Of a DNA stretch of 45,397 bases, positions 1 to 45,397 are shown one piece after another. Location: assembly GCF_000423085.1 (NCBI RefSeq), contig NZ_AUHH01000035.1, positions 1-45,397 on the forward strand, in the 5' to 3' direction. This DNA comes from Granulicoccus phenolivorans DSM 17626 = NBRC 107789 = JCM 15570. GTDB taxonomy: Bacteria; Actinomycetota; Actinomycetes; Propionibacteriales; Propionibacteriaceae. The position numbers were made by a program, and so were the translations under genes. The notes beneath the pieces were generated by a model, which did not search any database, was not told the origin of the DNA, and worked only from the letters and a program-made list of their open reading frames with translations. Numbering within the stretch: the stretch's first letter is position 1; every line of letters begins with the position of its first letter.

Positions 1-189
1 TACGAGAAACGCTCGGTCGCGATCAGTTCGAACCTGCACCCCTCCGGGTTCGACGAACTGATGCCCAAGACCTTGGCCACCGCCACCGTCGATCGACTCC
101 TCCACCACGCCCACGTCTGCCAGACCAGCGGTGACTCGGTCCGGTTGACCCAAGCACTCGCCGGCCGGGGGGTGAACCCCTTGGCCTGA
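1..189 (+). CDS. istB: IS21-family transposition helper ATPase IstB, C-terminal fragment
   Basis: The open frame runs from the window edge to TGA at 187-189 and encodes 62 residues starting YEKRSVAISSN and containing ATVDRLLHHAHV. This is the typical end of the IstB AAA+ ATPase: strand plus sensor region, then a 'DRLLHHA' helix. IstB works with the IstA transposase to select the insertion target in IS21-family elements. The Walker motifs and IstA would lie upstream, outside the window. The downstream sequence has repeated terminal motifs expected of an IS21 end, which supports the call. Whether the element is intact cannot be judged. Confidence 0.85.
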   Translation, partial: YEKRSVAISSNLHPSGFDELMPKTLATATVDRLLHHAHVCQTSGDSVRLTQALAGRGVNPLA

Positions 190-223
190 ACACTCCTGGC
201 CGGTGGTGGCCACAGCCCCCAAA

Positions 224-317
224 GGGCAGATCTCAAGGCCACCACCGGGCAGAACTCGTGACCGTCACCGGGCAGGTTTCATGACCGCCCCCGGGCAGTT
301 CCTACTGGCCCTTGACA
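224..317. repeat. Right end of the IS21-like element: four 23-bp direct repeats
   Basis: GGGCAG recurs at 224, 247, 270 and 293, exactly every 23 bp. Each copy is followed by a degenerate NNTTCNTGACCG-like segment. IS21-family ends carry several copies of a transposase-binding repeat, so this block is probably the right terminus. It likely closes near TTGACA at 312-317; the exact last base is an inference. It lies 34 bp after the istB stop. Confidence 0.65.
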
Positions 318-416
318 GACGGAGCGATCGCTGGATGGCATCCGGCCGAGAACTGCCCCAGGAAGGTGTCGCAGCTAAGGGGCGATCCTCCCTCACGTGG
401 CTCCCCGCGCTGGACC

Positions 417-506
417 CTTCGGCCGGTCCCATCCTCGCGACGAAACCTGCGGCCGGTGCCCCTCCCGCGACGGAACCTGCGGCCGGCGCCCTTCCCGCGA
501 CGGACT
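417..506 (+). repeat. Three tandem 30-bp repeats (forward array, block 1)
   Basis: Units start at 417, 447 and 477. They share the start CTKCGGCCGG and the core TCCCGCGACGGAAC, which is TCGCGACGAAAC in the first copy. The second and third copies differ at only a few positions. No convincing gene overlaps. The ORFs that cross it are low-complexity and read equally long in several frames. The same 30-bp family recurs at 5921-6010 and, inverted, at 589-663 and 6327-6446. Confidence 0.75.
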
Positions 507-530
507 TGATCATCACGCAGGCTGAAAATG

Positions 531-560
531 TTCCCGCACCTGCTGCAACACGCGCGGGAA
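531..560. repeat. Short hairpin between the inverted repeat arrays
   Basis: TTCCCGC (531-537) can pair with GCGGGAA (554-560) around a loop containing CTGCTGCAACA. The loop motif is a variant of the TGCTGCACCA sequence found in the other repeat block (6309-6318) and at 43786-43795. The hairpin sits at the centre of block 1, between the forward array and the inverted array. Confidence 0.5.
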
Positions 561-588
561 GGTTGGCGCATCGCGGCATGGCCGGAAG

Positions 589-663
589 CATCGCGGGAGG
601 GCACCCGATCGAGAAAACCATCGCGGGAAGGCGCCCGACCGAGAAAACCATCGCAGGATCCCG
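589..663 (-). repeat. Two and a half 30-bp repeats (inverted array, block 1)
   Basis: CATCGCGGGA starts at 589 and 619, and CATCGCAGGA at 649, exactly 30 bp apart. The first two full units are identical at 27 of 30 positions and end in GAGAAAAC. Their core TCGCGGGAgGGC is the reverse complement of the core of the 417-506 array, so the two arrays are inverted relative to each other. Confidence 0.7.
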
Positions 664-790
664 AACAGTGTCGCCCCGCCGGATCCGGCGACGGTTCAGG
701 ACCGACCGGCTACAGTTCCGGACCCGCCAGCGACGGTTCAGGACCGGCCGGCGACAGACCAGATCCGGCAGCGCCCCCTCGGGACCAGCC

Positions 791-940
791 AGCGACCGTA
801 CGCACCAGCCAGCGACCGCTCAGGACCAGCCAGCGACCGCTCAGGACCAGCCAGCGACCGCTCAGGACCAGCCAGCGACGGTTCACCCCACGCAGCGACG
901 GTTCACCCCACGCAGCGACTGGTCACCACGCACAGCGATG
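791..940. repeat. Tandem 21-bp then 20-bp minisatellite
   Basis: Three near-identical 21-bp units start at 818, 839 and 860 (GCTCAGGACCAGCCAGCGAC plus one base). Three 20-bp units follow at 881, 901 and 921 (GTTCACCCCACGCAGCGACK; the third is diverged). Degenerate copies of AGCGACC extend upstream to about 680. No frame through it resembles a protein. From 941 to 1026 I see nothing further. Confidence 0.75.
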
Positions 941-1026
941 ACTGCCACGGCCGCTGCAACGATGGAACCCTCGCTGCCCGGGACTCGGCCCCACCGCCGC
1001 CGCCGCCCCGACGCGAGGCCCGAGGG

Positions 1027-2616
1027 CTACCCGCGCTTGGCCCGCTCGGCGGCCAACTTCTTCTGCTGCTCGGCCTGCTGTTCGCGCATTTCATCAAGGT
1101 CGAACTTGAAATGAATGACGAAGAAGTACGCCAACCCGACCGCCGCCAACGGCAGATACCAGGGCAGGTTGAACACCAGCAGAGCGGTGATGATCAGCAC
1201 CACCTCGAAGCCGCGCAGCAGGTTGAAGATCAACCCCGGCGGCAGCGCACCCGCACCGGTGGCGAGCATCGGGGCGCCGTAGTCGACCGGCTTGGCGGTG
1301 GTCCACCGGGCCGCACCGAGGATCCCCGCCGCGGCAGTGCACACTGCGGCGACGATACCGGTGAGGGCATCGGGGTAGATGCCGAGGAACGCCGGAATGG
1401 TCGCGAGCGCCCAGACCCCGCCGATCACCATCGAGGCCTCGATCGAGGTGGCCTTGATCTGACCGTCGGTGTAGGGCAGGCATCGGGCCAACCCACTGGT
1501 CCGGGTGAGCACGCGCAGCCCGTTCTGGATCGGGATCAGCGTCGCGAACAGCGCCAGGCCGGCGATGATCGGCGCGAACCGGCCCAGCCCGAGGGCCGAG
1601 GTGGCGTACGGGATGACGATCGTGGCGGCCACCGGGAGCAGCATGCTGGGCTTGCGCAACAGGCGCTGCACGTCCCGGTGGAACAACTGGGCGACCCCGA
1701 CGCCGCGGCCGCGGGTCGGCCGCACATGGCCGCGCTCCAGGGCCTCGCGTTCCACCACCATGTCGTGGGCCAGCCCGAAGTCCAGGGCGTACATGGCGCC
1801 GGCCATGCCCGAGACCAGCGAGCCGCCCGAGGTCAGATGCGTACGCCGGATCGACCCGAGCCGGATCCCGGCCAGGATGGCGGAGATGATCAACAACAGC
1901 AGGGCCAGCCCGGCGATGATCACCGCGATCTGGACCTCCTGATTCAGCCCGATCACCACTTGGAACCAGCCGGCGGCGATCCCGACCACCAGCACCAGCG
2001 CGGCCACCGCGGCCGCGGAGAACACGAACCCGGCGATCCGGGTGGTCAGCCGGCGTTCGGCGCCCTGCTCGGCAGCGGCGAAGGCGACCAGGCTGGCCGC
2101 GGCCAGCCCGCAGGCGGCCGCCCAGGCACCGATCGCGGCCCCGCCGGAGCCGGTCAGCGCAGCCGCCAGGGCCCCGAGGGCGGCCCCGACGACACCGGCG
2201 ACCACGATGAACAGGATCAGCCGATTGCGCAGCAGCCGGGCCCGATTGATCGGGGCATCCAGCAGCCAGAACCCTTCCGCGGCGGAGGCGACCACCGGCC
2301 CGAACAGCCGGGCGACCGAGATCGCCAACGCGGCCACTCCGGCCAGCACCGCCCACGGCACCAGGGTGCGGGCACTGATGCAGGCCCCGGAGGTACACGC
2401 GGCGGCGTCGGTCTGCGCGCTGAAGATCGCGGCGATGATCATCGCGCCGAACACGGCGACGGCGAGCACGACCACATAGGTGTCCTGCAGCGCCTCCCAC
2501 AGGGTCTTGGTGGCGCGCCCGGTCCGCCATTCCTTGATCTGGGCGAGCAATTCCTTGGGGTCGACGGCGCTGGTGTCCACGGTCTCGGTGGACTCGGCGG
2601 GCTGTTCGGGGGACAT
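1027..2616 (-). CDS. ABC transporter permease-like membrane protein (DUF6297 type)
   Basis: About 529 residues with a short acidic N-terminus, some 12 strongly hydrophobic segments and a charged C-terminal tail rich in Glu, Gln and Lys. Placement next to an ABC ATPase, with a TGATG junction (its ATG shares one base with the ATPase stop), marks it as the membrane partner of an exporter-type ABC system. It resembles the actinobacterial DUF6297 family from memory; the substrate is unknown. I use ATG at 2616 rather than the TTG one codon earlier. It is the second gene of a two-gene unit read away from menG, and its 3' end faces the repeat block. Confidence 0.75.
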   Translation of the reverse strand: MSPEQPAESTETVDTSAVDPKELLAQIKEWRTGRATKTLWEALQDTYVVVLAVAVFGAMIIAAIFSAQTDAAACTSGACISARTLVPWAVLAGVAALAISVARLFGPVVASAAEGFWLLDAPINRARLLRNRLILFIVVAGVVGAALGALAAALTGSGGAAIGAWAAACGLAAASLVAFAAAEQGAERRLTTRIAGFVFSAAAVAALVLVVGIAAGWFQVVIGLNQEVQIAVIIAGLALLLLIISAILAGIRLGSIRRTHLTSGGSLVSGMAGAMYALDFGLAHDMVVEREALERGHVRPTRGRGVGVAQLFHRDVQRLLRKPSMLLPVAATIVIPYATSALGLGRFAPIIAGLALFATLIPIQNGLRVLTRTSGLARCLPYTDGQIKATSIEASMVIGGVWALATIPAFLGIYPDALTGIVAAVCTAAAGILGAARWTTAKPVDYGAPMLATGAGALPPGLIFNLLRGFEVVLIITALLVFNLPWYLPLAAVGLAYFFVIHFKFDLDEMREQQAEQQKKLAAERAKRG

Positions 2617-3407
2617 CAACGGGTCCGTTTCCGCTTGCGGCCCTGGGAGGGCGCGGGCTTCTTCTTCGGCTGGTTCTGCTGTGGTTTGGGTTGCGGGGCC
2701 GGCGTCGGCGCCTCGGTCTCGGGATCGGCGTCGATCAGGCCGGGGGCCCCGTCGCGTTCGACCTCCTCGCGCCCCTCACCGATGTGCACCACGCGGGTGG
2801 CGACGTTCTCCACCAGGTAGGGCTCATGGGAGGCGAATACCACGGCCAGGCCGTCGGCGAGCTCCTGATTCAGCCGGTCGGCGAGCCAGCGTACGCCCTC
2901 CACGTCCAGGCGCTGCTCGGGCTCATCGAGCACCAGCAGCTTGCGCGGCCGGACAAAGGCGGTCGCCAGTGCCAATCGGCGGCGCTGCCCCGAGGACAGG
3001 GTGCCGGGCAACTGACCCGACTGCGGCACCAGCCGCACCTGATCCAGGATGTCGTCGACCACCCCGTCGGCGTCGGGCACGTTGTGCGCCCGGGCGAGCA
3101 GGTCCAGGTGCTCGACCACCGACAGGTCGGGGAAGAAGTCGAGATCGTCGATCACGGTGGCCATATTGCGCCGGATCAGCGGGTCGGTCTCCTTGAGCTT
3201 CTGCCCGCACACGTCGATGGTGCCCTCGTCGGGGCGATCGATTCCGACGATGCAGCGCAGCACCGTCGACTTGCCCGCCCCGTTGCGTCCGGTCAGCGCG
3301 ACCGCCTCTCCGGCGTACACCTGGAGATTGAAGTGATCGACGATGGTGGTCGGTCCGAAGGCTTTCTTCAGTCCGGCCACTTTGAGGGCAGGGGTGCGCT
3401 TGGCCAT
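2616..3407 (-). CDS. ABC transporter ATP-binding protein
   Basis: 263 residues with Walker A GRNGAGKST (about residues 40-48), signature LSSGQRRR (137-144), Walker B LLVLDEPE (157-163) and an H-loop ASHEP. The Q-loop position reads VIDDLDFFPDLSV, without the usual glutamine, so nucleotide-domain coupling may differ from standard importers. The C-terminus is a Lys/Pro/Gln-rich basic tail (QPKPQQNQPKKKP), probably disordered. It is translationally coupled to the membrane protein downstream. A possible -10 (AAGAAT) lies 6 nt before the ATG. The pair is more like an exporter or resistance-type system than a solute importer, since no binding protein is nearby. Confidence 0.9.
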   Translation of the reverse strand: MAKRTPALKVAGLKKAFGPTTIVDHFNLQVYAGEAVALTGRNGAGKSTVLRCIVGIDRPDEGTIDVCGQKLKETDPLIRRNMATVIDDLDFFPDLSVVEHLDLLARAHNVPDADGVVDDILDQVRLVPQSGQLPGTLSSGQRRRLALATAFVRPRKLLVLDEPEQRLDVEGVRWLADRLNQELADGLAVVFASHEPYLVENVATRVVHIGEGREEVERDGAPGLIDADPETEAPTPAPQPKPQQNQPKKKPAPSQGRKRKRTR

Positions 3408-3413
3408 GGCCGG

Positions 3414-3419
3414 ATTCTT
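3414..3419 (-). promoter_or_regulatory. Candidate leaderless -10 for the ABC ATPase gene
   Basis: AAGAAT on the minus strand followed by 6 nt and ATG (3407). No Shine-Dalgarno is present. This is the weakest match in a series of similar arrangements in the window. Confidence 0.35.
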
Positions 3420-3470
3420 TCACGCATGGCCAAGTTGACCGCTGTCGTGACTGTTGTCGGTACGGGCCGC

Positions 3471-3476
3471 TAGGTT
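3471..3476 (+). promoter_or_regulatory. Candidate leaderless -10 for menG
   Basis: TAGGTT, then 7 nt, then ATG at 3484. A GGAGG at 3477-3481 sits only 2 nt from the ATG, too close for a standard ribosome binding site. Confidence 0.45.
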
Positions 3477-3483
3477 GGAGGTC

Positions 3484-4185
3484 ATGTCGAAGAGCGATCA
3501 TCGGGCCACGTTGGCCAAACGGCGAGCCGATGTCTCGGCCATGTTCGACGGGGTCGCCGACCGCTACGACCTGATGAACACGGTGATGACCGGCGGAATC
3601 GTGGAGTCCTGGCGCCGCGAGGTGGTGGCCGCCCTGGACCCGCGTCCGGGCGAGTTGATCCTCGATCTGGCCGCGGGCACGGGCACCTCCAGCCGGACCT
3701 TCGCCGATCGTGGCGCCACCGTGGTCCCCACCGACCTGTCGCTGGGGATGCTCCAGGTCGGCCGCAAGCGGCAGCCGGACCTGCATTTCGTGCACGCCGA
3801 CGCGCTCTGCCTGCCGTACGCCGACGCCACCTTCGACGCGGTGACCATCTCCTTCGGGCTGCGCAATGTGGAGCACACCCTGGCCGCGCTGCAGGAGATG
3901 CACCGGGTGACCCGCCCCGGGGGCCGGCTGGTGATCGCGGAGTTCTCCACCCCGACCAATCCCGTGCTGCGCTTCGGCTACCAGGACGTGGTGCTGAAGG
4001 CCCTGCCGGTGCTGGGCCGGGTGCTGTCGTCCAACCCGTCGGCGTACGACTATCTGATCGAATCGATCCGGGCCTGGCCGACCCAGACCGCGCTGGCCGA
4101 TCTGCTGGTGGACGCGGGCTGGCAGGAGGTTGCCTTTCGCAACCTGACCGGGGGGATCGTGGCGCTGCACCGCGGGAAAGCGTGA
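3484..4185 (+). CDS. menG: Demethylmenaquinone methyltransferase (MenG/UbiE)
   Basis: 233 residues. Transfers a methyl group from S-adenosylmethionine to demethylmenaquinone, the last step of menaquinone synthesis at the membrane. Diagnostic sequence: [13 protein letters not shown] near the N-terminus, SAM-binding [11 protein letters not shown], then [13 protein letters not shown], a UbiE/MenG signature. Length fits the family. I chose the ATG at 3484 because the conserved region begins shortly after it and a -10-like TAGGTT lies just upstream; a GTG at 3454 would add 10 unconserved residues. It overlaps the next gene as TGATG. The remaining men genes start about 3.4 kb downstream. Confidence 0.93.
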
Positions 4186-5900
4186 TGGAGCTGGCCCTGG
4201 ACGCCTGGGCGGCGCGCACCTGCGCGATGAAGACCTGGAACAACTACTCCCCGCTGGTCGAAATGCCCCAGCCCGATGAGGCGCTCCAGGAGTATTTCGT
4301 CGGCGCCAGCGAGTATGTCGCCGGGGTCCAGGACACCGTGCTGGCCGCCGCCGACCTGCGTACCGCCGATCTGCGCCCGCTGCAGGACCGCCCGCCGGCC
4401 GAACAGGCCGCCGCCTGTGTGGCGAGCATGGCCACGGGCGTGGAGGTGATCGTGGCCGGCCTGCTCCCCCGCGATCTGCGCGGGCACCGCTCCGGACGCG
4501 CCCACCTGTGGCTGCGCGGTGCCGACCGCGCCGACGGCCGCCCGGGCTATCATCCGGTGCTCGCCAAGCGGCACCGGATCCAGGAGCGGCGCCAGTCCTC
4601 GCGCACCGGGGGCGCGATCCACAGCCTGCTGGTCAGCGACCTCGCCCGGCCGCTGCCCCGGGACTGCTTCGAGGTGCCCGACCGAGCGGTCCGGACCGGT
4701 TCCCGGGAGGGCGACCTGATCCAGCTGGCCCACTACTGGCGGCTGCTGGAGGCTGCGGGCTTCGCCGCCGAGGGTACGCCGCGCGGCGGCATCATCGGCA
4801 CCGATCAGCCGCTGGGCGACGAGCGGACCGTACTGACCTGGATCGATCTGGACGAACCGATCATCCGGACCTTCTCGCGCAGCGCCGAGGAGGGGTGGGC
4901 GATGCGCACGATCCTGCAGCGCTATGACCATGAGCACGGCTTCCGGGTGTTCCTGGCCGAGCAGGCGCTGGCCGGGCAGCCGCAGCCGATCCGGCCGATC
5001 CGCAACCGGGAGTGCGACTCCTGCCCGTGGTGGGAGATCTGCCGCACCCAGTTGCCCACCGATGACCTGTCGATCAAGATCGACAAGGCGCCGCTGGATG
5101 TCCGCGAGATCTCGGTGCTGCGGTCGCTGGGCGTCCACACGATCACCGACCTGGCCGGGACCGATCTGGAGCGACTGCTGGAGGTGTACCTGCCGGAGGT
5201 CGCGCACCGGCCGCGGGCCGAGGAGCGGCTCCGGTTGGCCGCGCACCGGGCCGGCCTGCTGCTGCACGGGGTCGAACTGGAGCGCACCGGCACGGCCCCG
5301 ATCGCGTTGCCCGAGGCCGAGATCGAGATCGACTTCGACATCGAGACCTCCGCGGAGGACCGGGTCTACCTGTGGGGCTTCTGGGTCCGTCGGCGGCAGC
5401 CCGACGGCGGGTTCGAGGCCGGGGAGTATGTGGCCTTCGTCGCCTGGGACGACCTGGCCGACGACTCCGAACTGGCCCTGGCCCGGGCCGCGATGAACTG
5501 GCTGCGCGACCTGGTCGACGGCGCCGCCTCGGTGGCCGTCTACCACTACTCCAGCTACGAGAAGGTTCGCCTGGGCCAGCTGGCCGCCGGCCAGGACCCG
5601 GCCCTGGTGTGGGCGACCGGATATGCCCGGTCCGGCTTCGTCGACCTGTTCTCGGTGATGCAGGAGCACTTCTTCGGCACCCACGGACTCGGCCTCAAGG
5701 TGGTCGCCAAGGAGGCGGCCGGCTTCGAGTGGCGCGACGATGATCCCGGGGGGCTGAACTCCCAGACCTGGTTCAACGAGGCCGTGCACGGGGAGACCGA
5801 GGAGGTCCGCAGCACCGCGCGGGCCCGGGTGCTGGCGTACAACGAGGATGATGTGCGGGCCACCCTGGTGCTGCGGGACTGGTTGCGGACCCAGAACTGA
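4185..5900 (+). CDS. RecB-like nuclease with Fe-S cysteines and RNase H-like domain (TM0106 type)
   Basis: 571 residues. Cys13 together with CDSCPWWEIC in the middle provides the one-plus-three cysteine pattern of AddB/Cas4-type Fe-S nucleases. The N-terminal half (GDLIQLAHYWRLLE) fits a PD-(D/E)XK RecB-like fold. The C-terminal third begins with IDFDIETS and ends with YNEDDVRATLVLRDWL, the acidic motifs of the RNase_H_2 exonuclease-like domain. The architecture matches the TM0106/TIGR03491 family, whose function is not established; a DNA or RNA processing nuclease is likely. It is translationally coupled to menG (TGATG), though no functional link is known. ATG at 4185 is preferred over GTG at 4182. 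Confidence 0.82.
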   Translation: MELALDAWAARTCAMKTWNNYSPLVEMPQPDEALQEYFVGASEYVAGVQDTVLAAADLRTADLRPLQDRPPAEQAAACVASMATGVEVIVAGLLPRDLRGHRSGRAHLWLRGADRADGRPGYHPVLAKRHRIQERRQSSRTGGAIHSLLVSDLARPLPRDCFEVPDRAVRTGSREGDLIQLAHYWRLLEAAGFAAEGTPRGGIIGTDQPLGDERTVLTWIDLDEPIIRTFSRSAEEGWAMRTILQRYDHEHGFRVFLAEQALAGQPQPIRPIRNRECDSCPWWEICRTQLPTDDLSIKIDKAPLDVREISVLRSLGVHTITDLAGTDLERLLEVYLPEVAHRPRAEERLRLAAHRAGLLLHGVELERTGTAPIALPEAEIEIDFDIETSAEDRVYLWGFWVRRRQPDGGFEAGEYVAFVAWDDLADDSELALARAAMNWLRDLVDGAASVAVYHYSSYEKVRLGQLAAGQDPALVWATGYARSGFVDLFSVMQEHFFGTHGLGLKVVAKEAAGFEWRDDDPGGLNSQTWFNEAVHGETEEVRSTARARVLAYNEDDVRATLVLRDWLRTQN

Positions 5901-5920
5901 GCGTCGGCCGCGGGCTCTCT

Positions 5921-6010
5921 CGGCGGGCGCGTCGCGCGATGGGAAGCTCAGGGCGGGGGCGTCCTGCGACGGATAGTTCCGGCCGGGGGCGTCCCGCGAC
6001 GGCGCCCTTC
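5921..6010 (+). repeat. Three tandem 30-bp repeats (forward array, block 2)
   Basis: Units start at 5921, 5951 and 5981, exactly 30 bp apart. They contain GTCGCGCGAT, GTCCTGCGAC and GTCCCGCGAC at the same offset, and the third starts GGCCGGGGGC. The core TCCCGCGACGG and the preceding GGCCGG are shared with the 417-506 array, so this is the same repeat family. It begins 20 bp after the nuclease stop. Confidence 0.7.
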
Positions 6011-6040
6011 ATTCCGGTAGCGAAGCCATGACCGAGCGAC

Positions 6041-6318
6041 TGGTGCAGCAATCGCGCGAACCGGATGGTGTCGCGGGGTACTCGTTTCCGTCGCGGCACG
6101 AGGGGAGTTTTCCCCTCGCTCCCCGGCCGGCACTCGCCCCGGCCCGTGACCAGTTTTCAAGCGCCGTCGACGGCGGGCCGAAAGGGTGAGCCACATCGAG
6201 GCATGGGCCTCCACGGGTACGGCGGCGTGGCCCACCGAGTCGGGGCGACCCACCGGCGCCCCCCGCGATGGATCCCGTCAACCGGCGACCGCAACCGGTT
6301 CACGCATCTGCTGCACCA
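6041..6318. repeat. Inverted repeat pair with 27-nt arms bounding the centre of block 2
   Basis: The left arm (6041-6067) starts TGGTGCAGCA and contains GAACCGG. The right arm (6292-6318) is its reverse complement at 22 of 27 positions and ends TGCTGCACCA. The intervening 224 bp has no credible gene. The arms lie just inside the forward (5921-6010) and inverted (6327-6446) 30-bp arrays, so the whole block is roughly palindromic. Confidence 0.65.
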
Positions 6319-6326
6319 CCCGCGGG

Positions 6327-6446
6327 TTGTCCGGAGGCGTCGCCGATCGTGATGTCCTGTCGCAGGAGTGACACCGAGGCGTTTTGCTGTCGCGGGAAGC
6401 CCAGCCACGGCACTTGCTGTCGCTGGGATGGGCTGCGTACGGTGCT
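6327..6446 (-). repeat. Four degenerate 30-bp repeats (inverted array, block 2)
   Basis: CTGTCGC occurs at 6357, 6387 and 6417, with a weaker copy TTGTCCG at 6327, all spaced 30 bp. The best unit reads CTGTCGCGGGAAG, matching the inverted array of block 1 (ATCGCGGGAAG). Outside this core the units diverge. The remaining stretch 6447-6596 is GC-rich and I see no gene or signal in it. Confidence 0.6.
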
Positions 6447-6596
6447 GGCCCCCGCAGGGGCCGCCGCGCCCGAAGCCGTGGCGCCCCGCAGCAGCACCCC
6501 TGTCCCGCCCACGCGGAGCCCGCGCAGAGTTCCTCGCCCTCCCGCCACCGAGCCCCCGAGCCCCCGGGCCCCCGGGCCGCAGAGCCGGGGACCGCC

Positions 6597-7607
6597 CTAC
6601 CGCCGCTGCCCGCTCAGGTCGTAGGTAACCGCCTGCCCGACCCGGCTGCGCAGGGTCACGGTAATCGCGGTCCCGTCGCGGCGTACCTCGGCCCGGTCCA
6701 GGTCGGCCGGGGCGACCCCGAGGTCGGTCTTGGCCCGGGCCACGACACTGGCCAACTGCTCCGGAGCCACCTCGCTCAGCCGCAGCCCCGGCCCGGCGAT
6801 GCCGTTGTCCCGATCGCAGAGCAGCCGCAGACCGGCGCCGCCCTTGACCCGGCTATTGCGTTCGAAGCGGGGCGCGCAGCGGACGGTGCCGTAGTCGCCG
6901 ACCGGTTGGAAGAAGGACACATCGGCGACACCGTCGGTGCCCGGGCCGGTGGCGTAGTGCAGCCAGAGCTGGTTCGGTTCGGTGTCCCCGTACGCCCGCT
7001 GGTAGTCGGCGAAGGCGGTGGTCAGCGAGGCGGCGCTGTCGATGTCGGGAAGTTCGGCGACCGGCTCGCCGCCCAGGCTGGCCCACTCCTGGCCCTGGTC
7101 GGTGCCGCAGGAAATCCCGATCGCGGCGGCTCCGGAGGGGGTGACGTCGAGGGTGGAGACCACGGTGCGGGTCGGGCCGTAGGTTGTCTGGCAGTATGCC
7201 CGGCCGCGCTGGTGCTCGGCGAAGAACTGATCCAGCGGCACCTCGTCCACGCTGAGGCTCCCGAAGCCGGCGTTGACCGCCTGTCCGGCCGCGGTGCCGT
7301 CGTCGAGGTAGAAGTACTCCAGTCGGCCATCGGGTTTGGCGATGGTGGCGCGGCCCCCGAACTCGGCCAGCCAGAACCCGGCGACCTTGTCCCCCGGCTG
7401 CATGCCCGCACTCAGTTTCGCTCGCAGCTGCGCGGGGTCGGCCGGCAGGCCGGAGCGTACGCCGGTCCCCGACGCGCTCGACCCCGAGCCGTCCGAAGCG
7501 GATCCGGCCGAGTCGGCACCGGCACTGCAGCCGGTCAGCAGAAGTGCGGCGGCGAGAAACCCGGCGGCAGAGCGGGCCGGGCGGCGGGCGGCGCGGTGTC
7601 GGAGCAT
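6597..7607 (-). CDS. Predicted lipoprotein downstream of menD, function unknown
   Basis: 336 residues starting at ATG 7607, with an Arg-rich n-region, a hydrophobic stretch and the lipobox LLLTGC. A Ser/Gly/Ala-rich linker typical of actinobacterial lipoproteins follows. Several spaced cysteines in the mature part (such as YCQTTYG, ISCGTD and VRCAP) could form disulfides. I do not recognise the fold. It starts 10 bp after the menD stop on the same strand, so it is probably co-transcribed with menC-menD, but nothing ties it to quinone synthesis. A longer upstream reading frame overlaps menD and is rejected. Confidence 0.75.
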   Translation of the reverse strand: MLRHRAARRPARSAAGFLAAALLLTGCSAGADSAGSASDGSGSSASGTGVRSGLPADPAQLRAKLSAGMQPGDKVAGFWLAEFGGRATIAKPDGRLEYFYLDDGTAAGQAVNAGFGSLSVDEVPLDQFFAEHQRGRAYCQTTYGPTRTVVSTLDVTPSGAAAIGISCGTDQGQEWASLGGEPVAELPDIDSAASLTTAFADYQRAYGDTEPNQLWLHYATGPGTDGVADVSFFQPVGDYGTVRCAPRFERNSRVKGGAGLRLLCDRDNGIAGPGLRLSEVAPEQLASVVARAKTDLGVAPADLDRAEVRRDGTAITVTLRSRVGQAVTYDLSGQRR

Positions 7608-7617
7608 GCCCCCGACC

Positions 7618-9228
7618 CTAGCCGCCGGTGACCAGCGACCGGATCCGCTGATCCAGCGCCCGCCGGTCCGTACGCCCGATCGGGACCTCGAGCACCGACA
7701 GGCCCTCGACCGGCCGGGCCAGCGCGTACGCCACCTCCGCCGAGGTCGCGGCCCGCTGGTACGCCACCCCGTACCCGGCGCACACCGCCGCCAGATCCGC
7801 GCCGTGGGGGGTCGCGAAGACCCGCTCGAAACTGGCGGCGTACTCCGGCGCCCCCTGCTCCAGGGTCGCGAAGATCGAGCCACCGTCGTCGTTGGCGACC
7901 ACGATCCGCAGATCCGGGCGGGGCTCCCCCGGTCCGATCAGCAGTCCCCCGGCCTCGTGCAGGAAGGTCACATCGCCGACCAGGGCAGTCACCGGCCGCT
8001 GCGCGGCCAGCGCGATCCCGGCCGCGGTGGAGACAGTGCCGTCGATCCCGGCCAGGCCGCGATTGGCGTAGGTCACCACCGGCTCAGCCGGCACCGGCGC
8101 CAGGTCGAGGTCGCGGATCGGATTGGACGACCCCGCGACCAGGACGCCGTCATGACCGGCCACCGACTCCTGCACCGCCGCGGCGAGGCTCGGCCCGGTC
8201 AGCCCGCCACCGAGCGCCTGATCCAGCCGTCCGCTCAGTTCGGCATCGGCCTCGGTCCAGGCCCGCCGCCAGTTCCGGTCGAACGGAATCTGCACCGCAT
8301 CCACCACCCGGTGCACCCGGCGTCCCGGCGCGGCCCAGCGGGCCCGATCGGAGACCACGATGATCTCCAGATCGGGCCGGGACAGCAGCGCACTGACCGG
8401 CCGCGACAGGGTCGGATGCCCGAACACGACCACCCGGTCGATCCGTTGCCCGAGGTCGGTCTCCAGCAGCAGCCGGCCGGTCCGCAGCGCGGCGCCGTGC
8501 CGGGCGTTGCTGGAGGGCTCGGCGATCAGCGGGACCCCGACGGCGCCCTCGGTGGCCGCAGCCCCGGCGGCGACCGAGGCGTCGCCGGCGATCAGCAGCG
8601 TGTGCGGCCCGGGTTCCAGCACGACCGGGTCGGGGACCAGCCGGCGCGGCGCGAGAACGGTCGCCGGCACGTGCGGCCAGGGCGCCCGGTCGGGCACCAG
8701 CGGCGGGGTGAAGGCACAGTTCAGCTGGCCCGGCCCCGGGTCGTCGGTCCGGGTCCCGTCGATCAGGCCGAGCAGCCGGGTCACCTGGTAGTGCCAGTCG
8801 GCCTGGGTCCCCTCGGCCGAGGCGACCTGGCCGAACCCGCGCAGGAAATCCCCGAAGATGCCGTGCTGCCGGGTGGTCTGGTTCGCCCCGGACTCCAGCA
8901 ACGGAACCGGCCGGTCGGCCGACAGCACCAGCAGCCGGATGCCGCTGTGGTGGGCCTCCATCACCGCCGGCAGCAGGTTCCCCACCGCGGTTCCGGAGGT
9001 GGTCACCACCGGCACCACCCGCCCGGACGCCTTGGCCAGGCCCAGGGCCAGGAACCCCGCGGACCGTTCGTCGATGCGTACGTGCAGTCGGAGGCGCTCG
9101 CCGTGGGCCGCCTCGGCCAGGGCGTACGCCAGCGGCGCCGACCGGGATCCCGGCGCCAGCACCGCCTCCGCCACGCCGGCCCCGAGCAGGCTCTCCACGA
9201 TCGTGCGGGCGCACTCGGTCGCGCTCAT
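7618..9228 (-). CDS. menD: 2-succinyl-5-enolpyruvyl-6-hydroxy-3-cyclohexene-1-carboxylate synthase (MenD)
   Basis: 536 residues. ThDP- and Mg-dependent enzyme that adds the decarboxylated 2-oxoglutarate unit to isochorismate in menaquinone synthesis. The N-terminus has APGSRSAPLAYAL and RIDERSAGFLALG, both MenD hallmarks. The C-terminal cofactor motif is LVGDVTFLHEAGG followed by VVANDDGGSIFATLEQG. The ATG at 9228 overlaps the menC stop by 4 bp (ATGA), so the two are translationally coupled. Length is normal for the family. Confidence 0.95.
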   Translation of the reverse strand: MSATECARTIVESLLGAGVAEAVLAPGSRSAPLAYALAEAAHGERLRLHVRIDERSAGFLALGLAKASGRVVPVVTTSGTAVGNLLPAVMEAHHSGIRLLVLSADRPVPLLESGANQTTRQHGIFGDFLRGFGQVASAEGTQADWHYQVTRLLGLIDGTRTDDPGPGQLNCAFTPPLVPDRAPWPHVPATVLAPRRLVPDPVVLEPGPHTLLIAGDASVAAGAAATEGAVGVPLIAEPSSNARHGAALRTGRLLLETDLGQRIDRVVVFGHPTLSRPVSALLSRPDLEIIVVSDRARWAAPGRRVHRVVDAVQIPFDRNWRRAWTEADAELSGRLDQALGGGLTGPSLAAAVQESVAGHDGVLVAGSSNPIRDLDLAPVPAEPVVTYANRGLAGIDGTVSTAAGIALAAQRPVTALVGDVTFLHEAGGLLIGPGEPRPDLRIVVANDDGGSIFATLEQGAPEYAASFERVFATPHGADLAAVCAGYGVAYQRAATSAEVAYALARPVEGLSVLEVPIGRTDRRALDQRIRSLVTGG

Positions 9229-10166
9229 CCGGCGGTCTCCTCCCGGCGGCGCAGCCACCACTGATGGGTCGCCGCGTCGGCCCGGCAGCGCTGCAGCGCG
9301 GCCTGGTCCACCTCGACCGGGCCCACCGCGATCTGCCCGTCGACCGCGCGCAGCGGCCGCGCCACCACATCGTCGGTGAGCAGGGCCCCGGTGTTCAGCC
9401 CGCAGGCGTACGGCAACTCCGGCAGCGCCGCGGCCAGCGCTACCCCGGCGGCCAGCCCGACCGAGGTCTCCAGAGCGCTGGAGACGACCACCGGCAGACC
9501 GAGGTCCTCGGCCAGCTCCAGGCAGCGCCGGACCCCGCCCAGCGGCTGCACCTTCAGCACCGCCACATCGGCCGCGGCCAGTTCCTTCACCCGCTGCGGA
9601 TCCTCCGCCCGCCGGATCGATTCGTCGGCCGCGATCGGTACGCTCACCCCGGCCCGCAGCAGGCGGCGGCGCAGTTCGGCCAACTCCTCGACGGTGCCGA
9701 CCGGCTGTTCGGCGTACTCCAGGTCGTACTTGGTCAGTACGCGCAGGTGCCGCTCGGCGGTGTCCACGTCCCAGGCCCCGTTCACATCCACCCGCAGCCG
9801 CCCGCCGGGCCCCAGGCCGTCGCGGACCGCTTCGATCCGGGCCAGGTCGGCGGCGAAATCCTCCCGCGGATCGGCCACCTTGATCTTCGCGGTCCGGCAC
9901 CCGGAGTCGGCGGCCAGTTGCCGGGCCTGCTCGGGCGGGAGGATCGGGATGGTGACATTGACCGGCACCGTCGCGCGCACCGGTGCGGGGAAGCCCAGCT
10001 CGGCCGCCTCCCGGGCCGCGGCCAGCCAGGGCCGCAGTTCGGGACCGGAGTAGTCGAGGAAGGGCGACCATTCCGCCCAACCCGCCGGGCCCTGCCAGAG
10101 CATTCCCTGCCGGACCTCGATGCCCCGGAACCTGGTTCTCAGCGGGATCGCGTACGTGGTGGTCAT
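9225..10166 (-). CDS. menC: o-Succinylbenzoate synthase (MenC)
   Basis: 313 residues, enolase superfamily. Dehydrates SHCHC to o-succinylbenzoate. The acid/base lysine motif is TAKIKV; metal ligands lie in VDVNGAW, EQPV and ADES; the second lysine is in LKVQPLGG. ATG at 10166 is supported by a -10-like TAGGCT 7 nt upstream and the absence of a Shine-Dalgarno. It leads the unit menC-menD-lipoprotein and is divergent from menE with only 39 bp between the two starts. Confidence 0.93.
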   Translation of the reverse strand: MTTTYAIPLRTRFRGIEVRQGMLWQGPAGWAEWSPFLDYSGPELRPWLAAAREAAELGFPAPVRATVPVNVTIPILPPEQARQLAADSGCRTAKIKVADPREDFAADLARIEAVRDGLGPGGRLRVDVNGAWDVDTAERHLRVLTKYDLEYAEQPVGTVEELAELRRRLLRAGVSVPIAADESIRRAEDPQRVKELAAADVAVLKVQPLGGVRRCLELAEDLGLPVVVSSALETSVGLAAGVALAAALPELPYACGLNTGALLTDDVVARPLRAVDGQIAVGPVEVDQAALQRCRADAATHQWWLRRREETAG

Positions 10167-10173
10167 CCCGGTC

Positions 10174-10179
10174 AGCCTA
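10174..10179 (-). promoter_or_regulatory. Candidate leaderless -10 for menC
   Basis: TAGGCT on the minus strand, 7 nt upstream of the menC ATG, with no Shine-Dalgarno. Confidence 0.5.
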
Positions 10180-10193
10180 GCGGGCACAGCCCC

Positions 10194-10199
10194 TATGCT
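10194..10199 (+). promoter_or_regulatory. Candidate leaderless -10 for menE
   Basis: TATGCT on the plus strand, 6 nt upstream of the menE GTG. It is separated from the menC -10 by only 14 bp, so the two divergent promoters must overlap in their -35 and polymerase footprints. Confidence 0.5.
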
Positions 10200-10205
10200 G
10201 GGCCG

Positions 10206-11324
10206 GTGCCTGCGCTGAGTCTGCTCCCTGCCACCGACCCGGGACTGCCCGGGGCGCTGCGCCGCGCCCTGCGGGCGGACTTCGTGCTGGCCCCGCTGCC
10301 GCCGCAGCCCGACCCGGTGGTGGCGATGCTGCAGCCGCAGTACCCGGTCACCGAGCCGGACGCTGCCCTGATCGTGGCCACCTCCGGCTCCACCGGTACG
10401 CCCAAGGGCGTCGTGCTCAGTGCCGAGGCGATCACCGCCGGGGTGCATGCCACCCACACCGCGCTCGGCGGGCCGGGCCACTGGACCCTGGCCGTGCCGG
10501 CGCACTATGTCGCCGGGATCATGGTGATCGCCCGGACCTTGGTCGCCGAGACTGCCCTGCTGCGGGTGGATGCGCACCTGAGCGCCCGCCCCGACCTGCC
10601 GGCCGGCCGCAACTACCTCTCCCTGGTGCCGACCCAGTTGGTGCGGGCGCTGACCGAGCCGGCCACCACCGCCTGGCTGGCCGGCTTCGACGCGATCCTG
10701 GTCGGCGGCGCCGCGCTGGCCCCGGCGGTGCGGGCGGCCGCGACGGCGGCCGGGCTGCGGATCGTCACCACCTACGGCTCCAGCGAGACCAGCGGCGGGT
10801 GTGTCTATGACGGCATCCCGTTGCCCGGGGTCGAGGTCACCCTGGCCGGGCAGCCCGCCGGGGCCGCGACGGCCGAGCCGGGGCGGATCGACCTGGCCGG
10901 CCCGATGATCTTCGCCGGGTACCGGCTGCAGCCCGAGCTGACCGCCGAGGCGCTGATCGCCCCGCACCGGCTGCACACCCAGGACCGGGGCGCCTGGGTC
11001 GACGGCCGGCTGCAGATCCTGGGTCGGGTCGACGACGTGGTGATCTCCGGTGGGGTGAACGTCGACCTGGCCGCGGTGGAACGCGCCGTCCGGGAGGTGC
11101 TGCCGGAGGCGGTGGTGATCGGCGTACCGGATGCGGAGTGGGGCACCCGGGTGGTGCTCGCCGCGGTCGACCCGCCGCCGCTGCGCGAACTGCAGGAGCG
11201 GTTGACCGGCCTGGAACCGGCCGCCCTGCCGCGCCGGGTGCTCGCGGTGGCCCGGATGCCGCTGACCAGCAGCGGCAAGGTGGATCGTCAACAACTGATC
11301 GCGCACGCACAGGAGGTTTCGTGA
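10206..11324 (+). CDS. menE: o-Succinylbenzoate-CoA ligase (MenE), short form
   Basis: 372 residues, ANL superfamily of AMP-forming acyl-CoA synthetases; activates o-succinylbenzoate with ATP and CoA. Visible motifs: P-loop TSGSTGTPKG, TYGSSETSGG, GRVDDVVISGG and the catalytic lysine in TSSGKVDRQ. It is about 100 residues shorter at the N-terminus than Bacillus MenE, as is usual for actinobacterial forms. The GTG start at 10206 follows TATGCT by 6 nt. The stop overlaps menA as GTGA. Confidence 0.92.
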   Translation: MPALSLLPATDPGLPGALRRALRADFVLAPLPPQPDPVVAMLQPQYPVTEPDAALIVATSGSTGTPKGVVLSAEAITAGVHATHTALGGPGHWTLAVPAHYVAGIMVIARTLVAETALLRVDAHLSARPDLPAGRNYLSLVPTQLVRALTEPATTAWLAGFDAILVGGAALAPAVRAAATAAGLRIVTTYGSSETSGGCVYDGIPLPGVEVTLAGQPAGAATAEPGRIDLAGPMIFAGYRLQPELTAEALIAPHRLHTQDRGAWVDGRLQILGRVDDVVISGGVNVDLAAVERAVREVLPEAVVIGVPDAEWGTRVVLAAVDPPPLRELQERLTGLEPAALPRRVLAVARMPLTSSGKVDRQQLIAHAQEVS

Positions 11325-12196
11325 GCTTCGCCGACTGGGTCGAAGGGGCCCGCCCGCGGACGTTGCCGGCCGCCCTGTCCCCGGTGCTGGCCGGGTCGGG
11401 GATCGCCTGGTTCGAGGGGCGGTTCTCCCTCGGGATGGGCCTGCTCGCCTTCGGGGTCGCCCTCGCGCTGCAGATCGGGGTGAACTTCGCCAACGACTAT
11501 TCCGACGGGATCCGCGGCACCGATGCGGACCGGGTGGGCCCGATGCGGCTGGTCGGGTCCGGGGCGGCCAGCCCGGCGGCGGTCAAGCGGGCCGCGTTCG
11601 TCTGTTTCGGGATCGCGGGCCTGTTCGGGCTGGCCCTGGTGATCTGGTCCCAGCACTGGTGGCTGCTGGCGGTCGGGGTGGCCTGTGTCCTGGCGGCTTG
11701 GTTCTACACCGGCGGCAAGCACCCCTACGGCTACCTGGGCCTGGGTGAGTTGTTCGTGTTCGTCTTCTTCGGGCTGGTCGCGGTGTGCGGCACGGCGTAC
11801 GTGATGCTGGACCGGGTCCCGCTGAGCGCGGTCTTCGCCGCCTGCGCGATCGGTTTCCTGGCCTGCATGATTCTGGTCACCAACAATCTGCGCGACATCG
11901 ACGGCGACCGGGAATCCGGCAAGCGGACGCTGGCGACCAAGCTCGGCGACCGGGGCACGCGGATCTTCTTCGGGGTGCTGATCGCGGCTACCGCAGCCAG
12001 CGTGGTGGCGGTGGCGCTCACCACGACCCCGTGGGCGCTGCTGGGTCTCGCCTTCGTGCCGGTGGCCGCGCCGAGTGCCCTGGCGCTGTTTCGTGGGGCG
12101 CGCGGTCCGGCCCTGATCGCCACCCTCAAAGCGACCGGAATTGCCGAGTTGGTCTGTGCTGCGGGACTGTTCGCAGGGCTGATCCTCGGCGCGTAA
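11321..12196 (+). CDS. menA: 1,4-Dihydroxy-2-naphthoate polyprenyltransferase (MenA)
   Basis: 291 residues, UbiA superfamily integral membrane prenyltransferase with about eight or nine hydrophobic segments. It attaches the isoprenoid tail to 1,4-dihydroxy-2-naphthoate. The two Asp-rich motifs are NDYSDGIRGTD and NNLRDIDGDRESGKRTL. The GTG start overlaps the menE stop (GTGA), and AGGAGG lies 4 nt before it. MenF, MenH and MenB are not in the window. Confidence 0.94.
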   Translation: MSFADWVEGARPRTLPAALSPVLAGSGIAWFEGRFSLGMGLLAFGVALALQIGVNFANDYSDGIRGTDADRVGPMRLVGSGAASPAAVKRAAFVCFGIAGLFGLALVIWSQHWWLLAVGVACVLAAWFYTGGKHPYGYLGLGELFVFVFFGLVAVCGTAYVMLDRVPLSAVFAACAIGFLACMILVTNNLRDIDGDRESGKRTLATKLGDRGTRIFFGVLIAATAASVVAVALTTTPWALLGLAFVPVAAPSALALFRGARGPALIATLKATGIAELVCAAGLFAGLILGA

Positions 12197-12199
12197 AAT
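12194..12199 (+). promoter_or_regulatory. Candidate leaderless -10 overlapping the menA stop
   Basis: TAAAAT (5 of 6 to TATAAT) uses the menA TAA stop as its first three bases, and ATG follows after 6 nt. Confidence 0.55.
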
Positions 12200-12205
12200 G
12201 AGTGC

Positions 12206-12469
12206 ATGTTGCGGGTAGCTCTCATCGTCATTGTGGTCGCCATCACGATCTACTGCATCGTGGAAGTTGCTCAGGCCCGGCCCGCCGAGGTGCGCCGTGC
12301 CCCCCGCTGGCTGTGGGCCGCGGCCTGCATCCTGCTGCCCGGCGTCGGTGCGCTGGCCTGGTTGACACTGGGCCGCCCGAACGCCGAATCCCGCCACGCG
12401 GCGATCGCCGAGGAGTTCCCGATCGCCCCCGACGACGATCCGGACTACCTGCGCAAACTGCATCCCTGA
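12206..12469 (+). CDS. Small membrane protein with PLDc_N-like domain
   Basis: 87 residues: an N-terminal transmembrane helix (LRVALIVIVVAITIYCIVEV), then RRAPRWLWAAACILLPGVGALAWLTLGRP, a second helix ending in the typical L-G-R-P of the PLD-nuclease N-terminal (PLDc_N) family. A short acidic tail follows. Such stand-alone PLDc_N proteins are common in actinobacteria and have no assigned activity. It starts 9 nt after menA and probably has its own leaderless promoter. It ends before a strong terminator. Confidence 0.85.
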   Translation: MLRVALIVIVVAITIYCIVEVAQARPAEVRRAPRWLWAAACILLPGVGALAWLTLGRPNAESRHAAIAEEFPIAPDDDPDYLRKLHP

Positions 12470-12527
12470 CCGCAGGCATTTCTGACCGGCGGACCTTCCT
12501 GAGCCCCCGGCCCGCACCCGAAACCAC

Positions 12528-12564
12528 ACGCAGGTGGCACCCCGCTCCGGGGTGCCACCTGCGT
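12528..12564. terminator. Bidirectional intrinsic terminator, 16-bp perfect stem
   Basis: ACGCAGGTGGCACCCC (12528-12543) pairs perfectly with 12549-12564 around the loop GCTCC. There is no strong T-run on either side, which is normal for high-GC actinobacteria. It lies between the convergent PLDc_N gene and flotillin gene and can serve both. Confidence 0.85.
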
Positions 12565-12617
12565 CCGGTTCGGCGCCGTGGTGTGCTCAGGCAATGGTGT
12601 GCTGAGACGTGGTGCGC

Positions 12618-14132
12618 TCAGGCGGTGGTGCCGTCGACGGTGGCACCGCGGGCCGGGCGTGCACCGTCCCGCTCGCCCCCGGTGTACTTGCTCAGGATCT
12701 GGGTCAGGTCGACCCCGGTGGTGTTCTTGAGCAGTTCGACGGTCTCGACGATGTTTCCGGTCACCTGCTTGGGCAGGGCGCCGGCGCCGTCGGTGGAGAC
12801 CACGGTGAGCTTGTCGATCGCGCTGATCGGGGCGGCGACCTTCTCGGCCACCTCCGGCAGCACGTGGACCAGCATTTCCAGCACGGCGGCGTCGTTGTAC
12901 CGGGCGTACGCGTCGGCCTTCTTGTTCATCGCCTCCGCCTCGGCCTCACCCTTGGCGAGGATGGACGCGGCCTCCGCCTCGCCCTCGGCGCGCACCGCGT
13001 CGGCTTCGGCGATTCGGCGGGCCTTCTCCGCCTCACCGCGCTTGGCGCCCTCGATCGCCTCGGCCTCGGCCAACGCCGAGCGGCGCGACTGCTCGCCGAC
13101 ACCGGAGAGCCGGTCGCGTTCGGCGCTCGCCTCGGCGGCCGCGATCGCCGCGGCCTTGTCGGCGTCGGCCTTGCGGATCGCGGCGGTACGCGAGGCCTCG
13201 GCCTCGGTCTCCACCCGATAGCGCTCGGCGTCGGCCGGCTTGCGGACGGTGGTGTCCAACTCGCGTTCCTTCAGCGCGGCCTGGCGTACGGCCACCTTCT
13301 CCTGCTCGGCGAGGATCGCCTGGTCGCGGTCGGCCTGGGCCAGCGGACCGGCGGCGTCGGCCTGCGCCTGGGCCGCATCGGTCTCGGCCTTGATCTCGGA
13401 GTTCTTCAGGTTCAGCGACCGCTCGGCGATCGCCACCTGGGTCTCGGCGGCGATCCGGGCCTGCTCGGCCTCCTGGTGGGCATTGGCCTCGGCGATCGCG
13501 GCCGCCTGGCCGACCCGGGCGGCCTCGGGGCGCCCCAGATCGGACAGGTAGGACCCGTCGTCGGTGATGTCCTGGATCTGGAAGGTGTCCAGGACCAGGC
13601 CCTGCCCGGTCAGCGAGGACTCCGACTCATCGGCGACCCGCTGGGCGAAGGCGGCCCGGTCCCGGATGATCTGCTCGACGGTCAGCCCGCCGACGATGGA
13701 GCGCAGCGAGCCGGCCAGAGTTTCCTGGGTGAAGGTCTCGATCTCCTCCTGCTGGTTCAGGAAGCGCTGGGCGGCGGCCCGGATGGAGTCCTCGGAGCCG
13801 CCGACCTTGACCACCGCGACCCCGTCGAGGTTGAGCCGGATGCCCTGGGCGGAGACCGCGGACCGGATCTGCACCATGATCCGGCTGGAGGACAGGCTGA
13901 GGGTGTCTGAACGTTGCACCACCGGCATCACGAAGGCGCCCCCGCCGATGACGACTTTCTGCCCGGACAGGTCCATCGACATCTCACCGGTCTCGGGGTT
14001 GAGCACCTGCTTGCCGCGGCGACCGGTGACGATGAGCGCCTCATTGGGCTTGGCGACCTTGTAGCGGCTGGCCACGAACGCGACGATCACCACCAGCAGG
14101 ACGACGGCGCCGACTATCGGGACGATCAACAT
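12618..14132 (-). CDS. Flotillin-like SPFH-domain membrane scaffold protein
   Basis: 504 residues. An N-terminal membrane segment (LIVPIVGAVVLLVVIVAFVA) is followed by an SPFH/band 7 domain to about residue 190 (GRRGKQVLNPETGE, then TLSLSSSRIMVQI). Next comes a long Ala/Glu-rich coiled coil with repeated EAEA patterns (about 200-420), then a flotillin-type tail. Flotillins organise membrane microdomains. An AAGGAG Shine-Dalgarno precedes the ATG. The NfeD-like gene upstream on the same strand is the usual partner (compare YuaG/YuaF), which supports the assignment. Confidence 0.92.
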   Translation of the reverse strand: MLIVPIVGAVVLLVVIVAFVASRYKVAKPNEALIVTGRRGKQVLNPETGEMSMDLSGQKVVIGGGAFVMPVVQRSDTLSLSSSRIMVQIRSAVSAQGIRLNLDGVAVVKVGGSEDSIRAAAQRFLNQQEEIETFTQETLAGSLRSIVGGLTVEQIIRDRAAFAQRVADESESSLTGQGLVLDTFQIQDITDDGSYLSDLGRPEAARVGQAAAIAEANAHQEAEQARIAAETQVAIAERSLNLKNSEIKAETDAAQAQADAAGPLAQADRDQAILAEQEKVAVRQAALKERELDTTVRKPADAERYRVETEAEASRTAAIRKADADKAAAIAAAEASAERDRLSGVGEQSRRSALAEAEAIEGAKRGEAEKARRIAEADAVRAEGEAEAASILAKGEAEAEAMNKKADAYARYNDAAVLEMLVHVLPEVAEKVAAPISAIDKLTVVSTDGAGALPKQVTGNIVETVELLKNTTGVDLTQILSKYTGGERDGARPARGATVDGTTA

Positions 14133-14184
14133 GGAGTCTCCTTCACCTTGGTATCTACCTGATTCACTTCTGGTTCCCCGCTGT

Positions 14185-14745
14185 TCACTCGGGTTCCTCG
14201 GGGTGCTCGCGGGGGTAGGGCGCGATCCCGGGATCCGGCGCCGGCGGGGTCAGCGGCTCGCCGTGCTTCACCCGGACCGCGGTGGGCGAGAGCACCGCCA
14301 CCACCTCGATCAGCGTCCCGGCCCGGATCGGTTCGGCGGCCTTCGCGTTCAGCCGGGTCGGGTGACCGCCTCGCGACACCGTGACCACCCCGTACCCGTC
14401 GGCGGGAATGTCCTCGATCACTCGGCCGGTGCGGCCGAGCAGATCAGCGGTCCGCACCGGGTCTCCACCACCGGCCCGCTTCAGTTGGCGCAGCGCCAGG
14501 GCGGTCAGGATCCCCAGGCTCAGCCCGCACACCAGCGCGATCACCCAGGCCACCGGGCCGGCCACGCCCAGCGCCAGCCCGATCGCGCCACCGAAGCCCA
14601 TCGCGCCCAGAAAGGCCGCGATCGCCGCGGTGGAGAGGAACTCCCCGCCGAAATCGATGTGGAGGGCCTCGAACACATCGCCGAGCAGCAGGGACAGGAC
14701 GAAAAAGCCCAGCCCGATGCCGCCGAGCACGAGGAAGAGGGTCAT
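14185..14745 (-). CDS. NfeD-like membrane protein, flotillin partner
   Basis: 186 residues: N-terminal helix, a Gly/Ala-rich pair of membrane helices (about 45-90), then a soluble beta-barrel (OB-fold) domain beginning DLLGRTGRVIEDIPADGYG and containing PIRAGTLIEVVAV. This is the NfeD C-terminal signature. The tail is Pro-rich. ATG at 14745 has AGAAAGG upstream and is preferred to a GTG at 14769. It is 52 bp upstream of the flotillin gene on the same strand, so a two-gene membrane-microdomain unit is likely. Confidence 0.85.
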   Translation of the reverse strand: MTLFLVLGGIGLGFFVLSLLLGDVFEALHIDFGGEFLSTAAIAAFLGAMGFGGAIGLALGVAGPVAWVIALVCGLSLGILTALALRQLKRAGGGDPVRTADLLGRTGRVIEDIPADGYGVVTVSRGGHPTRLNAKAAEPIRAGTLIEVVAVLSPTAVRVKHGEPLTPPAPDPGIAPYPREHPEEPE

Positions 14746-14800
14746 GGCGCCTTTCTGGTGTCCGACCACGTATCCGGCTGGAGTGTAGCCGCCGCGGCGG

Positions 14801-15544
14801 TCAGTTCAGCGTGCGCTGGTTGGCGTACCCGAGTTCACTGAAGTGGTTCAGGTCCGCCTCCGGCGTGGTCGTCCCGTCGACCAGGACGGTCATCAGGGTG
14901 TCGCCCTGCAGCACCCACATCACCCCGAGATGGACCGGTTGCGCCGGCCGGACCACGACGTGTATCGCCAACCGGCGATCGCCCAGCCGCTCCGCTTCCA
15001 GGGGGTACGCCGTGGCGGGGGTCCGCTCCCCGGCGTCGTTCATGGTGAACGCCCGACAGGTGCTGGCCAGTTGCTGCAGGTCGGCCACCGGGGTGGCGCC
15101 GGGCTCCAGGTATTCGATCCACTGCTGCACCGTGACGCCCGCGCGCCGGTAGGTGACCGTGGCTCCCCGCGGGCCGGTGCCACGGCCGAGCACCTGATCG
15201 ACCAGGGGCTGACAGGCAGCGGGCTCGATCACCGTCGACAGGGGCTCGCGCGCTTCGTGCACCTGTTCCCAGCCGGGCACCTGATCGGGGCGGATCAGTC
15301 CTCGGGCCACCTGGTCGAGCCGCGGATCGGCGCTGCCCCCGGTGGGCGTTGTGCCGGTGTGCGTTGGACCGAGGGGTGTTGCGCCGGTGGGTGTTGCGCC
15401 GGGGCTGCCCGCGGAGGTGGCCCCCGGCGCGGCCGGGGCGAGATCCTGGGATTCCGGGGCGGGGGCGGCCGCACACGAGCCGAGCAGGGTCGCCAGCAGG
15501 CTCGTCGCCACGACGAGTGCTGCCCGCTGCGGTTTCGGAACCAT
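14801..15544 (-). CDS. Predicted lipoprotein with Thr/Pro-rich linker
   Basis: 247 residues. Signal peptide with lipobox LLGSC, then an Ala/Pro/Gly/Thr linker containing the repeats GATPTGATP and GTTPTG, which are also visible as a short DNA repeat near 15349-15395. The folded part (about 75-247) has a Cys pair (PAACQPL and STCRAF) and the pattern of a PknH-like extracellular sensor domain. That family call is tentative. It lies upstream of the NfeD/flotillin unit on the same strand with a 55-bp gap. AGAGG lies 4 nt before the ATG. Confidence 0.75.
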   Translation of the reverse strand: MVPKPQRAALVVATSLLATLLGSCAAAPAPESQDLAPAAPGATSAGSPGATPTGATPLGPTHTGTTPTGGSADPRLDQVARGLIRPDQVPGWEQVHEAREPLSTVIEPAACQPLVDQVLGRGTGPRGATVTYRRAGVTVQQWIEYLEPGATPVADLQQLASTCRAFTMNDAGERTPATAYPLEAERLGDRRLAIHVVVRPAQPVHLGVMWVLQGDTLMTVLVDGTTTPEADLNHFSELGYANQRTLN

Positions 15545-15657
15545 CCCACCTCTGCCTTCGGCGCCGCGGATTCGGCGCCCCCGGCACAGTAGTGGGTTCG
15601 ACGGGCTGCCCCCAGACCTGTGCCCTGATTGTTACCGTCTCTATTCCTGACAGTTTC

Positions 15658-15674
15658 TAACAGTGTTACTGTTA
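15658..15674. promoter_or_regulatory. Dyad operator in front of the MerR-family gene
   Basis: TAACAGT and ACTGTTA form a perfect 7-bp inverted repeat around GTT. A -35-like CTGACA (15647-15652) lies upstream, and TACTGT (15667-15672), within the dyad, sits 7 nt before the ATG. A second reading places -10 TAGTGT (15673-15678) 20 bp after CTGACA, the long-spacer geometry of MerR-activated promoters, but that would put the RNA start after the ATG. Autoregulation is likely in either case. Confidence 0.6.
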
Positions 15675-15679
15675 GTGTC

Positions 15680-16219
15680 ATGAGCGACAGCACCACCCGA
15701 ACCCTCGACGAGTTCGTCACCGCGATCGGTGCCGGGCTGGACGAGCTCGGCATCCCCGGCCCGCGCCCGGACCGGCGCACGGTCCGCTACTACGCGACCG
15801 CCGGCCTGGTCGACCGCCCCCGGCTGGCCGGCCGGGAGGCCCGCTACGACGAACATCAGCTCTGGCAGGTGCTCGCGCTGAAACGGTTGCAGGCCGAGGG
15901 CGTACGCCTGGGCGCGATCGCGGATCGGCTGGCCGGACGCGACACCGCCGCCCTGACCGCACTGGCCCGCGGGGACGGCATCCCCGCCGCCGGCCCGCCG
16001 GTCGCCACCGATCCGCACCCCGGCCCCGACGGAACCTCGCAGCTGCCGGCGGCCGTCACCCAGGTACGCATCCCGCTGGCCCCCGGCGTCGCCCTGGTGG
16101 TCGACCGGGACGGCACCACCGACCCGATCAATCCGACCGAAGCGGCCGCGCTGACCCGCGCCGCCGCCCCTCTGCTCACCCTGCTCACCAGCCTCGGACT
16201 CCGGAAGGACCCACGATGA
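15680..16219 (+). CDS. MerR-family transcriptional regulator
   Basis: 179 residues. The winged helix-turn-helix contains RTVRYYATAGLVDRP and YDEHQLWQVLALKRLQAEG, then LGAIADRLAG, a canonical MerR DNA-binding domain lying about 30 residues in from the N-terminus. The C-terminal domain has no cysteines and ends with PINPTEAAALTRAAAPLLTLL. It is therefore not a thiol or metal sensor of the usual type, and the ligand is unknown. The stop overlaps the VIT/VWA gene as ATGA. A dyad lies directly upstream of the start. Confidence 0.88.
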   Translation: MSDSTTRTLDEFVTAIGAGLDELGIPGPRPDRRTVRYYATAGLVDRPRLAGREARYDEHQLWQVLALKRLQAEGVRLGAIADRLAGRDTAALTALARGDGIPAAGPPVATDPHPGPDGTSQLPAAVTQVRIPLAPGVALVVDRDGTTDPINPTEAAALTRAAAPLLTLLTSLGLRKDPR

Positions 16220-18429
16220 TCATCAGCCGGCTACCGCTTCCCGATCCGCCCCGCACCGCCGAGCCGTGGGGCCTGCGCGCCGAGGACGGCCCGCTCCCGC
16301 TGTCCGCCACCGCCCTCGCCGGCACCGTCACCGGCCTGTCGGCCGGACTCACCCTGACCCAGTCCTTCCGTAACGACCGCGCCGTGCCGATCGAGGTGAG
16401 CTACACCTTCCCGCTCCCCGACCGGTTCGCCGTCACCGGGCTGACCGCGGTGCTGGGCGGGCGTAAGGTCACCGGGGTGCTGCGCGAGCGCGACGCCGCC
16501 CGCCGGGCGTACGCCGAGGCGATGGACCGCGGGGAGCGCACCGCCCTGGTCGAACAGGACGGCGAGGACATGTTCACCATGCAGGTCGGCAACCTGCTGC
16601 CCGGCGAGGAGGCCACGGTGCGATTGGAGCTCGCCGGACAGCTGGCGATCGACGACGGCCGGGCCACCCTGCGCGTCCCGTTGGTGGTGGCCGAGCGCTA
16701 CCGGGCCACGGTGACCCTGCCGCGAATGACCGACGACGATGACCGGCCGCGCCTGGATGTCGATATCCGGGTCCGCCCGGCCGGGCTCGATCCGGCCGAG
16801 CTGGCGGTGGCCGGAGACCTGATCGCCACCCCGGACGAGGACGGGATCCGGCTCACCGTCCCGCCCGGGACCCGGCTGCACCACGACCTGATCCTGCGTC
16901 TGGGCCTGGCTCCGCAGCAGTCCCGGGCCGGTGCGGTGCTGGCCGCCGACGCCGATGACCCGACCACCGGAACCTGGCAGGTGACGGTGACCCCGGATGC
17001 CACCGTGCCGTCCCGGCGCCGGTCGGTGGTGCTGGTCCTGGACCGGTCCGGCTCGATGGGGGGCTGGAAGATCGTCGCTGCCCGCCGGGCCGCTGCGCGG
17101 ATCGTCGATTCGCTGGGCGCGCACGACGAGTTTGCGGTGCTCGCCTTCGATCACCTGCTGGAGCCCCAGCCCGGAACCACGGGCCTGAAACCGGCCACCG
17201 ACGCGAACCGGTTCGCGGCCACCCGCTGGCTGTCCGCCCTGGAGTCCCGCGGCGGGACCGAAATGCAGGCGCCGCTGGCGGCGGCGGCCGACCTGCTCCG
17301 CGAGGCCACCGGCGAGCCGACGCTGGTGCTGGTCACCGACGGCCAGGTCGGGCACGAGGCACGGATCCTGCAGGAGGTCCGCGACCGGCTGCGGGGGACC
17401 CGGATCTTCACCCTGGGCATCGACCGGGCGGTCAATGAGGCCTTCCTGCGCCGGCTGGCCGCCGCCGGTGGCGGCCGCTGCGACCTGGTGGAATCGGAGG
17501 AGGAACTCGACCGGGTGCTCACCGCCCTGCATCGACGGATCGCCGCACCGCAGTTGGAGGGGCTCACCGTCGCGCTCACCGGGCTCACCCTGGAGCGCGG
17601 CGCCAGTACGCCCGCCCTGGCCGATCTGTTCCCCGCCGGCCCAGCGGTACTCACCGGGCGGTGGAGTGCCCCCGAGCCGGTGGACCCGGCCACCGTGGGG
17701 GTCCGCGTCCTCGGACAGGACCCGGCCGGGGACCTGATCGAGCTGCCGGCGCCGGTCACGGTGCGGACCGATGCCGTGCTGCGGACCAGTTGGGCCCGGC
17801 GTCGGGTCCGCGATCTGGAGGACGAGCTGGCCGCCGGCGGGCCGGTGCAGCCCGATGAGATCACCACCTTCGCGCTGGCGCACGGGGTGCTGTGTGCCAC
17901 TACGGCGTGGCTCGCGATCGGCCCCGGCGGGGTCGAGGGGACCGCTCAGCCGGTGCAGCAGCGGGTGGAGATCGCCGACGGCTGGGCCACGCCGGGGGCT
18001 GCCGTCCGTGGGGTGATGCCCGCGGCCGCGCCGATGACGGCCTACAGTGCCGCGCCGATGGCGTCCTTCGATGCGGCCGCGCCGGCACCGGCCCCGGCGT
18101 CGCGGCGCAGTCTGCGGGACCGGCTACTGGGTCGGCGGGGTACGCCGCACACGATGGCGTTCCAGACCGCGGAGTTCACCGCCGCCGAACCGCTGGGCAA
18201 GGAGGCTGTGGACCTGGCCCCGTTCGCACCCCGGGTCCGTGACCTGCTGGACCGCGCCGCGGCCCCCGACCGGCGCTGGGCCCGGGAACTGCGCGAGCTG
18301 ATCGAGGATCTGCGGTCGGTGCAGGCCCCCGAGCAGCTGCTGACGGCGCTGTCGGCCCTGAGCGAGGACCGCGCGGCGACCGCAAGCGTACGCGAGGCGT
18401 GGCGGGAGGTCACCGGGCAGACCCTCTGA
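16216..18429 (+). CDS. VIT and von Willebrand factor A domain protein
   Basis: 737 residues without signal peptide or clear membrane helix. The VIT domain occupies about residues 20-150 (SYTFPLPDRFAVTGL, ARRAYAEAMDRG). The VWA domain runs from about 270 to 440 with a complete MIDAS: DRSGSM at about 276, Thr in RGGTEMQ, and Asp in LVTDGQ. Later come a beta-rich region and an Ala/Pro-rich stretch, then a helical C-terminus. VIT-VWA proteins resemble inter-alpha-trypsin inhibitor heavy chains; bacterial roles are poorly known. The absence of a signal suggests a cytoplasmic location. It is coupled to the MerR gene and ends at a terminator. Confidence 0.88.
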   Translation: MIISRLPLPDPPRTAEPWGLRAEDGPLPLSATALAGTVTGLSAGLTLTQSFRNDRAVPIEVSYTFPLPDRFAVTGLTAVLGGRKVTGVLRERDAARRAYAEAMDRGERTALVEQDGEDMFTMQVGNLLPGEEATVRLELAGQLAIDDGRATLRVPLVVAERYRATVTLPRMTDDDDRPRLDVDIRVRPAGLDPAELAVAGDLIATPDEDGIRLTVPPGTRLHHDLILRLGLAPQQSRAGAVLAADADDPTTGTWQVTVTPDATVPSRRRSVVLVLDRSGSMGGWKIVAARRAAARIVDSLGAHDEFAVLAFDHLLEPQPGTTGLKPATDANRFAATRWLSALESRGGTEMQAPLAAAADLLREATGEPTLVLVTDGQVGHEARILQEVRDRLRGTRIFTLGIDRAVNEAFLRRLAAAGGGRCDLVESEEELDRVLTALHRRIAAPQLEGLTVALTGLTLERGASTPALADLFPAGPAVLTGRWSAPEPVDPATVGVRVLGQDPAGDLIELPAPVTVRTDAVLRTSWARRRVRDLEDELAAGGPVQPDEITTFALAHGVLCATTAWLAIGPGGVEGTAQPVQQRVEIADGWATPGAAVRGVMPAAAPMTAYSAAPMASFDAAAPAPAPASRRSLRDRLLGRRGTPHTMAFQTAEFTAAEPLGKEAVDLAPFAPRVRDLLDRAAAPDRRWARELRELIEDLRSVQAPEQLLTALSALSEDRAATASVREAWREVTGQTL

Positions 18430-18459
18430 CCTGCCGAGTCCCGATGACCTGCGAGTGCG

Positions 18460-18487
18460 GTGACCGGCCCGGTCAGGGCCGGATCAC
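18460..18487. terminator. Bidirectional hairpin terminator
   Basis: GTGA-CCGGCCC pairs with GGGCCGG-a-TCAC around the loop GGTCA: an 11-bp stem with one bulged A. It overlaps the rhodanese stop codon and separates two convergent genes. Confidence 0.7.
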
Positions 18488-18789
18488 TGCTCGACGGGCT
18501 TGCCCGCCTCGATCCACGCGACGGTGCCGCCGGCGACGTTGACCGCCTGGACCCCGTGCTGGGCGGCGAACTCGGCGGCCTGCTGGCTGCGCCCGCCCAT
18601 CTTGCAGATGAAGTAGACCGGCTGATCGGTCGGGAGTTCGTCGACATGCTGCGGGACCGTCGCCAGCGGGACCAGCTTGGCGCCGGGCACCCGGCCCTCG
18701 GCGTACTCGTCGGGTTCCCGCACGTCGATCAGGACCGCACCGGGCAACTTCTCGGCCAGGCCGGCCACATCAATGATCTGAATCGTCAC
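18484..18789 (-). CDS. Single-domain rhodanese-like sulfurtransferase
   Basis: 101 residues, a single rhodanese domain: AVLIDVREPDEYAEGRVPGA (CH2A-like motif), then the active-site loop CKMGGRS with the catalytic cysteine, and a C-terminal NVAGGTVAWIEAGKPV. Likely GlpE/PspE-like cytoplasmic persulfide transfer; the acceptor is unknown. The GTG start is 7 nt downstream of TATCAT and lacks a Shine-Dalgarno. It lies 18 bp after the DUF998-like gene but probably has its own promoter. Confidence 0.9.
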   Translation of the reverse strand: MTIQIIDVAGLAEKLPGAVLIDVREPDEYAEGRVPGAKLVPLATVPQHVDELPTDQPVYFICKMGGRSQQAAEFAAQHGVQAVNVAGGTVAWIEAGKPVEQ

Positions 18790-18796
18790 GCAGCCG

Positions 18797-18802
18797 ATGA
18801 TA
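18797..18802 (-). promoter_or_regulatory. Candidate leaderless -10 for the rhodanese gene
   Basis: TATCAT (5 of 6 to TATAAT) on the minus strand, 7 nt upstream of the GTG. Confidence 0.55.
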
Positions 18803-18807
18803 GGTCG

Positions 18808-19539
18808 TCAATGCCGCCGGTGGGGATTGTCCGGCCAGTGCAATTCTTCCTCGGCCTCGGGCTCCTCCCCCTCCCCGGGCGGCAGCCGCAGCGCATTGGG
18901 TTCGTCGTTCATCCGTAGCAGGCCGAAGGCGATGAACGGCAGGTAGGTGAACACGGTGATCAGCCGTTGCCACACCCCGATCAGCCGGAACAGGCTGTCC
19001 TGCGCCTCGTGCGAGGAGCCGCCCAGCATCATGAACGCGCCGAGGGCGAGCACGAAGCAGGCGGCGTACACACCCGCTTCCCAGTACCGGCGCAGCAGCA
19101 GGGCCAGGATCGCCAGGGTGATCACGGCCAGGAACAGGCAGGCATAGCCGAGGTAACCGGCCATGCTGTGCAGGCCGGTGGTGTTGGCCGCGGGATTCAT
19201 CGGGTCGTAGGTGAACACCGCCATCCCGATCACCCCCAGGCCGTAGCCGCTGAGCAGAACCCGCAGGACATTGGCCGCCCGGGGGCTGGCCGTATGCAGA
19301 TACAGCGGCCCCAGATTGGCCAGCACGATCACCCCGACCCCGAAGATCCCGGTCCACAGCCGGTAGGCCACGTCGACCGGACTGGCGGGGGTCATCAGCG
19401 TACTGGTGGGCACCGTCTGCGGGTCGTACCCGCTGAAGGAGTACGCCATGATGTTGGGCACCAGCAGATCGGCAAGCAGCCAGAACGACAGCACCGCCCA
19501 CGCCAGTGCCGTCGTGCGCCAGCGTTTCACCAACGACAT
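18808..19539 (-). CDS. DUF998-like integral membrane protein
   Basis: 243 residues with about six transmembrane helices. Features typical of DUF998 are the first-loop proline after a hydrophobic stretch (LLVPNIMAYSFSGYDP), the GYGLGVIGMAVFTYDPMNP segment, and HSMAGYLGYACLFLAV. The acidic, hydrophilic C-terminal tail (EGEEPEAEEELHW) is cytoplasmic by charge. Function of the family is unknown. ATG at 19539 is preceded by a GGGGGGAAC ribosome binding site, so a GTG 33 nt upstream is rejected. Confidence 0.75.
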   Translation of the reverse strand: MSLVKRWRTTALAWAVLSFWLLADLLVPNIMAYSFSGYDPQTVPTSTLMTPASPVDVAYRLWTGIFGVGVIVLANLGPLYLHTASPRAANVLRVLLSGYGLGVIGMAVFTYDPMNPAANTTGLHSMAGYLGYACLFLAVITLAILALLLRRYWEAGVYAACFVLALGAFMMLGGSSHEAQDSLFRLIGVWQRLITVFTYLPFIAFGLLRMNDEPNALRLPPGEGEEPEAEEELHWPDNPHRRH

Positions 19540-19641
19540 CTGTTCCCCCCGGAGCCGGCTGCAGGCCGTCACCCTGCAGTCGACTCGAGTCTAGTGAGCC
19601 CGCCATACCCTCGCGAATGTGCATGCGGCCACCGGGATCCC

Positions 19642-19647
19642 TAGGAT
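19642..19647 (+). promoter_or_regulatory. Candidate leaderless -10 for the 19655 lipoprotein gene
   Basis: TAGGAT followed by 7 nt and ATG; no Shine-Dalgarno. Confidence 0.5.
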
Positions 19648-19654
19648 CGGCGCC

Positions 19655-20215
19655 ATGAGCCGACTGCCCCAGATCACGCTGGCCGCTGCCGCGCTGCTCC
19701 TGGTCACCGCCTGCAGTGCCGGTGGTGTGGATGAGCCGGGCACCGCCGGATCCGCGCCGCCGCTGACCACCCCCAAAGCCGGATCGTGCACCCTGCCGGA
19801 GCCGGCCACCGGGACGGTGACCAAGCCGCAGCAGGAGACCTCCTTCGCCAAGGGCCGCGCCACGGTCAACTTCACCGATGAGTCCGGCCAGCACTGCCTC
19901 GAACTCCAGGTGAACGAGCAGTTGCCGAACCTGATCGACGCGGAGAAGTTGCAACTCAACTACACCGACGGGGAGGGCCTCGGCTTCGAGGTCAGCTCCT
20001 TCGTCAACGACTGGGCCAACGGCGGCGCCTCGACCCGGGTCGAGCTCAACGGCCAGACCTACGCCGACCCGTTCCAGCGCCAGTGCCGGATCACGGTGAC
20101 CAAGGCCGATACCACCGGGGTCGCCGCCCGGGTGTCCTGCACCGACGTGCCGCTGTTGGAGGACACCTCCGGCAAGACGGTCAGCGTGGAGGCGGTCGTG
20201 GAGGCCAGCGCCTGA
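19655..20215 (+). CDS. Predicted small lipoprotein
   Basis: 186 residues. Signal peptide with lipobox LLVTAC, a short Gly/Pro linker, then a probably all-beta domain with four further cysteines (GSCTLP, QHCLEL, RQCRIT, VSCTDV) that could form two disulfides. The family is not recognised. It is divergent from the DUF998-like gene and followed after 30 bp by the TM2 gene, each with its own putative -10. Confidence 0.75.
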   Translation: MSRLPQITLAAAALLLVTACSAGGVDEPGTAGSAPPLTTPKAGSCTLPEPATGTVTKPQQETSFAKGRATVNFTDESGQHCLELQVNEQLPNLIDAEKLQLNYTDGEGLGFEVSSFVNDWANGGASTRVELNGQTYADPFQRQCRITVTKADTTGVAARVSCTDVPLLEDTSGKTVSVEAVVEASA

Positions 20216-20233
20216 CCGGGTCGCCGGTGGGGT

Positions 20234-20239
20234 GATACT
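20234..20239 (+). promoter_or_regulatory. Candidate leaderless -10 for the TM2 gene
   Basis: GATACT preceded by T, then 6 nt, then ATG at 20246. Confidence 0.45.
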
Positions 20240-20245
20240 GGAACC

Positions 20246-20680
20246 ATGTCCCACAACGAACCCACCGGGTACGCCCACGACCCGTACGCGCCGGGCGCCC
20301 GGCCGGTGCCGCCCCCGGGATACGGACACCTCGGCCCGGCTCCCGGTCCCGCGCCGTACGCCCCACCCCAGGGCTACCAGCAGGCCTCGCCGTACGGTCC
20401 GCAGCAGGGTTACCAGTCGCCGTACGGGCCGCCGGTGCCGGGCCAGGTGGTCCTGCAGCCGGTCTACGTCGGCGTTCCGGCGAAGTCCTGGACGGTCGCC
20501 CTGGTGCTCTGCCTGCTGCTCGGTGTCTTCGGCGCGCACCGGTTCTACACCGGACACGTCGGGCTCGGCGTGCTGTACCTGTTCACCGGGGGCCTGTTCG
20601 GGATCGGCGCCCTGGTCGACCTGATTCTGATCATCGTCGACAACTACCGCGACTCCCACGGCCGTCCGCTGCAGCACTGA
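20246..20680 (+). CDS. TM2-domain membrane protein with Pro/Gly/Tyr-rich N-terminus
   Basis: 144 residues. The first 75 are low-complexity with PYGPQQGYQSPYGPP-type repeats. The rest is a TM2 domain: KSWTVALVLCLLLGVFGAHR, then FYTGHVGLGVLYLFTGGLFG and VDLILIIVDNYRD, i.e. two helices with the conserved G-x-H-R-F-Y turn. TM2 proteins are common in actinobacteria, with no defined function. Ends 21 bp from the convergent UDG gene. Confidence 0.9.
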   Translation: MSHNEPTGYAHDPYAPGARPVPPPGYGHLGPAPGPAPYAPPQGYQQASPYGPQQGYQSPYGPPVPGQVVLQPVYVGVPAKSWTVALVLCLLLGVFGAHRFYTGHVGLGVLYLFTGGLFGIGALVDLILIIVDNYRDSHGRPLQH

Positions 20681-20705
20681 GCGGACCGGCCGAGGGGTGG
20701 CTCAG
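20677..20705. terminator. Possible weak bidirectional hairpin
   Basis: CTGAGC (20677-20682) and GCTCAG (20700-20705) can pair around a 17-nt GC-rich loop, across the two stop codons of convergent genes. Confidence 0.35.
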
Positions 20706-21499
20706 CCGCGGGCGTCGCGGAAGATCTGGTCCAGCATCGCCTCGGTGAGCCGCCCGGTGAAGGTGTTGTGCTGGGACACGTGGTAGCACCCCAGGCAGCG
20801 GATCGTACGCCCGTCGGGCGTCCCGAACTCGGTGACCGCGCCATGGGTGAAGTGGACCCGGGGCCGCGGCACCGACCAGCCCATCCGGGTAGCGGTGGCG
20901 TGCGCGGTCTGCCAGGCCATCGACCCGAGCGCCACGATCGCGGTGACGTGCGGCAGCAGGACCAGTTCGCGATCCAGCCAGTGTCCGCAGGTCGCCTTCT
21001 CCTCCGGGGTGGGGGCGTTCTTCGGCGGCGCACAGTGCACCGGGGCGACCATGCGTACGCCGTGCAGTGCCTGGCCGTCATCGGCGGCGGTGGCGGTGGG
21101 TTGCTCGGCGTACCCGGTCCGGTACAGCGACGCGAACAGCCAGTCCCCGGACTTGTCGCCGGTGAACATCCGCCCCGTCCGGTTGCCCCCGTGGGCCGCC
21201 GGAGCCAGGCCCAGAATCAGCAGCCAGGGATCGGGATCACCGAACGAGGGCACCGGCCGGCCCCAGTAGGGCTGATCGGCGAACGCGGCCCGCTTCTCCA
21301 CCGCGACCTGCTCGCGCCAGGCCACCAGCCGCGGACAGGCCCGGCAGACACTGACCCGGGCATCGAACTCGGCCAACGTGTCGGCCGCGGCGGCCAACCG
21401 GGCGACCTCGGCCGCATTGTGCGCCACCGGAGTCCGCGCGGTCGCCGGGTCCCCGGGCCAGCCGGCCCCCGGCGGGACGGGTGAGGGAAAGTCCACCAC
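20702..21499 (-). CDS. Uracil-DNA glycosylase, family 5 (UDGb) type
   Basis: 265 residues. Removes uracil (and probably other deaminated bases) from DNA. Motif A is [19 protein letters not shown], typical of family 5, which lacks the usual catalytic Asp/Asn. Motif B is [12 protein letters not shown]. Four cysteines (CRAC near residues 52-55, then PVHCAP and KATCGH) fit a 4Fe-4S cluster. Tandem GTG codons begin the frame and I use the first at 21499. Convergent with TM2, divergent from the SnoaL-like gene with a 23-bp gap. Confidence 0.9.
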
Positions 21500-21509
21500 A
21501 GCAACCCCT

Positions 21510-21515
21510 TATCCT
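21510..21515 (+). promoter_or_regulatory. Candidate leaderless -10 for the SnoaL-like gene
   Basis: TATCCT followed by 7 nt and ATG at 21523; no Shine-Dalgarno. Confidence 0.5.
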
Positions 21516-21522
21516 GATTACT

Positions 21523-21960
21523 ATGACCAACGATTTCGGCAACGTTGCCGATGAACTCGACATTATCCGTGCCACCCACGTGTACGCCCTGGGGCTGGAC
21601 CGCTTCGATCCGCAGTTGACGATCCGGGCCTTTGCCGAGGATGCGGTCTGGGACGCCACCCCGGTCGGGCTGACCAGGTACTCCGGACGCGAAGAACTGC
21701 TGGACTTCTTCACCCGGGACGCCGCCGCGGTCGACAAGCAGTTCCACATCATCACCAACCACTTCATCACCTTCGATTCCGCCGACACCGCGCACGGCAC
21801 CAACTACGTCTACTCCGAGGCGGAAATGGCCAGCGGCGCCACGATCAAGGCGATCGCCCTGAACGAGGACACCTACACCCGGGGCCCGCAGGGCTGGGTG
21901 ATCCAGTCCCGCTACATCACGGCCCTGACCACCCCGGATATGGCCGGGTTCGACGCCTGA
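21523..21960 (+). CDS. SnoaL-like / NTF2-fold protein
   Basis: 145 residues with the pattern of the SnoaL/NTF2 cone fold: an N-terminal helix (ELDIIRATHVYALGLDRFD), AEDAVWDATPVG, then SGREELLDFF, HIITNHFITF and a C-terminal GPQGWVIQSRYI. Members include hydratases, cyclases, isomerases and aromatic dioxygenase beta subunits. It lies at the edge of the catabolic island and ends 3 bp from the convergent membrane protein, so involvement in that pathway is possible but unproved. ATG at 21523 follows TATCCT by 7 nt. Confidence 0.8.
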   Translation: MTNDFGNVADELDIIRATHVYALGLDRFDPQLTIRAFAEDAVWDATPVGLTRYSGREELLDFFTRDAAAVDKQFHIITNHFITFDSADTAHGTNYVYSEAEMASGATIKAIALNEDTYTRGPQGWVIQSRYITALTTPDMAGFDA

Positions 21961-21963
21961 GGC

Positions 21964-23046
21964 TCAGCCTTCTTCGGCGGCCACCTCGGCGGGCGCCTCG
22001 ATCGGCTCCTTGGCCAGCGGCCACAGCCCGAAGAAGTCGCCGAAGAAGGCGAGCAGCGGGAAGGTCATCGCCAGCAGGGCGTTGGCCAGCCACAGTTCGG
22101 CGGTGAAGTCATTGGCCGGCCCACCCGGCAGGGCACCGCTGAGCGCCGGCATCATCGCGGTGTACAGCAGCGCCAGCAGCTTGCCGACGATCGCGGAGGC
22201 GATCGCGGACAGCAGACCCTTCAGCGGCTGGTTGAACTTCGCGAACACCGAGCCGCCGAGCATGTTGAGCATCACGATCGACCCGAACAGGAACGGGATC
22301 GACACCTGCACCATGAACACCGGCGCCGGCATGCCGAACACCGAGGTGCCCAGCCAGAACACGAACCAGCCGATCACGAAGCACAGCACGGTCCAGACCA
22401 GGCCGAGCAGCGGCTGGGAGCGCAGCGCCTTGGCGTTGGTCAGCGGCCAGACGTCGAAGTTCAGGAACAGGAACAGCACCGACAACGCGGTGACCATCAC
22501 CACGACCACGTCCCAGGCATTCAGCAGGCCGCCGGGATCCAGACCCGGCTGGTAGAACGGCGCGCCGGCGGCGAAGGAGAAGTTGAAGAAGACCTGGAAG
22601 ATGATCGCGTTGATCACGTACGCGCTCACCCACATCACAACCCCGCCGAGGAACTTGTTCTTGATCAGGTTGAACGGCCAGCCCCCGAACGCGATGGCCA
22701 GGAAGAACATCACCGGCACCGAGGTGATGATGGTCATCACCGCCATCGGGATCGGCTGGGCGGCACCGCCGCCGCGCCACAGCCAGTGCACGACGGTGAC
22801 GATGGCGGCCGCGATCACGGCCAGGCCCAGATAGCTCAGGCCCTTGACCGGCTGCTTCAACCGGCCGATCGCCGCCGGAACCTCACCGTGCCAGAACGCG
22901 CCGGTGAGGATCGCGAACGGGATCGCCCCCATGATCGCGAAGGAGGCCCATCCCATGAACAGGTCGACCCCGAGAGCCAGGATCGCCAGCCAACTGATCG
23001 CGATGATGATCACCGTGGCCACGATGCCGAGTACTGGTTGTTTCAC
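21964..23046 (-). CDS. Integral membrane protein with an internal duplication, function unknown
   Basis: 360 residues, about ten hydrophobic segments, no signal peptide. The motif QP(V/L)(L/K)G occurs at residues 3-7, 65-69, 211-215 and 273-277. The spacing within each pair is 62 residues and the pairs are 208 residues apart, so the protein arose by duplication. Trp-Pro turns (GGWPF, DVWPL, GLWPL) also recur. I do not recognise the family. A GTG start at 23046 faces the MarR gene across 225 bp, and the MarR-type operator lies in that gap, so it may be a transporter of the neighbouring pathway. Confidence 0.72.
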   Translation of the reverse strand: MKQPVLGIVATVIIIAISWLAILALGVDLFMGWASFAIMGAIPFAILTGAFWHGEVPAAIGRLKQPVKGLSYLGLAVIAAAIVTVVHWLWRGGGAAQPIPMAVMTIITSVPVMFFLAIAFGGWPFNLIKNKFLGGVVMWVSAYVINAIIFQVFFNFSFAAGAPFYQPGLDPGGLLNAWDVVVVMVTALSVLFLFLNFDVWPLTNAKALRSQPLLGLVWTVLCFVIGWFVFWLGTSVFGMPAPVFMVQVSIPFLFGSIVMLNMLGGSVFAKFNQPLKGLLSAIASAIVGKLLALLYTAMMPALSGALPGGPANDFTAELWLANALLAMTFPLLAFFGDFFGLWPLAKEPIEAPAEVAAEEG

Positions 23047-23222
23047 TGCTCCCCCAACCCGCCGACACCTTTGCCGACTTGTGTCCGCCCCGGGCCTCCC
23101 GCGGAGCTGTTACCCCGAGCCTAGGCCGACCGGATCGCCGGCGCCGGGCTTCGCAGCAGCGCCTCATAACAGATTTGTTGCCGTATTGGGTCCCGTCCTG
23201 ATTGGCAAAACAGATGCGAACC

Positions 23223-23242
23223 AAATATCTTAGTAGTAAGCT
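23223..23242 (+). promoter_or_regulatory. Putative MarR operator/-10 upstream of the MarR gene
   Basis: Contains AAATATCTTAG (23223-23233) and the dyad CTTAGTAGTAAG (23229-23240); TAAGCT (23237-23242) may serve as -10. The same 11-mer occurs in the ALDH promoter and the same dyad pattern in the importer promoter. This is consistent with autoregulation by the MarR protein. Confidence 0.6.
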
Positions 23243-23271
23243 TCTTTTGAGCGTCGACACTTCGGAGGACC

Positions 23272-23808
23272 ATGACCAGACGGAAGAGCGAACGGCCGGA
23301 CAACGTGGACGACATCATCAATACCTGGGCCACGATCCGCCCCGAGTTGGACGTGTCGGCGATGCAGGTTTTCGGCCGGTTGCACCGCAGCTTCCTGCTG
23401 TACCGCGAGCAGATTTCCGCCCGGTTCGAGGAGTTGGGGACCAATGTCGCCGGCTTCGACGTGATGGCGGCGCTGCGCCGCGCCCCCGAGATGAAGATGA
23501 GCGCCGGCGATCTGGCCCAGCAGACCCTGGTGACCACCGGCGGCCTGACCCTGCGGGTCCGCAAGCTCGAGGCCGCGGGGCTGGTGAGCCGGACCCGGGA
23601 CGCGACCGACAACCGGGTGGTCCATGTCCAACTGACCGAAGCCGGCCGGGAACTGCTGGACAAGGTGGCCGACGAGCACTTCACCAACCTGTCCCGGATG
23701 CTCGACGGGCTGGATGCCAGGACCAAGGAGTCGCTGGCCGATCAGTTGTCGCTGCTGGAGGGGTCGCTGCGGCGCGCCGCCCCCGGGTTGGAGCCCCGGG
23801 AGTCCTGA
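23272..23808 (+). CDS. MarR-family transcriptional regulator
   Basis: 178 residues. Dimerisation helices surround the winged helix: FDVMAALRRAP, SAGDLAQQTLVTTGGLTLRVRKLEAAGLV (recognition helix and wing), then SRTRDATDNRVVHVQLTEAG. MarR proteins usually repress catabolic or efflux genes and release DNA on binding an aromatic ligand. GGAGG at 23263-23267 precedes the ATG. It lies just past the 3' end of the Rieske operon and is convergent with it. An operator-like sequence in its own promoter is repeated in the two pathway promoters. Confidence 0.92.
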   Translation: MTRRKSERPDNVDDIINTWATIRPELDVSAMQVFGRLHRSFLLYREQISARFEELGTNVAGFDVMAALRRAPEMKMSAGDLAQQTLVTTGGLTLRVRKLEAAGLVSRTRDATDNRVVHVQLTEAGRELLDKVADEHFTNLSRMLDGLDARTKESLADQLSLLEGSLRRAAPGLEPRES

Positions 23809-23847
23809 GCCGCCCGGGGCAGCGCCGCGCGGGCGTGGTCAGGGCGC

Positions 23848-23881
23848 AGCAGGAGGGCCGGCATCAGCCGACCGTCCTGCT
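23848..23881. terminator. Bidirectional hairpin terminator between MarR gene and Rieske operon
   Basis: A 15-nt arm beginning AGCAGGAGGG pairs at 13 of 15 positions with the arm ending CCGTCCTGCT around the loop ATCA. It separates convergent transcription units. Confidence 0.75.
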
Positions 23882-23893
23882 CAGCCCGGGTCC

Positions 23894-24961
23894 TCAGGCT
23901 TCGCCCGCCAGGATCTTCGCCTGGGCCTTGGCGTCGGCCTTGTACATCCGGCGGATCCGGGAGACCCCCAGATCGTGCTGGTAGAGGTTCTCGTCGGTGT
24001 CGGCGTCAGCGGCCAGTACCTCCAGCACCCGGCGATCCTGTTCCAGCACCTCCCAGTGCTTCTCCTCCAGCTGGGTTCGGTACAGGAAGCGCCAGACCTC
24101 GCGCTCCCAGCCCTGCACCCGACGGGTCCGCCAGTGGAAGACGCACACGTTGGTCGCGTCCACCGGGACATACATGCCGGTGATGCCGAACACCCCGCCG
24201 GGACCACCGCTGGCGGCGTACGGGATCTCCAGGTCGACGTGGTCCATTGAGCCGCGGACGAACTCGACCCAGTCGAAGTTCACCCCGCGCTGGTCGGTCT
24301 TCTCGAAGAAGAAGCCGCGGTCGGTCTCCCGGATCCGGAAGCGGGCGGAGGTGTCCCCGCCGAACATCGAGTGCGAGCTGCGGTGCAGGAAGGCGCCGTG
24401 CATCGGGTCGAGCACGTTATCCATGTAGAAGCGCCACGGCCCGGCCCACTCGGCGTAGTTCAGGAACCAGGAGTTCTCCTCATCGGCGAGCCGGTCCGGC
24501 AGGACGAACTCGGTGGGCTCATCGTCAGCGGTCAGCGGCACGAACGCGAAAATCGTGTCGCAGGCCTCGACGACCTTCAGCGACAGCGTCGCCTGGCGAC
24601 CCTCCAGGGCACAGCCCGGCATCCCCGGCACCGAGACGACGGTGCCCTCCCCGTTGACCTGGACGCCGTGGTAGAGACAGGCGATCCGATCGCCGAGGTG
24701 CTGACCGACCGACAGCGGGGCGCTGCGGTGCGGGCACCGGTCCTCGAGCATGTGCACCTGACCCTTCGCGTCCCGGAACAGCACCCAGTCCACGTTGAGG
24801 CGCTTGACCGGGACCATGTCCCCGGTGGCGACCATCCGCGAGGGCAGGATCGGGTACCAGCGATTGCGCAGTCCGTACGCGGACAGTTCGTCGGCGGTCA
24901 GCGTGTGCCGGGTCCCGGCGGCCTTCTTCGGTCGCCCGGTGGCAGCAGTGGTGGCAGTCAT
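23894..24961 (-). CDS. Rieske non-heme iron aromatic ring-hydroxylating oxygenase, alpha subunit
   Basis: 355 residues. The Rieske 2Fe-2S ligands are Cys76, His78, Cys95 and His98 (CPHRSAP and CLYHGV). The mononuclear iron site is in DNVLDPMHGAFLH, with His188, His193 and bridging Asp185. This layout belongs to the single-subunit VanA/phthalate-oxygenase-like group: no beta subunit gene is present, and the VanB-like reductase in the same operon is the obvious electron donor. The substrate cannot be read from sequence. It is the last gene of the minus-strand operon, immediately after the recombinase-HTH-like gene, and ends at a terminator. Confidence 0.92.
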   Translation of the reverse strand: MTATTAATGRPKKAAGTRHTLTADELSAYGLRNRWYPILPSRMVATGDMVPVKRLNVDWVLFRDAKGQVHMLEDRCPHRSAPLSVGQHLGDRIACLYHGVQVNGEGTVVSVPGMPGCALEGRQATLSLKVVEACDTIFAFVPLTADDEPTEFVLPDRLADEENSWFLNYAEWAGPWRFYMDNVLDPMHGAFLHRSSHSMFGGDTSARFRIRETDRGFFFEKTDQRGVNFDWVEFVRGSMDHVDLEIPYAASGGPGGVFGITGMYVPVDATNVCVFHWRTRRVQGWEREVWRFLYRTQLEEKHWEVLEQDRRVLEVLAADADTDENLYQHDLGVSRIRRMYKADAKAQAKILAGEA

Positions 24962-24962
24962 G

Positions 24963-25184
24963 TCAGTTCCCCAGTCGTCGCATCTCGTCGCGGAAGGTTT
25001 CCTCGGTCCAGGGCGTCCCGTCGGGGGCGTTCAGGCCGAGGTCGTTGAGGCCCTTGATCAGGCCGGGCAGGTCGTGCGTGCCACGCCCGAAGACCTCCAT
25101 GATCGAACCGGACAGCTTCAGCTCATAGGCACTGAACGGCTCGGGATGCGTCTGATGCGCATCCAGGTATTGCTGATGGATCAT
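24963..25184 (-). CDS. Small protein with recombinase-type helix-turn-helix-like domain
   Basis: 73 residues. The C-terminal part reads LPGLIKGLNDLGLNAPDG then TPWTEETFRDEMRRLG. This follows the pattern I-x-x-x-L-N-x-x-G-x-x-(T/A)-P-x-G-x-x-W-(T/S) seen in the recombinase domain of large serine recombinases. The N-terminal half (EPFSAYELKLSGSIMEVFGRG) has no cysteine or metal site. The start is certain: perfect AGGAGG, and ATG overlapping the previous stop by 4 bp (ATGA). Similar small proteins occur beside Rieske oxygenases as I recall, but their role is unknown. It may bind DNA or be an oxygenase accessory subunit. Confidence 0.8.
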   Translation of the reverse strand: MIHQQYLDAHQTHPEPFSAYELKLSGSIMEVFGRGTHDLPGLIKGLNDLGLNAPDGTPWTEETFRDEMRRLGN

Positions 25185-25660
25185 CTTTCCTCCTGTACGG
25201 GTGCGGGAAACAGCAGTGCGGGGTCGATCCGATCGGTGGCCAGGCCCTCGGCGATCACCATGAACGCGGTCGACCACTCCCGGAACGAGTCCGGCCGGGT
25301 CCGGTGACTGGGCGCCTGAGCACCGTCGATGATCACGAAGACACCGTTGTCGACACCGCCGGCGATCGATTGCGCCTTGACCACCGAGGTGGTCTGCTCC
25401 GGCACCGCGGCGATCACCAGGGTCGGGACCTCGATGCGGCGCAGGGTCTCCCACAGCCGCGGATCGTGCTCGTCGACCTCGGGGTCCACCAGAACCAGAC
25501 TGATCAGCCGGGTGCCGTGGTCGGCGGCCAGGTCGAGGGCGGCGCGGGCGTACGCCCCCGGGGCGATCAGGTGCACCGCCACCTCCGGCAGGGTCTCCGG
25601 GGCCGGGTCGGCCTCGGCCAGAATCACGGGGTGGGCGACATCGTCGTCGGTGACATTCAT
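25181..25660 (-). CDS. Degenerate alpha/beta-hydrolase-like protein
   Basis: 159 residues. The sequence aligns by eye with the second half of an alpha/beta hydrolase: ARAALDLAADHGTRLISLVLVDPE, then IEVPTLVIAAVPEQ, and a His-containing segment near IIDGAQAPSHRTRPDSF. The N-terminal half (oxyanion region) is missing and the nucleophile elbow G-x-S-x-G is replaced by APGAYAR. It therefore probably has no hydrolase activity, but it is embedded in the operon with ATGA overlaps on both sides, so it is a maintained gene and not debris. A structural or binding role is inferred. Confidence 0.65.
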   Translation of the reverse strand: MNVTDDDVAHPVILAEADPAPETLPEVAVHLIAPGAYARAALDLAADHGTRLISLVLVDPEVDEHDPRLWETLRRIEVPTLVIAAVPEQTTSVVKAQSIAGGVDNGVFVIIDGAQAPSHRTRPDSFREWSTAFMVIAEGLATDRIDPALLFPAPVQEER

Positions 25661-27396
25661 GCGGCATCTCCATCCGGTTTCGGGATGTGCACCGGAGGGG
25701 TGAAGGCCCCCGGTGCCGGGCTGAGATCGTCGATCACGACCTCGATCAGGGCCGGGCCGCCGACGGCCAGAGCCTCGCGCAGTGCGGGGCCGAAGGTTCC
25801 CGGGATGCCGGTACGCCAGTAGGGCATCCGGAACGAGGCGGCCAGGGCGCCGAAGTCGGGGGTGAACAGGTCCACCCCGGCCCGGTCGAAACCGTTGGCC
25901 TGCTGCATGTTGCGCAGGACACCGTAGCCGTCGTCGTTGAACACGATCACCACGCACTGGGCACCGGTTCCGCCCAGGGAGGCCAGTTCTCCCAAGTGTA
26001 CGGCGAAGCCGCCGTCCCCGGCCATCACCACGGTGGGCACCTCGGGGCGGCCGACCGCGGCACCGATGCCCATCGCCAGGCCCTGCCCGATGCCGCCGCC
26101 GAGGGGGAAGATGTTGGATTCCCGCGCGTAGAAGTCGAGCAGCCGGTTGCCCCACTGCGAGGACGGGATGGTCACGTCGCGGGCCACCACGGCCTCCCGC
26201 GGCAGTTGCGCGCGCAGCTCCCGGCAGATCTCGGCGTACCCGCCGATGACGGCGTACAGGTTCTCCCGGACCTCGGTGCGAACCGCCCGGACCCGGTCGG
26301 TCCAGGCCGGGTCAGTGGCCGGTTCACCGAGGTGGGTCAGCAGCCCGGCGAGAACCGGCTGCGCGTCGCCGAGCAGGCCGGTGGTGGCCGGATAGGGCCG
26401 GCTCAGCGCGGCCGGATCGAGGTTGATCCCGATGTGCTCGTTCGTCAGCTGCAGGTGATAGGTGCGCGTCTCGTTGGAGCGGAAGTGCGTCCCGATGGAG
26501 ATCAGCAGGTCGGCCTCGGCGAGCAGCGCGGCCCCCTGCGGGGTGGAGCCGAAGTTGCCGATCACCAGGTCGTCGTCCTCGGGCACGATGCCGCGCCCGG
26601 AGTTGCTGGTGATCAGGCCGGCGCCGAGGCGGTGGACCAGTTCGGCGAGTTCGGTCCCGGCTCCGGCGGCGCCGCCCCCGGCCCAGATGATCGGACGCCG
26701 GGCCGCGGCGATCCGGGCCGCGGCGGCGGCCAGGTCGGCGTCGGCCACCGCCGGGACCGGTGCGGCCGTTCCCGCGGTGGCGGGCGTCTGGGCGTCGGGG
26801 CGGGCGAGGTACTGCAGGTCGGTCGGCCACTCCACCGAGGCCGGCCCCTGCGGGGCGGTGAGGATGTGCCCGATGGCCTCCTCGAGGACGGCTTCCACCC
26901 CGTCGGCGGTCGTGATCCCGGCGGCGTGCTTGGAGACCGCGTCGAGCATCTGCAGCTGGCGCGGGACCTCGTGGATGACGCCCTGGTTGCTGCCGACCCA
27001 CTGGGATTCGACCTGCCCGGTGATGTGCAGGACGCGGCTGCCGGCGGTCAGTGCCTCCACCATCGAACCGGCGGCGTTGCCCGCTCCGGTGCCGGTGGAG
27101 GTGAGCGCGACCCCGATCTTCCCGGTCGCCCGGGCGTACGCGTCGGCCGCGTTCACGCAGGCGGCCTCATGGCGCATCTCGACGAAGCGCAGGTCGCGGG
27201 CGACGGCCTCGACCAGGGGCAGGTTGTGGATGCTGATCACGCCGAAGGCGACGTCGATGCCGTGGCGGTGCATCACCCGGACCAGCACATCACCGCCGGT
27301 CTGCGGGCGCGCGGACGCGGTGGCGGGCTGGTCGCTGGTCTGCTGGTGGGTCACGGATGCTCCCTGGATGTTCGGGCCGGTCTGGCTGGTGGTCAT
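25657..27396 (-). CDS. Thiamine pyrophosphate-dependent enzyme (acetolactate synthase/benzoylformate decarboxylase superfamily)
   Basis: 579 residues in the usual PYR, central (DHS-like) and PP domain order. The catalytic glutamate is in VEMRHEAACVNAADAYARATG, and the ThDP/Mg motif is GDGGFAVHLGELASL up to VFNDDGYGVLRN. The central domain has WAGGGAAGAGTELAELV. In a catabolic setting this class cleaves or forms a C-C bond next to a keto group, for example decarboxylating an aryl or alkyl 2-oxo acid. Which reaction applies here is unknown. A Thr/Gln-rich N-terminal leader of about 35 residues precedes the domain. It overlaps the flanking genes by 4 bp on both sides. Confidence 0.9.
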   Translation of the reverse strand: MTTSQTGPNIQGASVTHQQTSDQPATASARPQTGGDVLVRVMHRHGIDVAFGVISIHNLPLVEAVARDLRFVEMRHEAACVNAADAYARATGKIGVALTSTGTGAGNAAGSMVEALTAGSRVLHITGQVESQWVGSNQGVIHEVPRQLQMLDAVSKHAAGITTADGVEAVLEEAIGHILTAPQGPASVEWPTDLQYLARPDAQTPATAGTAAPVPAVADADLAAAAARIAAARRPIIWAGGGAAGAGTELAELVHRLGAGLITSNSGRGIVPEDDDLVIGNFGSTPQGAALLAEADLLISIGTHFRSNETRTYHLQLTNEHIGINLDPAALSRPYPATTGLLGDAQPVLAGLLTHLGEPATDPAWTDRVRAVRTEVRENLYAVIGGYAEICRELRAQLPREAVVARDVTIPSSQWGNRLLDFYARESNIFPLGGGIGQGLAMGIGAAVGRPEVPTVVMAGDGGFAVHLGELASLGGTGAQCVVIVFNDDGYGVLRNMQQANGFDRAGVDLFTPDFGALAASFRMPYWRTGIPGTFGPALREALAVGGPALIEVVIDDLSPAPGAFTPPVHIPKPDGDAA

Positions 27397-28184
27397 GGCT
27401 GCCGGGTCACCCCGCCGCCGACGTCGATGCTGGCGCCGGTCAGGTAGCTCGCCCGCGGGGACAGCAGCGAGACGATCGGGTAGGCGACCTCCTCGGCGCG
27501 CCCGAAGCGGCCCAGGGAGATCCCCCGATCGGCCGCGATCTCGGCGCTCCATTCCGAGTAGCTCTGGGTTCCGCCGCCGGCGGCGTACGCCTCGTAGCGG
27601 CGACGCCACTGGCCGGTGTCGATCAGGCCCAGGCAGACCGAGTTGATCCGGATGCCCTCGGCGGCCAGTTCGGCGGCCATCGACCGGGTCAGGTTGAGCA
27701 GCGCGGCCCGCGCCGCGGAGGTGACCGCGAGTCGGGTCTCGGGCTGGCGGGCCAGGATGGCGTTGACATTGACCACCGCGCCGACCGGCGAGGCGGCCAG
27801 GGCGGGCCGGGCGGCCCGGATCACGTTCCAGGAGCCGAAGACCTTCAGTTCCAGTTCGGTCCGGATGTCGTCGTCGGAGGCGTCGGTCAGCGTCGACATC
27901 AGCGAGCGGCCGGCGTTGCAGACCGCCGCGTCGAGGCTGCCGAAGTGGGCCAGGCCCTGCTGCACGGCGGCTTCGACCTGGGTCCGGTCGGTCACGTCGG
28001 CGGTCACGGCGTACGCCCGCTCGGCGCCGGGCAGTGCCCCGACGGCGGCATCGAGCCGGCCCTGGTCGCGGGCGCAGGCGATGACGTTCGCGCCCTCGGC
28101 CAGCAGCAGTTCGGTGGTGGCCAGGCCGACACCGGAACTGGCCCCGGTGACCAGGACGGTGCGGCCCTCGAGTTGCAGGTCCAT
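27393..28184 (-). CDS. Short-chain dehydrogenase/reductase-like protein lacking the YxxxK motif
   Basis: 263 residues with a normal Rossmann core: TGASSGVG (13-20), CNAG (89-92), and the C-terminal LTGASIDVGGG. However, the active-site segment reads NVNAI near 139-143 and AVTSAARAALL at 153-163. The expected Tyr and Lys are Thr155 and Arg159, and the Ser is also lost. A classical hydride-transfer mechanism is therefore unlikely. It may bind NAD(H) without turnover, use another mechanism, or pair with the intact SDR encoded next to it. It overlaps the TPP enzyme gene by 4 bp. Confidence 0.82.
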   Translation of the reverse strand: MDLQLEGRTVLVTGASSGVGLATTELLLAEGANVIACARDQGRLDAAVGALPGAERAYAVTADVTDRTQVEAAVQQGLAHFGSLDAAVCNAGRSLMSTLTDASDDDIRTELELKVFGSWNVIRAARPALAASPVGAVVNVNAILARQPETRLAVTSAARAALLNLTRSMAAELAAEGIRINSVCLGLIDTGQWRRRYEAYAAGGGTQSYSEWSAEIAADRGISLGRFGRAEEVAYPIVSLLSPRASYLTGASIDVGGGVTRQP

Positions 28185-28193
28185 CGATCTCTC

Positions 28194-28961
28194 CTAGGTG
28201 GGCATCACGAAGCCACCGTCGACGACGATGGCCTGGCCGGTCAGGTAGCCGGCGGCGGGGCTCGCCAGGAAGGTGACGACTCCGGCGACGTCGCCGGGCA
28301 CCTGCTCCCGGGGCAGCGCGCGGTTGGTGGCATAGAGGGCGTAGCGGTCGGCCGGGACCGTCTCGGTGGCCTCGACCCGGGTCAGACCGGGCGCGACGGC
28401 GTTCACCCGGATCCCGTGGGGGCCGGCGTCGCGGGCCATCGTCCGGGTCATGGCGAGCACCGCGCCCTTGGAGCCGACGTAGTGCACCAGCCGCGGGGAG
28501 CCGTAGAAGGCCGCGTCGGAGGCGACGTTGATGATCACCCCGGCGCCGCGCTCCAGCATCGGGGCGACCAGGTGTTTGCTGACCAGCCAGGTGCCCATGG
28601 TGTTGATCCGCAGCACCTGCTCGAAGGCGGCCTCGTCGAGTTCCCAGAAGGTGTCCCCGCCGACCCCGTCGGCCTTGGCGGCACAGTTGACCAGGACCTC
28701 GGCTCCGCCGCGGGCGGCGACCTCGGCCGCGAACGCGCGGACCGAGGCCGGGTCAGCGATATCCAGGGCGTACGCGGTGACATCGCGGCCGGCGGCCCGC
28801 AGCTCGGCGGCGGTCTGCTCGGCGAGATCGGCGCGCAGGTCACCGATCACCACCCGATCGTCGATGAAGGCTTCGGCGATCGCGCGGCCGAGGCCGCGGG
28901 CGCCGCCGGTCACCACGACCAGGCGGCCGGTCGCGGCGGGGTCGGGGGTCTGCTCAGGCAT
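28194..28961 (-). CDS. SDR-family oxidoreductase with intact active site
   Basis: 255 residues. Cofactor motif VTGGARGLG, D in GDLRAD (prefers NAD by analogy), NCAAK, catalytic Ser in INVASDAAF, and YVGSK carrying the Tyr and Lys. The C-terminus is LTGQAIVVDGGFVMP. Typical 3-oxoacyl-ACP-reductase-like or dihydrodiol/alcohol dehydrogenase class. In this operon it could oxidise a cis-diol or a side-chain alcohol. It overlaps the upstream hydrolase gene by 8 bp. Confidence 0.9.
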   Translation of the reverse strand: MPEQTPDPAATGRLVVVTGGARGLGRAIAEAFIDDRVVIGDLRADLAEQTAAELRAAGRDVTAYALDIADPASVRAFAAEVAARGGAEVLVNCAAKADGVGGDTFWELDEAAFEQVLRINTMGTWLVSKHLVAPMLERGAGVIINVASDAAFYGSPRLVHYVGSKGAVLAMTRTMARDAGPHGIRVNAVAPGLTRVEATETVPADRYALYATNRALPREQVPGDVAGVVTFLASPAAGYLTGQAIVVDGGFVMPT

Positions 28962-29766
28962 GGATGTCTGCTTTCTCCCAGAATCGGGTCAGGGCGGCGA
29001 CCATCGCCTCGGGTCGTTCGGTGACCGCGCTGTGGCCGGCGTCGGGCAGCACGGCGTACGCCGCGCCCGGGATCAGCGTGGCGAGCAGTTCGGATTCGGC
29101 GACCCCGGTGACCACGTCGTCGGCGCCGACCACCACCAGCGTCGGTACGGTGAGCCCGCGCAGCAGGTCGGTGTTGTCAGTGGCGGCCATGAACTCCGCG
29201 GCCACCCGGTAGCCCGGCACCCGGACCCGGGCCATTTCGGTGCGCACGGCCTCGGCCACCGCCGAGGGTGCGGTCGGAGACACCAGTTTGGGCGCGCGGC
29301 CGGCCGCGAACGCCGGCGCACCGGCCTCGGTCAGCGCCGCCACTCGGCCGCGCATCGCCGCCGCCCGCTCGCCGGTGATGCCGGAGCCGCGGGTGGAGTC
29401 GGCCAGGGTCAGGGTCCGGATCCGATCCGGGGTCCGCGCGGCCACCTGCGCGGCGATCACCCCGCCCCAGGAGGTTCCGAACAGGTCCACCCGGTCGATC
29501 CCGAGCGTGTCCAGTACCCCGAGCACGGCCGCGGGCAGATCGACCGCGCCGGTGGGGTCGGCGGAGTCGCCATAGCCGGGAGCGTCCCAGGCGTACGCCG
29601 CGATCCCCCGGGCCGCCAACAACTCGGCGGCCGCGCGGCACGACCGGGCGTTCCCGCCGATCCCGTGCAACAGCAGGACGTGTCGGGTCGGCTCCCGATC
29701 GGGAATCGCGGCGAGCAGACTGATCCCGCCGGAGGTGGTGACCCGGGTGGTGGACACGGTGGACAT
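28954..29766 (-). CDS. Alpha/beta-fold hydrolase, probable meta-cleavage product hydrolase
   Basis: 270 residues. Oxyanion-loop region LLLHGIGGN, nucleophile elbow GTSWGG with the Ser, acidic residue in VVGADDVV, and His in DAGHSAVTE: a complete catalytic triad. The neighbouring extradiol dioxygenase makes a C-C bond hydrolase of the MhpC/BphD type an attractive assignment, though an ester or lactone hydrolase is possible. ATG at 29766 lies 5 bp after the dioxygenase stop. Confidence 0.87.
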   Translation of the reverse strand: MSTVSTTRVTTSGGISLLAAIPDREPTRHVLLLHGIGGNARSCRAAAELLAARGIAAYAWDAPGYGDSADPTGAVDLPAAVLGVLDTLGIDRVDLFGTSWGGVIAAQVAARTPDRIRTLTLADSTRGSGITGERAAAMRGRVAALTEAGAPAFAAGRAPKLVSPTAPSAVAEAVRTEMARVRVPGYRVAAEFMAATDNTDLLRGLTVPTLVVVGADDVVTGVAESELLATLIPGAAYAVLPDAGHSAVTERPEAMVAALTRFWEKADIHA

Positions 29767-29771
29767 GGGGC

Positions 29772-30779
29772 TCAGAACCGTCCGCTCGCCGCGCGCTGCT
29801 CGGGGGTCTCCACCGCGTCGTTCTGGTCGGCGAGGAAGTAGTCCGCGCGCGCCTCGACCCGGTCCCGGGCGCCCGGGTCGGCGATCCCGGCCATCGCCGT
29901 GCGGACCCCGGCGGTCGGCGGCCCGGCGGTGCGCCACTGGTCGGACAGTTCGGGAGTACGCCGCCAGGTGCGGCACAACCAGGTGTCCTCGTCGATCTCG
30001 GCGACCTCGGAGGTGTACTCGCACACCAGATCGGCGGGGTCGGTGAAGTAGGAGAAGGTGTTGTTGCCCGGGCCGTGGCGCCCCGGTCCCCACTGCGGGG
30101 TGATGCCGTGCACCTTGAGGTTGCCGATCCCGCGCATGAAGTGATCGATGGACGGCAGTTCGTAGGCCACGTGGTTGATCGAGGCCCACGGCGCCTGGTT
30201 GAACGCGATCACATGGTGCTTGGGGGTGCAGCGCAGGAACGCCATCTGGTGCTCCGACCAGTCCGAGATCCGCATCCCGAGCACCTGGGTGTAGAAGTCG
30301 GTGGCCGCGTCGATGTCGGTGGTGTTCAGCACCACGTGAGCAAGATGGCGCGGCACCGACTCGTAGCCGTTCACATCGCGGTGCACCACCGCGTTCACGT
30401 CGGCGGCGAGCTCGATCACCCGGCCCTCCGGGTCGACCAGGGCGCAGGAGTAGCCGCCAGCGGCCTCGTCGTGCTTGCCGGGGGTACGCAGCAGCGGGAT
30501 CCCCAGGGCCTCCAGTTTCCGGGCGGCCGCATCGACCTCGCGCGGCGTACCCACGGCGAAGCTGATCCCACCCATCGCATTGCGCGGTCCGGCCTCCAGC
30601 TTGAGGATGTGGTGATCGGGCCCGGTGCCGCGCAACCAGAATCGGTCGGTGTCTGCCTCGCTGACCCCCAGCCCCCAGACCTGCTCGTAGAAGTCCTTGG
30701 ACTGCCCCGGGTCGGGGACCTGCAGGGTGACCGAGCGCAGGCCGCGCAGTCGGACCACCGGCTCATCGCTGTAGTACAC
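29772..30779 (-). CDS. Extradiol ring-cleavage dioxygenase of the VOC superfamily (type I)
   Basis: 335 residues with two VOC modules: an N-terminal module to about residue 130 and a catalytic C-terminal module. The Fe(II) ligands are His148 (HLAHVVL), His203 (INHVAYE) and Glu254 (VCEYTSE), as in 2,3-dihydroxybiphenyl and catechol 2,3-dioxygenases. It should open a catechol-like ring between a hydroxylated and a non-hydroxylated carbon. The C-terminus carries an extra tail of about 70 residues (ending AASGRF). The start is GTG at 30779 with AGAGGAA upstream; a longer reading into the reductase gene is rejected. Confidence 0.9.
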   Translation of the reverse strand: MYYSDEPVVRLRGLRSVTLQVPDPGQSKDFYEQVWGLGVSEADTDRFWLRGTGPDHHILKLEAGPRNAMGGISFAVGTPREVDAAARKLEALGIPLLRTPGKHDEAAGGYSCALVDPEGRVIELAADVNAVVHRDVNGYESVPRHLAHVVLNTTDIDAATDFYTQVLGMRISDWSEHQMAFLRCTPKHHVIAFNQAPWASINHVAYELPSIDHFMRGIGNLKVHGITPQWGPGRHGPGNNTFSYFTDPADLVCEYTSEVAEIDEDTWLCRTWRRTPELSDQWRTAGPPTAGVRTAMAGIADPGARDRVEARADYFLADQNDAVETPEQRAASGRF

Positions 30780-30796
30780 GGTTGATTCCTCTCGCC

Positions 30797-31780
30797 TCAG
30801 ATGTCCAGCACCAGTTCGGCCCCGCGGCAGCGGGAGACACAGATGCACATGGTTTGCCCGGATTCCTTTTCCTCATCGGTGAGCAGGTAGTCCCGATGGT
30901 CGATCTCCCCGGAGAGCACCCCGGTCTCGCAGGTGCCGCAGATGCCCTCCATGCAGGAGGCCGGCACCTGTACGCCGACGTCGGCCAGGGCGTCCAGGAT
31001 GCTGTGCTCGGCCCCGACCGGGACACGTTGGCCGGTGCTGTGCACCACGACATCGAAGCCGTGGTCGGCCTCGGCGTCGGGATCGACGACCGGCTCGGGT
31101 GCCTTGAACCGCTCCAGCCGCAGATTCTCCGGCAGCGGCATCGCGGCGGCGACGGCGTCCATCAGCGGGGCGGGGCCGCAGCAATAGACGATCGTGCGCG
31201 GATCCTGCGCTCCCAGGATGCCGGTCAGGTCGGCGAAGCGGCCCTCCTCGTCGTCGACGTGCACGTGGACGCGTTCGGCCGGCAGCTGGGTCACTTCGGC
31301 CAGGAAGGCCATCTGGGCCCGGCTGCGTCCGGTGTAGAGCAGCGACCAGTCCGCGCCCCGGGCGGCCAGCTCCCGGGTCATCGCGATGATCGGGGTGATC
31401 CCGATCCCGCCGGCGATCAGATAGTGCTTGGGCTCGCTGCCCCGGTGACTCTCCTCCAGCCGGAAGGCGTTGCGCGGCCCGTCAACCTCGATCTCGGCAC
31501 CGACCGGGAGCTGGTCATGGATCAGGCTGCTGCCCCCGCGGGAATCCGGAGCCCGCAACACGGCCACGGTCCACTGGGTGGCATCGGCGGGGTCGGAGCA
31601 CAGGGAGTACTCGCGTACCAGACCGTTGGGCAGGTGCAGCGCGAGGTGCGCTCCGGGCCGCCAGGTCGGCAGCGGCCCGCCCGCGGGGTCCACCAGCGTG
31701 ATGCTGGTGATCCCCGCCGCTTCCCACCGCTTCTGGTGCACGCGCAGCGTACGCCGGGTGTCAGTGGTTCCGGTCTCCAT
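30797..31780 (-). CDS. VanB/phthalate dioxygenase reductase-type oxidoreductase
   Basis: 327 residues. FMN-binding segment VREYSLCSDP, NAD-binding GGIGITPI and YCCGPAPLM, and a C-terminal plant-type ferredoxin domain with CMEGICGTC and MCICVSRC (four cluster cysteines). This is the FMN then [2Fe-2S] arrangement of the phthalate dioxygenase reductase/VanB family. It passes electrons from NADH to the Rieske oxygenase encoded at the end of the same operon. Confidence 0.93.
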   Translation of the reverse strand: METGTTDTRRTLRVHQKRWEAAGITSITLVDPAGGPLPTWRPGAHLALHLPNGLVREYSLCSDPADATQWTVAVLRAPDSRGGSSLIHDQLPVGAEIEVDGPRNAFRLEESHRGSEPKHYLIAGGIGITPIIAMTRELAARGADWSLLYTGRSRAQMAFLAEVTQLPAERVHVHVDDEEGRFADLTGILGAQDPRTIVYCCGPAPLMDAVAAAMPLPENLRLERFKAPEPVVDPDAEADHGFDVVVHSTGQRVPVGAEHSILDALADVGVQVPASCMEGICGTCETGVLSGEIDHRDYLLTDEEKESGQTMCICVSRCRGAELVLDI

Positions 31781-31817
31781 GGGTCAATCCTCCTCCGGCA
31801 CCGCAGGGTGTCGTGGT

Positions 31818-32354
31818 TCAGCGAGTGACGCCGAACATCTCCGAGCTCGGCGGGTAGGTCGGCAACTGCGGCTTCTTGGTGCCGATGATCACGCAGAACA
31901 GCGCGTCGGAATCCCCGACGTTGGCCAGGCTGCGCGGAACTCCGGCCGGCACGACGATCAGGTCGCGGTAGCCCAGCCGGCGGGTGGCCTTCTTGGTGCC
32001 GTCCTCGACATCGTGCACCGACACCTCGAGCTCGCCCTCCAGGACGAAGAAGGCCTCTTCCACGTCGTGGTGGGTGTGCTCGGGGCCGACCGCACCGGCG
32101 GGCAGCCGCATGTTGGAGAAGGTGAAGTGATTCGAGGGGATGATCCGGTTGTCGTTGTCGAAGTTGCCGGTGGCGCCGGAGCCGAGGTAGCGGATCTGGG
32201 CGCGGCGGAAGCGGTCGCCGCCCGCCGCGGCCTGGAAGCCGAGGGCGTCCCAGTCCTCGTAGCGGGTCTCCCGGCTGGCGATGCAGGAGTCGATCAGTTG
32301 GTCGAGATCGACCGGCTGCTCGGTGGCGGTGGGGTTCTCGGTGGTGTCGGACAT
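31818..32354 (-). CDS. Cupin-domain protein
   Basis: 178 residues with one cupin fold. Cupin motif 1 is complete: GPEHTHHDVEEAFFVLEG, with the two His and the Glu. Motif 2 reads VVPAGVPRSLANVG, where the usual metal-binding His is Arg. Metal binding may therefore be weakened or absent. It could be a dioxygenase-like enzyme, isomerase or ligand-binding protein. I use ATG at 32354, which has GAGGGAA upstream; an alternative ATG at 32372 would overlap the ALDH stop (ATGA) and add six residues. Confidence 0.82.
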   Translation of the reverse strand: MSDTTENPTATEQPVDLDQLIDSCIASRETRYEDWDALGFQAAAGGDRFRRAQIRYLGSGATGNFDNDNRIIPSNHFTFSNMRLPAGAVGPEHTHHDVEEAFFVLEGELEVSVHDVEDGTKKATRRLGYRDLIVVPAGVPRSLANVGDSDALFCVIIGTKKPQLPTYPPSSEMFGVTR

Positions 32355-32368
32355 GATGTTCGGTTCCC

Positions 32369-33946
32369 TCATTTCTCGGTGGCTGCGGTCTCGGGGCGGG
32401 CCGGCGTACCGGCAGTGGCCGCCCGAGCCTGTTCGGCGGCCCAGGGCAGGGGCTCACCGGTGATATCCAGGTAGATGGATTTCTCCAACATGTAGGACCG
32501 GATGCCCTCGCGGCCCTTCTCGATGCCCATCCCGCTCTCCCGGCGGCCGGTGAACGGGGTGGAGATCGAGAACTGTTTGTAGGTGTTGATGTAGACGGTG
32601 CCGGCCTGGATCTGCCGGGCGACCCGCCAGGCGCGGCGGTAGTCGGCGGTCCAGATGCCACTGGCGAGGCCGAAGACGGTGTCATTGGCCTGGCCGATCA
32701 GGTCGGCCTCGTCGTCGAAGGGCAGCACCACCGCGACCGGGCCGAAGATCTCCTGCTGGCAGATGGTGGCGGTGTTGTCGACCCCGGTCAGGATCGTCGG
32801 CAGGTAGTACGCCCCGTCGGCCAGCGCCGGGTCGTCCGGAATCGCCCCGCCGACCAGCACCTGCGCGCCTTCGGCGACCGCCCGTTCCACCATGGCGGCC
32901 ACCCCGTCGCGGTGTGCGTGGTTGATCATCGGGGCGACCTGCGTACCCGGAGCAGTCCCCGGCCCGACCCGCAGATTCGCGGTGGCCTGCACCAGGGCGC
33001 CGACCAGGTCGTCGTAGATCCCGCGCTGGACGAAGATCCGGGAGCCGGCGATGCAGCTCTGCCCGCTGGAGGAGAAGATCCCGAACAGCAGCCCCGCCAC
33101 GGTCTGGGTGAGGTCGGCGTCGTCGAAGACGATCGTCGGGGACTTGCCGCCGAGTTCCAGGGTGACCGGCATCAGCTTCTCCGCGGCCAGTCGAGCCAGG
33201 TGGCGGCCGGTGGTGGTGCCGCCGGTGAAGGTGAGCTTGGCGACGTCGGGGTGGGTCACGATGGCTTCGCCGACCGTACGCCCCGGCCCCGGCAGCACCG
33301 ACAGCAGGCCCGCGGGCAGCCCGGCCTGCTCGGCCAGGCGGGCCAGGTACAGGGTGACCCAGGGGGCCCAGACCGGCGGCTTGGCGATCACCGCGTTGCC
33401 GGCGGCCAGCGCCGGGGCGATCTTCTGCGCGTCGGAGGCGATCGGTGAGTTCCACGGGGTGATCGCTCCGACCACGCCCATCGGGTCCCAGCTGGTCATC
33501 GTCAGCGACGGACCGCGCCGTGGGGTGAGGCTGTCCTCCAGGGTCTCCAGGGCGGCGGCCACGTAGCGGAAGGTGCCGGCGGCGCTGCGGGCCAGCGCCT
33601 CGGTCTCGCCCAGGGTCTTGCCGGTGTCCAGGGTCTGCAGCGCCGAGATCTGTCCGGCGTGTGCCTCGATCTGCTCCCCGATCCGGTACAGCACCCGGGC
33701 CCGCTCGTGCGGCATCAGCTCGGCCCAGCCGGAGGCGGCGACCGCCGCCTGACCGGCCCGGACGGCCTCGTCGACATCGGCCACGGTGGCGGCGGTCAGC
33801 GTGGCGAAGACCCGACCGGTGGCGGGGTCCACCGACTCGATCAGCTCTCCGTCACCGCGGCGCCACACGCCCCCGACGAAGATCTCGTCGCGGAGCACGT
33901 CGGGATCGATGCCGGCCGCCGGCGTCGGAACGAACTGAGTGTCCAT
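32369..33946 (-). CDS. Aldehyde dehydrogenase family protein
   Basis: 525 residues. NAD-dependent aldehyde oxidation. Motifs: ITPWNSP, FTGGTTTGR, general-base Glu in LELGGKSP, catalytic Cys in SSGQSCIAGSR, then QQEIFGPV and TPFTGRRESGMG near the end. It is the first gene of the long minus-strand operon and would oxidise a semialdehyde made after ring cleavage or an aromatic aldehyde. ATG at 33946 is preferred over an upstream GTG because the promoter-like element lies at 33978-34006. Confidence 0.93.
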   Translation of the reverse strand: MDTQFVPTPAAGIDPDVLRDEIFVGGVWRRGDGELIESVDPATGRVFATLTAATVADVDEAVRAGQAAVAASGWAELMPHERARVLYRIGEQIEAHAGQISALQTLDTGKTLGETEALARSAAGTFRYVAAALETLEDSLTPRRGPSLTMTSWDPMGVVGAITPWNSPIASDAQKIAPALAAGNAVIAKPPVWAPWVTLYLARLAEQAGLPAGLLSVLPGPGRTVGEAIVTHPDVAKLTFTGGTTTGRHLARLAAEKLMPVTLELGGKSPTIVFDDADLTQTVAGLLFGIFSSSGQSCIAGSRIFVQRGIYDDLVGALVQATANLRVGPGTAPGTQVAPMINHAHRDGVAAMVERAVAEGAQVLVGGAIPDDPALADGAYYLPTILTGVDNTATICQQEIFGPVAVVLPFDDEADLIGQANDTVFGLASGIWTADYRRAWRVARQIQAGTVYINTYKQFSISTPFTGRRESGMGIEKGREGIRSYMLEKSIYLDITGEPLPWAAEQARAATAGTPARPETAATEK

Positions 33947-33977
33947 CGGGAGGGCACCTCTCTGTGGGGATGGAATA

Positions 33978-34006
33978 AGTCTGAGCGCTAAGATATTTTG
34001 CGTCAA
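33978..34006 (-). promoter_or_regulatory. Promoter and putative MarR operator of the ALDH-Rieske operon
   Basis: On the minus strand: -35 TTGACG, 17-nt spacer containing AAATATCTTAG, then CAGACT as a weak -10. The dyad CTTAGCGCTCAG (positions 33981-33992) spans spacer and -10, a position suited to repression. The 11-mer is identical to one upstream of the MarR gene. Confidence 0.6.
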
Positions 34007-34047
34007 GACTTTTGGTGGGAAAATCAGGAGGACTTCAGATCACGGGG

Positions 34048-34842
34048 TCAGATCACCGAGGGTGGCTGCCGGGTGAGCATGGCAATGCTGTGCAGGGCCG
34101 AGTAGGGCGTGATCGCACTGCTGCGCGGATTCGCGGCGCTGGGGTGGTTCTGCACCTCGAAGGCATAGCGACCCAGTTCCCCCACCGCCTCGATCCGGTG
34201 GGTGGTCACCGTGGCGGCGGGGTCGGCGGACAGCTCGATGGTGAGACACTCGGTGCCGCCGATGGCCAGGGCCACTCCGGCGGCCACGTTGAGCGAGTCC
34301 GGGAACAGCTGCACCGCCTCACCGGCGGTCCCGGCGAAGACCGCGACCGGCGCGGTGGCGTCCAAGATCCGGGTGGCCTGCGCGGGTTCCATCCAGTCCC
34401 GGACCAGGGCCTTCGGCTTCTTGGTGGTACGCAGGACCACCCGCTCGAAGCCCCCGGCACGGCTGGCCGAGGAGAGCAGATCCAGCCCGCCGACCGCACC
34501 GTGGGTCCCCAGCAGGCGCCCCGGCCCGAGCGTGGCCAACCGGCCCGCCAGGCGCGGATCGAGCAGGGCCCCGACCGAGGTGACCAGCAGGTCGACCCCG
34601 GCACTGGTGACCGGATCCACGATCTCGTGCACCGCGGGCTGGCCGGCGCATTCCACGATCAGGTCGGCCCGCTCGACCGCGGCGGCCAGCTCGATCTGTG
34701 CCACCGGCGGATCGGCCACCGGCGAGCGGTTCACCACGCCGACCAGCTCGGCGCCGGGGACCCGGCCGGCAGCGAGTTCGCGGGCCACCACGGACCCGAT
34801 CTCACCGTGGCCGAGGACCACGACGCGCAATGCTCGGCTCAC
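34048..34842 (-). CDS. Aspartate dehydrogenase-like (DUF108) oxidoreductase
   Basis: 264 residues: N-terminal NAD(P) domain ([20 protein letters not shown]), then the DUF108 domain with [23 protein letters not shown] and [20 protein letters not shown], all signatures of the L-aspartate dehydrogenase family. In NAD synthesis such enzymes make iminoaspartate, but no nadA/nadC genes are here. It ends an ABC-importer operon (ATGA overlap with the ATPase gene), so a catabolic role acting on an imported or ring-derived amine or semialdehyde is more likely. That is inference. Confidence 0.85.
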
Positions 34843-35636
34843 GCCGCCCCACCGGTCAGTTCGGTGTGCCGCAGCAGCTGGGTGACGTGGCCGCGGATCT
34901 CCACGAAGCGCGGGTGGGTCTTGGTGCTGAAGTGGTCGCGCGGATGCGCCAGGTCGACGTCGATCGTCTCGGCCACCACGCTGGGCGGGGTCGACAGCAC
35001 GATGATGTGGTCGGCCAGGTAGACCGATTCGTCGATGTCGTGGGTGACGATCAGTACGGTGATGCCGAGCTTGCGCTGGATCTTCAGCAGCAGGTCCTCC
35101 AGATCGGCGCGGGTCTGGGCGTCGACCGAGGCGTACGGCTCATCCATCAGCAGCAGCTTGGGCTGGGAGGCCAGGGCGCGGGCGATCGCCACCCGCTGCT
35201 GCATGCCGCCGGACATCTGCCAGGGGTACAGCTTCTCCCGGCCCTTCAGCCCGACCGCCTCGATCGCCTCGGCGACCCGGGCGTCCCGCTCGGCGGCGGG
35301 CAGCTTGGACAGCGGGAAGGCGACGTTCTTGTCGACCCGCAACCAGGGGTAGAGCGAACGGGAGTAGTCCTGGAAGACCATCGCCAGGCCCTCGGGAACG
35401 CCGTGCACCGGGTTGCCCTCGAAGGTGACGGTGCCCTCGGTGGGCTCGTCCAGGCCGCTGATGATCCGCAGCAGGGTGGACTTGCCACAGCCGGAGGGAC
35501 CCACGATGACACTGACCTTGTGCGCCGGGATCGAGGCGGTGATGCTACGGACCGCCAGGTTGTCGCCGTAGGACTTGGAGATTCCGTCCAGCTGCAGTTC
35601 GGGCAGCTGGGTGGTGGTGGATGTGTGCTCAGTCAT
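34839..35636 (-). CDS. ABC importer ATPase, SsuB/TauB type
   Basis: 265 residues. Walker [11 protein letters not shown]-loop [13 protein letters not shown], signature [15 protein letters not shown], Walker [14 protein letters not shown]-loop VTHDIDES. The sequence type is that of nitrate/sulfonate/taurine/aromatic-acid importers. It energises the two permeases encoded just upstream; overlaps are 8 bp (permease) and 4 bp (DUF108 gene). Confidence 0.94.
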
Positions 35637-36621
35637 GTTGGGCAGTCGCTCCTCGGTGCCAGGCCAGGACCCGGCGTTCGATCAACAGGAAGATGAAGTT
35701 CATGACCACGCCGAGGGCGGCGAGGACGATCAGCACGGCCCAGAAGCCGGCGTAGTCGAATTGGCGCTGGGTGGAGATCAGCAGGTAGCCCAGGCCGTTC
35801 TCGGACTTCTGCAGTTCGGAGATGATCATCAGGATCAGCGACATCGCCATCGCGGTGCGGATGCCGGCGAAGATCTTCGGCCCGGCCCCCGGCAGGACGA
35901 TCTTGCCGAGGACGAGGTGGGCCGGGATCCGGAAGATGGCGGCGGCCTGGGCACGGGTCTCGCCCACCGATTTCACCCCGTCGATGGTGTTGAACAGGAT
36001 CGGCCAGACCACGCTGAAGGTGATCAGGAAGATCTTCGGGGCATCGCCGATGCCGAACAGGAAGAAGAAGACACCGAGCAGGGCCGGGCTGGGCAGCGAG
36101 CGACCGAGGTGGATCAGCGGCTGGAACAAGGCGGTGAGCAGCGGCGAGAGCCCCAGCACGATGCCGAGACCGACGCCGATCACGATCGCCAGGGCCAGAC
36201 CGGCCAGGGCCCGGCTGACGCTGGGGATGAAGTCGTGGTAGGTGGCCTGGCCCAGGAACAGCTGGCTCGGATCGGGGCTCAGGAACATCTCCCCGGCCCG
36301 GACGAAGGCGTTCAGCGGCGTGGGGACGAACAGTCCGCCCGCCTCGGACTGGGACAGCGCGTACCAGGCCAGCAGGATCAGGATCGGGACGATCAGGCGC
36401 AGTCCGATCCGGGCCGGCCGGGACAACGTGCCGCGGCGTTTGCGCCGCGCGGGCGCCGCCGTCGACGCGGAGGTGGCCGCGGGGACGCTGGGTGCGGCGG
36501 AGGCCATCGGAGACTCCTTCGGGGCGGGGCTGGTGGGGTCGGGGCTGGTGGGGTCGGGGCTCGTGGGCGCGGGGCTGGTGGGCGCGGGGCTCGTGGCTCC
36601 GGTCGGGCTCGGGTGGGTCAT
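35629..36621 (-). CDS. ABC importer permease (SsuC/TauC type) with Pro-rich N-terminal repeats
   Basis: 330 residues, about six membrane helices and the binding-protein-dependent transport signature around [21 protein letters not shown]. The first 40 residues are a low-complexity stretch of (T-S-P-A/D-P) repeats encoded by a 15-bp tandem repeat. Two starts are possible: ATG 36621, sharing one base with the previous stop (TGATG), or ATG 36507 (MASAAPSVP), which has a clean AAGGAG 6 nt upstream. The second would leave the repeats untranslated. I list the coupled start. Confidence 0.88.
36526..36600. repeat. Five 15-bp tandem repeats at the 5' end of the permease gene
   Basis: Units begin at 36526, 36541, 36556, 36571 and 36586, each GGGGCTSGTGG plus four variable bases. 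The period is in frame with the gene, so copy-number change would not break it. Confidence 0.8.
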
Positions 36622-37409
36622 CACTGCGCCAGCCCCTTCTTCCAGCCGAACAGGCCGTTGTCGAGTGCGGCCATCGCGAGGCTGACCAGGACGCCGATCA
36701 CGCCGGCGACCAGAGTGGCGGCGTACACCAGGTCGAGGTTGGCGGCATTGGCGCTGTTGGACAGGATGTAGCCGCCGATGCCGGTACCGGACCCGATCAG
36801 CAGTTCGGCCGAGACCGCCACGATCAGGCCGATGGAGGCCGCGATCCGGACGCCGGTGAACGCGAACGGCAGGGCCGCCGGCAGGGTGACCCGCCAGACG
36901 ATGCCGATCTCACTGACGCCGAAGCTGCGCGCGGTCTGGATGGCGGTGGTGTCGGCCCCGCGGACGCCGTACATGGTGTTCAGCAGGATCGGCCAGACGC
37001 AGGCCAGGGCGACGGTGATCGACAGTGGCAGCATGCCGGCGCCGAGCAGCAGCACCAGGATCGGGCCCAGGGCGATCGAGGGAAGGACCCGGAAGGCCTC
37101 CACCGGCAGTTCGAACATGATCCGGACGATCCGGCTGGCGCCCATCGCGCCACCGAGCAGAACGCCGGCGACGGTGGCCAGGGCCAACCCGAGCATCCAT
37201 TCGACCAGCGTGAAGCCGACCGCCTGCCAGAACTGCGGATCGCCGAACAGGCCCACTGCGCCGAGCAGGACCTTGCTGGGGACGGGCAGGCCGGGCTTGG
37301 TGAAGACGGTCCGCAGCAGCAGTTCCGCCACGGCCATCGAACCGACGACACCCACCACTCCCAGCATGATCTGGCGATTGCGGCTGTAGGGCTCGCGCAA
37401 CAGGTTCAT
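36621..37409 (-). CDS. ABC importer permease (SsuC/TauC type)
   Basis: 262 residues with six hydrophobic segments. The EAA-like loop region is GADTTAIQTARSFGVSEIGIVWRVTLPAALP. It pairs with the second permease (35629-36621), so the membrane pore is likely a heterodimer. That is less usual than the single permease gene of ssu/tau systems. Confidence 0.92.
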   Translation of the reverse strand: MNLLREPYSRNRQIMLGVVGVVGSMAVAELLLRTVFTKPGLPVPSKVLLGAVGLFGDPQFWQAVGFTLVEWMLGLALATVAGVLLGGAMGASRIVRIMFELPVEAFRVLPSIALGPILVLLLGAGMLPLSITVALACVWPILLNTMYGVRGADTTAIQTARSFGVSEIGIVWRVTLPAALPFAFTGVRIAASIGLIVAVSAELLIGSGTGIGGYILSNSANAANLDLVYAATLVAGVIGVLVSLAMAALDNGLFGWKKGLAQ

Positions 37410-37449
37410 CGTTGTCCTGCCTCTCGGGGTAGGTGTCGTCGGGGACGGC

Positions 37450-38418
37450 TCACTTGCTGGGCTGCCAGACGTGGTCGGCGGCGTTGTAGGCCGGCTTGAC
37501 CAGCCCCTGGGCCTTCACGATGTCCACGGCCTTGGTGTATTCGTCCATGTGGAAGGCGTCGTAGTAGGTCGGCATCGGCATCTGCTGGGCCACGTCCGGG
37601 GACACCTTGGCGATGCTCGGCAGCCACTGGCGCAGCGCCGACTCGTTGTTCTTCAGGTCGGCCCCGGAGGCGTACATGGCGCGGGCGAAGGCGGCGGTGG
37701 TGTCGGGGTTGGCCTTGATGAACTTGTCGCTGGCGACATAGTCGGAGGCGGCCAGACCCTTGTTCGGGCCCTCGGTCAGGTCGGCGACCTGGCGCAGCCC
37801 GGCCTTGCGGGCGGCGGAGGCGAACGGCTCGGGCATGTAGCCGGCCTCGATCGAGCCTGCCTGGACGCCGGTGACCATCTCGGCGAAGGGCACCTCGACC
37901 CAGTTCGGCGTGACGTTGAGGCCCTTGGCGGTCGCCAGGTTCTTGAAGGTGATGTCACCCATGTTCCGGGTGGTGTTGATGCCCAGGCTCTTGCCGTTCA
38001 GGTCGGCCATCGACTGGATCGAGGAGTCGGGCTTCACGAAGATGCCGAGGCCGCCGTCGGCCAGGGCGCTGGTCAGCACGACCGTCTTGATCGGCAGGCC
38101 GGAGTCCGCGGCCATCGAGGTGCCGAACGGGGTGGAGTTGGTGATGTCCAGCTCGCCGGAGGCGACCTGCTGGATGCCGACCGGCCCGCCCTGGACCGGA
38201 ACGATCTCGACGCTGAGGCCCTCCTTGTCGAAGAACCCCTTCTCCTTGGCCCAGTAGAGGGCGGCGTAGTCGGCCAGCGGCAGCGAGCCGACCTTGATGC
38301 TGGTCTTCTCGAGCTTGCCGTCGGCAGCGCTGTTGGCCGAGGTGCCCCCGCCACAGCCCGTGAGGGCCAGCGCGAGCGTGACCGCTCCCGCGACGATCAT
38401 CGTCCGAAGCTTCTTCAT
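37450..38418 (-). CDS. ABC importer substrate-binding lipoprotein (NMT1/SsuA-like)
   Basis: 322 residues. Signal peptide with lipobox LALTGC, then KVGSLPLADYAALYWAKEKG, a typical NMT1/SsuA N-terminus, and MADLNGKSLGINTTR. These proteins bind sulfonates, nitrate, thiamine precursors or aromatic carboxylates. Ligand choice cannot be read here. The ATG at 38418 has AAGGA at proper distance; the ATG at 38424 would abut it. First gene of the importer operon, with a good promoter upstream at 38478-38506. Confidence 0.92.
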   Translation of the reverse strand: MKKLRTMIVAGAVTLALALTGCGGGTSANSAADGKLEKTSIKVGSLPLADYAALYWAKEKGFFDKEGLSVEIVPVQGGPVGIQQVASGELDITNSTPFGTSMAADSGLPIKTVVLTSALADGGLGIFVKPDSSIQSMADLNGKSLGINTTRNMGDITFKNLATAKGLNVTPNWVEVPFAEMVTGVQAGSIEAGYMPEPFASAARKAGLRQVADLTEGPNKGLAASDYVASDKFIKANPDTTAAFARAMYASGADLKNNESALRQWLPSIAKVSPDVAQQMPMPTYYDAFHMDEYTKAVDIVKAQGLVKPAYNAADHVWQPSK

Positions 38419-38477
38419 TGTCATTCCTTCGACTGGAGCCGGGGATCCGGCTCATCGTCGAGCCGGACTGAGCAGAT

Positions 38478-38506
38478 ACCTTACCGCTCAATATTTTTGG
38501 TGTAAA
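38478..38506 (-). promoter_or_regulatory. Promoter and putative MarR operator of the importer operon
   Basis: On the minus strand: -35 TTTACA, 17-nt spacer with CAAAAATATTGAGCG, -10 TAAGGT. The geometry equals that of the ALDH promoter. The plus-strand sequence CTTACCGCTCAA (38480-38491) matches the dyad seen at the other sites. Confidence 0.65.
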
Positions 38507-38581
38507 GCAATATTGCGAGCCCGGGGCGCCGTCGGTCAAGGGGCTGGGCGAGATTCTCAGCAGGCGTTGCGTGTCGGTAAC

Positions 38582-38600
38582 CTGCGTGCTCAAATATGAT
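38582..38600 (+). promoter_or_regulatory. -10 and operator half-site before the FAD monooxygenase gene
   Basis: TATGAT (38595-38600) is a good -10. It overlaps GCTCAAATAT, which resembles the right half of the operator at 38480-38500. CTCAAA here and TTTGAG at 38615-38620 form an additional weak inverted repeat. Confidence 0.45.
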
Positions 38601-38627
38601 CTACCTGTTTATTTTTGAGGAGTTCTC

Positions 38628-39737
38628 ATGGAGATCGCGATCATCGGCGGCGGCATCGGCGGCCTCACCCTGGCCCTCGCCCTGCGCCGGGTCGGCCTGT
38701 CTGCCACGGTGTACGAACGGGCCCGGGCCTTCGCCCGGGTCGGCGCCGACATCAACCTGACGCCGAACGCGGTGCGCGCCCTGGACCCGCTGGGGGTGGG
38801 GGAAAAGCTGCGCGAGACCGCGGCGCGGCCGAAGTTCCGGATCAGCCGGGACGGGTACACCGGGGCGGAGACCTCGCGGCTGCCGATGTCGGATGCGGCC
38901 GAGGAGCAGTACGGCGCGCCCCAGTTGACGCTGCACCGCGGGGATCTGCTCTCGGTGCTCGAGGCTGCGGTCGGCCCCGATGTCCGGCTGGGCCACCAAC
39001 TGGAGTCGTTGCGGGAGCAGGATGGCCGGCAGGTGCTGACCTTCACCAACGGGGAGGCGGTCACCGCGGACGTGGTGGTCGGGGCCGACGGGATCCACTC
39101 CGCGGTCCGGGAGGCGGTCTGGGGGCCGGAGCATCCGACCTTCACCGGGGTGGTGGCCTACCGGGCGGTGGTGCCGACCGCGAAGCTCGCCGGGGCGGCG
39201 GATCTGGACTGCTTCACCAAGTGGTGGGGCAACGACCCGGCGATCCAGATCGTCACCTTCCCGCTGACCCGTGGGGAGGAGATGTTCATCTTCGCCACGA
39301 CGCCGCGCCCGAGCTGGACCGAGGAGTCCTGGACCACGCCGGGCCGGATCGAGGATCTGCGCGCGGCGTACGCCGACTTCCACCCCGAGGCGCGCGCCCT
39401 GCTGGATGCCTGCGACGAGGTGCTCATCTCCGCGCTGCACGTCCGCGATCCGCTGCCGACCTGGAGCACCGACGCGGTGAGCCTGCTGGGGGATGCCTGC
39501 CACCCGATGATGCCGTTCATGGCCCAGGGCGCCGGGCAGGCGATCGAGGATGCCGTCGTGCTGGCCCGGGCGCTGCAGGCGTACGCGTCGGTGCCGGAGG
39601 CGCTGCGCCACTACCAGGACGCCCGGCTGGAGCGGACCGCCCGGATCCAGATCGGCTCCCGGGGCAATGCGTGGCTGCGCGAGGGCGGGAACGCCGACTG
39701 GGTGTACGCCTACAACGCCTGGGACGTGGCGGTGTGA
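38628..39737 (+). CDS. FAD-dependent aromatic monooxygenase (salicylate/6-hydroxynicotinate hydroxylase-like)
   Basis: 369 residues, class A flavoprotein hydroxylase. FAD motif IIGGGIGG (5-12), DG motif VVGADGIHSAVRE, GD motif LLGDACHPMMPFMAQGAGQ. It hydroxylates (and may decarboxylate) an aromatic ring using NAD(P)H and O2. Together with an extradiol dioxygenase it could supply a catechol-like substrate. AGGAG lies 7 nt before the ATG. It is divergent from the importer operon and overlaps the IclR gene by 4 bp (GTGA). Confidence 0.9.
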   Translation: MEIAIIGGGIGGLTLALALRRVGLSATVYERARAFARVGADINLTPNAVRALDPLGVGEKLRETAARPKFRISRDGYTGAETSRLPMSDAAEEQYGAPQLTLHRGDLLSVLEAAVGPDVRLGHQLESLREQDGRQVLTFTNGEAVTADVVVGADGIHSAVREAVWGPEHPTFTGVVAYRAVVPTAKLAGAADLDCFTKWWGNDPAIQIVTFPLTRGEEMFIFATTPRPSWTEESWTTPGRIEDLRAAYADFHPEARALLDACDEVLISALHVRDPLPTWSTDAVSLLGDACHPMMPFMAQGAGQAIEDAVVLARALQAYASVPEALRHYQDARLERTARIQIGSRGNAWLREGGNADWVYAYNAWDVAV

Positions 39738-40384
39738 GCGAACAACTGGTGACCCCCGTGCTGCGGGCCCTCAGCCTGCTGGAGTGGCTGGTGGCCGGCG
39801 GCGCGGTGGACAACCTGAGCGAGGCGGCCCGGGAGACCGGGATCAATCGCGCCACGTTGGCCCGCCTGCTGGCGACCTTCGAGGCCGGCGGCGTCCTGAC
39901 GCGCGGGGCCGACGGGCGGGTGGAGTTCGGTACCCGGATGGTGCGGATCGCCGCCGGGGTGCTCGGCGATTCGGATCTGATCTCGGCGGCGCAGTCGGTG
40001 TTGCCCCGGCTGGCCGGCGAGCTCGGCCTCACCGCGCATCTGGTGACCCTGGACGGCGGCGAGGTGGTGTTCCTGCAGCAGCATCTGCCGCAGACGGCGC
40101 TGGTCAGCCGGATCGGGGTCGGCAGTCGGGTGGCCGCGCTGGATGTGGCTCCGGGTCGGGTGCTGCTGGGACTGGCCCCGGCCGACGGGATCGAGTGGAG
40201 CCGGTCGGGGCTGGAGACCGGGGTCGGGGCCGCGGCCACGGGGGTGGCGCGGGGGCCGGGCGGGACCGACCTGGTCGCCGCGATCAGTGTCGCCGGCCCG
40301 CAGTGGGCGGTCGATGAGGTGGCCGACCGGGTGCCGGAGGCCCTGCGTACCGCTGCGGAGGCTATCGGGGCACGGCTGCGCTGA
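39734..40384 (+). CDS. IclR-family regulator with a shortened effector domain
   Basis: 216 residues. The N-terminal winged helix is clear: TPVLRALSLLEWLV, LSEAARETGINRATLARLLATFEAGGVL. The effector domain begins AQSVLPRLAGELGLTAHLV and proceeds to LDVAPGRVLLGLAP, but then jumps to GVARGPGGTDLVAAISVAG. It lacks roughly 30 residues that usually lie between, so the protein is below the usual 240-270. The reading frame is intact, so this may be a genuine short form. It probably regulates the coupled monooxygenase. Its 3' end overlaps the convergent M56 gene by 23 bp. Confidence 0.85.
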   Translation: MSEQLVTPVLRALSLLEWLVAGGAVDNLSEAARETGINRATLARLLATFEAGGVLTRGADGRVEFGTRMVRIAAGVLGDSDLISAAQSVLPRLAGELGLTAHLVTLDGGEVVFLQQHLPQTALVSRIGVGSRVAALDVAPGRVLLGLAPADGIEWSRSGLETGVGAAATGVARGPGGTDLVAAISVAGPQWAVDEVADRVPEALRTAAEAIGARLR

Positions 40385-41156
40385 GGGTGGTACGCAGCCG
40401 CTGGGCCCGCATCGCGAGCTCGGCACTGTCGCACAACCGGCCCATCTTCCGCAGCGCGGATTCGACCACCTCCGGGCCGTAGCGGCGCACGGCCGCGTCG
40501 TCGGCGGCCAGCTCGACCAGCAGCTGGGTCGACTTCAGCAGCCGGCGGGCCGGGGTGAAGCGCGGCAGACAGGCCACGGCGATGTTGGCCAGTCGGACCG
40601 CCAGGTGGTGGCGTCCGCGCAGGTGGGCCCGTTCGTGGCAGATCACCGCGCCCAGTTCGTCGGGGTCGAGCTCGGCCCGGACGATGCGGCCGATCACCAC
40701 CGTCGGGCGCGGCGCACGGAAGGAGAAGGCCACCGGGACGTCGGTGTCGACGTAGCGCACACTCACCCCGTCGCGGCGCTCGGCCTCTTGCGGACAGTCC
40801 AGCACGGCCGCCCGGAGCCGGTCGGAGACGCCCAGTTCGCGGCGTACGACCGGCTCGGAGCGGCCCATCAGCAAGGCGTACCCGGCGCCCAGCACGAACA
40901 CACAGCACCAGCCGGCCAGACTCCGGATCAGCCCGGCCGGCCCCTCGGCCATGGGCAGCCGGGCGGCCAGGACCGCGCAGCCGACCCCACACACCAGCGC
41001 CGCCAGCCCACCGACCAGGGCGGCATGCCAGCAGGCCAGCGCGCATCGGGGTCGCCAGACCTGCCAGCGCGCCCGGGACAGCAGCGGCGGGGCGAGCACG
41101 GTACAGACCGCGGCCAGGACCACACCGGCGCACAGCACCGCCGACAGCAGCACCAT
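40362..41156 (-). CDS. M56-family (BlaR1/MecR1-like) membrane metallopeptidase
   Basis: 264 residues. Three or four N-terminal membrane helices, then a cytoplasmic zinc peptidase domain with HERAH (174-178) and a downstream Glu in VELAADDAA. No extracellular penicillin-binding sensor domain is present, unlike BlaR1. It likely cleaves the repressor encoded directly upstream (TGATG junction) in response to an envelope or metal signal; the signal is unknown. It is cysteine-rich in its membrane part. Confidence 0.88.
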   Translation of the reverse strand: MVLLSAVLCAGVVLAAVCTVLAPPLLSRARWQVWRPRCALACWHAALVGGLAALVCGVGCAVLAARLPMAEGPAGLIRSLAGWCCVFVLGAGYALLMGRSEPVVRRELGVSDRLRAAVLDCPQEAERRDGVSVRYVDTDVPVAFSFRAPRPTVVIGRIVRAELDPDELGAVICHERAHLRGRHHLAVRLANIAVACLPRFTPARRLLKSTQLLVELAADDAAVRRYGPEVVESALRKMGRLCDSAELAMRAQRLRTTLSAAVPR

Positions 41157-41584
41157 CAGGAGCGTTTCTCGGCGCGGCCGGGACGCCGGCGCTCGGCGAT
41201 CGCGGCCTGCAGCACGGCGAGGTCATCCGGCCCCAGGTCGCCGGCGAACCGGAGCAGTGCCGCGCCCCGATTGCGATCCTCGGGCAGCGCCTCGAGCATC
41301 GCCCGACTGGCATGCTCGGCCTCGGTGATCGCGGCCTCGAACTGCACCCGCCGGGTCGCCTCCCCCACCCGTCGGACCAGGCCCTTGTGGCCGAGCCGGT
41401 CCAGGGCGGTGAGCAGCGTGGTCTGGGCCGGACGTCGGCCGGCCACCCGGTCCTGCAACTGCGGTGAGGTGAGGGGGCCCTCGGCCGCCCACAGCGCCGC
41501 CATGATCGCCCCCTCCAACTCACCCGGTGCCCGGGTTCGCTCCCCTGCCACTGCGTACCTCCCCTGTTCGTCCGCGTCAGCCAT
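41156..41584 (-). CDS. BlaI/MecI/CopY-family transcriptional repressor
   Basis: 142 residues. Winged helix: LEGAIMAALWAAEGPLTSPQLQDRVAG, then AQTTLLTALDRLGHKGLVRR, the typical Penicillinase_R pattern. The C-terminal dimerisation part is helical. Coupled to the M56 peptidase gene, its probable protease partner, and 11 bp downstream of the DUF5134 gene. The dyad at 42223-42241 upstream of the operon is the probable binding site. ATG at 41584 is used; upstream reading overlaps DUF5134 and is rejected. Confidence 0.87.
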   Translation of the reverse strand: MADADEQGRYAVAGERTRAPGELEGAIMAALWAAEGPLTSPQLQDRVAGRRPAQTTLLTALDRLGHKGLVRRVGEATRRVQFEAAITEAEHASRAMLEALPEDRNRGAALLRFAGDLGPDDLAVLQAAIAERRRPGRAEKRS

Positions 41585-41595
41585 TCTCGTCGGTC

Positions 41596-42210
41596 TCAGG
41601 CACTCATGGCGACCAGCATGACGCCCATTCCCGCAGCCATCACCGTATGACAGCCGGCATGCAATCGGTGCCGCCGGCCGGTCACCGTACGCCCCAACCA
41701 CCACAGCGCCGCCGCGGCGCACAGCCCGACGAAGCCGAGATTGATCGCATGCGCCCAGGCCGGGGTCGCGGCCGCGACGGCGGCCGCGCCGTGGTCGCCG
41801 TGGTGCGCGTGGCCCCCGTGGTCGTGGCCGGCCGCCGAGCCGGCCATCAGCAGCGGCATCGCCACCAGCATCCAGATCATCGCGACATCGAGCAGCACGT
41901 GGCTGCCGACGTCGACCCGATTGACCGTCGATCCGGCGCGGCGCCAATTCAGCGACAGCGAGACCGCCAGGACGACGAACAGGGCCACCAGCGCCCACAG
42001 CGCGGCGTCGCCGATCATCACCCACGTCATCAGGATCATCGCCGCGCTCATCAGGCCGTGGTTCAGGTCGACCACCTCGGCGTCGGTCAGCGTCCGCGGC
42101 CCGGTTCCCGCCAGGATCCGCCGCCGCGAGGTGATCAGATGGACCAGGCAGTACGCCCCGGTCAGGCCGAACGCGACCGTAAGGGCGACGTTGACAGGAA
42201 ACGAAAGCAT
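41596..42210 (-). CDS. DUF5134-like membrane protein with His-rich loop
   Basis: 204 residues, about six membrane helices. A conserved-looking first loop (DAEVVDLNHGLMSAAMILMTW) and a His-rich loop GHDHGGHAHHGDHG between helices are characteristic of the DUF5134 family and suggest copper or other metal binding. It heads the operon DUF5134-BlaI-M56 and is divergent from the PepSY gene. The ATG lies 6 nt after TACAGT, without a Shine-Dalgarno. Confidence 0.82.
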   Translation of the reverse strand: MLSFPVNVALTVAFGLTGAYCLVHLITSRRRILAGTGPRTLTDAEVVDLNHGLMSAAMILMTWVMIGDAALWALVALFVVLAVSLSLNWRRAGSTVNRVDVGSHVLLDVAMIWMLVAMPLLMAGSAAGHDHGGHAHHGDHGAAAVAAATPAWAHAINLGFVGLCAAAALWWLGRTVTGRRHRLHAGCHTVMAAGMGVMLVAMSA

Positions 42211-42216
42211 GGCGGT

Positions 42217-42222
42217 ACTGTA
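42217..42222 (-). promoter_or_regulatory. Candidate leaderless -10 for DUF5134-BlaI-M56
   Basis: TACAGT on the minus strand, 6 nt before ATG 42210. It abuts the dyad operator. Confidence 0.5.
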
Positions 42223-42241
42223 TCTCTACTTGTTGTAGAGA
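42223..42241. promoter_or_regulatory. Dyad operator, probable BlaI-family site
   Basis: TCTCTAC and GTAGAGA form a perfect 7-bp inverted repeat with spacer TTGTT. It lies between two divergent starts and contains the TAC-n5-GTA core reminiscent of BlaI/CopY operators. Confidence 0.7.
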
Positions 42242-42242
42242 A

Positions 42243-43697
42243 ATGCCGGGAGTTCATGTGTCAGTCGTCGAGAAGACCCTGCCGGCGGCCGAGCCCCCGC
42301 AGGCGCCGGAGGTTCCGGTCCGGCCGGGGCGCCGGGTCAACTGGTTCGCCGCTTTCTGGCGCTGGCACTTCTACGGCGCCCTGCTGGTGATCCCGGTGCT
42401 GCTGGTGCTCGCGATCACCGGACTCACCTACCTGTATCGCGCCCAGGTCGACGACTGGACCCATCCGGGCGTCCTGACGGTGGCGGTCCCGCCGGGTGCC
42501 GAGCGGCTGCCGCTGGCGCAGCAGGAGGCGGCGGTACGCGCGGCGTACCCGGACCGCACCATTGTCTCGCTGACCGACAACACCGGGGATCGGACCACGG
42601 TCTTCGTCACCGGATCCGCCCCCGACAGCCGCAATGTCTATGTCGACCCCTACCGGGCGCAGGTGACCGGTGATCTGGCGCCCGACCAGCTGGTGTCGGA
42701 CTGGGCCGAACGGATCCACGGCACGCTGCTGATCGGGGATGTCGGCGATCGCATCGTCGAACTCGGGGCGTGCTGGGCGATCGTGCTGACCGTCACCGGC
42801 TTGTTCATCTTCTTCCTCGGCCGGCGACCGCGCCGCGGGGCGACCGCGAAGGGCCATCGCGGGGCGCGGCTGCGCGGCGCGCATGCGGTGATCGGACTGC
42901 CGGTCGGGCTCGGCCTGCTGCTGCTGGTGGTCTCCGGGTTGCCCTGGACCGGCCTGTGGGGGGCGCAGGCGCAGCAGCTCGCCGCGACCGGGCACTCCTC
43001 GCTGTGGGGCGACGACCCGGGCGCGGAGTCGAAGCTGGGCCCGCTGATCGAGGCGACCGACGGCAAGTCGGGGCCGGCCGGGTGGGCGGTGGCCAATGGC
43101 CCCACCGGCACCAGCACCGGATCAGCCGGGCACCCGATCTCCATCGACCGGGCCGTCGCCGTCGCCCGGGCGGCGGGGGCACCGGGACCCTACAAAGTGA
43201 TCTATCCGGTCGACGCCACCGGGGTCTACAGCGTCTTCGGCGGCCAGTGGTCGAACAACGGGAATCCCGCGGAATCGGATGTTTCGAAGGAGCTGACGAT
43301 CCACGTGGACCAGTACTCCGGACAAGTGGTGGGGACCTACGCCTATGCGGACTACTCCGCCCTGGCCAAGACCGTCTCGCAGGGCATCGCGCTGCACGAG
43401 GGGCGCCGCTTCGGCCCGGTGAACACGATGCTGACCACGCTGTTCTGTCTGGCGGTGATCTTCCTGTGCCTGTCGGCACCGATCATGTGGTGGACCCGGC
43501 GGGGCACCGCGTCCGGCGTCGCCGCGCCCCGGGCCCGGCTGCCGATCCTGGGGTCGCGGATCCTGCTGGTGGCCCTGGTGGCGCTGGGGATCTTCCTCCC
43601 GATGTTCGGGCTGTCACTGATCGTGATCCTGGCGCTGGATCAACTCCTGATCCGGCGGGTGCCTGCGCTGGCGAAGTTCTTCGGATCGGTCGGCTGA
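42243..43697 (+). CDS. PepSY-associated membrane protein
   Basis: 484 residues. A transmembrane helix at about 40-60 (WHFYGALLVIPVLLVLAITG) is followed by an extracytoplasmic PepSY-like segment (EAAVRAAYPDRTIVSL). Then come helices near 180-195 and 220-240, a second large PepSY-containing loop (ISIDRAVAVARAAGAPGPYKVIYP), and two or three C-terminal helices. This is the PepSY_TM architecture found in putative iron/copper reductases and regulators. The start is uncertain: ATG 42243 abuts the operator with no Shine-Dalgarno, whereas GTG 42258 has GGGAG 5 nt before it. It is probably co-controlled with the divergent BlaI operon. Confidence 0.88.
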   Translation: MPGVHVSVVEKTLPAAEPPQAPEVPVRPGRRVNWFAAFWRWHFYGALLVIPVLLVLAITGLTYLYRAQVDDWTHPGVLTVAVPPGAERLPLAQQEAAVRAAYPDRTIVSLTDNTGDRTTVFVTGSAPDSRNVYVDPYRAQVTGDLAPDQLVSDWAERIHGTLLIGDVGDRIVELGACWAIVLTVTGLFIFFLGRRPRRGATAKGHRGARLRGAHAVIGLPVGLGLLLLVVSGLPWTGLWGAQAQQLAATGHSSLWGDDPGAESKLGPLIEATDGKSGPAGWAVANGPTGTSTGSAGHPISIDRAVAVARAAGAPGPYKVIYPVDATGVYSVFGGQWSNNGNPAESDVSKELTIHVDQYSGQVVGTYAYADYSALAKTVSQGIALHEGRRFGPVNTMLTTLFCLAVIFLCLSAPIMWWTRRGTASGVAAPRARLPILGSRILLVALVALGIFLPMFGLSLIVILALDQLLIRRVPALAKFFGSVG

Positions 43698-43719
43698 GCG
43701 GGCCGAGCGTCAGAACGTA

Positions 43720-43800
43720 GGAAACGGTGCAGCAGATTTTCGCCAGGGCCAGTCAGCGGCAGTTTCACCCGGGTCCGGCGGAGTCTGCTGCACCATTTCC
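43720..43800. terminator. Long inverted repeat, probable terminator; shares the TGCTGCACC motif with the repeat blocks
   Basis: Arms 43720-43736 and 43784-43800 match at 16 of 17 positions (one starts GGAAACGGTGCAGCAGA). Inner CGCC/GGCG can extend the stem. It lies between convergent PepSY and hydrolase genes. The 47-nt centre is long for a simple terminator, and GGTGCAGCAGA also occurs in the repeat arms at 6041 and 6292, so it may be a dispersed palindromic element. Confidence 0.55.
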
Positions 43801-43817
43801 GACGGTCAGGCGCGCAG

Positions 43818-45397
43818 CTACGGGGTCCACCCGGCCCGCTCGATGGTTTTCATCACCGCGGCCAGGACTCGGCCATACGCCGGGTCGGTGGCGTAGCCGG
43901 CCCTGGCGACCGCGGCGGCAAAGGCGTACGGCTCGGTGGTGGCGAAGGCTGCCGCGTAGCGCGCGTTCTTCCGCAGGAACTCCCCGTGGCCCCGGAAAGC
44001 CGCAGCGGCGTCCGGATAGACCCGGAACCAGTCGCGGACCACGTAGTCGTACCGCCCGTCCGGACGTCGGGTGACCGAGATGATGCTCGGGAATCCGGTG
44101 GCATTGGGAGTGTTGAGCACCTCCCGGGTGCGCCACAGTTGACGGGTCGCCGGCGGGTCGGTGGCTCGGGCCTTGATCCCGAAGAAGTTGAAGCCGGCGG
44201 CGCGGCGCCCCCAGCCGGACTCCAGAGCCGCCTGCCCGAGCGTGACCAGGGCGGGTACGCCGGTGGCCGCCTGACCGGCCCGGGCGTGCGCGGCGTAGCG
44301 GGCAACGAACGCGCGCGGGGTGAGCTTCCTGCCGGTGGCCGCGGCGGGCCCCGGGCTTGGGGCAGGACCAGGACTCGGGGCAGGACCAGGACTCGGGGCG
44401 GGCGCGCCGCCGATCCCCGGTACTCCGCCGAGGAAGAGGGGGCTGGGATTACGGGCGCCCTCCCAGGACAGTTCGATGTGGGCGTGGTCGGTGTGGGGCG
44501 ACTGCCCGTGGTACTCGCGCCACCCGCCGTCGCCCTCATGCCGCCGGGGCCAACCCCACTGGCGCTGGTTCCAGATGATGTAGACCACCTGTAGTTCCAC
44601 CGCGTTCGCGATCAACCAGGCAACATACTGTTCCATGGCAGCCAGTTCATTCGGGCGGGTAACCCGGGCGAAGGCGTCCACCGCACGCCCCTCCCCGTGC
44701 ACCGAGGGAGTGCTGCGTCCACGAACCGGCCGGCAGTTGTAGGTATCGGTCGGGCGCCCGGTCAGCCGTCGCCACTGGGCGGCCAGGGCTTTGGCGCCGG
44801 GGGTCTCCGAGCCCGTGCAGGCTCCGGTGCGCGGCCGGACGACCACGCCTCTGAGTCGGTCGGGGGTCGGCGTCAACGTCGGGCCGGCCGGCGTCGGTGC
44901 CGGGGTCGGATATGTGCCGGGGGTGGGCGTCGGCGCCGGGGCCGCGGCCGGAGTCGGCGCCCCCAACCGATCCCGGTACGCCGTCACCGCCCGCCGCGCC
45001 CGCACATCCGCATCACCCGACAAATACGTCCACAACCGCCACACCCCACGCACATCAACATGCGCATAATTACTCCCCACCCCGATCCCCAACTCCCGCC
45101 CACCAACCGCCAACGCCACCTCAGCAATCTGCGTCCCCGTCAACCCCGCCACCACAATGTCAGCCGCCTGACCCGAACAATGCCGACTCAACGTCGGCCG
45201 CTTCCCCCGCCCCCGATACAACGCCACATTCCGACCCCACGACCGAAACCCCGAATCAATCCGCACCGGACGCCCCACCCGATCCCGAATCCCCTGCAAC
45301 AACCCCACCAACACCGGCGAAATCCGCGCCCGATCCGAAACCCGACCCCCACTCGAGGCCAACTCCCCCACCGAGAAACTCGCCGACAACCGCAACC
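43818..45397 (-). CDS. Modular peptidoglycan hydrolase (two M15-like domains plus glucosaminidase), 5' end outside window
   Basis: At least 526 residues; the reading frame is open at the window edge, so the true start is not seen. Domain 1 (about 1-130) has the zinc M15 pattern: SGFRSWGRN, then SRHCSGQAADIVV and YAHVDVRG. A Thr/Pro/Ala linker (PTPTPGTYPTP) follows. Domain 2 (about 190-320) has SVHGEGRAVDAF and HTDHAHIELSWEG, a second M15-like/ARB_07466-like site. A (P-S-P-G-P-A) linker leads to a glucosaminidase domain with PALVTLGQAALESGWGRRA and NFFGIKA. Probably exported, cell-wall remodelling. Codon use in the first about 130 residues differs sharply from the rest. Confidence 0.85.
   Translation of the reverse strand, partial: LRLSASFSVGELASSGGRVSDRARISPVLVGLLQGIRDRVGRPVRIDSGFRSWGRNVALYRGRGKRPTLSRHCSGQAADIVVAGLTGTQIAEVALAVGGRELGIGVGSNYAHVDVRGVWRLWTYLSGDADVRARRAVTAYRDRLGAPTPAAAPAPTPTPGTYPTPAPTPAGPTLTPTPDRLRGVVVRPRTGACTGSETPGAKALAAQWRRLTGRPTDTYNCRPVRGRSTPSVHGEGRAVDAFARVTRPNELAAMEQYVAWLIANAVELQVVYIIWNQRQWGWPRRHEGDGGWREYHGQSPHTDHAHIELSWEGARNPSPLFLGGVPGIGGAPAPSPGPAPSPGPAPSPGPAAATGRKLTPRAFVARYAAHARAGQAATGVPALVTLGQAALESGWGRRAAGFNFFGIKARATDPPATRQLWRTREVLNTPNATGFPSIISVTRRPDGRYDYVVRDWFRVYPDAAAAFRGHGEFLRKNARYAAAFATTEPYAFAAAVARAGYATDPAYGRVLAAVMKTIERAGWTP

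Follow-up and report, generated by a model that had tools for sequence, protein, structure and literature searches.

A dispersed extragenic repeat of multi-box dyads and 30-bp box arrays behind a predicted nuclease gene

The repeat block behind the nuclease gene

The window analysed here is the whole stretch of 45,397 nucleotides, which forms contig C33 of a draft genome of 4.12 Mb and 74 contigs (G000, referred to below as this genome). A predicted nuclease gene and a convergent gene call enclose a gap that carries two symmetric sets of short boxes and is referred to as block 2, and a related region, block 1, lies further to the left. The features, in window coordinates, are as follows.

404-658, no strand: block 1, with a left 30-bp array (404-504), a dyad core (493-598) and a right 30-bp array (589-658), from TRF
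4182-5900, plus strand: left neighbour of block 2, a predicted nuclease gene with an RNase_H_2 domain (PF13482, Pfam); the first box lies about 30 bp past its end
5932-5939, minus strand: left array box 1, TCGCGCGA, from the box scan; the next box, at 5962, follows at a 30-bp step
5962-5969, minus strand: left array box 2, TCCTGCGA, from the box scan
5992-5999, minus strand: left array box 3, TCCCGCGA, also the outermost left box of dyad A, from the box scan and core alignment
5992-6098, no strand: dyad core A, centred at 6045/6046 on TGGTG/CAGCA, with right boxes at 6052, 6071 and 6091
6099-6260, no strand: sequence separating dyads A and B, outside the dyad consensus
6261-6367, no strand: dyad core B, centred at 6313/6314 on TGCTG/CACCA, with right boxes at 6320, 6340 (weak) and 6360
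6360, plus strand: right box, TCGCAGGA, from the box scan, at a 30-bp step and part of dyad B
6390-6397, plus strand: right array box, TCGCGGGA, from the box scan
6420-6427, plus strand: right array box, TCGCTGGG, from the box scan
6597-7403, minus strand: right neighbour of block 2, a convergent gene call with no Pfam match

A box scan of 5901-6596, with at most two mismatches allowed per box, found four box pairs at exactly 30 bp, a number reached in 0 of 1000 dinucleotide shuffles of the same segment (mean 0.19, maximum 2). The repeat structure of block 2 is real, and an earlier first-pass annotation made from the letters alone is confirmed in part. The 30-bp period that it described holds for the boxes at 5932, 5962 and 5992 and for those at 6360, 6390 and 6420, but the unit it placed at 6327 is out of step; a weak box, TCGCCGAT, with three mismatches lies instead at 6340, 20 bp before 6360, and is an inner box of the dyad. 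The inverted repeat of 27 nt, matching at 22 positions, that it reported around the centre is present (6041-6067/6292-6318) and consists of dyads A and B matching each other.

Each of these dyads spans about 107 bp, with about 160 bp of other sequence separating the two and short 30-bp arrays outside. The claim that block 2 follows the same plan as block 1 holds loosely: both are of the dyad-plus-array kind, but block 1 has one dyad (493-598) and block 2 has two (5992-6098 and 6261-6367). A leave-out profile made from alignment rows of other loci only (n=24) detected dyad A at E 2.1e-13 and 1.1e-12 and dyad B at E 4.7e-15 and 5.8e-13, one match per strand in each case. With the closest relatives removed too (n=21), the best E values were 2.9e-13 for B and 1.6e-13 for A, and the reversed window, used as the control, gave a best E of about 0.09. 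The dyad of block 1 scored E 1.7e-26 and 6e-24, one per strand, with a profile lacking window rows. The region of dyad B (6223-6397) is 77% identical to a copy at C29/C42, and Rfam models at the gathering score gave 0 matches in window positions 1-9000. Block 2 consists of two neighbouring copies of a non-coding extragenic element that is dispersed over the genome.

Geometry, copies and gene context in this genome

The dyad is built of short boxes around TCGCGGGA, arranged symmetrically about a TGCTGCAGCA-like centre. Across aligned cores from many loci the centre reads TGCTG/CAGCA, with further half-boxes inside, and in the core alignment the T of TCGCGGGA lies 7, 26 and 46 bp from it, with array boxes following outward every 30 bp. 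One-base indels occur in the box steps of the dyad, and most aligned cores have a distance of 98 or 99 bp between their last minus box and first plus box. Successive boxes on the same strand, counted in 39 clusters, are separated by 30 bp (154 times), 20 bp (26), 19 bp (16), 29 bp (9) or 31 bp (3); the boxes used for these counts were selected with at most one mismatch, and their conservation there is hence partly due to selection. The prevailing 30-bp step is no multiple of 10.5 bp.

Among 238 units whose boxes have at most one mismatch, the position that stands out most outside the box is the third base upstream, a C (1.5 bits). The unit consensus, CCGTCGCGGGAAGG plus a variable part, is self-complementary no further than CGCG. 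A pair table shows conserved boxes and intervening positions near chance. Spacers tend to be alike within one array and are mostly unlike across arrays, so arrays seem to grow locally; a CRISPR array was ruled out by this likeness of spacers and by the inversion of units at the dyad. The mean identity of spacers in this genome is 0.39, against 0.26 expected, and the median for boxes is 0.77. Boxes kept while spacers have largely diverged suggest selection on resident copies.

The pattern TCGCGGGA-N18-26-TCGCGGGA matches the genome 89 times, and the reversed pattern 0 times. A sequence-only model (R1) was built from 27 cores of this genome, the matches of those very cores being by construction, and gave 149 genome matches at E<=1, the strong ones mostly on both strands. 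Match C14:1380 (E 7.5e-4) and all matches weaker than 8.2e-4 were dropped, and 61 dyads in 41 clusters were kept, one strand each; both figures are slight overcounts, with at least three apparent contig-end duplicates (C13:72/C2:233182, C29:34/C42:345 and C36:42538/C39:41085). Six R1 matches that look coding (L174, L175, L176, L179, L180 and L181) were set aside by eye. Many dyads are paired, about 190-400 bp apart, and several contigs end in arrays. By a home-made gene caller, with overlaps of up to 60 bp allowed, the clusters lie outside called genes, with the exception of a weak gene call that overlaps a dyad in the cluster at C2 178828 and has an AbiEi_4 match under the cut-off; no cluster lies wholly within a called gene. 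At L064, two dyads some 1.2 kb from each other flank a gene at 4373-5389, whose AbiEi_4 match of 23 bits is below the cut-off of 25.

The first-pass proposal of a family of composite extragenic elements is upheld by these 61 dyads in 41 clusters and by relatives in other genera that share the geometry; further copies in the genome and conservation in relatives, whose absence would have refuted the proposal, are thus both present. For its description of the family as previously unnamed, the evidence is weak, namely that no earlier account of such an element was found among the open-licence papers listed, a collection that misses most subscription journals.

The elements favour gene ends and are depleted from divergent gaps, as judged from the same home-made gene calls. 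In this genome, 29 of the 41 clusters have both neighbours, which are convergent in 12 cases, co-directional in 14 and divergent in 3. Under a stricter rule the numbers for 28 clusters are 12, 13 and 3, against 10, 44 and 41 in the remaining gaps that reach 150 bp (P 3e-5 for convergent against divergent). In G097, a genome of another genus, a stop codon lies within 60 bp of 22 of 31 clusters and a start within 60 bp of 5 of 31. Gene pairs at its elements are 12 convergent, 16 co-directional and 1 divergent, against 1, 10 and 8 for the small number of gaps without elements that these short loci contain.

Of 58 family genomes, 56 have a homologue of the nuclease gene beside block 2, with this genome among them, and the 29 loci returned from relatives, each taken with about 1.5 kb to either side of the gene, contain 0 profile matches. 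In G097, which is outside that sample, an element lies 36 bp past the stop of the homologous nuclease gene, with a second one further on, and this shared occupancy could mean a conserved function there. Only 3 of the 69 genes directly beside elements of this genome have a homologue in the 40 loci fetched from G097, G101 and G100; they are the nuclease at block 2 and two neighbours at C11.

Related elements and site occupancy in other genomes

Of 198 family genomes, 8 contain the exact 30-bp box pair: it occurs 85 times in this genome and once each in 7 of the 197 others. These singletons are at chance level, since a reversed control also occurs once in each of 3 family genomes. The R1 model gave weak matches in other genera, some on both strands, and single-genome searches at E<=0.05 with both strands counted returned 65 matches in G097 and 42 in G101. 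In the 7.24-Mb single contig of G097, 48 copies define a sharp four-box unit of about 68 bp with the consensus atCCGCGACCGTTcCaCgCATCCGCGACCGtTG/CAACgGTCGCGGATGcGtGGAACGGTCGCGGaTG; the T lies at 7 and 26 bp as in this genome, and information drops past +-33. Identity among these copies is 0.89 in boxes, 0.62 in spacers (0.25 expected) and 0.34 in flanks (0.30 expected). Across 42 cores from the two genera, the GC pairs in the boxes are invariant, as are the G and A of the TGCA centre, with its T and C conserved at 90% or more.

A second model (R2) was built from 29 G097 and 13 G000 cores, whose own matches are again by construction. Of the 391 genomes of the order, 14 have R2 matches at E<=1e-4, among them G000 and G097 themselves. 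Inspected by eye, the matches in G100, G092, G091, G090, G101 and G115 have the same plan with their own letters, and in G095 and G087 the inner dyad alone is clear; matches in G072, G070, G384 and G340 look coding and were set aside. At E<=1e-3, with both strands counted, R2 matched at least 150 times in G097, 129 times in G108, 80 in G000, 21 in G101, 11 each in G115 and G087, 8 in G091, 4 each in G092, G090 and G095, and 2 in G100; in G098 it gave 0 matches. The matches listed for G097 spread from 0.56 to 7.02 Mb along its contig, and the widest gap between listed elements covers the start of the record.

The geometry recurs across genera, and the letters are species-specific. All five element loci inspected in G108 score with the profile, four having CGCGAC boxes with other spacers and the fifth (L328) CCGCGGCC boxes. 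Arrays of 19-bp period also occur at one G101 and one G115 locus, and similar ones are found in this genome at L065 (5392-5585) and L063 (5736-5800), with GGGTCGGGTTCGGGTGCGC and CCCATCGCCGGAAGCCCAA. A handedness of the G097 element was considered and rejected: position 5 is CG in 13, CA in 21, TG in 11 and TA in 0 of the 48 copies, but no consistent direction holds across positions. Position 20 shares the direction of position 5 in 13 of the 16 copies that are informative, which is a loose end; for positions 3, 18 and 16 the agreement is 6 of 8, 7 of 12 and 4 of 12, respectively.

Sites empty in sister strains had been proposed as a further check, and the outcome in relatives is mixed. G097 and G108 each lack the other's element at one site, but a different hairpin occupies one of these sites, and at the other synteny is limited to one side. 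The G097 element between putative acyl-CoA synthetase and glycerol-3-phosphate dehydrogenase genes is absent in G108, with flanks 86-88% identical; behind the same gene G108 carries in its place a long hairpin unrelated to the boxes (L333, about 1730-1795). At this site, 0 of 14 scanned relatives' loci contain a profile match. Behind another gene G108 carries an element that is lacking behind the G097 homologue of that gene (79% identity), where synteny is confined to the one side. Target-site duplications of 2-9 bp were sought at edges 31-41 bp from the dyad in the 48 G097 copies, and none was convincing; the single nominal excess, of 2-bp duplications at 41 (10 against 3.3), falls about 7 bp beyond the element edge and is taken as chance. 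Old copies with intact boxes favour a function, and differing occupancy favours movement.

Arm pairing, candidate explanations and neighbouring repeats

Pairing between the two arms of a dyad was counted within each copy and compared with arms re-dealt among different copies, using 48 copies from G097 and 27 from G000. Watson-Crick pairs numbered 1191 in G097, against 1216 +-9.4 after re-dealing (0.4% of shuffles as low), and 808 in G000, against 836 +-15.7 (3.8% as low). The deficit is weaker when G-U pairs are allowed, with 3.3% of shuffles as low in G097 and 15% in G000. The arms are therefore not favoured to pair, and only for G097 is active avoidance firmly shown; the pair table and the arm test show no compensatory changes between arms. 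Long perfect palindromes are unstable in cells, which could explain the deficit. RNA folding, another check proposed at first pass, found the window dyads ordinary, five folds being no better than shuffles (z 0.08 to -1.69). A strong fold was seen for one G097 element (z -5.2), as must be the case for the near-perfect palindrome that it is; a hairpin role there is less likely but still conceivable. The first-pass term 'palindromic' is apt for the symmetric dyad but not for the 30-bp unit, which is no palindrome, and in the arm test the dyad acts as a set of duplex boxes, unlike a hairpin.

On balance, the sequences favour a dispersed extragenic repeat whose boxes are binding sites, in duplex form, of a putative oligomeric protein. 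Duplex recognition by such a protein is suggested by the conserved boxes at fixed steps, the freer spacers, the unfavoured pairing and the symmetric layout, and a repeat family is suggested by dispersal and turnover. The protein would read the boxes as double-stranded DNA, sit symmetrically on the dyad and extend along the arrays. Outer units would arise by local tandem duplication and be retained when a usable box is gained, and copies would spread or turn over between loci like other small repeats, surviving mainly behind gene ends. The differing occupancy between close species tilts the balance slightly toward a protein whose task would be to move or copy the element rather than to organise DNA or block transcription for the host. 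More speculative, and rather doubtful, is a fast-evolving, family-specific system in which the oligomeric protein would nucleate on the dyad geometry at dozens of gene ends and extend along phased arrays, with letters that change between species, and would organise the chromosome or separate convergent transcription.

Two of the alternatives overlap with duplex recognition by an oligomeric protein. The boxes may bind a double-strand transposase or recombinase encoded elsewhere that moves the element in trans, as a MITE-like non-autonomous transposon; this is a serious possibility, if not a probable one. It agrees with the species-specific consensus and sharp edges in G097, the two sites occupied differently in G097 and G108, the high copy number and the 77% inter-locus copy of core B of block 2, and is countered by the want of a convincing target-site duplication or a recognised autonomous copy and by the divergence of spacers in this genome around boxes that are kept. 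MITEs are small, dispersed, non-coding and symmetric, features shared by the present element, which also differs in occupancy between sister species at the two sites compared, but here no interior lies within terminal repeats and tandem box arrays stand outside the dyad. Somewhat unlikely is a host role, in which a chromosomal oligomeric protein would use the dyads at gene ends as DNA-organising or transcription-blocking sites. Boxes conserved in otherwise diverged copies of this genome, the bias to convergent gaps and stop codons, arrays growing around fixed dyads and the spread of listed G097 matches over most of the 7.24-Mb contig all fit such a role; positional conservation is little (3 of 69 neighbour genes), sister species differ at the two checked sites, and the nuclease locus is without a profile match in the 29 relatives' loci. 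Noc or SlmA sites are single short palindromes; they resemble the element in numbering dozens across the chromosome and differ from its multi-box dyads with arrays, for which the protein is putative. Transposon ends and plasmid centromeres consist of iterated, evenly spaced protein sites in inverted sets, a likeness that does not extend to dozens of gene-less copies per genome.

Explanations that invoke hairpins fare less well. Bidirectional transcription terminators or mRNA 3' hairpins would account for the convergent bias, for the 22 of 31 G097 clusters close to a stop codon, for the one strongly folding G097 element and for the unrelated G108 hairpin at an orthologous site, yet the window dyads fold no better than shuffles, the arms are not favoured to pair and outer boxes at fixed steps are needless for a hairpin, which makes this improbable. 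Small bacterial extragenic repeats are often explained as hairpins moved by RAYT. A REP/REPIN family moved in this manner by a Y1 transposase through single-strand hairpins is very improbable here. Like REP, BIME and REPIN sequences, the element is short, extragenic, multi-copy, inverted, found in clusters and arrays and species-specific in sequence, but its unit is no palindrome, its arm pairing is unfavoured and its boxes follow steps of 19, 20 and 30 bp, centred on a TGCTGCAGCA-like dyad. Compensatory changes, absent here, are described as common in REPINs (PMC3116915). The Y1_Tnp/RAYT domain (PF01797) was found in 0 of 8 genomes (G000, G097, G101, G100, G098, G095, G115 and G070) and in 5 of 14 controls. 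CGTC-tagged REPs are also multi-copy and extragenic without a known transposase, and a CGTC string stands beside the box here; according to PMC3733652, they have 8-9-bp stems and 4-5-nt loops, form mostly HH dimers and are rarely clustered, and the word 'Actinobacteria' has 0 occurrences in the main text of that paper. Chance similarity, or low-complexity GC-rich sequence, could draw on the very GC-rich genome and on the singleton box pairs in other family genomes, which are matched by the reversed control; it is refuted by the 89 matches against 0 for the reversed pattern, the 0 of 1000 shuffles and the leave-out E of about 1e-13 against 0.09 for the reversed window, and its probability is negligible. 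Taken together, the conserved geometry, species-specific letters, unfavoured pairing and lack of Y1 in the eight genomes point to duplex recognition by a putative protein, for which the 68-107-bp dyad is a concrete bait.

Other repeats lie close to the two blocks. Between the dyads of block 2, window positions 6146-6171 are a remnant half of a different small element, whose ends read GTCGACGGCG(g/c)TTGA ... TCAAGCGCCGTCGAC. Fuller copies of about 66 bp of this GTCGACGGCG-ended element occur at L046 (about 1450-1530), L039, L040 and L057, and the copy at L046 (the same as L097, about 4870) stands beside ..CCCGCGCGAGCGGGATGATCC.. repeats that are presumably type I-E CRISPR repeats, by their appearance. 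The left edge of the window (1-310) cuts into an IstB gene (PF01695) near its 3' end, and 23-bp direct repeats come next. The end of contig C37 (L090) reads like the start of the partner IstA, and two C37 dyads have spacers 91-93% identical to those of block 1; from these three observations, C37 and C33 may be joined through an IS21-type element. To the right of block 1, positions 685-940 carry direct repeats of about 21 bp (CCGGCGACAGTTCAGGACCGG / CCAGCGACCGCTCAGGACCAG) that form an array of their own, perhaps a second class of box array.
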